Origin: an uncultured Chthoniobacter sp. | GTDB taxonomy: Bacteria; Verrucomicrobiota; Verrucomicrobiia; Chthoniobacterales; Chthoniobacteraceae | Assembly: GCA_903874975.1 (NCBI GenBank) | Contig: CAIQUL010000332.1 | Span: forward strand, 1 to 43,977 | Length of the DNA: 43,977 nucleotides | Direction: 5' to 3' | In this document: piece by piece, positions 1 through 43,977 of the stretch | Position numbering within the stretch: position 1 is the first letter of the stretch | Layout: the number at the start of each line of letters is the position of its first letter | Notes under the pieces: model-generated | Told to the model about the DNA's origin: nothing | The model's input: the letters and a program-made list of their open reading frames with translations, nothing else | Databases searched by the model: none | Position numbers and translations under genes: made by a program

Positions 1-3000
1 GAGACCAAGCTCACCGCCGCGTGGGCCGCGCTGCACCCGCCGCTGCGCGAGGCGCCCGCGAACCACGAAGCCGCGGACCTCGTGCTGCTCGGGCGCCTGC
101 TCAGCCTGGCCCACAGCGGCGAGGCGCGCCCGATGCGGACGCTGCTCGAACTCGCCACCGCCCAGCCCGCCGCTCCCGCCGCGCGCAATCTCGTGCGGCT
201 GGCGCACGAAGGCGCGGGCCGCGTGAACGTGCGCACGCATCTCGCGCTCGATGCTTACCGGCTGAACGTCTCGGCGGAGGAAATCGATGTCGTCGCGGAA
301 CTGTGCCTCGTAATGAGTGGCGAGCAGGCGCGCATCGCGGCGCTGGTCGCGGGCGCGCAGACGGCGGAGGAGTGGGCGAAAGTGACGACGCGGCTGCGCA
401 CGGTGCTGAGCGTGGGGCAGAACGTGGACAACGTGCTGGACGCGCTGAAAAGTCACGACGGCCCCGCGGCGACTCTGGCCCAGCGGATGCAGATCGCCTT
501 TGCCCGCGAGGGCGAAAAAATGGGGCGCGAACTCGACGCCGGGGCGGGGACTCCGAAGTTCAAAAACGCGCTTGCCGCTTTCACGAAAGGCACGGCGGGC
601 AAGGCGGCCGAGGCCTTTGCCATCAAGCAGCAGCTCGCCGGGCAGGTCGTCGCGACGACGCTCAAAAAAGTGGGCGGGCGCCCTTTGTCCGTCCGCAAAG
701 TTCCGCCGGTGAATCTCGCGGAGACGGTGGCGGGGACGCACGCCAGCCTGGTCGAGCAGGTGGACACGGCGTGGGCGGGCGTGGAGCAGTTGCTGGCCGC
801 GCAGGCGGCGGTGGCAAAGGTGGAAAAACTCACGCCCGCGGAGCGCGCGGCGCTGACGAAGCTGGGCAAGCTGACCGGCGAACAAAGCACGGCGCAACTC
901 GAGGCGCAGTGGGCGGCGCAGGGCGAGATTTTCCAGGCGCGCGGTGATTTCGAGGAAAGCCGCGCGGGGGCGGACAACGCGTTCGTCGGCGATCTGCGGC
1001 GGGCCACCGTGGCGCTGCAAAATGTGCAGACGCTGGCGCGCGGCGATGGCGCGGAGAAGACCGCGGAGCGCCTCGCGGTGCTCGGGCAGAGCCTGCGGGT
1101 TTTGGAAAGCGGTCACAGTTTGCAGGAGATCATCGAGGGGCTCGGGGCGCTGAGCGCACTGGAGCGGTGGGCGCTGCGCGCTCCGCAGGCACGGACCGTG
1201 GCGGTGCGCGATTGGGCATGGCTGTCCACGCGCTTGCAGATGGTGCCGGGGGAGTTTCGCGGACTGGGGCTGAAGGATGACGAAACGCGCGCGGCGCTCG
1301 ACGCGGCGGCGGCGGCGGTCGAGGCGATTTCCGGTGGTCCGGCGGCGCTCGCGGCGACCGCGGAGATGGGCGTGCGCCGCCAGCTGGATCGTCCGCCGGC
1401 GAGCGTGCGCAGCGAGGTGGACATGGTGGCGGGCAGCGGGCGGGCAGCGCTCGCGCTTTTGGGCAAAGCGATGGCGCTCGCGCGGAGCAATCTCAACACC
1501 CTCACGCCGCCGATCAGCGAACTCGCGCTCGCTTTGGCGAAGGAGGAAGCCGTGCTCAAAGTGGTGACGGTCGCGCACACGGCGAAAGCCGGCGCGGCCC
1601 AACCGGCGGAGAACAAGGCGGAGGCGCAACCGCAGCTTGCGCGGCAGCAGGGGATCAATCTGCGGATCGAGACGCTGAAGGATTTGATCCGCGCCGATGC
1701 GAATGAGCGGAGCGTTTTGCCAAAGGATCAGCGTGAGCGGATGCGCGATGCCGATGACGCGGTGCTCTCGCTCAAAGACCCGCCGCCCGCCGCGGCGCAG
1801 GCGCTGCTCGCTGCGACGCAGAGCCCCGAGGCCGCGCGGCAGAAATCCGATCTCGAACGCGCGACCGGGCACGAGCAAAAGATCGTGGACGCGCTGCACC
1901 GGATCGCCGGGCACTACGCGGCGCTGGCCGAGGGGAAGGATGTCGCGGGGACCCGCGCGGAGCTGCGGAAGGAGGAAGGGGACCGCCAGCAGGATCTCGA
2001 CGCGCAATCCGACAAGGCCGAAAAGTTGGCGGAGATGGCGGAGAAAAGCGCGGCGGATTTGCTCAAGGAACTGGAAGGGAAGCTGGCCGAAAACCCGGAG
2101 ATGCAGAAGGAGCTGAACGCAATCTCGAAGGACACGCTGGCCAACGCCAAGGACAAGCTCGACGCCGCGGCGAAGACCGAGGCGGAGGTGGCGAAAAAAG
2201 TGAACGAGCAGGCCGCGAAGGACAACGCGGCGCAGCGCCAGCTCTCGACCCTCGAAGCTGCGCGGCTCGCCGCTTCGCTCGCGCGGGAGACGCTGACCGC
2301 CGCGGAAAATGCCACGCAGTCCGCCGAGGCGGCAGCGAACAAACCGGCGCACGACCGGGCGAAGCTCGCGCAGGAAAAGGCGGCGGCGACCGTGCTGGCG
2401 GCGGACGCGACGGTGGAGGCCGCGCAGAAATTGGAGAGCGCGCAAAACGTCGCGGAGATCGTGGCGGAGGCGAAGGTCGTGCAGGACAGGGCGGGGAAAA
2501 TCATTCCGCAGGCGCAGGGCGCGAAGTCGCAGGCGGAACAGTCGGCGGCGGGGGCCAAGCGCGAGGTGCAAAAGCCGGGATCGCAGCCGGCGGCGAATCA
2601 ACCGGCGCTGGAGCAAGCCACGCTGGCGGGGCAAAAGGGGCAGGCCACCGTGGACGCGGCGAAGGAGGTGATCGCCGCCGCGAAAGAGGCGGCGGAGCAG
2701 GCGCAGGCGATTGCGAAAAATCCCGACGGCGCGCCGCAGAATCCGAAGCTGGCGACGGCCGCTTTGGAGCAAAAGCCGGTGGAGCAACTGGCGAAGGAAG
2801 CCTCCACTGAAGTGGATCGCGCGGCCCGCCACGAGGAGCGGCTGGAGAATCGCGAGGCCGGGGAGAAACTGGCGCAGCTCGCGGCGAAGATTGACGACAC
2901 CGCGAAGAATGACGTGCCCGCGGCGGATCAGGCGGTGAAGAAAGCGGAGAACGCCGCGGCGGCCCGGGAGCCGGTGCAGAAGGCCGCCGACAAATTGGCG

Positions 3001-3723
3001 AAGAACGCCGAGGAATTGAACCAGGCCACGCAACCGCAGAGTTCGCCATCGCCGAAGGACCACCCGCCGCAGCCCGGAGAGCCCAAGAGCGGAGAGTCGA
3101 AAGACGGTGCAGCGAAAAGCGGCGAGCCCAAGGATGGGGCGCCGAAGGACGACGAAGGCAAGGGCGGTCCGCCAAAGGAAGGTGCCGGCAGCCCGCCCAA
3201 GCCCGGCGCGGGCGGTCCTCCGAAACCCGGAGCCGGCGGTCCACCGAAGCCCGGCGAACCCGGCGCTCCACCCGCCGCCACGCCGGCCGAACAGGTCGCG
3301 CTCGCCCGTTTGCTCGATCTGCTCGACTCGCAGTTGAACGCCCCGGCCGCCGCCCAACTCGCGCCCTCCCCCCAACCTTCGCCACCCGGCGCACCCGGCG
3401 CACCCAGCCCCGCCGGCGCGATGGCTCAGGCCACGATGGCTGCGATGCGCCAAGGCAGCCTCCCCATGCCGGTCCCAAACTTCACCGGCAGGCCCGCCCC
3501 GAGCCAGTTGGCCGAATCCAAAGGCGGTGCCGGCTCCCCCATGCCCATGCCCGCGGGCCAACTGCCCAGCTTGACCGAGCTGAAGCGCGGCGACTGGGGC
3601 AGGCTCCCGCCGAAAATGGCGGAAGAAATTAACAAAGGACTTTCCGAAACCATTCCCGGGGAATACCGCGAAGCTGTCGAAACCTACTACCGCGTCATTG
3701 CGGAGAAATCCAAGAAGCCATGA
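1..3723 (+). CDS. Large Ala-rich coiled-coil protein, 5' end outside window
   Basis: The frame is open from the first base, so the gene begins upstream; the first ATG in view (82) is probably internal. About 1,240 residues are visible. Most are long Ala/Glu/Lys/Gln helical stretches typical of coiled coil (strongest at about 1900-3050). They are followed by a Pro/Gly/Lys low-complexity tract (3050-3290) with PPKPGAGG-type repeats and a Pro/Ala-rich linker. The last ~45 residues hold a short folded segment with a GDWGRLPP core and a PGEYREAVETYYR tail. I know this tail from the C-termini of very large membrane-anchored proteins encoded in MoxR/DUF58/VWA (Bat-like) clusters of PVC bacteria. That cluster assignment is inference, since the upstream genes are not visible. 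The stop overlaps the next start in ATGA, so translation is coupled. Function unknown; a structural or scaffolding role is plausible. Confidence 0.8.
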   Translation, partial: ETKLTAAWAALHPPLREAPANHEAADLVLLGRLLSLAHSGEARPMRTLLELATAQPAAPAARNLVRLAHEGAGRVNVRTHLALDAYRLNVSAEEIDVVAELCLVMSGEQARIAALVAGAQTAEEWAKVTTRLRTVLSVGQNVDNVLDALKSHDGPAATLAQRMQIAFAREGEKMGRELDAGAGTPKFKNALAAFTKGTAGKAAEAFAIKQQLAGQVVATTLKKVGGRPLSVRKVPPVNLAETVAGTHASLVEQVDTAWAGVEQLLAAQAAVAKVEKLTPAERAALTKLGKLTGEQSTAQLEAQWAAQGEIFQARGDFEESRAGADNAFVGDLRRATVALQNVQTLARGDGAEKTAERLAVLGQSLRVLESGHSLQEIIEGLGALSALERWALRAPQARTVAVRDWAWLSTRLQMVPGEFRGLGLKDDETRAALDAAAAAVEAISGGPAALAATAEMGVRRQLDRPPASVRSEVDMVAGSGRAALALLGKAMALARSNLNTLTPPISELALALAKEEAVLKVVTVAHTAKAGAAQPAENKAEAQPQLARQQGINLRIETLKDLIRADANERSVLPKDQRERMRDADDAVLSLKDPPPAAAQALLAATQSPEAARQKSDLERATGHEQKIVDALHRIAGHYAALAEGKDVAGTRAELRKEEGDRQQDLDAQSDKAEKLAEMAEKSAADLLKELEGKLAENPEMQKELNAISKDTLANAKDKLDAAAKTEAEVAKKVNEQAAKDNAAQRQLSTLEAARLAASLARETLTAAENATQSAEAAANKPAHDRAKLAQEKAAATVLAADATVEAAQKLESAQNVAEIVAEAKVVQDRAGKIIPQAQGAKSQAEQSAAGAKREVQKPGSQPAANQPALEQATLAGQKGQATVDAAKEVIAAAKEAAEQAQAIAKNPDGAPQNPKLATAALEQKPVEQLAKEASTEVDRAARHEERLENREAGEKLAQLAAKIDDTAKNDVPAADQAVKKAENAAAAREPVQKAADKLAKNAEELNQATQPQSSPSPKDHPPQPGEPKSGESKDGAAKSGEPKDGAPKDDEGKGGPPKEGAGSPPKPGAGGPPKPGAGGPPKPGEPGAPPAATPAEQVALARLLDLLDSQLNAPAAAQLAPSPQPSPPGAPGAPSPAGAMAQATMAAMRQGSLPMPVPNFTGRPAPSQLAESKGGAGSPMPMPAGQLPSLTELKRGDWGRLPPKMAEEINKGLSETIPGEYREAVETYYRVIAEKSKKP

Positions 3724-4799
3724 ACCCCACCTCACGCCGCGCGCTTTCCCTCAGAAACACCGGGCATGCACTCTGCACCCTCACCCTGAGTCTCAGCCTC
3801 GTGACCGCCACCGCACCCGCGCGCGCGGCGGAGAGCAATCCCAAGGTCGATGCCTCCCTGAAATCCGCGACTGGCTTTATCCTGAGCCAGGTGAAGCCCA
3901 ACGGTGAGTTTGGCCAGCAGTATCCCGTGACCATGACGTCGCTTTCCATCCTCTCCCTAGCCGCCTGCGGGCACCAGCCCACAGACCCATCGCCCGAGGG
4001 TCAGGCCATGCGCAAAGGACTCGATTTCGTCCTGCTCGCCGAGAACCAGACCAAGGACGGTTATTTCGGCAAAGCGCCCAATGACGGTGGCCGCATGTAT
4101 GCCCACGGCATCATCACCCTCATGCTCGCCGAGATGGTCGGCATGGGTGTGAACGACAAACAGGACGCGCTCATCCGCGAGCGGCTCAAGCTCGGCATCA
4201 AGCTGATCCTGCGCGCGCAAGCCATGCGCAAAGACCCGCTGAACACCGGCGGCTGGCATTACGAGCCCGACATGGCGACCGCGGATATGTCCGTCACCTG
4301 CTGGCAGGTCATGGCATTGCGCGCCGCGCAAAACGCCGGCCTGGACGTGCCCAAGGAAGCCATCGACAAGGCCGTGGATTACATCAAGCGCTTGTATATG
4401 GCCGTGCCCAACTCGAACCCACCCGCCGGTGGCTTCGGTTACTCCGCGCCCGCCACCACCACCTCCACGACCGCCGAGGGCCTGCTCGCCATCCAGGTCT
4501 GCGGCCGCTACGAGGACAAGGAAACGGTCAGCGCCGGCAACCACCTATTGAAAGAGGACATCAACAAGGCATCGCACCTCTTCTACACCCTCTACTACTA
4601 CGCGCAGGGCATGTATCAGCGCGGCGGAAAATTCGCCGAGGCCTCCAAGCGCATCGTCCCCGAAATCCTCATCCCAAAACAAAAGCCCGACGGCTCCTTT
4701 GAAGGCCAAGACGAAGGCGGCGGCAAAGTCTATACCGCCTCCATGGCCGTCCTCGCCCTCGCGGTGAAGAACCACTTCCTACCCATCTACCAGCGGTAG
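3720..4799 (+). CDS. Secreted prenyltransferase/squalene-oxidase-repeat protein
   Basis: The 359-residue product starts with a Sec signal (hydrophobic LCTLTLSLSLVTATAP, cleavage near ARA-AES at about residue 36). The rest is made of alpha/alpha-toroid repeats of the terpene cyclase/prenyltransferase superfamily. Recurring QxxDGxFG- or GGWxY-like turns are followed by helices: DGYFGKAP near residue 117, GGWHYEP near 177, GGFGYSAP near 239, DGSFEGQD near 325. I see no DxDD motif of squalene-hopene cyclases, so a true cyclase is unlikely. A protein- or glycan-binding toroid in the periplasm fits better. The ATG overlaps the stop of the upstream coiled-coil gene by four bases, so the two are cotranslated. 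Homologues often close the MoxR/VWA clusters of PVC bacteria (family knowledge). The biochemical role is unknown. Confidence 0.85.
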   Translation: MNPTSRRALSLRNTGHALCTLTLSLSLVTATAPARAAESNPKVDASLKSATGFILSQVKPNGEFGQQYPVTMTSLSILSLAACGHQPTDPSPEGQAMRKGLDFVLLAENQTKDGYFGKAPNDGGRMYAHGIITLMLAEMVGMGVNDKQDALIRERLKLGIKLILRAQAMRKDPLNTGGWHYEPDMATADMSVTCWQVMALRAAQNAGLDVPKEAIDKAVDYIKRLYMAVPNSNPPAGGFGYSAPATTTSTTAEGLLAIQVCGRYEDKETVSAGNHLLKEDINKASHLFYTLYYYAQGMYQRGGKFAEASKRIVPEILIPKQKPDGSFEGQDEGGGKVYTASMAVLALAVKNHFLPIYQR

Positions 4800-4844
4800 G
4801 CGGGCGGTCTCTTCAGCGCGGAGCGGGGGCGGAGAGAATGTCGC

Positions 4845-4860
4845 TTGGACTTCAGTCCAA
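4845..4860. repeat. Short palindrome between convergent genes
   Basis: A perfect 7-bp stem (TTGGACT/AGTCCAA) closes a 2-nt loop in the 140-bp gap between the convergent toroid gene and the DUF3820 gene. There is no T-tract, so it is not a classical terminator, although its position suits one. The rest of 4800-4939 shows no gene. Confidence 0.4.
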
Positions 4861-4939
4861 AATGGGTGGGCGCTTTGGTCTAGCGTCCCAGCGGCTTTGC
4901 TCTCCCGCTCATGGTTGCCGGCCATCCTATGGCAGCCCG

Positions 4940-5257
4940 CTATTCAAAGTGGATATTGCCCTGGCGCTTCGGCGGGCGCAGCACGGTGCGGCCTCCGGCG
5001 CGGCGGCGGAGTGGGTCAAAGATTTCGTCGAGCCCGTCCACTTTCATCTGGTGGACCATGCGGAGCAGCTCGCCGAGCCGGCCTTGGGGAAAGCAGTCTT
5101 TGCGCGCGAACCACGCGAGATACTCCACGGGCAGATCGTAGAGCGGCACGCCGCGCGGCGGAAAATGTGCGGGGCCGAACTTCCCGAACGGCATCCGCGT
5201 CCTCGCGAGATCCGCGAGATCGGCGACCATGAAATCGCGCAGCCGCTCTTCGTCCAT
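4940..5257 (-). CDS. DUF3820 family protein
   Basis: The 105-residue protein contains the family signature in order: MPFGKFG (about 22-28), PPRGVPLYDLPVEYLAWFAR (about 33-52) and a helical KDCFPQGRLGELLRMVHQMKVDGL segment. DUF3820 proteins are small cytoplasmic proteins of uncertain role; some members are annotated as putative quorum-sensing-regulated virulence factors, a label I would not transfer here. The gene starts 6 bp downstream of the DUF1080 stop on the same strand, so the two are probably cotranscribed. Length is slightly above the usual ~70-100 residues because of a short basic C-terminal tail. Confidence 0.8.
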   Translation of the reverse strand: MDEERLRDFMVADLADLARTRMPFGKFGPAHFPPRGVPLYDLPVEYLAWFARKDCFPQGRLGELLRMVHQMKVDGLDEIFDPLRRRAGGRTVLRPPKRQGNIHFE

Positions 5258-5263
5258 CGCACG

Positions 5264-5980
5264 TTACTTTGCGGCCGGGACGCGGACCTTCAGATTGCGG
5301 AAAGCGACCTCGTCGCCGTGATCCTGCAGCAGGAACGGCGACTTTGTCTTCACGCCGAAGTTTGGCTCCCGCCGGTATTTGCTCTTGGCGATGCGCGCCG
5401 TCAGGTCGTCGCTCCCCATGTCGAACTCCACGATCTTCACGCCGTTGAGCCATTGCTCGACATGCGCGCCCTGCACGAGCAGCCGGCTCTGGTTCCATTC
5501 GCCCACGGGCTTCACCTTGCGCTCGGCGGCGGGCTCGATGAGATCGTAAAGCGCGGCTGTCTGATGGCTCCGTCCGCCACGCTTGCCGTCGGGATGGTTC
5601 TCGTCGTCGATGAGCTGATATTCAAAGCCGATGTTTCTCTCCGGGGTGGGTAGGTTGTATTTCACCCCGCTGTTGCCCACCGCGCCGATCTTCCACTCCC
5701 ATGTCAGCTCGAAATCCCCGAAGTGCTCGACGGTCACGATGTCGCCGCCGCGCGCTCCCTTGCCGAGAAAAATAGCCCCGTCCAGCACCGTCCAGCCTTT
5801 CGTGGGGATGCCGCTTTTCCCGATGGGCTGCCAGCCGGCGAGCGTCTTGCCGTCAAAGAGCAGCTTCCATCCGGCGGCGGTTTCGTCGGCGGTGAGGGTG
5901 TTGGTGTCCGCGCCCTGCGCAGCGAAAAGCGGGAGAAGCAGAGCGAGGCTGGCGGCGAGGAGGGTGGGGCGGATGAGCAT
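5264..5980 (-). CDS. DUF1080 (3-keto-disaccharide hydrolase-like) secreted protein
   Basis: The 238-residue product has a Sec signal (MLIRPTLLAASLALLLPLFAAQG, about 1-23). A jelly-roll domain follows with the DUF1080 marks: GWKLLFDGKTLAGWQ (about 37-51), the beta-sandwich segment around FELTWEWKIG and NSGVKYNLP, and a final DEVAFRNLKVR strand. DUF1080 proteins are concanavalin-like lectin/glucanase folds; some cleave 3-keto-glycosides after oxidation by Gfo/Idh dehydrogenases. They are greatly expanded in PVC bacteria. Substrate is not predictable. It lies directly upstream of the DUF3820 gene with a 6-bp gap. Length is normal for a single-domain member. Confidence 0.88.
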   Translation of the reverse strand: MLIRPTLLAASLALLLPLFAAQGADTNTLTADETAAGWKLLFDGKTLAGWQPIGKSGIPTKGWTVLDGAIFLGKGARGGDIVTVEHFGDFELTWEWKIGAVGNSGVKYNLPTPERNIGFEYQLIDDENHPDGKRGGRSHQTAALYDLIEPAAERKVKPVGEWNQSRLLVQGAHVEQWLNGVKIVEFDMGSDDLTARIAKSKYRREPNFGVKTKSPFLLQDHGDEVAFRNLKVRVPAAK

Positions 5981-6079
5981 GGAGGTTAGTGTTTTGGCGG
6001 TGAGCGAAGGCGGTGCAGTATTCGGTATTGAGAAAAGTAGAGGGACTTGAAAACTGCATACGGCATTCTGCGTCCGCCC

Positions 6080-6670
6080 TCACCACAGTCCCATCGCCAC
6101 CAGCCGGGCAAATGCCGCCAGCGTGTTCGCATCGCGGATTTCGCCGCTGGCGATCATCGCGCGGAACTCCTCGCGGGTGAACGCGCGGCACTCCGTGATA
6201 GCCTCCGCGCTGTCGTGCGCGTGACCGTGCGGGCTGGGCACGACGCCGCGGGCGAGCAGGAGGTGGCTGTGCTCATCGGTGAAACCGGCGCTCGGGAAAA
6301 AATGTCCGAGCGCGACCAGTTCGCCGTCGGGCGCGAGTTCATAGCCGCTTTCCTCGCGCAGCTCGCGCAAGCCCGTCGCCCGAATCGCGTCGGGCTCTGC
6401 GTTGTCGTCGATCTGCCCGGCGGGAAACTCCCAGATCGTCGCGCGAATCGGCACGCGTTCCTGGCGCACCAGCACGAGCTTTCCGTCCGGCGTCAGCGGC
6501 GCGATGACCACCGCGCCCTTGCGGTGCGTGACCGTCCAGGTGAACGGCTCCGCGCGCGTCGGCGAAGTCACGGTCGGGCGATGGACTTCGATGTAGGGAT
6601 TCGCAAAGAGCGTCTCGTCGGCGAGCGTGCGCCAGCCTGCGGAGTCGGCGATGAAATGATGAAAAGGCAT
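6080..6670 (-). CDS. Nudix hydrolase (ADP-ribose pyrophosphatase-like)
   Basis: The product is 196 residues. I chose the ATG at 6668-6670 (protein start MPFHHFIADS). An in-frame start 87 bp upstream would add a low-complexity leader unlike the family. The Nudix box is visible as WEFPAGQIDD followed by GLRELREESGY; the catalytic REL-EE-G core is intact. The spacing between the conserved AG-Glu part and REL is two to three residues longer than the consensus. The N-terminal strand region (TLFANPYIEVHRPTVTSP) and the internal VVIAPLTPDGKLVLVRQER match ADP-ribose pyrophosphatase-type members, which hydrolyse nucleoside diphosphate derivatives in the cytoplasm. Monocistronic or loosely linked to neighbours. 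Confidence 0.85.
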   Translation of the reverse strand: MPFHHFIADSAGWRTLADETLFANPYIEVHRPTVTSPTRAEPFTWTVTHRKGAVVIAPLTPDGKLVLVRQERVPIRATIWEFPAGQIDDNAEPDAIRATGLRELREESGYELAPDGELVALGHFFPSAGFTDEHSHLLLARGVVPSPHGHAHDSAEAITECRAFTREEFRAMIASGEIRDANTLAAFARLVAMGLW

Positions 6671-6787
6671 CGGTGGGGCGGCGGGCAAAGTAGGAGGCCC
6701 GGAGGATTCGCGCAATGCGCGGCTTTTCGTGGGTGCAACCTGGCCGGCAGGCGGCACCGCCGATGCCGTTGGTGAGGTTTCTATTTC

Positions 6788-6900
6788 AATGCAGAGACGC
6801 AGAGATCGCAGAGATTCCCGGGTGCTGAGTTTTCGACTCTCCGGACGGTGAACTCTCCCATTCCAACTCTGCGTCCTCCGCGCCTCTGCGGCTCTGCGTT
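6788..6900. repeat. Inverted GCAGAG-rich dispersed-type repeat
   Basis: The left arm (6788-6813) and the reverse complement of the right arm (about 6865-6900) share a pattern of GCAGAG units spaced by CG-containing trinucleotides (for example GCAGAGACGCAGAG). They match at about 16 of the first 18 positions. It fills most of the 298-bp gap between the DUF1501 and Nudix genes. Arrays of CTCTGCG/CGCAGAG units are dispersed in several PVC and cyanobacterial genomes (general knowledge). It may act as a 3' structure for the DUF1501 transcript. No gene is seen in this gap. Confidence 0.6.
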
Positions 6901-6968
6901 AAAAACAGCAAGCAACAGCATGTCCCGCTCAGGCCTGGACACGCTTGCCCAGCCTCCACACGCCCACC

Positions 6969-8381
6969 TCAGGCCACGATCTCGCGGATGACGTTCCCGT
7001 GCACATCGGTGAGCCGCAGGTCCCGGCCGCCCCAGCGGAAGGTGAGGCGTTCGTGGTCGATGCCGAGCTGGTGCAGGACGGTGGCCCAGAGGTCGTACAC
7101 GGTGCTGACGTTGGTGACGGCGCGGTAGCCGAATTCATCGGTGGCCCCGTAGGCGACGCCGCCTTTGATGCCACCGCCGGCGAGCCATGCGCTGAATCCG
7201 AAAGGATTGTGATCGCGACCGTTGCCGCCTTGCGAGAATGGCGTGCGCCCGAATTCTCCGGCGAAAACGATGAGCGTCTCATCGAGCAATCCGCGATCCT
7301 TGAGATCGCCCATGAGGGCAGCGATGGGGGCGTCCACCTGCGCGGCCATGGCTCCGTGGCCCCTGTGAATTTCGCCGTGCTGGTCCCATGGGTTTTCGGG
7401 ACCGCCCTCGCCGATGCCCACGCTGCAGCACGAGAGTTCGACAAAACGCACCCCGCGCTCGACGAGCCGGCGGGCCATCAGGCACTGGCGGGCATAATCA
7501 GCGTGGACCGCGTTCGGGCTATCCACGCCGTAGCGCTTCCTGGTGGTCGCGGATTCCGAAGTGATGTCGGTCAGCTCGGGCACTGCCTCCTGCATGAGGA
7601 AAGCAGTCTCCGCATTCGCGACCGAAGCCATGACGGCATCTTGGGCCGCGACGCGATCGGCGAAGCCACGGTCGAGTTTTCCGATGAGGTCCAAGGAGCG
7701 GCGCTGCTCAGCCTTCAGCATGGCGGGCGTGATGTCTGGCACGGCCTGGTTGTTCGAGAGGTTAAAGATGGAGCCTTGGTTGGTGGCGGGGAGGAAGGCA
7801 TTGCCGAACATGCTCACGCCTCCGACGGGGGTGACGGCCTTCTTTGACTGGAGCACGATGTAGCCGGGAAGGTTCGGGTTCATCGTCCCGCACCCATAAT
7901 TCACCCACGCTCCCGCGCTCGGATAACCGAGAAAGGGAAAGCCCGTGTGCAAGAAAAAGTTGCCCGTCGCGTGCTCGCTGAACTTCGCGTTCAACGAGCG
8001 GATGATCGCGAGGTCGTCGGCCCGCTCCGCGATCTTTGGAAACATGTTGGTCATCTCCAGGCCGGACTGCCCGTATTTCGCCATCTCCCACGGCGAGGCC
8101 ATGATGTTGCCGTTGTTGTCAAACTGGGTGCGCTCGATGGCGACCGGCATGGGCTGGCCGTGGCGCTGCTTGAGCATCGGCTTGGGGTCGAAGGAGTCCA
8201 CATGCGAGAAGCCGCCGGACATGAAGAGGAAGATCACCGACTTCGCGCGCGGCCTGTGGTGCAGCTTTGGCCGGGACGATGCCGCTTCGGCGGAATTGAT
8301 CAGGCTCGAAAGAGCATACGCGCTGACGCCGCGGGAGGTTAGTTTGAGGAATTCGCGGCGGCTGTGCGGGGTAATGGACAT
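6969..8381 (-). CDS. DUF1501 protein, Tat-exported, duplicate copy A
   Basis: The 470-residue product opens with a twin-arginine signal (SRREFLKLT at residues 7-15, followed by a hydrophobic stretch to about 33). DUF1501 hallmarks follow: [23 protein letters not shown], then [57 protein letters not shown] and [18 protein letters not shown]. The fold belongs to the alkaline phosphatase/sulfatase superfamily, but activity is undemonstrated and I make no claim of sulfatase action. It is near-identical in length and sequence to the gene immediately upstream (8536-9948), so this is a tandem duplication. Both probably belong to one transcript headed by the PSD1 gene. Expected location: periplasm or cell surface after Tat export. 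Confidence 0.92.
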
Positions 8382-8429
8382 GGATCAGCTAGCGGTTGTC
8401 GAAATACCTGGGGATACCCATTTCAGCAC

Positions 8430-8479
8430 CTTCTTTTCCTTCTTCTTCCGCGTTTCCTGATAAGGAGATGAAGAAGAAG
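8430..8479. repeat. Pyrimidine/purine imperfect hairpin, copy 1
   Basis: A pyrimidine-rich arm (8430-8447) pairs with a purine-rich arm (8462-8479) over 18 positions with two mismatches and a few G-T wobbles; the loop is 14 nt. It sits in the 154-bp gap between the duplicated DUF1501 genes. The flank resembles copy 3 at 30545-30600, including a shared CACCTTCTT entry. It could attenuate transcription or protect the 3' end between the two copies; this is inference. Confidence 0.5.
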
Positions 8480-8535
8480 TTACGGACATCGGATGCGAAG
8501 GGTATTTCAACAGACTCCTAACGAGTCGGCTCGCC

Positions 8536-9948
8536 TCAAGCGATGAGGCTCTTCCACACGTTCCCATGCACGTCGGTCAGCCGCAGGTCGCGGCCGCTCC
8601 AGCGGTAGGTGAGGCGTTCGTGGTCGATGCCGAGTTGGTGCAGGACGGTGGCCCAGAGATCGTACACGGTGCTGACATTGGTGACGGCGCGGTAACCGAG
8701 TTCGTCGGTGGCTCCGTAGGCGACGCCGCCTTTGATGCCTCCGCCAGCGAGCCAGAGGCTGAAACCGAAAGGGTCGTGGTCGCGACCGTTGCCGCCTTGC
8801 GAGAACGGTGTGCGTCCGAATTCCCCGGTGAAAACGATCAGGGTATCCTCCAGCATCCCGCGGTCCTTGAGGTCGCCGATGAGCGCGGCGATGGGGCCGT
8901 CGATCTGTTCGCCCATGGCTCCGTGGCCTTTTTTCAAATCGCCGTGCTGGTCCCACGGGTTGGCGGCACCGCCAGCGCCGATGTTCACGGTGCAGCATGA
9001 GAGTTCGACAAAGCGCACGCCGCGCTCGACGAGCCGGCGGGCCATCAGGCACTGGCGGGCATATTCAGCGTGGACCGCGTTCGAGCTGTCCACGCCATAA
9101 CGCTTCTTGGTGGCGTCGGATTCGGACGAAATGTCGGTCAGCTCCGGCACCGCTGCCTGCATGCGGAACGCGGTCTCCGCATTCGCGACCGAAGCCATCA
9201 CCGCGTCCCTGGCGGCCACGCGATCGGCAAAGCCTCGGTCGAGTTTCCCGATGAGGTCCAAGGAGCGGCGCTGCTCGACCTCGATCATGGCTGGCGTAAT
9301 GTCGGGCACGGCCTGGTTGTCCGAGATGTTAAAGATCGAGCCCTGATGGATCGCGGGGAGGAAGGCATTGCCGAAAAGACTCACGCCGCCGTGCGGGATG
9401 GCGGCCTGCTTTGACCGGAGCACGATGTAACCGGGAAGGTTCGGGTTTTCCGTGCCGCACCCATAGCTCACCCATGCTCCGGCGCTCGGGTAGCCGAGAA
9501 AGGGAAAGCCGGTGTGCATGAAAAAGTTGCCCTGCGCGTGCTCGCTGAACTTCGCGGTCATCGAGCGGACGATCGCGAGGTCGTCGGCGCGCTCCGCGAT
9601 CTTCGGCAGCATGTTAGTCATCTCGAGGCCCGACTTCCCGTATTTCCCGATCTCCCACGGCGAGGCCATAATGTTGCCGTTGTTGTCAAATTGCGTGCGT
9701 TCCACTGGGACGGGCATGGGTTGGCCGTGGCGCTGCTTGAGCAGCGGCTTGGGATCGAAGGTATCCACATGCGAGATGCCGCCGGACATGTAGAGAAAGA
9801 TCACCGACTTCGCGCGCGGCTTGTGATGCAGCCGCGGCAGGGGCGAGGCAGTGCCGGCGGCGTTGACCAGGCTGGAGAGGGCAAAGGCGCTGACTCCGCG
9901 GGAGGTCAGCTTGAGAAATTCGCGGCGGCTGTGCTGGCTAATGGACAT
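8536..9948 (-). CDS. DUF1501 protein, Tat-exported, duplicate copy B
   Basis: The 470 residues are collinear, without visible gaps, with the downstream copy A. The Tat signal is SRREFLKLT at 7-15, and the same conserved blocks are present ([59 protein letters not shown] at the C-terminus). The start overlaps the stop of the upstream PSD1 gene by 11 bp, so it is the translationally coupled partner and copy A is the added duplicate. Differences are scattered substitutions (for example near the signal cleavage region and in the segment after [10 protein letters not shown]). In PVC genomes DUF1501 and PSD1 genes occur as neighbouring pairs, and the products may form one complex (inference). Confidence 0.92.
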
Positions 9949-12900
9949 AGATCAGTTCCTTCGAGTTGAGAATGGCGTGGGCGATGCGGAAGTAAGGATC
10001 ACCGGCATTCTTGCCCCCGGCTTCTGAGGGAGCGGATGCGCCGTTGATGAATTCGAGGCACGCGGCGGCCTCGGCCGGTGTCGGAGGCCGGGCGTAGGCT
10101 TGCTTGAAGATGGCATCGATCTTGGCTTCGGGCGTGGCGAACGCGCTGTTATCGCGCACGCGCTGCGCCCACTGCCGCGCCGCGTCACCGACGATCTTCC
10201 CGTTCATCAGCGTGAGCGCCTGGGCGGGGACGTTGGTGGAGTTGCGCACGCCGGTCGTCGAGGTCGGGATCGGGAGGTTGAAGGAGGTGAGGAAGCCATT
10301 GAGGCTGTTGCGTGGCATCGGAGTAAAGACGGCGCGCTTCGGCACTTCGTTGGCGGCGACAAAGCGGATGCCGTCGAGGATGGCTTCGGCATCCAGACGG
10401 CGCGGGGTGAAGTAAGCCAGCCGCAGGTTTTCCTGATCCTTGTCGCCATTGGCGGCGGGCGGTGCGCTGGCGGAGCGAAAGGCGCGACTCATCACGAGGC
10501 CGCGCACGAACTTCTTCATCGACCAGCCGCTGCCGCGGAAGTCGGCGGCGAGGTAATCGAGGAGCTGTGGGTGCGTGGGTTCGCTGCCGAGTCGGCCAAA
10601 GTTATCCGTCGAAGCTACAATCCCGCGCCCGAAGGTGTGATGCCACAGGCGGTTCACGAGCACCCGCGCGGTGAGTGGGTTGCGCTCGGCGAGAACGTCG
10701 TTCGCCAGTTCCATCCGCCCGCTTCCCGTCTTCGGATAAGGCTGGCCGCGGAAGACCTCCAGGAAGCCGCGCGGCACCGGTGCCTCCTCCTTCTTGTAAT
10801 CCCCGCGCACCAGCATCGGCTGATTCCACACCTCGCCCTCCATGACGCCCGGCGCGCGCGTCGGAATCCGGATCTCGCTTTCAAGCTTCCGATAAGTCTC
10901 CACGAGCGACTTCAGGTTCGCCGGCAATGCCGCGGCGTTATTGGCTAGGAAGCCCTGACTGGCAAACGCATCGAGAAGCTGGGCCTGGGGATCGGTCATG
11001 CCTCCCTTCTGCCAGGCGGAGATCGCACCGCGCAGTGCCTCGCGGTAGAAAACGAGGAGCGATGCGCGGTCGGTGATCTTGTCAGTCCCGGGCAAGGCCG
11101 CAATCGGCGCACCCAACTCCCGCATCCCTTCATTCCCCGCGTAGGCCTCCAGCAGACCGAACCACGAGCGTCCATCCCCCGTAGCCGTGGGGTTGTCGGC
11201 CGAGGTGTGGATATGGAAGAAGCCTTTCTCGCCGTTCCAATAGGCATACTTGCCCATGCCGACCCATCCTGGCGTGGGGTTCACCTTTGCCGATGGGTGG
11301 AGCAAGCCATTCTCCAGCGGATAGCTGCGGGCGCTAAAGCGCACGACGGCCTTTTCGCCGAATGCGCGGAGGGCCGCACTCTTGCCGGCGGCTTTGTGAA
11401 AGACCGAGCTGAGCACGCCGCTGTGTTTTTGCGAAATCAGGTGCGAGTAGATGCCCGCCGGGTAGATCCCGGTGAAAACCTTCCCACCCTCCGCCGCCAG
11501 CGCGAACGACCCCGCCGGGCTGACTTTCGCCCCGAGCCCGTTGCCACTGCGGGACCACCGGTCGAATGTCGCCTGGTCGCGCAAGTCCGCGTAGAACGTC
11601 GCGTTTTTCTTCGCCTGCTCGTTGTGCGCGCGGCCCGCCTCAAGCGCGGTCCGCAACGCGTCCAACTGCTTCTTGATGTCGGCGGGTTCGAGTTTCTGCA
11701 GCTTGGCCCACGCGCCCAGCGGATGCTTTTCGTCGATCTTTCCGAGGTCGGCTTTTTCCAGCAGACCCATCGCCGCATCCACCTCGCCGAGCCACTGCGC
11801 GGCGAATCCACTGCGGATCTCACCCTTGAGCTTCTCGATCTCGGCCCGGTGGAGGTTCTGCCGCTCGGGCGAGTCCACATTCACCGTCGCGGGACGGCTG
11901 CTCACCATGATGCCGTAGAACTTGTAGAAGTCCGCCTGGCTGATGGGATCGAACTTGTGGTTGTGGCAGCGGGCGCACGAGACCGTCATCCCGAGCATGG
12001 CTTTCGTGACCACGTCGATCTGGTTGTCGGTAAAAGTAATCTGCTCGTCGTAGGCATCCGTCACGCCGAAGCCATGCGGGACCATGCGCAGATGCGCGGG
12101 GCCGATGGCGGATTCATTGATGCCCAACTCCGCGTTGATCCGCGGCTTGGGCAAAAGGTCGCCCGCCAGATGTTCGCGGATGAGCTGGTCGCCGGGCACG
12201 TCGGCATTGAAGGCGCGGATGAGATATTCGCGGTATTGCTGCGCATGCGGAATGGCGGGGTCACTTTCGCTGCCGTGGGACTCGGCGTAGCGATACCAAT
12301 CCATCCAGTAACGCGCCCACCGCTCGCCATAACGAGGCGAAGCCAGCAGGCCATCCACCAGCGCGGTGTAAGCCGCCTCCGTGGGCTGCGCCACAAAAGC
12401 CGCCACCACCTCGGGCGTCGGCGGCAGGCCGGTGACGATGAGATGCAGCCGCCGCACCAGCGTGCCCGGATCGGCCACCGGCGCGGGCTGCAAGCCGTTC
12501 GCCTTCAGCCCCGCGAAGAGGAAACGATCAATCGCCCCGCCATTCCACGCCGCGTCCTCCGCGCGCGGCGGCTCCGTTTTCACCACCGGCTGAAACGCCC
12601 ACCACTGCGCGCGCCGGTCGCGCATCGCGCTCCAATCCATCTGCCCCGCCAGCTCTGCCTTTGTCGGTTTCGCCACCCGCGGATCGGGCGCACCCATGGC
12701 GATCCACTCCTCGAGATGCTTGATGCTGAGGTTGGAAAGTTTCGGCGCCTTCGAGGGCATCGGGTCATAGTCTCCCAAGTGCTTCACCGCAAGGATCAGC
12801 GGGCTCTTCGCGGGATCGCCGGGGATGACCACCTTTGCCAGCACCCCGCCGCGATAATCCAGCGCGAGGTCGCCCTTCATTTTGTCGATGCTGTTGTGGC

Positions 12901-13039
12901 ACGAGTAGCAGTGCTCCGCCAAAATCGGCCGCACCTTCGCCTCGAAAAACTCCCGCTGCGCCGGGGTGATCTCTTGCGCACCGACGAGGGCCAGTGAGGT
13001 GATGAACAGGAAGGTTGAGACGAAAAGTGTGCGCGTCAT
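9938..13039 (-). CDS. PSD1/DUF1549/DUF1553 planctomycete-type cytochrome c protein
   Basis: With the ATG at 13037-13039 the product is 1,033 residues and begins with a Sec signal ([18 protein letters not shown]). A farther ATG at 13085-13087 would only lengthen the leader. Domains in order: an N-terminal cytochrome c-like motif CYSCH at 44-48; DUF1549 beginning near [14 protein letters not shown] and containing a second CxxCH (CARCH) followed by [13 protein letters not shown]; a middle beta-rich insertion; and DUF1553 with [22 protein letters not shown] and the GFLTSFNLP region. The family is exported in PVC bacteria and may bind haem at CxxCH, but the reaction is unknown. The stop overlaps the DUF1501 start by 11 bp, the standard pairing. 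A conserved C-terminal motif [10 protein letters not shown] closes the protein, as is typical of the family. Confidence 0.9.
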
Positions 13040-13159
13040 GGAAATGAAAGGGTCGGAGAATCTGCGGAGTGCGAGCATGCGACTCATGCTTCAGTTCGGG
13101 TGATCGAAAAGTGCGGAAAATCTTAGGAGGCTGTGGAAAAGCGATGCGCGCCGGTGTTC

Positions 13160-13215
13160 TTCATCTCCTTTCACTCTCCATGGAAGAAGATGGAGAAGAA
13201 GCAGAAGAGGATGGT
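13160..13215. repeat. Pyrimidine/purine imperfect inverted repeat, copy 2
   Basis: A CTTCATCTCC-type pyrimidine arm faces a GGAAGAAGATGG/GAGAAGAAG purine arm across a CCATGG centre, in the 212-bp gap between the P-loop ATPase stop and the PSD1 start. Pairing is looser than in copies 1 and 3. The composition and motif order are the same family. Confidence 0.35.
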
Positions 13216-13251
13216 GACTTGCCGAGGCGAGTTTCTCCGTCTTTTACCCTG

Positions 13252-13821
13252 CTAAGCTCCCGCCCAGCGGTCACGGAGTTCGCGGAGGCAGAGGCGAAGA
13301 TCGCCGTGGTGCCGGGTGTGGATGAGGGCGGCTTCACCAACGGGGAGGCGTCCGTCGGTGAGTTCGGTGGCGAGTTCGGCGAGGAGGGCGGGGCTGGTGG
13401 TGGTGTCGAGGAGGGTGGGGAGGCGGCCCGTGCGGTGGAGGGTGATGATGGCACCCGCGAGGCCGTTGATGGCGGTGCGGAGGGGGAGCCATTCGCGAGT
13501 CTGGAGGTGCTCGGCGCCGTCGAGGAAGAGGAGGTCGGGAGCGCGCATCTCGCGGACTTCGGCGAGGAGGGCGTCCTTGTCAGCGCGGCGGGTCTCGAGA
13601 GTGAGGCGAAAGGGGCGCGGGCGGAAACCCAGGGCGGCGAGTCGGGCGGCGAGTTCGTGAAGGAGGAGTCTCTTGCCAGAGCCGGGCGGGCCGACGATGG
13701 CGCAGCAGTATTCGGTGGCGGCGCAGCGGGCGAGGAGCGTCTGCCAGCTCTGGCCGGCAGGAAAACGATACTCCAAGCGGGCGAGTCGCGAGTGGTCGAA
13801 GGGATTGTCGGTGGAAGGCAT
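13252..13821 (-). CDS. Small P-loop (AAA-type) ATPase
   Basis: The 189-residue cytoplasmic protein has a Walker A motif GPPGSGKR (about 44-51) and a Walker B LLFLDGAEHL (about 98-107). A sensor-1-like IITLHRTGRLPTLLD segment comes next, with an arginine-rich C-terminus (DLRLCLRELRDRW). It lacks the C-terminal DNA-binding domain of DnaA, and no partner transposase gene is nearby, so it is neither DnaA nor an IstB-type helper by context. ATP binding is well supported; the client is unknown. It is transcribed away from the FG-GAP gene across a 142-bp divergent gap. Confidence 0.75.
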   Translation of the reverse strand: MPSTDNPFDHSRLARLEYRFPAGQSWQTLLARCAATEYCCAIVGPPGSGKRLLLHELAARLAALGFRPRPFRLTLETRRADKDALLAEVREMRAPDLLFLDGAEHLQTREWLPLRTAINGLAGAIITLHRTGRLPTLLDTTTSPALLAELATELTDGRLPVGEAALIHTRHHGDLRLCLRELRDRWAGA

Positions 13822-13963
13822 CGGTGAATTTGGCGCGATCTTTTCACAGCGGCGGCTTTTGGCAAAGCGGTTCGTGTGGCGGCTGTTGCGGGCCTGCCGG
13901 CATGCTTGCCATGCGGCGCGGCGCGTGCGAAAAACCGCGCGTCAATCCAACCCCAACCCGCCA

Positions 13964-15250
13964 ATGAAACCCGTCGCCGCACTGCTTCTGCTCATTCTTC
14001 TCACCGTCTCCGCCCCGGCTGAACCGTTGCCTGTGCCCACGGGCGAGTTCACGCGCCTCCAGCTCACGGACGAATTTTGGGCGGAGGGGATCGCCGCGGG
14101 AGACTTCAACCGCGATGGCAAACAGGACGTGGCCTACGGGCCGTATTGGTGGGCCGGACCGGAGTTCAAGACGAGGAAGGCGTTTTACCCCGATGCGCGG
14201 CGCTCGAAGAGCAAGAAGCCGGACGGGACGCCGGTGGAGTTCGCGGGGTTCAAGGGTGCGCTGGGCACCGAGAATGAATACTCGGACAATTTTGTGACCT
14301 ATGGCGCGGACTTCAATGGCGATGGGTGGGACGACATTCTGGTCATCGGCTTTCCGGGCAAGGAGACGTTCTGGTATGAAAATCCGCAGGGCGCGGAAGG
14401 TCCGTGGGCCAAACATCTGGCGTGGGATGTGGTGGATAACGAGTCGCCGATGCTGGCCGACCTGCTGGGCAACAAGCAGCCCGTGCTGGTGTGCAGCTCG
14501 CGCGGTTTCCTCGGCTACGCGCAGCCCGACCCGAAGAACCCGACGGCCAAGTGGACGTGGCAGGCCATTTCGCCCAAGGGGCCGTGGCAGAGATTCACGC
14601 ACGGAATCGGGGTGGGGGATGTGAATGGCGACGGCAAGCCCGACTTGCTCGAAGCAGGCGGCTGGTGGGAGCAGCCGAAGTCGCTGGAAGGCGGGCCGGT
14701 GTGGACTAAGCACGAGGCGCGGTTCGGCACCGGCGGCGCGCAGATGTCCGTCTTCGACGTGAACGGCGACGGGAAGAATGACATCATCACCAGCCTCGAG
14801 GCGCACGGCTACGGGATCGTTTGGTTTGAGCAGACGAATGAAGGCGGCGCGCAGGGCTGGACAAAGCACGTCATCGTCGGCCGCTCGCCCGACGAAAATC
14901 CGCAGGGCGTGAAATTTTCGCAACCGCACGCAATCTGGCTCCAGGACATGAATGGCGACGGTTTGCCCGACTTCATCACCGGCAAACGCTTTTGGGCGCA
15001 CGGCCCCGGCGGCGATCCGGAACCGATGGGCACGCCGGTGCTGTATTGGTTCGAGTTGAAACGCACGCCCGCCAAGACCGATGCCGCCGGCAAGGTGACC
15101 GAGCCGGCCAAAGCGGGCTTCACGGCGCATCTCATCGACGACAACTCCGGCATCGGCACCGACGTGAAAGCGGCCGATCTCAACGGCGACGGCAAGCCCG
15201 ATGTGCTCGTGGGCAACAAGCGCGGGGCGTTTATTTTCCTACGGAAGTAA
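13964..15250 (+). CDS. Secreted FG-GAP/VCBS repeat protein
   Basis: The 428-residue product starts at the ATG at 13964, which gives a clean Sec signal (MKPVAALLLLILLTVSAPA); upstream in-frame codons do not resemble a protein leader. Six calcium-binding DxDxDG-like loops mark FG-GAP/VCBS blades of a beta-propeller: DFNRDGKQD, DFNGDGWDD, DVNGDGKPD, DVNGDGKND, DMNGDGLPD and DLNGDGKPD. These fall at about residues 47, 115, 220, 265, 328 and 406. The family is exported and binds ligands or stabilises surface assemblies through Ca2+. Such single-propeller proteins are numerous in Verrucomicrobiota and Planctomycetes. No enzymatic domain is present. Confidence 0.88.
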   Translation: MKPVAALLLLILLTVSAPAEPLPVPTGEFTRLQLTDEFWAEGIAAGDFNRDGKQDVAYGPYWWAGPEFKTRKAFYPDARRSKSKKPDGTPVEFAGFKGALGTENEYSDNFVTYGADFNGDGWDDILVIGFPGKETFWYENPQGAEGPWAKHLAWDVVDNESPMLADLLGNKQPVLVCSSRGFLGYAQPDPKNPTAKWTWQAISPKGPWQRFTHGIGVGDVNGDGKPDLLEAGGWWEQPKSLEGGPVWTKHEARFGTGGAQMSVFDVNGDGKNDIITSLEAHGYGIVWFEQTNEGGAQGWTKHVIVGRSPDENPQGVKFSQPHAIWLQDMNGDGLPDFITGKRFWAHGPGGDPEPMGTPVLYWFELKRTPAKTDAAGKVTEPAKAGFTAHLIDDNSGIGTDVKAADLNGDGKPDVLVGNKRGAFIFLRK

Positions 15251-15366
15251 GGGGAACCGCCGGCGGACGGAGCCCGCGGTCCGAGGACGCGCATCAAGCA
15301 ACCGCCACGCACTCCCGAGCGGATTGGGGCTCCTAATATTCCATCGCGCCGGGGAGTCATCCGTGT

Positions 15367-16374
15367 ATGCTGCCGCGCACAACGATGGCCCGATACGAGA
15401 CTTACCAATCCAATGCTGCCGAGGCTCCGCTGATGCGGAAGTGGGTGGTGCGCGCGCTGATTGTTTCGCTGTTTTTGCACGCGGCGCTGTTTGTGACTTT
15501 CAATTTGAAGAAGCTCGAAAATTTCGGCGCGACGGATGCGCCGGTCTTGGCGCCGATGCCGATCAATATGAAGCGGCCGGTGATTCCGATGATGGACGAA
15601 ACCGAGGCGCGTCTGGAATTGCCAAAAAAGCCCGGGGTGGCGCAAATCGAACTGCCGTCGGACAAGCCGGAACTTCAGGAGGTTCGCATGGCCCCGCAGG
15701 TGACCGATTTGACGAAGACGCTCGGTGTCGAGAAGCCGTCGGCGATGAAGGGGGGGGACGCGCTGGCCAAGGCGGAGCAGGCCAGCCGCGGGCAGTTGGA
15801 TCGCGAGCTGAATGCGATCGGCGGTTCGCTGATCAAGGAATCGGTGCGTTCGCCACGGCAGCCGCTGCTCAAGGTGGCGGGCGGAAAGCCGGGGGAGGGC
15901 GGTGGCGGGCTGGGGGAGGTGGGCATCCCCGGGCTGAAGTCGATGAGCGATCTGCTGGGTGAAACGGGCGGGCTGAAGGCGGGCGTGCGCGGGGGAATTC
16001 CGGGGGGCGCGCTCTTTCAGCACGGCAGCGCGGAGCTGCGCGAGACGGCGGTGGCACAGTTGCAGAATCTGGGGGAGTTGATCAAGCTGAACCCGAACGC
16101 GACTTTCGTCATCGAGGGGCACACGGATTCGACGGGCACGCCGGAGGCCAATCAGGAACTGAGCGAAGAGCGGGCGAAGAGCGTGAAAAATTGGCTGGTG
16201 GAGAAAATGAGCATCCCGGCGGCCCGCATCGAGACGATCGGGATGGGCAGTTCGAAGATGATCGTTTCGCCGCGGGCGATGGATGCGAATGAGGAGGGTG
16301 CCTTCGATGCCGAGGTCGCGCGGCAGCAGCCGAACCGGCGCGTGGAGATCGTCATTACGACGAACCGGAAATAG
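15367..16374 (+). CDS. OmpA-family protein with TonB-like N-terminal anchor
   Basis: The 335-residue product has a short basic N-terminus and one transmembrane helix (about 30-48, RALIVSLFLHAALFVTF), which resembles the TonB anchor. A long Pro/Gly/Lys linker leads to a C-terminal OmpA-like peptidoglycan-binding domain (about 215-335). The domain carries FQHGSAELRE, VIEGHTDSTGTPEANQELSEERAKSVKNWL and a final RRVEIVI. The Asp in GHTD and the Arg in SEERA are the diaminopimelate-contacting residues of the family. I keep the ATG at 15367, preceded by GGGGAG about 10 bp upstream; an ATG at 15385 is the alternative. Its stop lies 40 bp before the glycosyltransferase start, so an operon is possible. 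Confidence 0.85.
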   Translation: MLPRTTMARYETYQSNAAEAPLMRKWVVRALIVSLFLHAALFVTFNLKKLENFGATDAPVLAPMPINMKRPVIPMMDETEARLELPKKPGVAQIELPSDKPELQEVRMAPQVTDLTKTLGVEKPSAMKGGDALAKAEQASRGQLDRELNAIGGSLIKESVRSPRQPLLKVAGGKPGEGGGGLGEVGIPGLKSMSDLLGETGGLKAGVRGGIPGGALFQHGSAELRETAVAQLQNLGELIKLNPNATFVIEGHTDSTGTPEANQELSEERAKSVKNWLVEKMSIPAARIETIGMGSSKMIVSPRAMDANEEGAFDAEVARQQPNRRVEIVITTNRK

Positions 16375-16414
16375 CGGTGGGCGGGTTGGGCAATGGCGGT
16401 CAGTGTTTCTCGCG

Positions 16415-17926
16415 ATGAGCCGCTCGACGATGGGTGAAGTGCGCTGGCTGGTGCTGTGGACGGTCGCACTTTTCGCGGCGACGCTGACGCTGAATACGCG
16501 GCACAACAAGTTCCCGTATTTCTATCATCCGGATGAGGCGGAAAAGGTGCGGCAGGTGATGACGGGCGAGTGGAATTTTCATCACCCGATGCTGCTGTTG
16601 ACGGCGACGAAGTCGGCGGTGGCGGTGCGCGGGGTGAAGCTGCCCGAGCAAGGTGTCGTCGAGGCCGGGCGCTGGGTGTCGGCGGGATGTGTGGCGGCGG
16701 CGGTGGTGGCGCTGGCGCTGCTGGCGTTCGTGTGGCGCGGGTGGCCGGCGAGTTTGGCGGCGGGCGGCGCGCTGCTGCTGCATCATCAGCTTTTCGAGCT
16801 GGCGCATTACATGAAGGAGGATTCGGTGCTGCTGGCCGGGGTGGCGTGGACTTTTTTGGCGGCGTTCCTTTTCTGGCGAAAGCCCGGACCGGCTCGCGCG
16901 GCGCTGCTCGGTGCGGCGGTGGCGGTGGCGATCTCGGGGAAGTATGTGGGCGCGGCGATGCTGGCGGTGGCGCTGCCGGTGCTTTGGCGGGTGCCCGGCG
17001 GGCGGGGAAGGTCGCTGGGATGGTTCGCGGCGATGCTGATCGTGGTGCTGGTGGTGGTGAACGCGCCGCTGCTGCTGGACTTCGGCGCGTTTCGGGAAAG
17101 CTTCGACCGGGAGATGGGGCTCGTGGTGCATGGGCATGGGGGCAAACGCGCGGTGCCGCATGCGCAGTATTGGAACATTTTCCGCGACAACTCGACGCCG
17201 GTGATGTGGGTGCTGCTCGTGGTGTTTCTCGCGGGGCGCTGGCGCGAAAGGCGGGCGCTCGCGCTGCCGGAGTGGCTGGTCGCGGCGTTTCCGGTGGTCT
17301 TCGCGCTGGCGCTCTCGCTTTCGCCGAAGTCGAATGACCGTTATTTCCTGCCGGCTACGGCGGTCTTCACGCTGCTGGCGGCGCTCGGCGTGGTGGATGC
17401 GGCGCGGCTGCTCGCGCGGTGGGTCCCGCTGCGGTGGGCGCTGGCCGCGGTGGCGGTGGCGTTGGTCGCGGGGCAATTGCGGAGCTGGCTGCGCTACGAA
17501 GTGGCGTTTCGGAGCGATGACAATGCGGCGCTGCTGGAGTGGGTGCGGCAGCTTCCGCCCGGAGCGGTGATTTCCAAGGATAGCCGCGTTCGGCTACCCG
17601 ATCCGCGGCGTCCCGAAGATGTGCGGCGCTTTGCTCCGCTGCCGCAGCGGATCATGGGCGGACGCTTCGCCGCGGATCACGGAACTGTCGCCGAGCAGCG
17701 GGCGAGGGGAGTGACGCATGTGGCGATTTCGCGGAGCGACTACGAACGGTTTTTCCTGCCCGGGCTGCGCCCCCGCGCTGGCGAGGAAGAGGACTTTGTC
17801 CGCCGCCGGGCGTTCTATGAGGAGTTGCGCAAAGTCGGTGAGGTCGTCTTCCACCGGGCGCGCGGCACGGTGCTCTACCTCCATCCCGGCCTAGAAGTGT
17901 ACCGGTTGCCCGTCGCCGCGGAGTGA
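16415..17926 (+). CDS. Membrane GT-C glycosyltransferase (PMT/ArnT-like)
   Basis: With the ATG at 16415 (another lies at 16430) the product is about 500 residues. It begins with a transmembrane helix (VRWLVLWTVALFAATLTL) followed by the acidic first-loop motif YHPDEAEKVRQVM, which corresponds to the catalytic Asp/Glu loop of GT-C enzymes. About ten further hydrophobic helices follow to residue ~370, then a ~130-residue soluble C-terminal domain. GT39/PMT-like enzymes transfer a sugar from a polyprenyl-phosphate donor to lipid or protein acceptors on the outer face of the inner membrane; donor and acceptor here are unknown. Codon use is extremely GC-rich but like that of its neighbours. The stop is one base from the converging stop of the LTxxQ-like gene. 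Confidence 0.8.
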   Translation: MSRSTMGEVRWLVLWTVALFAATLTLNTRHNKFPYFYHPDEAEKVRQVMTGEWNFHHPMLLLTATKSAVAVRGVKLPEQGVVEAGRWVSAGCVAAAVVALALLAFVWRGWPASLAAGGALLLHHQLFELAHYMKEDSVLLAGVAWTFLAAFLFWRKPGPARAALLGAAVAVAISGKYVGAAMLAVALPVLWRVPGGRGRSLGWFAAMLIVVLVVVNAPLLLDFGAFRESFDREMGLVVHGHGGKRAVPHAQYWNIFRDNSTPVMWVLLVVFLAGRWRERRALALPEWLVAAFPVVFALALSLSPKSNDRYFLPATAVFTLLAALGVVDAARLLARWVPLRWALAAVAVALVAGQLRSWLRYEVAFRSDDNAALLEWVRQLPPGAVISKDSRVRLPDPRRPEDVRRFAPLPQRIMGGRFAADHGTVAEQRARGVTHVAISRSDYERFFLPGLRPRAGEEEDFVRRRAFYEELRKVGEVVFHRARGTVLYLHPGLEVYRLPVAAE

Positions 17927-17927
17927 T

Positions 17928-18497
17928 TCAGGGCACCGGAGGCGCGGGGACGCCGGACGGTCTGCCCGGCACCGCGACCGGGGCAAACTCCGCCTTCAGC
18001 TTCGCGATGACTTCCTTCAGCAGCGGTCGCCTTTTCGCGTCCATTTCTCGGCGAATCTGCTCCTCGATCCGCTGCCGCTCCTCGCCGTAGCGTCGGGCGA
18101 AAAGTTCCCGTCGCTGGGCATCAAGTTCGAGTCCGGCTTCCTTGATCGCAGCATCAATGTCTTCGTCGATTTTCTTGCGGCGAAAAGCGTAGCGATCAGT
18201 GAGCGCCTTCTTTTCCTCCGGCGAAAGATTGCTCCAGCGGAGAAAGTTTTCCTGAAAGCGCTGGCGCTGCTCCGGGGTGAGTTCATCCAGTGCCTTGCGC
18301 ACGTTTTTGAACTTCTCCATTTCCTCGGGAGTGGCGTTCGGGCGATGGCGCTCGCCGCCCCCGAATCCACCCGGACGACGCATCGGAGGCGGAGCGGGCG
18401 GGGCCTGGGGGTCCGCGGGCGCTTGCGCTCCGGCGGGAGAAAATCCGCCGGCCAGCAGAAGGGTCGCGCTGACCAAAGATGTCAGTTTTCCAACCAT
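17928..18497 (-). CDS. Periplasmic LTxxQ/DUF3106-like protein
   Basis: The product is 189 residues from the ATG at 18495-18497. This start gives a Sec signal (TSLVSATLLLAGGFSPAGA) and overlaps the end of the upstream gene by 16 bp, indicating coupling. A Pro/Gly-rich stretch precedes a helical region with LTPEQRQRFQENFLRWSNLSPEEKKALTDRY (about 85-115). That is the DUF3106 or Spy/CpxP-like LTxxQ pattern, repeated twice. Charged helices and a Pro-rich tail follow. Periplasmic helical proteins of this sort act as chaperones or stress sensors in other bacteria; the role here is inferred only. Confidence 0.65.
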   Translation of the reverse strand: MVGKLTSLVSATLLLAGGFSPAGAQAPADPQAPPAPPPMRRPGGFGGGERHRPNATPEEMEKFKNVRKALDELTPEQRQRFQENFLRWSNLSPEEKKALTDRYAFRRKKIDEDIDAAIKEAGLELDAQRRELFARRYGEERQRIEEQIRREMDAKRRPLLKEVIAKLKAEFAPVAVPGRPSGVPAPPVP

Positions 18498-18829
18498 GCC
18501 AAGCTCTCCTCGGAGGCGATGAGTTCGTCGAGATTGCTGATAACCTGATAGTCGATGCTCTGCGAAAGCTGCTCCGCGAGTAGGGCGGTCGGATCTGGGA
18601 CCTCGGTCCGCTGAGGGCCGGGCGCGAGGGCGAGGGCGGCCACGGCCACGGCACACGTGCCGAGCGCTCCGAGCTGCCAGTGGCGCCGGAGCCACGCGAA
18701 GACGCCCGTGGTTTCCTGCCTTTCCTCGCGGATGGCGCGCTGCACGTTGCGCGAAAAGAATGGCGAGGCGGACGGAGTCCTGACCTTGCCAAGAAGGCGC
18801 CAGAGATCGTCGTGTTCTTCGGTATTCAT
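18482..18829 (-). CDS. Small single-pass membrane protein, anti-sigma-like by context
   Basis: I chose the ATG at 18827-18829 (MNTEEHDDLWRLLGKV), which gives 115 residues. A soluble N-terminal ~45 residues contains PSASPFFSRNVQRAIREE. One transmembrane helix follows (about 56-72, LGALGTCAVAVAALAL), then a short acidic extracytoplasmic tail with LDELIASEESLAWLEN. No zinc-binding HxxxCxxC anti-sigma motif is visible. The size, topology, and position between a sigma factor gene and a periplasmic LTxxQ-like gene are those of an anti-sigma regulator. In most known examples, however, the sigma factor is an ECF type and not RpoD. Coupled to the downstream gene by a 16-bp overlap. Confidence 0.6.
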   Translation of the reverse strand: MNTEEHDDLWRLLGKVRTPSASPFFSRNVQRAIREERQETTGVFAWLRRHWQLGALGTCAVAVAALALAPGPQRTEVPDPTALLAEQLSQSIDYQVISNLDELIASEESLAWLEN

Positions 18830-18909
18830 ACTGGGGGATTTAACGCAGGTTTCAGGCGAAAGTTGCAAATTTCATCGGCGACACTGTCCCCCGGCGACCG
18901 GCGAGTCGG

Positions 18910-20964
18910 CTAGGTCTCGTGCGCTTCGAGGAAGCCATCGAGCTGCCGGATCCGCGTCGGGTGGCGCATCTTCCGCAGGGCTTTCGCCTCGATCTGCCGG
19001 ATGCGCTCGCGCGTGACCTTGAATTGCCGACCCACCTCCTCCAGCGTCCGCGGGTAACCGTCCACGAGGCCGAAGCGCTGCTCCAGCACCTGCCGCTCGC
19101 GCTCGGTGAGCGTTTCGAGCACGTCCTTGATCTTCTCCTTGAGGAGCACGATCGCGGTCATGTCGCTGGGATTTTCCGCGCCTTTATCCTCGATGAAATC
19201 GCCGAAGCTGGTGTCGTCGCTTTCGCCGACCGGCGACTGCAGCGAGATGGGCTGCTGCGCCATTTTCAAAACGGCGCGCACGCGCTCGACGGGGAGCTGG
19301 ATCTCGTCGGCGACTTCCTCCGGGGTGGGCTCGCGGCCGTAGTCCTGCACGAGCTGCTTCTGCACGCGCATCAGCTTGTTGATCGTCTCGATCATGTGGA
19401 CCGGGATGCGGATGGTCCGGGCCTGATCGGCGATCGAACGGGTGATCGCCTGGCGAATCCACCACGTGGCGTAGGTGGAGAATTTGTAGCCGCGCCGATA
19501 CTCGAATTTCTCCACCGCTTTCATCAGGCCCATGTTGCCCTCCTGGATCAAATCGAGGAAGGACAGCCCGCGGTTGGTGTATTTTTTCGCGATGGAAATA
19601 ACGAGTCGGAGGTTCGCCTCGACCATCTCCGTCTTGGCCCGGAGCGCCTTCTTCAGCCAGGACTTCAGCTCCTGAAATTCCACGTCGAATTCCTCCGGAC
19701 TCATCCACATCCGCATCTGCTGCTCTTTGAGCTTGGCGGCGTAGTCGATCGGCGTCGCATGGTTGGCCTGACCCTTCGCGGGCTTCTTCGGCTTCGGCTT
19801 CTGCAGCTCGCCCGTCCACTGGGTGATGAGGCGGAGTGCTTCCTCGGCGAGATGCACAAATTCCTCGGTGACCTTCTGTTTGAAGAAGAACTTCGGGTAA
19901 ATCTTCTGAATCGCCTCGTGGGCCTTCTTGAAGTCGAGATACGACTTCGTCTCGTGGTTCTTGCCGCCGTGCGACACGTAATTCCGGTAGGTGCTCACGC
20001 AGTTCGCCGTCGCCTGTTCGAGCTGATGACACAGCTTCGGCAGGTGCTTCATGTAGCGCTCGCGGCTCTCAATTTTCTTGTCGAGGATCACGCGGTCGAA
20101 ACGCTCGCGGCCTTCCTGTAATTTCGCCGCGAGATCGAGGTAGGCGCGGGCGCTGAAGCCGAAGTGATTGATGTAGTTCTGGACGTTGATCTCGGCGTCC
20201 TCGATGCGCTTGGAAATCTCCACCTCCTGCTCGCGGGTGAGCAGGGGAACCTGGCCCATCTGCTTGAGATACATCCGCACCGGGTCATCAAGGATGTCGA
20301 GTTTCGCCTCGGGTTTTTCCTCTTCCTCTTCGGCGTCGTCGGGCTTTTTCCCGTCCTTCACGCGATCCACCTCCGACGCCTCGATGATTTCGATCTCCAT
20401 GCTGCGCAGCCGCCCCATGATCGTCTCCATCTCGTCCGGGTCGTTGACGTTGTCCGGTAGCGCCTCGTTGAGATCGTCGTAAGTGATGTAACCCTGCTCC
20501 TTCGCGAGCTTGATGAGTTCCTTCAGCTTCTCCTGAATGTCCGGCTGGTCGATGACGCTGATCGCGATCGCCGCCGGCTGGATCGCCTTCTCATTCTTGA
20601 GCTTTTTCAGCTTCGGTTCCTTCTCGGAAGCCTTGGGCTTCTCGGCTTTCGCCACCTTGGGCTGCTTTTGCGCCTTCGCCGGAGCCTTCTTCTTCTTGGC
20701 GGCGTCCTTAGCTTTTTTGGGGCGCGCGGACGCGGCCTTCTTGGCTTTCGTTTTCGGGGTCTTGGCCGCCTTTACCGGCTTGGGCTTCTTCGCCTTGGCG
20801 GGCTTTGGTGCCTTTTTGACCTTCTTCGGGCTGAGAGTTTTTTTTGCGGGCTTCGCCGACTTCTTCGGAGCACTTTTTTTCTCGGGTTTCTTCGGGCTCG
20901 GCTTCGGCTTTTTGGTGGTGTCTTTCGACTTTTTGGGAGCGGCTTTCTTGATTTTTTTGGGCAT
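18910..20964 (-). CDS. rpoD: Primary sigma factor RpoD with lysine-rich N-terminus
   Basis: This is the housekeeping sigma-70, which directs RNA polymerase to -10/-35 promoters. In the 684 residues, positions 1-126 are histone H1-like and hold 53 lysines with Pro/Ala spacers. Region 1.1 lies at about 141-197 ([24 protein letters not shown]), an acidic patch at 209-218, and region 1.2 at 226-258 ([16 protein letters not shown]). A ~170-residue non-conserved insert follows. Region 2 carries [27 protein letters not shown] and the -10-binding [17 protein letters not shown]; region 3 carries [11 protein letters not shown]. Region 4 ends with the helix-turn-helix [30 protein letters not shown]. It follows dnaG with a 60-bp gap on the same strand: the macromolecular synthesis operon order, but with no rpsU in view. 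Confidence 0.97.
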
Positions 20965-21024
20965 ACCCGAGCAGGTGGAGATGGCTAAAGACGATGATCC
21001 CCGCCGCTCAGAACGCGCTCGCGG

Positions 21025-22836
21025 TCAAAGGGGCGGGGATAAAGGCCGCGCAATATCTAGGAGGCGTTTTTGCAGGTCAAGGACTTCTTTCTGCAATCTC
21101 GCCATATTGGGCAGACTGAGGTCCGGAGCGCGCAGTTTGGCCTGAATCGCCTCCATCCGCCGCCGGATTTGCCGCCGTTCCAGATCGCGCCAGCAGTCGT
21201 GCGCCACGGTCACTGGATGAGCGGGGGCAGGGACTTCGAGCAGTCCGGACACGGCAGCTTCCTCGGCGGCGGTCAGAGTGGTGAGAAAGGCGTGGATCGA
21301 AGCCGGTTGGCCGGGGTGCAGGTCGGCGGCGAGGATTTTCACGAGCAGCGCCGCCTCCGGATCATCGCCAAAAATTCGCGGCCACGGCTCGGCCAGAATC
21401 CACGCTCGCGCCGCCTCATCGTGCAGCGCCACCATTGCGAGGAGCTTGACGGTCGGATCGAGCGGCGTCGGACCGGCCTCCTCCGGTTCCCCCGGTTCGT
21501 TCCCTCCGGGGGCCTTCGTCGTCTTGAGTTTCAAAAGCCGCGCAAACTCCGTGAAGGAAATCTCCAGCCGCTGACACGCCCGGTGCATCACCGTCTCCCG
21601 CAGCATCGCGTCGCCGATCAGCCCGATGGACTCCGCCATCTTCCGCGCCGCCTGCATCTTGCCGCGCGGCGTCTCGAATTCCGGCCCGCGGGCGAGCCGT
21701 TCGAGTTGGAAATCGAAAAAGTCCCTCGCCGCCGTGATCCGCTCCACAAACGCGTCCGCCCCTTTCCCCCGAATCATCGAGTCCGGGTCCTCGCCGGGCG
21801 GCATCGCCGCCACCCGCACGAGCAGATTTTCCGCGAGCAGCGAGACCAGCGAGCGCTCTGCCGCCTTTTCCCCCGCCGCGTCCGCATCGAAGCAGAGCAC
21901 CACCTCGCCGTCCGGCAGAAAGCGCCGGAGAATCCGTGCCTGCTTCTCCGTGAACGCCGTTCCCTGCGGGGCGATCACGTTTTGCACCCCGGCCTCGAAC
22001 GCCGTGATCAGATCGAGCTGCCCCTCCATCACCACCGCCGACCGCCGGTCAATGATCGCGCGCTTCGATTTGTGCAGGCCGAACAGCACCGCGCCCTTCG
22101 TGAAAAGCATCGTCTCCGGCGAGTTCACGTATTTCGCCGCCTTGGCGTCCGCCTCCAGCACGCGCCCGCTGAAAGCGATCACCTCCCCGTTGTCGTTGCA
22201 GATGGGAAACATCACCCGCCCCCGGAAGCGGTCGTAAAACTCCCCGCGCGGATTCTCCTCGTCCCGCAGCTTCGCCAGCCCGCTGGCCAGCAGTTCCTCC
22301 TCGGAAAACCCGCTGCCCCGCGCGAAATCCCGCATCGCATCCCACGCGTCCGGCGCGTAGCCGAGCCGCCACGATTTCGCGATCTCCGCGCCGATGCCGC
22401 GCCCTTTCAAATAGTCCCGCGCGATTTGCGCCGACGGCTGCCGCAGCAACTGCCGGTGGAAAAAATCCGCCGCCTCCGCGTGCAGCGCCAGCAGCCGCCG
22501 CCGCAGGGAAAAGCGCGCCGTATCCTCCGCACTCATCTCCGCGTCCACCAGCTTGATCCCGCCCCGCTCCGCCAGTTTTTTCGCCGCCGCCACGAAGTCC
22601 AGATTCTCGTAGCTCATCACGAAACGGATCACGCTCCCGCCTGCCCCGCAGCCGAAGCACTTGAAAATCTGCCGCTGCGCGTTGACCGAAAACGACGGGG
22701 TCCGCTCCTGGTGAAAAGGGCACAGCGCCTTGTAGAGCCCGCCCGCGCGCTTCAGCGGAAAGTAGCCGCCGATCACCTCCACGATGTCGTTCGCGGCGAT
22801 GATCTGGTCGATGGTTTCTGGCGGAATGAGAGCCAC
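21025..22836 (-). CDS. dnaG: DNA primase DnaG
   Basis: The product is 603 residues, a normal length. It synthesises RNA primers for lagging-strand replication. The N-terminal CHC2 zinc ribbon is complete (C39, H42, C60, C63 in CPFH...CFGC). The catalytic core has the EVIAFSGRVL block, the metal-binding Glu in VMEGQLDLITAFEAG, and the TOPRIM DADAAG motif in VVLCFDADAAGEKAAER. The C-terminal ~150 residues are the variable DnaB-interaction domain. The start MALIPPETIDQIIAANDIVEV matches the usual N-terminus, so no change is needed. It heads the dnaG-rpoD block, and transcription probably starts in the 160 bp upstream, downstream of the terminator of another gene. Confidence 0.97.
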   Translation of the reverse strand: MALIPPETIDQIIAANDIVEVIGGYFPLKRAGGLYKALCPFHQERTPSFSVNAQRQIFKCFGCGAGGSVIRFVMSYENLDFVAAAKKLAERGGIKLVDAEMSAEDTARFSLRRRLLALHAEAADFFHRQLLRQPSAQIARDYLKGRGIGAEIAKSWRLGYAPDAWDAMRDFARGSGFSEEELLASGLAKLRDEENPRGEFYDRFRGRVMFPICNDNGEVIAFSGRVLEADAKAAKYVNSPETMLFTKGAVLFGLHKSKRAIIDRRSAVVMEGQLDLITAFEAGVQNVIAPQGTAFTEKQARILRRFLPDGEVVLCFDADAAGEKAAERSLVSLLAENLLVRVAAMPPGEDPDSMIRGKGADAFVERITAARDFFDFQLERLARGPEFETPRGKMQAARKMAESIGLIGDAMLRETVMHRACQRLEISFTEFARLLKLKTTKAPGGNEPGEPEEAGPTPLDPTVKLLAMVALHDEAARAWILAEPWPRIFGDDPEAALLVKILAADLHPGQPASIHAFLTTLTAAEEAAVSGLLEVPAPAHPVTVAHDCWRDLERRQIRRRMEAIQAKLRAPDLSLPNMARLQKEVLDLQKRLLDIARPLSPPL

Positions 22837-22923
22837 GGTTGGAGAGCGGGAGTATGCGGGGCAAGGGACGGGGCTTCATCACTAAAATGACGACTGACGA
22901 CTCAGCCGGAGAGATTTCGCGTC

Positions 22924-22969
22924 CTGCAAAAAAACAAAAGCTCCTCCGAGCGCGAGCCCGGAGGAGCTT
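22924..22969 (-). terminator. Intrinsic terminator after outer-membrane protein gene
   Basis: A perfect 11-bp stem (22938-22948 with 22959-22969) encloses a 10-nt loop. On the minus strand it is followed by a T-rich tract, TTTTGTTTTTTT. It lies just beyond the stop of the outer-membrane barrel gene and insulates the downstream dnaG gene. Confidence 0.9.
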
Positions 22970-22998
22970 GGAATGTTTCTCTAACTAGCGGAATGCGA

Positions 22999-23871
22999 TC
23001 AGAACGCGACCTTCAACCCACCGCCGAAGACCACGGCGTTGACTTCGTCGTTCTTCACCGAGGTCGCGCGGGCGTTTACGTCGCCGTAGTTGAAATAGGT
23101 CGCACTGGCCGACACGGTCCAAGTGCCGTAGCACTCGGGCACGAACGCGAGGTCGTAACCCAGCGCCACGCCCGCCGAGAAGAAGCCGTAACCGGCGTTC
23201 TCAGCATAATAGTCGTTCGAGCCAAAGCCCGCCTTGATCGGCAGCGAGATCGCCACCGGACCGGCCTTGCAGCCGGGAGCGATGCCGACTTCGTAGTAGA
23301 AGCCTTCGTCGGTTCCGTTGCCCGCCTTGCCGTCGAGTTCCGCCTCGACCATCACGTAGGGATTCAGCGCCCAGGCACCGAGGAAATCGGAGTCATCCAC
23401 CGAGAGTTTCAACTGCGCGACATGCGCGGTGCTGAAGTAATCGCCAGGGCTGGTGTAGGCCACGTAGCCGGGCGAGAGGGTGAAATACTTTCCGAAGGTG
23501 AACGAGAGCCCCGCGAGGAAATCGAACTCAAACCAATTGCGGGTCGAGGAAGCGAGCGTGTGATTGGAGTGGAAGGAATTCCACACGCCGAGGTTGAGCG
23601 ACACGTTGTTCAGGAAGCCGGCGCCTTCGTAGAGATTGAAGTAGATGTTGGCATACGGCTGGAGGATGGCTCCCTGGTTTTCCAGAGTGATGCCGTGGAA
23701 GACATACTGGCTGTAAGCGTCCATACCGATGTCGCCGGTGATGCACGACTCTTTGGTCTTCTCGACGATTTTCTTCGATTCCTTCGCCGGGGTGCCGGCG
23801 AGGCTGAGGGCCGGAATCGCGAGGATGGAGGTCGCGAGGACTCCGAATTTGGAGATGCGGGATTTGATCAT
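22999..23871 (-). CDS. Outer-membrane beta-barrel protein
   Basis: The 290-residue product has a Sec signal (KFGVLATSILAIPALSLAGTPA, about 9-28). The rest consists of alternating amphipathic strands rich in Gly, Tyr and Phe, ending in the aromatic KVAF-COOH that is the usual barrel-assembly signal. Strand examples are DAYSQYVFHGITL, PYANIYFNLYEG, NWFEFDFLAGLSFTFGKYFTLSPGYVAY and GTWTVSASATYFNYG. Two cysteines (CKAG, PECYG) could form a disulfide. I do not recognise a named family; it resembles porin-like or MetA-pathway barrels in PVC genomes. It has its own terminator, so it is probably a strongly expressed single-gene unit. Confidence 0.78.
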   Translation of the reverse strand: MIKSRISKFGVLATSILAIPALSLAGTPAKESKKIVEKTKESCITGDIGMDAYSQYVFHGITLENQGAILQPYANIYFNLYEGAGFLNNVSLNLGVWNSFHSNHTLASSTRNWFEFDFLAGLSFTFGKYFTLSPGYVAYTSPGDYFSTAHVAQLKLSVDDSDFLGAWALNPYVMVEAELDGKAGNGTDEGFYYEVGIAPGCKAGPVAISLPIKAGFGSNDYYAENAGYGFFSAGVALGYDLAFVPECYGTWTVSASATYFNYGDVNARATSVKNDEVNAVVFGGGLKVAF

Positions 23872-23994
23872 GGAATTGATGATTTTCTTGGTTTCGTTTG
23901 GGTTTTAGGTGCCGGACTTCCGACACCGCGCGGATTAGCAGACGTTTTTCCGGAGGCCGTCAATCCTTTATTTAAGCCCCGAACCTCCATCGAG

Positions 23995-24480
23995 TCACTG
24001 CACCACAGCGATGCGGAAGGTGGCGTGGTCCCGACCGACCGCAATCCGATCGCCGGTGCGCCGGCCGAGGAGCTGCTGGCCGAGCGGCGACTGCGGGGTG
24101 ATGACCAGCACTTCGCGCCCCGCGCAGCGCACCTCGGTGCCACCGCCGCGCGGCGCGAGGAAGTAGAGCGGCTGCGCCTCGGCGGCGGGCGCAGCGGCTT
24201 CGAGGGTGATGAGCGCGCTGAGATCGATCTCGTCCCCCGCGGCAAACTCCCGCAGGGGAAGAGCGCGCAATCGCTCCAGCGTGGCCTCGGCATCCGCGAT
24301 TTTGCGGCCTTGGCCGGCGGCGAGATACGACAACTCCAGCCCGCGCGTGTCGTATTTGTTCTCCGCCTTGTTCTGCTCGTCCGTCGCGCCATCCGCGGCG
24401 GTGCGAGCCGCGGCGCGGCTGAGCGCCAACTCACCGTCGAGACGGTTGATGATGGCTTTGAGAAGAGCGGATTTTTTCAC
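23995..24480 (-). CDS. GreA/GreB-like transcription elongation factor
   Basis: The likely start is GTG at 24478-24480 (protein KKSALLKAIINRL...), because no ATG occurs near the domain start; upstream in-frame sequence is not protein-like. This gives 161 residues, the usual Gre length. The N-terminal coiled-coil half carries TDEQNKAENKYDTRGLELSYLAAGQ, a signature of a divergent Gre-like subfamily. The C-terminal half has the FKBP-like VLVITPQSPLGQQLLGRRTGDRI block of GreA/B. The tip acidic residues that mediate transcript cleavage in GreA are not in canonical positions, so cleavage activity is uncertain. It is the last gene of the block headed by the phosphotransferase-like gene, 38 bp after the membrane protein gene. 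Confidence 0.78.
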   Translation of the reverse strand: MKKSALLKAIINRLDGELALSRAAARTAADGATDEQNKAENKYDTRGLELSYLAAGQGRKIADAEATLERLRALPLREFAAGDEIDLSALITLEAAAPAAEAQPLYFLAPRGGGTEVRCAGREVLVITPQSPLGQQLLGRRTGDRIAVGRDHATFRIAVVQ

Positions 24481-24518
24481 GGCGGGGAAAGTCGAGCGGT
24501 GCTGGGCCGGGCGCGAGT

Positions 24519-25334
24519 TCAATGAACGCCCAGCGCTTTTTTCAGGAGAAAAGTGAGCGGGATGATGAGGAGGAGGTAGCCGGTGAGCCCGGCGGGGAAA
24601 TGGATCGCGGGAATCCCGGGGACGAGGCCAAAAAGTTTCACGGGCCGGAGCTTGAGTTCCGTCGCGAGCAAGTGGTCGCCGTGAGTTTGGACTGGTGCTT
24701 CGTAAGTCTGGCTGCCGGCGTGGATGAAGTGCTCGAAGGTCCTTCCGCCGAAGCTCACCTGGAGCCCGCGAAGCGCGGGACCGGCGGAGCTGACGAGCTG
24801 CCACGTGGCCGTTCCGTGCGCGGGGCCTTGGCCGGTGACGGCGGTGATTTCCTGAATCCAGCCGGTCTCGGCGGCGAGGTCGTCGGTCGGGACGATGTGC
24901 GCGATTTTGCCGACGGCGGAGATGGGGAAATACGCGGCAAACTCGACGGGCTGGCCGATTTTCAGCGGATGAAATTCGAGGCGGCTGAGCGCCCAGGTGG
25001 CAAGCAGGACGATGGGGATGAGCGAGGCGAGCAGCGGGCCGGCCTCCTGACGGAGCTGCTTCAGTGCGATCATGCCGAGCGTCGTGCGGTGGCGGGTGAC
25101 GGCGTCTTTGTCGCGGCGGGTTTTCGCTTCGCGGATGAGCGTTGTCAGGCGGGCTTTGTCCGCGCGGCAGCGGCGCAGGAGATCCTGATTGGACGTCCAG
25201 AACCGCACCCCGGTGAGGACGACGGCGGACAGGGTGGCGATACCGATGAGCTGCACGTCGGATGGAAAACGCAGCAGCCAGCCGAGGAGGCAGTCCATCA
25301 TGGCGACGATTAAATGGTGGAGCGCGGCGAGCAT
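24519..25334 (-). CDS. EMC3/TMCO1 (DUF106)-like membrane protein, Oxa1 superfamily
   Basis: The product is 271 residues from the ATG at 25332-25334, which follows the upstream stop after a single base (TGA-C-ATG). Topology: TM1 about 27-44, a charged cytoplasmic helical hairpin about 50-98 (CRADKARLTTLIREAKTR...LGMIALKQLRQE), then TM2 about 100-118 (LLASLIPIVLLATWALSRL). A soluble ~130-residue beta-rich segment is followed by TM3 about 249-265. The TM-coiled coil-TM core with KQLRQEAGPLL-LIPI resembles EMC3/TMCO1 and distant YidC/Oxa1 insertases. The large insert between TM2 and TM3 is unlike archaeal or eukaryotic EMC3. A role in membrane protein insertion is inference from fold. Confidence 0.65.
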   Translation of the reverse strand: MLAALHHLIVAMMDCLLGWLLRFPSDVQLIGIATLSAVVLTGVRFWTSNQDLLRRCRADKARLTTLIREAKTRRDKDAVTRHRTTLGMIALKQLRQEAGPLLASLIPIVLLATWALSRLEFHPLKIGQPVEFAAYFPISAVGKIAHIVPTDDLAAETGWIQEITAVTGQGPAHGTATWQLVSSAGPALRGLQVSFGGRTFEHFIHAGSQTYEAPVQTHGDHLLATELKLRPVKLFGLVPGIPAIHFPAGLTGYLLLIIPLTFLLKKALGVH

Positions 25335-25335
25335 G

Positions 25336-28059
25336 TCAGGCGGGATCGAGCCGGGTGACTTTCCCGGTGTTGCCGTCCACGCGGAGGCGGTCGCCGGCAC
25401 GCAGCAGGCGGGTGGCGTGCGGGCACACGATGGCGGGGATGCCGAAGTCGCGCGCGACAATCGCGCCGTGCGAGAGGACGCCGCCGCGTTCGACGATGAG
25501 GGCTCGGGCGTTGATGAAGAGCGGCGTCCAGCCGGGATCGGTGGACGGGCAGACGAGCACATAATCGCTGCCGAGATCGGCGACTTCGCGCGGATTGAAA
25601 ACGATGTGCGCGGTGCCGGTGGCCACTCCGGCGGAGACGGCGTCGCCCTGCCACTCGGTCGCGTTGGCAAAGACTTGCGGCTTTCCGAAATCGTCCAGCT
25701 CGCCGGAGTCGATCACGTCCGGCAGTTCCAGCCGCTGCGCGGACTTCCAGCGAGTCTTGCGGCGCGCGATCTCGTCGCGCAGCTCATGCGTGCGCGTCTC
25801 GAACTGCTCCAGCTCGGGAAGGTGTAGAAAAAAGATGTCGTTGCCGGTGTCCCAGCGCCGGGCCAGTTCCCGCAGCGCGAGCCGGATCAATTCGTAGCCC
25901 ATCATCAGGTAGTGCTTGCCCGCTTCGCGATACGGCAAAAGCGCGCGCGCCTCGGCGAGCAGCTCCGCGATTTCCCCGGCGAATGAACTGCCGCCGAAGC
26001 TCGCCAGCCGTTCGGGCAAAGCGCTCGCGGCTTCCGCGGCCTTGCGCGCGTTCTCGCGGTGAATCTCCGGCATCGCGCGTCCCGGAGTGCGGCGGATCTG
26101 CTCGACGACGTTTTGCAAATACGACGCGTCCTCGCGCCAGCGCGGCTCGGAAAGTTCCATCTCGCCCGTCGCCCGGTGGCCGTTGCGCGCGAGGAAATCC
26201 GCCAGCGTCGCCTCGCCTTTCGCGACCGCGTAAAGCAGCGCGTCTTGCTCGTAGGTCGAGTCGTTGTCGAGCGCCATGGTCAGCGTGCTGGCGGTGCGCG
26301 CGCCCTCGGCTTCGCCCATGAGCTGCACGAGCAAACCCTGCAATGCGCCGAGCGCGAGGCCGCCGAAAAACGCCGGCTTGAGCGACTCCTTGCCGAAGTC
26401 GTTGAGCACCCGCTCGCAGCGGCTGTGGACCTCGCGCACCACGTCGGAGGTGGTGCGTCCGGTCAAATCTCCCGACCGTGTTTCGCGCACGTAGTCGAGA
26501 AACGGCGGCAGAACTTCGTCCTCAAAGTGGCCCTTCGCCGTCTTGCGCAGACGCTTCAACTGGCGCGACGACCGGAACATCGCGCGGATTGCGCCGGGCA
26601 GTTTGAAAAGCAGCGTTTCATCCACGCGGCTGGCGTCGAAGATCGTCGGCGCGCGGTCGAGCGCGCTCTTGTCGCGCACGATCGCCGCGAGGTCGTAGCT
26701 CATCGGCAGCCCGTCCCAGAAAAGCTGAGCCAGCCGCTGCGGGTCGGCGTAGATGCGCCCGCAGATCAGCTCGAGAAAACCGTGCGCGCAGACTCCCGCC
26801 GACGGGCAGTAGCCGAAGTCCTGATACATCAGTCCGAACCCGCCCGAGCCGCTCATGAAGCGGCCCACGATGTCCCACGTCAGCGGCGTCGGCGCGCGCA
26901 GTGTCTCGCACAGATTGTGCGTGACCCACACGCGCCGCCCACCGCCCGCGAGCTGGCGCAGGCGCTGCACGGTTTCCTCGCGCGCCACCTCGGCATCCGG
27001 CGCGATGTCGAGCCCGCGAATCCCGCGCGATTGCAGCAGCGCGAACTGCCCGTCGGCCCAGCCCCACTCAATGTCCACCGGTTGGCCGAAGTGCTTCTCG
27101 ACGGCGAGACACAGCACGCAGAGTTCGCCGATCTGCGCGGGGGAAAGCGTCAGCGCGTCAGCGTCGTGCGTGCTGGTGTCGCCGAGCGCGGCGACGGCAC
27201 CGGCTTTACTACCGCGGAAAGTCTGGATCGCGGTGAAGTCGTCGCGTTTCACAAGGAAGCGATCGGGCGTGACCTCGCCGGAGACCACCGCCTCGCCGAG
27301 CCCGTAGGAGCTTTCGATGACGAACTGCTCCGCCGCGAGATTGTTCGGGTCCTGCGTAAAGGCGATGCCCGACACGCGCGACGGAAACATGACCTGCACA
27401 TTGACCGCCGTGCCGCCGAGTCCGCGGAGGTCGTGGCGCTTGCGATACGCGATGGCGCGCTCGCTGTTCCAAGAACGAAAGACGGCGTTCACGCACTCCG
27501 CGAGCACCGCGCGCGGCGTGGCGGGAAAAGGCCGCCCGGCGCGCGCGGCGAATTCGTCCATCAACTGCCACGCCCGCACCGCGCTGGGTTCCACGGATTC
27601 GTCGGCGCACGGAACGCCGGTGACGGTCTTCGCAAACGTCTCGATGAACTGCACGCACACGCGCCAGAACCGCGGCGTGTCACCGACCTCCGCGGCGAGT
27701 CCGGGATGGATGCCGCAATTCAGAATCGTGTCCATCATCCCCGGCATCGACGCCGCCGCGCCGGAACGCACCGACACGAAAAGGGGCTCGCCGCCGGAGC
27801 CGAAACGCCGTCCCGTTTTTTCCTCGAGCCGCGCGAGATGCGTGTGGATTTGCGCTTCGAGTTCCGCCGGCCACTGCCCGTCGTGTTCGTAAAAATGGCG
27901 GCAGGCCGCGGTCGTGATCGTGAAGCCCGGCGGAACGTGCAGTCCGGCCTGACTCATCGCCGCGAGGCTCGCGCCCTTCCCGCCGAGCAGTGCCCGCGCG
28001 GCGGCGGCGTCGGGCGGGGGAGGGTCGTCGAAGGAATAGACCCAGCGTGGTGAAGTCAT
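25336..28059 (-). CDS. PEP/pyruvate-domain enzyme, rifampin-phosphotransferase-like architecture
   Basis: In this 907-residue protein the N-terminal ATP-grasp-like domain reads like pyruvate phosphate dikinase. GGKGASLAAM lies at 26-35, SVRSGAAASMPGMMDTILN at 96-114 and DIEWGWADGQFALLQSR at 329-345. The middle (about 390-680) matches the substrate domain of rifampin phosphotransferases, with a GRIYADP segment near 434 and NGHRATGEMELSEPRWRED at 626-644. The C-terminal swivelling domain carries the phosphoryl-accepting histidine at 864 (GGVLSHGAIVARDFGIPAIV). The TIM barrel of PEP synthase and PPDK is absent, so gluconeogenic PEP synthesis is unlikely. Transfer of phosphate from ATP to an unidentified small molecule is the best inference. 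First gene of a block with the EMC3-like and Gre-like genes. Confidence 0.82.
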   Translation of the reverse strand: MTSPRWVYSFDDPPPPDAAAARALLGGKGASLAAMSQAGLHVPPGFTITTAACRHFYEHDGQWPAELEAQIHTHLARLEEKTGRRFGSGGEPLFVSVRSGAAASMPGMMDTILNCGIHPGLAAEVGDTPRFWRVCVQFIETFAKTVTGVPCADESVEPSAVRAWQLMDEFAARAGRPFPATPRAVLAECVNAVFRSWNSERAIAYRKRHDLRGLGGTAVNVQVMFPSRVSGIAFTQDPNNLAAEQFVIESSYGLGEAVVSGEVTPDRFLVKRDDFTAIQTFRGSKAGAVAALGDTSTHDADALTLSPAQIGELCVLCLAVEKHFGQPVDIEWGWADGQFALLQSRGIRGLDIAPDAEVAREETVQRLRQLAGGGRRVWVTHNLCETLRAPTPLTWDIVGRFMSGSGGFGLMYQDFGYCPSAGVCAHGFLELICGRIYADPQRLAQLFWDGLPMSYDLAAIVRDKSALDRAPTIFDASRVDETLLFKLPGAIRAMFRSSRQLKRLRKTAKGHFEDEVLPPFLDYVRETRSGDLTGRTTSDVVREVHSRCERVLNDFGKESLKPAFFGGLALGALQGLLVQLMGEAEGARTASTLTMALDNDSTYEQDALLYAVAKGEATLADFLARNGHRATGEMELSEPRWREDASYLQNVVEQIRRTPGRAMPEIHRENARKAAEAASALPERLASFGGSSFAGEIAELLAEARALLPYREAGKHYLMMGYELIRLALRELARRWDTGNDIFFLHLPELEQFETRTHELRDEIARRKTRWKSAQRLELPDVIDSGELDDFGKPQVFANATEWQGDAVSAGVATGTAHIVFNPREVADLGSDYVLVCPSTDPGWTPLFINARALIVERGGVLSHGAIVARDFGIPAIVCPHATRLLRAGDRLRVDGNTGKVTRLDPA

Positions 28060-28127
28060 GGAGCTTTCAGAATGCTCACCGGCGGCTGACGTTCTTTTTG
28101 CAGCGAGAAGCGCGACGACTCCGGTGC

Positions 28128-28167
28128 AAAAATTTGCCCCACCGGGAAAAGACCCGGTGGGGCAAAT
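28128..28167 (-). terminator. Intrinsic terminator after SWIB gene
   Basis: A perfect 15-bp stem (28132-28146 with 28153-28167) with a 6-nt loop is followed on the minus strand by TTTTT. It lies 40 bp beyond the SWIB gene stop and separates that gene from the phosphotransferase-like block. Confidence 0.9.
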
Positions 28168-28208
28168 GATTTTGAACTTCGTGGGCGCAAGCCCGACCGC
28201 AGTTCCGA

Positions 28209-28487
28209 TTAGTTGATGTGCTTGGAGACGAGTTTCGTCATCTCGAACATGGAAACCTGCTTCTTGCCGCCGAAGACAACTTTCAACGCGTCGTCCGCAT
28301 TGATCATCGTCCGCTTCTTGGCGTCCTGAAGGTTATTCTTCTTGATGTAGTCCCAGAGCCGCTTGGTGAGTTCACCGCGAGGTCCTGCTTTTGGTCCGAC
28401 GACCGCGCTCAGCACGGCATCGGGTTGAACCGGCTTCATGAGCGCGGCGTTCGGTTTGCGTTTGGTGGGTGTTTTTGCTGTAGGCAT
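28209..28487 (-). CDS. Stand-alone SWIB/MDM2 domain protein
   Basis: The 92-residue product starts at the ATG at 28485-28487 (MPTAKTPTKRKPNAALMKP). The open frame extends upstream but that part is not protein-like. A basic N-terminal tail (about 1-17) precedes the SWIB fold: PDAVLSAVVG, GELTKRLWDYIKKNNLQD, KKRTMINADDALKVVFGGKKQVSMFEMTKLVSKHI. SWIB domains belong to eukaryotic chromatin remodellers. Bacterial single-domain versions are known mainly in Chlamydiae and Verrucomicrobiota, sometimes fused to topoisomerase I. A nucleoid or DNA-topology role is inferred. It is a single-gene unit with its own terminator. Confidence 0.92.
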   Translation of the reverse strand: MPTAKTPTKRKPNAALMKPVQPDAVLSAVVGPKAGPRGELTKRLWDYIKKNNLQDAKKRTMINADDALKVVFGGKKQVSMFEMTKLVSKHIN

Positions 28488-28770
28488 CCGGCGATAAAGG
28501 GTGAAACGCAGTGCCTGCTCAAGAAGAATCACTGGGAGAAAGGAAATTCTTTGGGTCAGGTGTCGCGGTGCAATCCGCATGATTTCGTACCCCGGAAGTG
28601 TCCGCGCAGCGCCGGCAGCCAGTTTCCGCGGCGCGGGTGGAGCAGTGCGGAGCGGGGAGGCCTCGGGAGCCCGCACGGATCGCGCGGAGTTCGGCGCGAG
28701 AGTTTCGGCAAAAAAGGGGTTGCCGAGTGGCGGCCGCTGAGGCATTCATTCCGCCCCGCAAGCGAAAATT

Positions 28771-28842
28771 CCTGAGTAGCTCAGCGGTAGAGCAATCGGC
28801 TGTTAACCGATCGGTCGTAGGTTCGATCCCTACCTCAGGAGC
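28771..28842 (+). tRNA. tRNA-Asn (anticodon GTT)
   Basis: A full cloverleaf can be drawn. The acceptor arms TCCTGAG/CTCAGGA pair at 28771-28777 and 28835-28841 with a G discriminator. The D arm is GCTC/GAGC, the anticodon stem ATCGG/CCGAT has loop CTGTTAA (anticodon GTT at 28803-28805), and the T arm GTAGG/CCTAC has TTCGATC. CCA is not encoded. It is an isolated tRNA gene between divergent and unrelated genes; no integrase or att duplication is visible nearby. Confidence 0.97.
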
Positions 28843-28993
28843 TTTTATCCATCGGGTTTTGGCGGGCGATTTGGCGGCGGCGGGACGACCTCGTGACCGA
28901 CCCGGAAGCAGAGCGCAGACGTTGGCTTCGTGCCCAGGATGCAGGCCCGGCGCTAGCTAGCAGTCACACGAGGGTCGGCCAACGGGGCCGGGA

Positions 28994-30454
28994 TCATCCG
29001 TGGTTGGTGGCTCCCGGATTCGGGTCGGACGGCTCCGGCAGGAACAAGGCGAACACTGCCGCTGGCACGAAGAGGAAGCCCACGTAAAAGAGGGTCGTGC
29101 GAAAATTTCCATCCTGAGTGATCTGCGCGGCGAAAATGGTGCCAACGGCGGCGGCGATGCGTCCGATGTTGTAGCAGAAACCCGCGCCGGTGGTGCGCAG
29201 CAGCGTGGGGAACAGCGGCGGCAGGAGCATGGTGAACAGGCCGAACACGCCGGACCAGAAACCCACCGCCGGCAGCCAGAAGCGCGTCAAGGAGTGCAGT
29301 GAATGTTCCTGCCCGAAGGTCAGCATCATCGAGATGAAGAAGCCCATGAACATGGCGATCAGCGTGCGGCGCCAGCCGAACTTTCGCACCAGCGCACCCG
29401 CGAGGAAATTGCCCGTGACGCTGATGCCGATGATGAGCGCGAACGTCGTGGCGACCAGGGTGTCGCGCTGTGCCCCGTCCATCGCGACGACCTCCGGAAG
29501 GCTGCGGACGTGTTGCGCCTGCCAGAACATGAAAGCCCACCATGCCGTGAGCGAACAGGCGCACACGCCGATGCTCAGGAAAGTGATCCGCCGCGTGGCC
29601 GGGCCGAACAGTTCGAGCACGCCCGGGGTTTTCTGGCCGCTGGCCTTGGCCGCGTGCCACGCCTCCGGCTCGGGCACATGACGCCGAATCCAGAACACCA
29701 GCAGCGCGGGCACCACGCCGATGAGGAAAATCCAGCGCGGGTGATGTCCGCCGAGCAGGATGCCTGCAAGGCACGCGAGGAGCACGCCGAGGTTCACGGC
29801 GGTCTGGAGCACCGCCGCCGTCCAGGGCCGCCATTTCTTCGGCCACGTTTCCGCCAGCAGTGTGGAGCCGACGGCCCATTCGCCGCCGATGCCCAGCGCG
29901 GCGAGGAAACGAAAGATGAGCAGGTGCCACCACGTTTCCGCGAAGAAGGACAGCCCGGTGAAGGTCGCGTAGGTCAGCACGGTGAAACTCAGGGCGCGGG
30001 CGCGGCCCAGCACGTCGCCCAGTCGCCCAAAGAATGCGCCGCCCAGCGCCCAGCCAACGAGGAACGCCGCCTGAATCCATGAGCTTTTCTGTTTCACCTC
30101 GTGGCTGCCGGTCTGCGATTTGGCGAGAAACACCTCCAGCTCGTCGCGCGAAATGCCGCCGTCCTTGTTCTTATCCGCCGCCGCCAGCGGTTCAGCGCGC
30201 TGCCATTCGGCGGCGGAGATGGTTGCATCCCGGTTGGTGTCCAGCCTGGCGAACTCGCCGCGAAAGTCCGCGCCGAAAATGAGGATGGCCACAAACGCCG
30301 TGGCCACCAGCGTGTAGATGTGCATGTCCAACCCGTCGAACAGCCAGCCCAGCCACGCGGCGAGGCCGGAGCGCCGTTGTTGCGGGGAAAGCTCGCGCAG
30401 CGTTTCCGCTTCGCGCGCGGGCGCGGACGGTGTCGGGTCGGAAGGGGAATGCAC
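28994..30454 (-). CDS. MFS transporter with two EF-hands in first periplasmic loop
   Basis: The 486-residue product is a metabolite:H+ symporter-like MFS protein with twelve predicted helices. TM1 is about 33-60 (LGWLFDGLDMHIYTLVATAFVAILIF). Helix 2 runs through WIQAAFLVGWALGGAFFG and is followed by the cytoplasmic motif A variant GRLGDVLGRARAL (about 143-155). Between TM1 and TM2, where MFS proteins normally have a short periplasmic loop, lie two canonical 12-residue EF-hand loops: D72-x-N-x-D-x-T...E83 and D94-x-N-x-D-x-G...E105. Both have all ligand positions filled. Calcium gating or Ca2+-dependent stability is therefore an inference with direct sequence support. The substrate is unknown; relatives carry organic acids or sugars. 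The gene follows the dehydrogenase/PSD1/DUF1501/SDR run, 147 bp after the SDR stop. Confidence 0.88.
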   Translation of the reverse strand: MHSPSDPTPSAPAREAETLRELSPQQRRSGLAAWLGWLFDGLDMHIYTLVATAFVAILIFGADFRGEFARLDTNRDATISAAEWQRAEPLAAADKNKDGGISRDELEVFLAKSQTGSHEVKQKSSWIQAAFLVGWALGGAFFGRLGDVLGRARALSFTVLTYATFTGLSFFAETWWHLLIFRFLAALGIGGEWAVGSTLLAETWPKKWRPWTAAVLQTAVNLGVLLACLAGILLGGHHPRWIFLIGVVPALLVFWIRRHVPEPEAWHAAKASGQKTPGVLELFGPATRRITFLSIGVCACSLTAWWAFMFWQAQHVRSLPEVVAMDGAQRDTLVATTFALIIGISVTGNFLAGALVRKFGWRRTLIAMFMGFFISMMLTFGQEHSLHSLTRFWLPAVGFWSGVFGLFTMLLPPLFPTLLRTTGAGFCYNIGRIAAAVGTIFAAQITQDGNFRTTLFYVGFLFVPAAVFALFLPEPSDPNPGATNHG

Positions 30455-30544
30455 GGCGCGGTTTGTAGCGGCGCGGCGGGGGATGGGCCACCGCTATTTC
30501 GCCCAGGAGCTTGTTGGAAAACCTCCCGTTTCCGAAATCCGCAC

Positions 30545-30600
30545 CTTCTTCTCCTTCTTCATCTTCTGCTCAGGAAGGGCGGAAGGAGAAGGAGATGAAG
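30545..30600. repeat. Pyrimidine/purine hairpin, copy 3
   Basis: Sixteen-base arms (30545-30560 and 30585-30600) pair with one mismatch and one G-T wobble around a 24-nt loop, directly downstream of the SDR stop and upstream of the MFS gene. It is the same composition and motif family as the copy at 8430-8479. No T-tract follows on the minus strand. Confidence 0.6.
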
Positions 30601-30601
30601 A

Positions 30602-31294
30602 TCAGCGCGGGCGGATGGTCAACTCCTCGATGATCGCCCGCGGGGGAAGCTGGATCGCGAGGAGGACGCAGGCGGCGATGTCCTCGGGTTGGAGCATTTG
30701 CGCACGGGCGGCGGCATCGGGCGGGGTGGGGCGATGCACGAGGATGGGTGTGTCGATGTCGCCGGGGAAGATGCCGCAGGCGCGGATGCCGTGGGCGCGC
30801 TCCTCGGCGTTGATGGCCTGGGTGAGGCCGGCCAGGCCGAACTTCGACATGGCGTAGCCGGCGCCGGCCTTGGTGTTCGCGATCTTACCGGCGTCGGAGA
30901 TGATATTGACGATCGTGCCGGAGCCGCGCGCGCGCATCGCGGGGAGAAAAGCCTGCGTGCAGTAATAGGCGCCGTGCAGGTTGGTGTTCATCATGGCGTG
31001 GTAGTCGTCGGGCTGGAGCACGGCGAGCGCGCGGGCGGGGACGTTTGTGCCCGCGGAGTTCACGAGCACGTCCACGCTGCCAAACTCGCCGAGCACACGT
31101 GCTCCCATCGCCCCGACCTGCGCGGCGTCGCCGATGTCGCACGGCACCACGAGAGCGGCGGGGAGGCTTGCGGCGACGCTTTCCAGCAGTTCACGGCGGC
31201 GTCCGACGAGTGCGACGCGCCAGCCTTGCTGCGCGAGGGCGCGGGCGGTGGCTGCACCCACTCCGCTGCCGGCTCCGGTGACGACGGCGGTCAC
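30602..31294 (-). CDS. SDR family NAD(P)-dependent oxidoreductase
   Basis: The start is GTG at 31292-31294, overlapping the DUF1501 stop as GTGA. No ATG lies near the Rossmann start and the upstream frame is the shadow of DUF1501. The 230-residue protein has the cofactor motif TGAGSGVG (about 6-13), the NSAG variant of NNAG (79-82), a catalytic Ser in IISDAGK (133), and YxxxK as YAMSK (Y147, K151). Classical SDR, cytoplasmic; it reduces or oxidises a carbonyl/alcohol substrate of unknown identity. Its tight coupling to the DUF1501/PSD1/dehydrogenase genes suggests that it acts on the product taken up or released by that exported set. Confidence 0.9.
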   Translation of the reverse strand: MTAVVTGAGSGVGAATARALAQQGWRVALVGRRRELLESVAASLPAALVVPCDIGDAAQVGAMGARVLGEFGSVDVLVNSAGTNVPARALAVLQPDDYHAMMNTNLHGAYYCTQAFLPAMRARGSGTIVNIISDAGKIANTKAGAGYAMSKFGLAGLTQAINAEERAHGIRACGIFPGDIDTPILVHRPTPPDAAARAQMLQPEDIAACVLLAIQLPPRAIIEELTIRPR

Positions 31295-32778
31295 GCGATC
31301 CAATCCTTCACCACCTTGCCGGCGACATCGGTGAGGCGGAAATCGCGACCCTGGAAGCGGTAGGTGAGTTTCAGGTGATCCATGCCGAACTGGTGCAGCA
31401 GGGTGGCGTGCAGATCGTGGATATCGACGGGGTTTTCGGCAATGCTCCAGCCGATGTCGTCGCTGGCGCCGTAGGTGAGGCCGCCTTTCAGGCCGCCGCC
31501 AGCCATGAGCATGGTGAAGGCAAAGGGATGGTGATCGCGACCGGTGTTCGACTGGCGGCCGGGGCGATTTTCGCCCAGCGGCGTGCGGCCAAATTCGCTG
31601 CCCCACACGACCATGGTGCTCTCCAGCAGGCCGCGCTGCTTCAGGTCTTTGATGAGCGCGGCGATGGGTTGATCCACGACGCCGCAGTTGTAGGCGAGGT
31701 TTCTGTCCAGGTCTTCGTGCTGATCCCAACTGGCGTGGATGATATTGATGAAGCGCACCCCGCGCTCGACCATGCGGCGGGCGAGCAGGCAGTTGCGCGC
31801 GAAGGTGTCATACGTGCGCAGGCCGGGCAGGGTGCCGCGGAGATCTTTCCCCTCCGGCTCGGGGCGATCGACCCCATACATCGCGAGGGTTTCCTTGGAC
31901 TCGCCGGCGAGGTCGATCAATTCGGGCGCGGCGGTCTGCATGCGGTTGGCGAGTTCGTAATTGGCGATGCGACTGGCGATCTCGGGATCGTGGACTTCCT
32001 GGTAACGCATCCGGTTCAGCTCGCTGAGGGTGTCGAGTCCGGCGCGCTGGAGTTCGGGCGGCAGGCCGTCCGGGTTTCTGAGGTTCAGCACGGCCTCGCC
32101 CTGGTTGCGGAAAAGCACGCCGGCATACTTGGTGGAGAGAAAGCCGGACTGCCAGAGCGAGGAGCCGCCCGAGCCGCCGCGCCCGGCGGTGAGCACCACA
32201 TAGCCGGGCAGATTCTGCGAGGCGCTGCCGAGGCCGTAGTTGATCCACGATCCCATGGACGGCATGCCAAAGCGCGACACGCCGCACTGCATGGCAAGCT
32301 GGCCGGGGTGGTGATTGAATTCCGGGCTGTGGAGCGAGCGCACCATCAGCAGGTCGTCCGCGCAGGAGCCGATCTGCGGCAGGAGATCGGAAAAATCCAT
32401 GCCGCACTGGCCGTGCTTTTTCCACGTCCGCGAGGAGCCGAGCAGCGTCGCCGAGTCGGGCTTGATAAAGGCGAAGCGCGCCTTGTCGAGCATCTCCTTG
32501 GGCAGTTTGGAGCCGTGGAGTTCGTTGAGCTTCGGCTTGGGATCGAAGAGATCCATCTGCGAAGGCGCGCCCTCCATGTAGATGAAGATGCAGGCTTTGG
32601 CCCTGGCCCGCGAGTGGCTCGTCAGCTCACCGAACTGGGCCGGATCGGCGGCGTTGGCGGCGCTAAGCACGCCATCGGCCGTGAGCATGGACCCGAGCGC
32701 GAGGCCGCCGATGCCGCTGGCGGAGGTGGTGAGAAATTCGCGGCGGGAGAGAAGGATGGATGATTCGAGTGGGGTCAT
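31291..32778 (-). CDS. DUF1501 protein, Tat-exported, third paralogue
   Basis: The 495-residue product has a twin-arginine signal (SRREFL at about 11-16, then a small-residue hydrophobic stretch to ADGVLSAANA). DUF1501 blocks: ACIFIYMEGAPSQMDLFDPKP, SRFGMPSMGSWINYGLGS, FARNCLLARRMVERGVRFINI, VWGSEFGRTPLGENR and GGGLKGGLTYGASDD. It is clearly diverged from the tandem pair at 7-10 kb and belongs to a different DUF1501 subgroup. It lies 70 bp downstream of its PSD1 partner and its stop overlaps the SDR start by 4 bp. A structural relation to the sulfatase/alkaline phosphatase fold is known for the family, but activity is not established. Confidence 0.92.
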   Translation of the reverse strand: MTPLESSILLSRREFLTTSASGIGGLALGSMLTADGVLSAANAADPAQFGELTSHSRARAKACIFIYMEGAPSQMDLFDPKPKLNELHGSKLPKEMLDKARFAFIKPDSATLLGSSRTWKKHGQCGMDFSDLLPQIGSCADDLLMVRSLHSPEFNHHPGQLAMQCGVSRFGMPSMGSWINYGLGSASQNLPGYVVLTAGRGGSGGSSLWQSGFLSTKYAGVLFRNQGEAVLNLRNPDGLPPELQRAGLDTLSELNRMRYQEVHDPEIASRIANYELANRMQTAAPELIDLAGESKETLAMYGVDRPEPEGKDLRGTLPGLRTYDTFARNCLLARRMVERGVRFINIIHASWDQHEDLDRNLAYNCGVVDQPIAALIKDLKQRGLLESTMVVWGSEFGRTPLGENRPGRQSNTGRDHHPFAFTMLMAGGGLKGGLTYGASDDIGWSIAENPVDIHDLHATLLHQFGMDHLKLTYRFQGRDFRLTDVAGKVVKDWIA

Positions 32779-32848
32779 GATCGTTTAGGAGGCCATTGAT
32801 GGTGTTTTCAACACGCTGATAAGACGCGAATGGCATTTCAACACGGTC

Positions 32849-35800
32849 TTAGCTCCGGGTTAAAAACTCATCCAAGTTCAACAGCACACGCACCGTGGCC
32901 GTCCACGCGGCAGCTTCCTCGACGGGCACGTCTTTCGGGGGATTGGTGCCGGCGAACTGCTTCGCGGCTTCGGGGTTCTTGCGATACCACTGGCGCGAGG
33001 TTTCCAGCAAACTCGTCAGCCGCTCGATCTCGGCTTTTTCCGGCTCGCGGGCGAGGCAGAGGCGGAAGGCGCGGGCGAGGCGGACGGTGTCGTTGCCGGG
33101 GCTGCCCTGTTGGATTTCCGACCACACCCTGGCCGACAAGGACTGGGCGGCTTCGGCGAAGGAGTCGTTGTTCAGGGTGATGAGCGCGGCGAGGGGCGTG
33201 TTCGACCGGCCGCGCTGCACGGTGGTGACGTTCGAGTCGGGGCAGTCGAAGGTCATCAGATTCGGGTGCGGCGCGGTGCGCTTGAAGTAGGTGTACATGC
33301 CGCGCCGGTATTTGTCTTCGCCGGGGCTGACGTTCCATTTGAAAGCCGAATTGTAATTCACGTCGGCCGCGCCGGGCGGGATGGGTGGGAAGACGCTGGG
33401 GCCGCCGACTTTGGTGCTGAGCAGGCCGGCGGCGGCGAGGGAAATGTCGCGCACGATCTCGGCCTCGACGCGGAAGCGGTTCTGCCGCGCGAGGAGGCGG
33501 TTCTTCGGGTCGATGTCGATCAGGTCGGCGCGATGAACCGAACTCCGGCGGTAGGCGGCGGACGTGACGATGGTCTTGATGAGCTTTTTGCGCGACCAGC
33601 CTTTCCCGACAAACTCGGCCGCGACCCAGTCGAGCAACTCACGATGGCTGGGACGCTCACCGCGCACGCCGAAATCGTTCAGCGTGGTGACGATGCCTTC
33701 GCCGAAAAGGTTGGCCCAGATTTCGTTGGCGACGACGCGGGGCGTGAGGGGATTCCCGCTGCTGACGAGCCAGCGGGCGAGATCGAGCCGGTCGCCGCGT
33801 TCGGCGCGGTGTTGCACGGGCGGCAGGGTGGAAAGCGTGCCGGCGGTCACGGGGTCGAGCGGCTCCTTGAACTCGCCGCGTCGCATCACGCGGGTTTCGC
33901 GACGGTCGTTGGCGCGCTCGCCGAGGACACGCACGGTCATCTCGGGTTTGGCGGGCGGTTTGTCGAAGGCCGTCAACTCGGCGACGACCGACCACGTTTT
34001 CGCATCGAGCCGCTCGAAGTGGGCGAGCAGGGCGGCGGTGTCTTCGGCTTTCCGCTGATCGGCGGGCTTGGCCAGCACCTGCCGCAGCGGGGCGGGGACG
34101 GTGAGCGGCGTCGGCGTGGTGAGGGCGCTGAGGCGGAAGCGGCCGATGGTCTGCTGCTCGCCGTAGTTCTGCACGAGCTTCACGGAAATCCCGGTCGCTT
34201 TCCCGATGGTGACCGGCTCGGCAAAGACGAACACGGCCTCGTGCGCCTGGCCGGTTTTGCCGCCGACAGCCCAGCCGTTGCCTTTGTCTGTTTTCGACTT
34301 CGCCAGCCCGTCGATGGCGAGGGCCACGTCGAACTTTGCCTGCGAAAAATCCGCCTGAGCACCGGTGAGGACGACGGGACTGCGCGGGTCGCCCGCGATG
34401 CTCAGCTCGATCTCGCTGAGGATGAAATTGCCGCCTTTCGCGCGACCGGGGCCTTTCTCCGGCAGGGCGGGATCAGTCAGCACTTCGAGCCGCAGGCCGT
34501 GGACGGTGCCGGGGCTGAGCTTGCCGGTGACCGTGTAGGTATCGGTGACGGGACTTTCGCCGCTCACGACGATGGAGCCATCCTTGTCCTGCGCCAAGGC
34601 AACCCCTTTCCCCCCGGCGAAGCCCTCCACGGCGATCGGCGCAAAGGCGGGCTGCCCAGCGGCCTCCGCGTCGGCGATCCATTTCCGGGCGCGCGTTTCC
34701 CATTCCGGCAGGCGTCCGCCAAGCTCGCGACGCGCGGCTTCGGCACGCACGCGGACGGCGTCGAAGTCCTTTTGATATTTCGCCATCGCGGTTTCCCACT
34801 GCCGCCATTTCGCCTCGGACGCGGGAACCTTGGCGGTGACCTCGTCGCCGTTATTAAAGTAAGCAAAGAGCCGATAGTATTCCTTGTGGGTGACCTCGTC
34901 GTATTTGTGCGTGTGGCAGCGGGCGCAGGTGAGGGTCAGACCCATCCAGACGGCACCCATGGTCTCGACGCGATCCATCACGGCAGCGACGCGCCACTGT
35001 TCCTGGTCCACGCCGCCCTCGGTGTTCGTCAGGGTCTGGCGGTTAAAGGCGGTGGCGAGCACCTGTTCGGGCGCGGCTTTTTCCAGCAGGTCGCCGGCGA
35101 ATTGCTCGATGGTGAAGCGGTCGAAAGGCAGGTCGCGATTGATGGCGTCGATCACCCAGTCGCGGTAGCGCCAGGCATCGGGGCGGCCATTGTCCTTTTC
35201 GAAGCCGTCACTGTCGGCGAAGCGGGCCTTGTCGAGCCAGTGGCGGCCCCAGCGCTCGCCGAAATGCGCGCTGGCGAGCAGGTCGTCGGCGAGTTTCGAC
35301 AGACCGGCCTCGCGATCAGCGGCGATCAGCGCGCGGTAACGCTCCACCTCCGCGGGAGCCGGCGGCAGGCCGAGGAGATCGTAGTAAAGGCGGCGAATGA
35401 GCGTGGTGTCATCGGCCTCGGGCGAGGGAGCGATGCCGCGCTTCTCGAGTTCGGCGAGGACGAAGGCATCGATCGGATTTTTCACCCCCGCGGCATTTTT
35501 CACCGCCGGTGCCGGAGGCTGCGCGAGATTGGCGTAGGCCCAGTGTTTCGGCCAGGTCGCGCCCTCGGCGATCCATTGTTTAAGCTTCGCCTTTTCGGTG
35601 CCGGTGAGCGGCTTGCCCTTTTTCGGCGGCGGCATGATTTCGTCCGGATCGGTCGCGTGGATGCGGGCCACCAGAGCCGACTCGTCCGGTTTCCCCGGAA
35701 CGATGCCGCGCTCGCCCGACTCGAGAACCTTCGACGCGAATTCGAGTCCCGTGAGCCGCAGGCCGCCCTTGGTGTCGTCCGGCCCGTGACAAAGCAGGCA

Positions 35801-35932
35801 TTTTTCCGAGAGGATCGGCCGGATTTCCCGATCGAAATCGATCCCGGCGGCCGAGCCCAAATGGGAACCCGCAACGCCCCCAAACAGGGACGCTGCGACG
35901 AGCATAAAGCGGTTGAGACGAGATTTGGTCAT
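32849..35932 (-). CDS. PSD1/DUF1549/DUF1553 planctomycete-type cytochrome c protein, second copy
   Basis: With the ATG at 35930-35932 the product is 1,027 residues. An ATG 66 bp upstream would add a polar leader before the signal (LNRFMLVAASLFGGVAG). The cytochrome-like CLLCH is at 45-49, with KGGLRL and a distal IMPPPKKG methionine. DUF1549 starts near PIDAFVLAELEKRGIAPSP and contains GLPPAPAEV and a second motif CARCHTHKYDEVTHKEYY. A middle domain of about 200 residues reads as beta-sandwich (TGKLSPGTVHGLRLEVLTD, NFILSEIELSIAG), a likely carbohydrate-binding module. DUF1553 (NPLTPRVVANEIWANLFGEGIV) ends the protein. The second gene of a run starting with the PVC dehydrogenase. Confidence 0.9.
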   Translation of the reverse strand: MTKSRLNRFMLVAASLFGGVAGSHLGSAAGIDFDREIRPILSEKCLLCHGPDDTKGGLRLTGLEFASKVLESGERGIVPGKPDESALVARIHATDPDEIMPPPKKGKPLTGTEKAKLKQWIAEGATWPKHWAYANLAQPPAPAVKNAAGVKNPIDAFVLAELEKRGIAPSPEADDTTLIRRLYYDLLGLPPAPAEVERYRALIAADREAGLSKLADDLLASAHFGERWGRHWLDKARFADSDGFEKDNGRPDAWRYRDWVIDAINRDLPFDRFTIEQFAGDLLEKAAPEQVLATAFNRQTLTNTEGGVDQEQWRVAAVMDRVETMGAVWMGLTLTCARCHTHKYDEVTHKEYYRLFAYFNNGDEVTAKVPASEAKWRQWETAMAKYQKDFDAVRVRAEAARRELGGRLPEWETRARKWIADAEAAGQPAFAPIAVEGFAGGKGVALAQDKDGSIVVSGESPVTDTYTVTGKLSPGTVHGLRLEVLTDPALPEKGPGRAKGGNFILSEIELSIAGDPRSPVVLTGAQADFSQAKFDVALAIDGLAKSKTDKGNGWAVGGKTGQAHEAVFVFAEPVTIGKATGISVKLVQNYGEQQTIGRFRLSALTTPTPLTVPAPLRQVLAKPADQRKAEDTAALLAHFERLDAKTWSVVAELTAFDKPPAKPEMTVRVLGERANDRRETRVMRRGEFKEPLDPVTAGTLSTLPPVQHRAERGDRLDLARWLVSSGNPLTPRVVANEIWANLFGEGIVTTLNDFGVRGERPSHRELLDWVAAEFVGKGWSRKKLIKTIVTSAAYRRSSVHRADLIDIDPKNRLLARQNRFRVEAEIVRDISLAAAGLLSTKVGGPSVFPPIPPGAADVNYNSAFKWNVSPGEDKYRRGMYTYFKRTAPHPNLMTFDCPDSNVTTVQRGRSNTPLAALITLNNDSFAEAAQSLSARVWSEIQQGSPGNDTVRLARAFRLCLAREPEKAEIERLTSLLETSRQWYRKNPEAAKQFAGTNPPKDVPVEEAAAWTATVRVLLNLDEFLTRS

Positions 35933-36040
35933 TGCTACGGAAAGTGCGCCCGGAGAGCGGCGGTGCTGGAACGTTGGAGGACGGGATTGGTCAGTCAATG
36001 GGGATCAATTCGCTCGTGCTTCCGGGTATTAGGACATCCG

Positions 36041-38482
36041 CTACTTCCCCAGGGACTTCATGTACGCCAGCAAGTCCGCGAACTCCGCTGCGCTCAGCCC
36101 CGTGAGCAGTCCGCCCGGCATGAGCGAAACTTTGCCCGGCTCGCGGCTCGCGATGTCGCTTTCCGCGATGCGCTGCGTTCCGGTGACGGTGTGCAAGATC
36201 ACGCCGTCCGCGGAAAAAAACGCCGTGAACCCCGCAATCTGCGAGCCGTCCTTCAGCGTGTAGATCGTGGCGCGAAATGCCTCGGCGATATTGCGCGAGG
36301 GAAATTGCATCTCGGTCATCAATTCGACCGCAGAGAGCCGCGCCACGGGGCCGCTGAGTTCCGGACCGATCGGCGACGTGCCGCTGTGGCAGGTCGCGCA
36401 GGCCCGGGCGGCAAAGATCTTCCCGCCTCTTGCTGCGTCGCCCTTCTCCCACGCTACGGCTTTCAGCGATTCGACAAACGGCTGCACATCGCCGACCGGA
36501 ACCTCCAGCGGCTTCGCGTTGAGCATCGCGAGTTCATCGGCCGTCGCGCCTTTCTCCAAAATCGGGCGCAGCACTTTTTGCAGCCCGGCGTTCTTCCATT
36601 GCGCGAGTAAAAGCGGACGCGCTTCAGCGAGTGGTGCGATGAGTTTTACAAGCTCGGCGCTCCACGTCCACGCGGCCCCGGCTTTTACCGCCGCGAGAAA
36701 TTTCGCAGCGGCGGCTTCGCGCTGTGCGGGAGGAAAGACCTCGACCAGCGCAAGGCGCCCGGGGGTCGCAAAGCCCGGCGACTCGACCAATGCGGTAGCC
36801 AGCGCCGGGTGTTTTGCGATGAGTCTGGCGAGGACTTCGTTCAGGCGGATCGCCCAATTTTGTTTCGGGCGATTGTCGCCGCCGGCGAGCTTCGCATCGA
36901 AGCGCAACACCGCGGTGGCGATTTCCGCTGTCACTTCCGGCGCGGATTTCATCCGCGCGTAGCAGGCGAGGAAATGAAAGTCGGAGGTGACGCCGGTCTT
37001 TTCCGAGAGCGCGTTCAGTATCCGCCGCGCGGAAATCTCCGAGTCGTCTTCGAGCATCGCCAGCGTGCGCGCCGCTTCCTGCTGCACCGCGCTGTCGAGC
37101 GACAACAGCGCCGCCTGGGCGTAGCCGAGCGATTGCGTGCGTTGTTCGCCGGTGAGTCCCTGCGGGTTTGCCGGCTCGCAGGCCACGAACGCTTCGGCGC
37201 TCGCACCGGAAATCCGCCATCCGCCCAGTTTCTCCTGAATCGCCCCGAGCACCGCGAGCGTCGGCTTTGCCACCCGCGGCGCGGCGAGCACCACGGGCGC
37301 GATGTCGTCCTGCGCAGCCGCCACGATGCGATAGACGGCGCCGCGTGTTTTCCGTCCGCCGATGCTCACGAAAAGCGTGCCGTCACGCCCCTGCTCGATG
37401 TCCGTCGGCGCAAATCCATGCGAGCCCATCGGCTCGATGAAAACCTCGGCCTGCGTGACGTAATCCGGCGCACGCAGCGACGCGACGAATCCGCCCTCAT
37501 ACGTCTGCGCGCCGAGCACCGCCGCCATGTCGCGGCGCAGCACCGCCTCCGCGTCGGGTGCTTCCTCCGCCGCGCGATGAACGAGCGGCAGAAAGTGGAC
37601 GCGGCCAAACGTCCAGTCGCACACGAACAGCCCGCCTCGATACCTCGCGGGAAAATTCTTCGCCTTTGCCACCAGCACGCCCGTCGGCGAACCGCGCCCC
37701 ATGTCCGCCAGCGCGGGCACGGTCGCGGGCATGTAATCTGGCACCCGGAAACTCCGCTGATAACCCGGCAACCGCCAGCCGTGGCTGCGTCCCGGAGCGA
37801 CGTGATAGACCCGCGTGCCGGAATACCACGGCAGAAAATAGTCGCGCTCGCAGTCGCTGTCGTACGTGAAGAAGTCGCCGCGCTCGTTGAAATCGAAGTC
37901 ATACGGATTCCGAAAACCATCGGCGACGACCTCGCTGGTTTTCAGATCCGGCGAGATGCGAAGAAGCGCCCCGGCCAGCGCGCGCTTCTTCGGGTCGTGC
38001 CGCTGGTCGATCCCGGCATCGTTGCCGCCGATGACCCACCACCATCCATCCGGGCCTTGGCGAATCGCATGCCCGCCATGCTCGCCACTCGCAAACGGCA
38101 GAATCTTCCGCGGCGCGGCATCAGCGACACGGTCGAGGTTTTCATCGCGATACTCCCACAGCCAGCCGTCGTTCATCACGAGCAACTGCCGCCCTTCCTC
38201 GCCGAAACAAAGTCCCATCGCCCCTTTCACCTTCGCAAACTCCACGGCGCGGTCGGCGCGCCCATCACCGTCGTCGTCGAGCAAGGTCGCAAGGTAACCC
38301 GCGCCGGAAACAACCACCTCGCCGCGCGGCGAAAGCGTCATCGACCAGATATCGTTCGCGAGTTTCTCGTCGGAAAAAACACTCACCCGAAATCCACGCT
38401 GCACCCGCAGTCCGAGGTCCGGGACATCCACGAGCTGCGCCTGCGCGACGGCGGCGCTGAGCAGGAAAAGAAGCGTCTTCAT
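36041..38482 (-). CDS. PVC-type beta-propeller dehydrogenase with C-terminal cytochrome c
   Basis: The 813-residue product has a short Sec signal (MKTLLFLLSAAVAQAQ). An N-terminal six-bladed propeller of the PQQ-sugar-dehydrogenase/membrane-bound dehydrogenase type (about 17-400) contains RGFRVSVFSDEKLANDIW, GHAIRQGPDGWWWV, DGFRNPYDFDFNERGD and SHGWRLPGYQ. A helical HEAT-like middle (about 430-640) follows, then a C-terminal haem c domain with CATCH at 695-699 and a likely distal Met at 788 (SLMPGG). The usual role is periplasmic oxidation of a sugar or alcohol with electrons passed to the bound cytochrome; PQQ dependence cannot be verified. First gene of the run with PSD1, DUF1501 and SDR. 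Confidence 0.88.
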   Translation of the reverse strand: MKTLLFLLSAAVAQAQLVDVPDLGLRVQRGFRVSVFSDEKLANDIWSMTLSPRGEVVVSGAGYLATLLDDDGDGRADRAVEFAKVKGAMGLCFGEEGRQLLVMNDGWLWEYRDENLDRVADAAPRKILPFASGEHGGHAIRQGPDGWWWVIGGNDAGIDQRHDPKKRALAGALLRISPDLKTSEVVADGFRNPYDFDFNERGDFFTYDSDCERDYFLPWYSGTRVYHVAPGRSHGWRLPGYQRSFRVPDYMPATVPALADMGRGSPTGVLVAKAKNFPARYRGGLFVCDWTFGRVHFLPLVHRAAEEAPDAEAVLRRDMAAVLGAQTYEGGFVASLRAPDYVTQAEVFIEPMGSHGFAPTDIEQGRDGTLFVSIGGRKTRGAVYRIVAAAQDDIAPVVLAAPRVAKPTLAVLGAIQEKLGGWRISGASAEAFVACEPANPQGLTGEQRTQSLGYAQAALLSLDSAVQQEAARTLAMLEDDSEISARRILNALSEKTGVTSDFHFLACYARMKSAPEVTAEIATAVLRFDAKLAGGDNRPKQNWAIRLNEVLARLIAKHPALATALVESPGFATPGRLALVEVFPPAQREAAAAKFLAAVKAGAAWTWSAELVKLIAPLAEARPLLLAQWKNAGLQKVLRPILEKGATADELAMLNAKPLEVPVGDVQPFVESLKAVAWEKGDAARGGKIFAARACATCHSGTSPIGPELSGPVARLSAVELMTEMQFPSRNIAEAFRATIYTLKDGSQIAGFTAFFSADGVILHTVTGTQRIAESDIASREPGKVSLMPGGLLTGLSAAEFADLLAYMKSLGK

Positions 38483-38536
38483 GCGTCGGATAGAGCAAAA
38501 CCGGCGCTTCCGCGCGACAATTAAAGGTCGTTGCCT

Positions 38537-38629
38537 CCCCGCCTCCGCCCGCTCGGCTGTCTCGCAAAGCCTCGGCTCGACTCCGTTCCGCCCCTACCTT
38601 CCCCCGGCGGAACTCCGCGCAGGATGACA
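38537..38629 (+). repeat. GC-rich dispersed repeat, copy 1
   Basis: The block begins CCGCCTCCGCCCGC and ends GGAACTCCGCGCAGGATGAC. The same start and end motifs recur at 41371-41453 in the same orientation. The reverse complement, with a conserved GTCATCCTG end and an AGCCGAG...GCGAGACAGC core, recurs at 41176-41293. Confidence 0.55.
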
Positions 38630-38783
38630 CGCGAAAGGGGAGCTTCATCCGCACCGCGATGCGCGCCCCGCAGCCGTGCGCGCGGGCCAGCGGGACACCT
38701 GCGCTACGGGTGCTCCGGCAGGCGCGCGTGCTCCGGCTGCTGCCCGCGCCCCGGCCCGGTGTGGCCTGCTGTGCAGAAGCGAT

Positions 38784-38817
38784 GAAAGCCGCCGCAGTGC
38801 GCACTGCGACGGCTTTC
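38784..38817. repeat. Near-perfect 34-bp palindrome
   Basis: Two abutting 17-bp arms (38784-38800 and 38801-38817) match at 16 of 17 positions around a GCGC centre. There is no T-tract. It could be a cruciform or a protein-binding site; neither is shown. Confidence 0.6.
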
Positions 38818-38971
38818 TACCACGACGCAGGCCCAGAGCCCCCATGAAGAAGCTCTGAACCCCCATGAAAAGGGCAGCGGAGCCCACCACTACGAGAACT
38901 CCGACACCCGCTTCCCAGGGACCAACGCCGATCAGCCCTGGGAAATCTTTGTTACGCTTTGGGACCGCGGC

Positions 38972-39030
38972 GCTGTAGCCGGCCTCAGTGAGGCCGGCAG
39001 CCTGCCGGAGTCACTGACCCCGGCTACAGC
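38972..39030. repeat. Inverted GCTGTAGCCGG repeat
   Basis: Perfect 11-bp arms at 38972-38982 and 39020-39030 flank an internal palindrome GCCGGCCTCAGTGAGGCCGGC. It ends 13 bp from the stop of the first PEP-CTERM gene, where it could act as a 3' structure. Repeats of this TGTAGCCGG type are dispersed in PVC genomes (general knowledge). Confidence 0.6.
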
Positions 39031-39043
39031 TACACCTACAGCC

Positions 39044-40780
39044 TTAAGCGCGGCGGCGGCGGCTGAGCATGCCAATGGCACCGACGAGCAGCAGGCCAAT
39101 CGTGCCAGGCTCGGGCACGGTGGCTCCGCCTCCGAAGCCCGCACCCTTGTCGTCGCCGCTGAAAGCACCGCTGGCCACCCCGCTGGTGAAGACCACCGTA
39201 GCGCCTGCGCCGATGGTGAGCGAGCTGAGCGTCTGGCTCACGCTGCCAAAGCGCAGCTTGGTGGGATTGCCACTAGGCGCATCGCTCACGCTCACCACGG
39301 CGTTGCCGAGCGCGCTGTTCACGTTCAGTGTGCCGTCGTTCGCCGTCAGCGTATTGAGGGTCAGGACAGCCCCAGGCGCGAGGTTCAGCACCCCACCTCC
39401 TTGCTTGACCACCGTCCCCGTAGTTGCGTTGAGGGCTCCGCCAAAGGTCGATTCCGTGGCGTCGCCCGCGGTCAGCGTGTTTGCCTGCAGATTTACGGTG
39501 CCGACGACCAAGCTGCCACCGCTGAAAGTGACCTTGGGCGTGTTGATGATAGCACCGGAAAGGTCCTTGACCGAGTCCACGGTCAGTTCGCTGGTCACGT
39601 TGAGGATGGCGCCGGCGGCGACGGTAAGCCCCGCGAAGCCGGCCGAGGTATTGGCCTTGGGGATGGTGAGCGTCGAGGTTGCGTCCAGCGACAGCGTTCC
39701 GCCGGTGGTGTTCAGGGCATCGGTGCCCGTGCTGGCGATGTTCAGGATCCGGCCGGTGACCGATACCGAACCGCTGTTGCTGAGCGTCAACTTGAAGCAG
39801 TCGGCGGTCGTACTCGTGATGGTAACGGCTTGGGAGTTGACGATCACCTTCGTGTCAAAGGTGGGAACAGCAGCCGGTACCAGATTCCAAGTGGTTGAGG
39901 TATGCCAGTCGGCGCTGGCGATGCTGGTAGCGGTGACATAATCCAACTCAATCACCGCGGACACCACGCGGAAGTGATTGGGGAACGTAAGGAGAGAACC
40001 GCTGTTGGACCAGCGGTCGCCGTCGGTGAGCCCGGTGTTGCCGGTTGATGCGTAGAGTCGTGGGCCTGTGGAGCCCAACGCACCATAGCTGCCATGGATG
40101 TTGACGTCTGAGTTGGGGATGCCGGGCTCAGAGACCGATCCATTGAACGCCTGCACGTTACGCGTGGTTCCCTCCTGATCGACGTTGCAGGCGTTCAAAA
40201 GGCCACTGGACCAAAAACCAAGGGAACTGTCGCTAATCCGCGTGGTATTCGCATCCAAGCGGAAGACAGGAATACCGTCGCTCAGCGTCATGGCCGTGTT
40301 GTCAATCCCCGTCACTCCAACGTACACGCTTCCAGGTCCCTCTGGGTAGACCCAATCAGTGTACTCGGCGGTGCCGGCGGCGACCTTCCACTCCGTACTC
40401 TTGTCTTTGACCTTGCTGCCGAGGGCGTTGGCTTCCTGGTTGGCCCAAGTGTTGTACACCGCAATGTCATTCGACACAGCGTTATGCGTGCCGTTCGTGA
40501 CAAAGGTGTAGCGAATCTTATCTCCCACCGCCCACGGGGTCGTGCCAGTCCGGTATGGGTTCGTCGTGAAGTTCAGAATGCCCCACGGGTCTACGACCCC
40601 GGCCTGTACGGAGGCGCCCGGCAGCGCGACCATAGCCAGCACTACGCAGGCCGCGATGGAGCCCACGAGGATGTGGGAGGGTTTGCTGGAACGTGAGGTC
40701 TTGGTGGTATTCATAGGATTCGAGTTGGTGTTTGGTTTGGTGAGAGTGAGGGAGTTGTTGTTGGAGGATGGAGTTTTCAT
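39044..40780 (-). CDS. PEP-CTERM surface protein
   Basis: The product is 578 residues from the first ATG; an ATG 66 bp downstream (40712-40714) gives a more typical signal peptide spacing and may be the true start. Signal: HILVGSIAACVVLAMVALPGASVQA. The N-terminal half is a beta-rich domain with WAVGDKIRYTFVTNG and few cysteines. The second half is Ser/Thr/Ala/Gly-rich beta-helix-like repeat sequence with patterns such as GSVSVTGRILNI, GGTLSLDATSTLTI and LTANDGTLNVNS. It ends in the sorting signal VPEPGTIGLLLVGAIGMLSRRRRA (VPEP, hydrophobic helix, Arg cluster). PEP-CTERM proteins are processed by exosortase and delivered to the cell surface or extracellular matrix. No exosortase gene lies in this window. 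Ligand unknown. Confidence 0.88.
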   Translation of the reverse strand: MKTPSSNNNSLTLTKPNTNSNPMNTTKTSRSSKPSHILVGSIAACVVLAMVALPGASVQAGVVDPWGILNFTTNPYRTGTTPWAVGDKIRYTFVTNGTHNAVSNDIAVYNTWANQEANALGSKVKDKSTEWKVAAGTAEYTDWVYPEGPGSVYVGVTGIDNTAMTLSDGIPVFRLDANTTRISDSSLGFWSSGLLNACNVDQEGTTRNVQAFNGSVSEPGIPNSDVNIHGSYGALGSTGPRLYASTGNTGLTDGDRWSNSGSLLTFPNHFRVVSAVIELDYVTATSIASADWHTSTTWNLVPAAVPTFDTKVIVNSQAVTITSTTADCFKLTLSNSGSVSVTGRILNIASTGTDALNTTGGTLSLDATSTLTIPKANTSAGFAGLTVAAGAILNVTSELTVDSVKDLSGAIINTPKVTFSGGSLVVGTVNLQANTLTAGDATESTFGGALNATTGTVVKQGGGVLNLAPGAVLTLNTLTANDGTLNVNSALGNAVVSVSDAPSGNPTKLRFGSVSQTLSSLTIGAGATVVFTSGVASGAFSGDDKGAGFGGGATVPEPGTIGLLLVGAIGMLSRRRRA

Positions 40781-41000
40781 GGGCGGAGTCTTGCTGGGCT
40801 GCGGAAGGATGCTGTTTGTGGGTTGGGCTGGAAAATTTTCAAGCGCAGGCCCGGTCCGCGATGCAGCGCACGAGCGGAGCGGGGTGAGAGGGAGTTTTCA
40901 TGGGGGGTGGCGGGGAAGTGGTTTTCTGACGGAGACAATGGGGGGCGATGGAGATAGCGAGCAAAATTTTACGCAAACTGTTCCTCTCAGGTTTTTCCTC

Positions 41001-41024
41001 GTGACCAAGCTCCTGCTTGGTCAT
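41001..41024. repeat. GACCAAGC/GCTTGGTC palindrome, copy 1
   Basis: The 8-bp stem GACCAAGC (41003-41010) pairs with GCTTGGTC (41015-41022). The flanking CTCGTGA matches the related element at 42050-42079. Confidence 0.6.
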
Positions 41025-41120
41025 GCCGCGGTCTTCAAAGCTCTGCTTCGTCAGCGCGGATCACGCACGAGCGCCCCGCTCAGATGCGGGCACGGGGAAG
41101 CAGAGCTTCCAAGACATGTG

Positions 41121-41146
41121 CGTTCCCAAGCTGGAGCTTGGGAACG
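41121..41146. repeat. CGTTCCCAAGCT/AGCTTGGGAACG palindrome, copy 1
   Basis: A perfect 12-bp stem (41121-41132 and 41135-41146) has a GG centre. The outer CGTTCCCAA/TTGGGAACG arms recur at 41774-41806. Confidence 0.7.
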
Positions 41147-41175
41147 AGGGGTGAGCGTGCGGATTTCCCCAATCC

Positions 41176-41293
41176 GTCATCCTGAACGGAGCTTCGCCGT
41201 GGGCCGAGGAGGGGGAGGGGAACAGCGGGGGTTGGCGGCGGGGCGAGCCAGGCGGGGGCGGAGCGCAGTGCAGAGCCGAGTCCGCGAGACAGC
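41176..41293 (-). repeat. GC-rich dispersed repeat, copy 2 (inverted)
   Basis: It begins GTCATCCTG and ends near GAGACAGC, and resembles the reverse complement of 38537-38629, with substitutions and length differences in the middle. Confidence 0.5.
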
Positions 41294-41327
41294 GCGTGGG
41301 CGAAGGTGGGCGCAATCCTGACTGTTC

Positions 41328-41386
41328 GCGGGCGGAGGCGGTTTGGTGGGAGGTGCGCTCCATGGCCCCGCACCGCCTCCGCCCGC
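41328..41386. repeat. 15-bp perfect inverted repeat
   Basis: The arm GCGGGCGGAGGCGGT (41328-41342) pairs exactly with 41372-41386. It lies between dispersed repeat copies 2 and 3, which face each other across it. Confidence 0.6.
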
Positions 41387-41453
41387 TTTTCAGTCAGCGA
41401 TGCTTCGCTGCGTTCCGGTTCCCAAAGCCTCCCGGAACTCCGCTCAGCATGAC
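41371..41453 (+). repeat. GC-rich dispersed repeat, copy 3
   Basis: It starts CACCGCCTCCGCCCGC and ends GGAACTCCGCTCAGCATGAC, the same ends as the copy at 38537-38629. The middle has diverged (a CAGCGATGCTTCGCTG hairpin is present here). Confidence 0.5.
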
Positions 41454-41523
41454 GGCCGGTGTTCCGCCACGTTGGGGCTCGTTCTCTTTTCTGCCTGGAC
41501 CAGGGAAATCAACTTCCAGGCTT

Positions 41524-41751
41524 TCATCTGAGTTGTTCCTTCTCTGCAAGTTCCACCCACGTCCCGCGCTTTGCCGATTCGGCGACGGCGTCGGTGAAAA
41601 GCTGCGCCTCCAAGCCATCGTGGAGGTTGGGAACATCAACGTCCTCCTGCCGTGCTCCGTTCATCACTTCGCGCAGGGCGGGGATCACCCATTGTTTGAA
41701 ACGGTTGCCGATATCGAAGCCGCCGGGCGGGAATTGGTGGATGACCTCGAC
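41524..41751 (-). pseudogene. C-terminal remnant of a Gfo/Idh/MocA-type oxidoreductase
   Basis: The last ~75 codons of an open minus-strand frame read as the end of a Gfo/Idh/MocA oxidoreductase. GGFDIGNRFKQWVIPALREVMNG is followed by DVDVPNLHDGLEAQ and then AVAESAKRGTWVEL. This is the usual family ending (a VPT-DG-x-Q helix, then AxxxSA-xGxWV). Upstream of position 41751 the frame runs into palindromic repeats (41774-41806, 41861-42023) and no longer looks like protein, so the ~250-300 N-terminal residues with the Rossmann NAD-binding domain are missing. I infer decay of a sugar dehydrogenase gene, with repeats occupying the lost part. The family match rests on a short segment. Confidence 0.55.
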
Positions 41752-41773
41752 GGAGTTTCGCCGCTGCTCGGTC

Positions 41774-41806
41774 CGTTCCCAAGGCGCTGCGCTGACTTTG
41801 GGAACG
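41774..41806. repeat. CGTTCCCAA/TTGGGAACG palindrome, copy 2
   Basis: The 9-bp stem at 41774-41782 pairs with 41798-41806 around a 15-nt GC-rich loop. It is the second copy of the element at 41121-41146, directly upstream of the oxidoreductase remnant. Confidence 0.6.
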
Positions 41807-41860
41807 AGAGGGAAACGAGAGTGAAAACGTCGCATCGCCGGGGCGCGCGTCCGCACATTT

Positions 41861-42023
41861 TCCGGGGAGCGCGCGCGTCCCGCGTGCTGGCGATGGCGTT
41901 CCGGCATCGCGAACTTCCCCACGCGTCGAATGTGGGGAGCGCGCGCCATCACTCCGCACGCCGCGGGAAGTTCGTTTCGGCGGGACGCCAAAACCAGCAC
42001 GCGGGACGCGCGCGCTCCCCGGA
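41861..42023. repeat. Long inverted repeat, GGGGAGCGCGCGCGTCCCGC ends
   Basis: Perfect 30-bp outer arms (41861-41890 and 41994-42023) are followed inward by imperfect pairing that includes TGGCGT and CGAACTTCCC blocks on both sides. Most of the 163-bp element can therefore fold into one hairpin. It has no coding capacity for a transposase. Size and structure fit a REP/MITE-like non-autonomous element. Confidence 0.75.
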
Positions 42024-42049
42024 GGCTTACGCCACCAGCCGCAGATCGC

Positions 42050-42079
42050 CTCGTGAGCAAGGCCCTGCTCGGTCACGAG
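42050..42079. repeat. CTCGTGA...TCACGAG palindrome, copy 2
   Basis: The outer 7-bp arms CTCGTGA/TCACGAG (42050-42056 and 42073-42079) enclose a GCAAG/CTCGG-like inner part. It is related to the GACCAAGC element at 41001-41024, which has the same CTCGTGA entry. Confidence 0.55.
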
Positions 42080-42123
42080 AAGAATGACCGTCGCGATGCG
42101 CTGGGTCAGACCGGCGCGACAGC

Positions 42124-42283
42124 GTTTTGTAGTGCGGCGGTGCTCCGCCGCTTGCGGGATGGCGCGTGCAAGCGGTGCGGGGTCGCGAGCCGTCGCCGCG
42201 CGCACCCCGAAAGCGCCAGAGCACCGAAGAGGTGGAGGGGACAGTGGAGGTTGGCGGGCGGGCGAACCGGCGCACTACAAAAC
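42124..42283. repeat. 160-bp element with 13-bp terminal inverted repeats
   Basis: GTTTTGTAGTGCG (42124-42136) pairs exactly with 42271-42283. The interior is GC-rich with a GCGGCGG...CCGCCGC mini-hairpin at the left end and carries no gene. The terminal repeats and size fit a MITE-like element. Confidence 0.65.
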
Positions 42284-42315
42284 CTCGCGGCTCTCGCAGG
42301 GCGCAAAGCAAAGCT

Positions 42316-42342
42316 GCCTCTCCAGCGCGAGGCTGGAGAGGC
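42316..42342 (-). terminator. Probable terminator of the protease/PEP-CTERM gene
   Basis: A perfect 11-bp stem (42316-42326 and 42332-42342) with a 5-nt loop lies 29 bp beyond the stop. On the minus strand only an interrupted T-tract (GCTTTGCTTTGC) follows, so termination efficiency is uncertain. Confidence 0.6.
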
Positions 42343-42370
42343 GGGCTGTGAGAACGCAATGACTTGGGGG

Positions 42371-43977
42371 CTAGACCGCCGCCCGGCGGCGGCGCAGCAG
42401 GAGCAGTGCGCTGGAGCTGAGCAGCAGCATCGCGGAGGTGGGTTCGGGCACGGCGGCCGTGAGCGTGACGTGGCCGGCGGCTCCCGCCTGCTCGCTGGTG
42501 AAGTTAACGCCCGCCACCAGGTCGTCGTAGTTGATCATCCAGAGATTTCCACCGAACGCCTGGGTGGAAGCGTCGGCCCAACCATCGAACGTTCCGCCAT
42601 TCCACGCGCCCGTGTAGCTGGCGATGGAAAGCTTGTCACCCACGTCCCAGAACGGGTTGGCCAGATCGGCTCCCAGCAGGTCGAGCGTTACCGTTCCGGA
42701 GATATTGAGTGAGCCCGCGATGTCGAGGAGGTCGGCGAAATTGGCATCACTGAAGGATGACTCGAAAACGAGCGTGGAGCCGGTGTTCAGATTGACCGTT
42801 CCGGTCGCCAGGCTCTCGATGGAAGTACCTGGCGAGAGTTTGCCATCCACAGTGACCACGCCGTTGATGGTGCCCGTGCCGCCGAGTGTCCCGGCGGCAC
42901 CGACGATCACAATGTTGCCACCCGTCGCCGAACCGGTCGTGTTGTTCGCCAGCAGCGTGCCGGCGCTGACCGTCGTTGTGCCAGCGTAGGTGTTCGCGCC
43001 GGAGAGCACCAGCGTGCCAGCACCCGCTTTGGTCACGGCGAGCGAAGCCGCGCCGCCTTGGGCGATGCCTCCGGTGATGTCGGTGTCGCCCGCTCCCAAC
43101 ACGGCCAGGGTTTTCGCGCCGGCCACGCCGCCACTGGCCGCGCCGGTGATATTGCCGGCCAAAATCAGCGCGGTGGCCGGGGTCGTGGCGTTGTTGGAAA
43201 TCGTGTAGGTCTGAGCGCTCCGATCGGTGCCGAGGACGACGGCGGCATTGACGACTTGGCCGTTGGTGACGGTGCTGCTGGTTGTGATGGCTCCGCCATT
43301 TTCCAAAGTGAGCGTCTGGCTGCCGACGGCGCCGCTCCCGATGGTGTAAGCGGCGGCACTGGCGGTATCGAAGAGCACCGTGTTGAGGGTGACTCCGGCA
43401 CCGAGGTTGATCGTGGTCTGTCCGCCGCCCGCGCTGTTGAAAGTGGCGGTGTGGACGTTGTTCGCCGCGCCGGGCACGGGCGAGGAACTCCAGTTCGCGT
43501 CGGCCCAAGTGGAGCCGTTCGCCCCGGTCCAAGTCGCGCCGCCTGCGGTCGAGGAAACGAGCGCGTCGATCTGACTTTTGTATGTCGGGAGGTCCATGAT
43601 CCAGCTCTCATCGCCATAAACGGAGGCGGGCAGGGGATAGACGAATGAAGCGAGGGCTTCGATCATTCCCGCGAGTTCCCATGTTGCGCTGTTTTTGTAA
43701 AAGACCGCGCCTCCGGAATCACCCGTTGCGACCTGCGCGTCGGGGGGGGTAAAATCCAAGATGAATCCTCGGAATGATCCGACTCCGAGTAGAGTTCGTG
43801 TCGTCACGCCGGTTTGAATCAGGTTCCTGCCGTAACTCTTTGTGCCGTTGGGCGACCAATAGAAGCCGGACTTCGGTCCGTATTCCGTAGAGAAAGATTG
43901 TTCTGCGGATCCGCGAATTCGACCGTAGCCAACCAGGTCAACGAGGGAGCCAATCGCCGGAGTGCTGCTGGAAACCA
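42371..43977 (-). CDS. Trypsin-like serine protease with beta-helix repeats and PEP-CTERM anchor, 5' end outside window
   Basis: The frame stays open to the window edge (last codons read VSSSTPAIGSLVDLVGYGRI toward the gene interior). The GTG at 43805-43807 is therefore not a real start. Reading 43977 to 43600 gives the C-terminal half of an S1 (trypsin) domain. VDLVGYGRI and YGRNLI lead to VATGDSGGAVF, which contains the nucleophile Ser in GDSGG (codon near 43720). The His and Asp of the triad would lie upstream, out of view. After a linker (ATWTGANGSTWADANWSS) come autotransporter-associated beta-strand repeats such as AGAGTLVLSGANTYAGTTTV and GGTGTINGVVTVDGKLSPG. The protein ends with VPEPTSAMLLLSSSALLLLRRRRAAV. 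Predicted: a secreted, exosortase-processed surface protease. Upstream partners are unseen. Confidence 0.85.
   Translation of the reverse strand, partial: VSSSTPAIGSLVDLVGYGRIRGSAEQSFSTEYGPKSGFYWSPNGTKSYGRNLIQTGVTTRTLLGVGSFRGFILDFTPPDAQVATGDSGGAVFYKNSATWELAGMIEALASFVYPLPASVYGDESWIMDLPTYKSQIDALVSSTAGGATWTGANGSTWADANWSSSPVPGAANNVHTATFNSAGGGQTTINLGAGVTLNTVLFDTASAAAYTIGSGAVGSQTLTLENGGAITTSSTVTNGQVVNAAVVLGTDRSAQTYTISNNATTPATALILAGNITGAASGGVAGAKTLAVLGAGDTDITGGIAQGGAASLAVTKAGAGTLVLSGANTYAGTTTVSAGTLLANNTTGSATGGNIVIVGAAGTLGGTGTINGVVTVDGKLSPGTSIESLATGTVNLNTGSTLVFESSFSDANFADLLDIAGSLNISGTVTLDLLGADLANPFWDVGDKLSIASYTGAWNGGTFDGWADASTQAFGGNLWMINYDDLVAGVNFTSEQAGAAGHVTLTAAVPEPTSAMLLLSSSALLLLRRRRAAV

Follow-up and report, generated by a model that had tools for sequence, protein, structure and literature searches.

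An EF-hand pair inserted between the first two transmembrane helices of a verrucomicrobial MFS permease

Can an MFS permease carry a pair of EF-hands on the outer side of its membrane domain, and what would calcium do there? The question is raised by an open reading frame on a contig of an uncultured Chthoniobacter sp. (CAIQUL010000332.1, assembly GCA_903874975.1), whose analysed stretch of 43,977 nucleotides is referred to here as the window. A preliminary description had read two canonical EF-hands in the first periplasmic loop of the encoded transporter, had called this arrangement unusual, and had suggested that transport is gated or stabilised by external Ca2+. The region that it described, 30080–30454, is indeed codons 1–125 of ORF 28994–30454 on the minus strand, with the EF-hand loops at residues 72–83 (EF1) and 94–105 (EF2). 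Sequence, conservation, phylogenetic tree, topology and structure prediction agree in placing an EF-hand pair between TM1 and TM2 of an MFS permease.

Table 1 Features of the permease gene and its insert, in window coordinates
Feature	Position	Strand	Basis
MFS permease gene with EF-hand insert	28994..30454	(-)	ORF, 486 aa, GTG start
TM1 (residues 31–58), acidic motif FDGLDMH (D40, D43)	30281..30364	(-)	AlphaFold2 helix and homologue conservation
Periplasmic loop 1 (residues 59–123) with lineage-specific insert of ~48 aa	30086..30280	(-)	comparison with short-loop homologues
EF-hand loop 1 (EF1) DTNRDATISAAE, residues 72–83	30206..30241	(-)	ligand conservation; model strand
EF-hand loop 2 (EF2) DKNKDGGISRDE, residues 94–105	30140..30175	(-)	invariant ligands; best Pfam EF-hand_5 / EF-hand_1 stretch
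TM2 (residues 124–148)	30011..30085	(-)	AlphaFold2 helix; alignment with short-loop homologues
MFS motif A GRLGDVLGRAR (residues 143–153), cytoplasmic loop 2–3	29996..30028	(-)	sequence

The protein belongs to the MFS. It exceeds the Pfam gathering scores of MFS_1 (96.2 bits; cut-off 33.4) and Sugar_tr (90.4 bits; cut-off 22.3), carries motif A in loop 2–3, and is modelled with 12 TM helices in the MFS fold. The whole model matches MFS structures with a Foldseek E-value of 1e-12, the best matches being SV2, SLC22 and hexose transporters, and SLC22 and SV2 transporters are also the best PDB matches by sequence. Among 62 homologues, the F-D-G-L and the H of the TM1 motif are invariant, the second D is present in more than 90%, and the G, D, G and R of motif A are invariant. 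The best NCBIfam matches are to the SHS (sialate:H+, TC 2.A.1.12) and AAHS (aromatic acid:H+, TC 2.A.1.15) families, at 122–129 bits; these scores lie far under the cut-offs of 418–604 bits (129 against 604, 127 against 418.6 and 122 against 552.9), and by these models the permease is hence a member of neither. A substrate could not be assigned from families, since every subfamily score falls under its cut-off; the plasmid relatives listed share at most about 34% identity and are annotated only as MFS transporter. Assignment from gene neighbours was also rejected: the neighbours in the window (SDR, DUF1501, PSD1/PSCyt, SWIB and a PPDK_N/PEP-utilizers protein) are absent beside the insert-bearing relatives, whose own neighbours differ.

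Several features of the surrounding DNA are recorded here in their own right. Directly downstream of the permease lies a gene for a SWIB/MDM2-domain protein (28209–28745, minus strand; Pfam 86.5 bits); the domain is familiar chiefly from chlamydiae and from the chromatin proteins of eukaryotes. The window contains three similar DUF1501-type ORFs (6969–8381, 8536–9948 and 31291–32778), two of them about 45% identical to the third, and large related PSD1/PSCyt-type ORFs near them (9938–13087 and 32849–35998); repeated modules of this composition are frequent in Planctomycetota and Verrucomicrobiota. PATR (autotransporter-type repeat) and PEP-CTERM proteins are encoded close together, at 42371–43807 and 39044–40780, both on the minus strand.

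Both loops have the 12-residue EF-hand form (ligands at positions 1, 3, 5, 7 by backbone, 9 and 12), with the side-chain ligand positions 1, 3, 5, 9 and 12 occupied in EF1 and EF2 alike; positions 1, 3, 5 and 12 are conserved among relatives. The insert exceeds the gathering scores of EF-hand_5 (32.2 bits; cut-off 25.9) and EF-hand_1 (26.0 bits; cut-off 25.4), and in a mixed alignment of 62 homologues, Pfam EF-hand families match each of the 11 sequences with the insert and none of the 51 without it. When the loop residues were shuffled 200,000 times, one ligand set arose in 0.03% of shuffles and two in none. On the strength of the shuffles, the EF-hand_5 score and the conservation of the ligand positions, the pair is not attributable to chance. 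The term canonical holds as far as the filled ligand positions go and fails on the strict PROSITE pattern PS00018, which each query loop misses at one position (Ala in place of Gly at position 6 of EF1; Gly at position 7 of EF2); the pattern is diagnostic and no requirement for binding. Position 6 of EF1 is Gly in nine of ten relatives, and each of the ten has at least one strict match.

Structure prediction, which the preliminary description had proposed as a check, returned an EF-hand pair whose first helix is continuous with TM1. The AlphaFold2 model, computed with 62 homologues and free of Ca2+, has a mean pLDDT of 91.2 and a pTM of 0.88, with a pLDDT of 85–97 over the insert (residue numbers of the model are one lower than those of the full protein). 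A single helix, 23–70 in model numbering, comprises TM1 and runs on into the entering helix of EF1. Strands 77–79 (EF1) and 99–101 pair as the short β-bridge usual in EF-hand pairs and, with the flanking helices, complete the paired helix-loop-helix arrangement. Modelled alone, the insert takes a like fold at lower confidence (pLDDT 68), and its best Foldseek matches in the PDB are EF-hand pairs, with a probability of 1.00 over 69 residues and E-values of only 4e-3 and above.

The side of the membrane follows from two features of the sequence. Motif A after TM2 is cytoplasmic in MFS proteins, and with the insert excluded the query has 19 Lys and Arg residues inside and 3 outside, an excess on the inside that recurs in 101 of 101 homologues counted in the same way. 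Given the position of motif A and these positive-inside counts, loop 1 is periplasmic, as had been proposed.

The search covered one genome for each of 84,980 species, together with the family, order and class of the window genome. Homologues of the permease occur mainly in Verrucomicrobiota and Planctomycetota. Only 11 distinct sequences contain the insert, namely the query and those of a second genus of the family, in which every one of the ten genomes searched has it. Judged by their titles, the insert-bearing sequences derive from metagenome-assembled genomes. The remaining homologues inspected, which reach 60% identity, have a loop 1 of ~15 residues; the arrangement is thus unusual, being confined among the inspected homologues to one small clade. 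Among the best 80 of the 183 relatives from the species-wide scan, no independent insertion was detected, nor were EF-hands found in the inspected loops of paralogous MFS proteins of the same genome. In a tree computed without the insert columns, the 11 sequences group together with a support of 100, inside a set of short-loop sequences, so the insert was gained once.

The query is the outgroup to the other ten. Within its own genus, the window genome (G000) carries the insert-bearing permease and four others (G017–G020) have a distant short-loop homologue only, a pattern that may reflect vertical descent with losses or transfer between genera. Mis-binning of the contig was rejected: the sigma-70 gene of the same contig finds its best matches in other genomes of the genus, with 81–86% identity to near-complete copies. 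A frame error or fusion artefact was likewise rejected, the same insert being in frame in ten further distinct sequences.

The insert has diverged much faster than the transporter that bears it. Its identity to the query is 25–52%, against 72–74% for the TM core, and in the closest pairs its dN/dS is 0.21–0.48, against 0.05–0.06 for the TM part. Between L58 and the beginning of TM2, only D94, N96, D98 and E105, all in EF2, are invariant in all 11 sequences; D72, D76 and E83 of EF1 are retained in 10 of 11. The eight ligand positions have a mean entropy of 0.25 bits, compared with 1.72 bits at the other insert positions (permutation p about 1e-5, a rough value as the sequences are related). The few further conserved positions are mostly hydrophobic or small (F68, W84, A93, G99 and A111). 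Judged from the alignment, the insert is looser than the transporter, yet its predicted Ca2+ ligands are held; because they are kept while their surroundings diverge quickly, Ca2+ binding has very likely been under selection.

One relative is a mosaic. The permease at L095:1444–2916 is near-identical in its TM part to those at L089:891–2327 and L090:1498–2934 (dN about 0.01), whereas in the stretch joining TM1 to TM2 the identity of its DNA to theirs drops, at sharp borders, to only about 40–63%. The longer loop of L095 retains EF2 and no longer has EF1, a hint that the protein can do without a full cooperative pair. The loop was likely exchanged by recombination; an assembly chimera is possible.

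As to where the insert came from, a profile built from it finds similar EF pairs in 79 of 388 Verrucomicrobiota genomes. Of the best matches other than the permeases, the 29 inspected are all soluble or single-TM/signal-peptide ORFs, and none is polytopic. The EF loops of the permeases are spaced 20–25 residues apart, start to start; in the secreted Verrucomicrobiota matches the spacing is mostly 21–25 residues and most often 24. Descent from a secreted Verrucomicrobiota EF-hand protein with a tightly spaced pair is the most likely origin.

What the pair does is a matter of graded expectation. The transporter probably depends on calcium outside the inner membrane or senses it. We infer both Ca2+ binding and its effect on the permease. 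Of the two effects first suggested, stabilisation by external Ca2+ can be argued with good reason and gating is possible; the computed evidence fits a structural and a regulatory Ca2+ site alike. The account that we favour, with some confidence, is that the pair was inserted once, was kept for Ca2+ binding and forms a Ca2+-stabilised periplasmic lid on TM1. On this account a tightly spaced pair, of the type common in secreted Verrucomicrobiota proteins, entered the first periplasmic loop of an MFS permease of proton-coupled type a single time. Periplasmic Ca2+ would fold it into a rigid lid at the outer end of TM1, with its acidic D-G-x-D motif, and the lid would stabilise the outer half of the permease, the surroundings of the TM1 acids, or both. 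Ca2+ should then raise transport or make it more stable; the site would be mainly structural, with activity dependent on it, and no switch answering Ca2+ signals. Against such a lid stand the query loops, slightly off consensus (Ala 6 of EF1), the absence of EF1 from L095, and the fact that the insert evolves faster than the protein around it, as a peripheral decoration would too.

Next in our ranking, and rather unlikely, comes a gate or true sensor, in which loading of the EF-hands at physiological periplasmic Ca2+ would swing the helix fused to TM1 and switch the permease on or off. The predicted continuity of TM1 with the entering helix of EF1 would supply a rigid mechanical link, and EF-hands that sense Ca2+ cooperatively are usually paired. 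No conserved docking surface is seen, however, the insert being poorly conserved beyond its ligands and the five further positions named above, and L095 has a single EF site left. In its fullest form, in which periplasmic Ca2+ switches MFS transport through the TM1-fused pair and the pair is a cassette exchangeable by recombination, such an allosteric Ca2+ input is similarly doubtful. The lid is favoured over the gate, and over the two readings that follow, because of the precedent of the STP10 Lid domain (see below) and the D-G-L-D motif of TM1.

We consider it improbable that the pair is a docking module, binding a partner protein or extracellular ligand in a Ca2+-dependent manner and affecting transport indirectly; a periplasmic binding protein, the cell wall or another EF-hand protein would be candidates. 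Peptide binding is common among EF-hand pairs, away from its ligands the insert has a rapidly diverging surface, as one adapted to a particular partner might have, and the loop of L095 was seemingly swapped while the rest of the gene stayed nearly identical; however, neighbouring genes vary between insert-bearing loci and no conserved one offers itself as a partner. Just as improbable is a neutral decoration, an EF-hand stretch that slipped into a tolerant loop and has no role in transport: homologues manage without it and its conservation falls below that of the TM core, at a dN/dS several times higher, but it is kept in ten of ten genomes of the related genus, and drift would have broken ligand sets that persist in 11 of 11 (EF2) and 10 of 11 (EF1) sequences at the significance given above.

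The locus would amount to a natural experiment in how a soluble Ca2+-binding domain is wired into the commonest transporter fold. Close permease relatives differ in whether they have the module, which was gained once and partly lost once, and the residues to mutate are well defined. Ca2+ signalling in bacteria is poorly understood, and if transport proves to be Ca2+-dependent, the permease would allow a direct test of whether periplasmic Ca2+ regulates bacterial nutrient uptake, and would serve as a template for rendering other MFS proteins Ca2+-dependent.

Among known systems, the nearest parallel to the proposed lid is the Arabidopsis sugar/H+ symporter STP10, an MFS protein in which the extracellular M1–M2 loop forms a Lid domain that isolates the M1 proton acceptor Asp42 and helps to keep the transporter active when the pH is higher (PMC6345825). 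The permease described here likewise has an extra helical domain at this loop, above an acidic residue of the first helix. The STP10 lid is a helix-helix-loop-helix with a disulfide, without EF-hand or Ca2+, whereas the permease belongs to another MFS branch and its domain is an EF-hand pair. An additional ectodomain between TM1 and TM2 is also present in SLC22 members, but it is not an EF-hand; SLC22 and SV2 proteins (OCT, OAT, URAT1 and SV2A) are the best fold matches, at about 14–20% identity. AAHS symporters share the D-G-x-D motif in TM1, and to our knowledge no EF-hand occurs in the SHS or AAHS families.

Calcium has been joined to transporters in other ways. The mitochondrial carriers SLC25A12/13/23-25 bear EF-hands on a solute carrier and show Ca2+-dependent transport; they have another carrier fold, and their EF-hands are N-terminal rather than within a loop. 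Ferroportin is an MFS protein with a Ca2+ site, and Ca2+ has been reported as required for human Fpn and, in another assay, as without effect (PMC7655804). Its site lies inside the TM bundle and is not an EF-hand, in contrast to the loop-borne pair of the permease. Secreted EF-hand proteins of Verrucomicrobiota have the same loop type as the insert and a close spacing, and the matches inspected, unlike the permease, are not polytopic. EF-hand fusions occur in bacteria, Verrucomicrobiota included, and the available part of one survey lists 7TM, sulfatase, cytochrome, thioredoxin and other partners, with MFS not named there (PMC7016017). No report of an EF-hand in an MFS loop was found in the literature searched. 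Bacterial EF-hand fusions and extra domains between TM1 and TM2 of MFS proteins were already known separately; what appears to be new is their combination, an EF-hand pair in the MFS TM1–TM2 loop.
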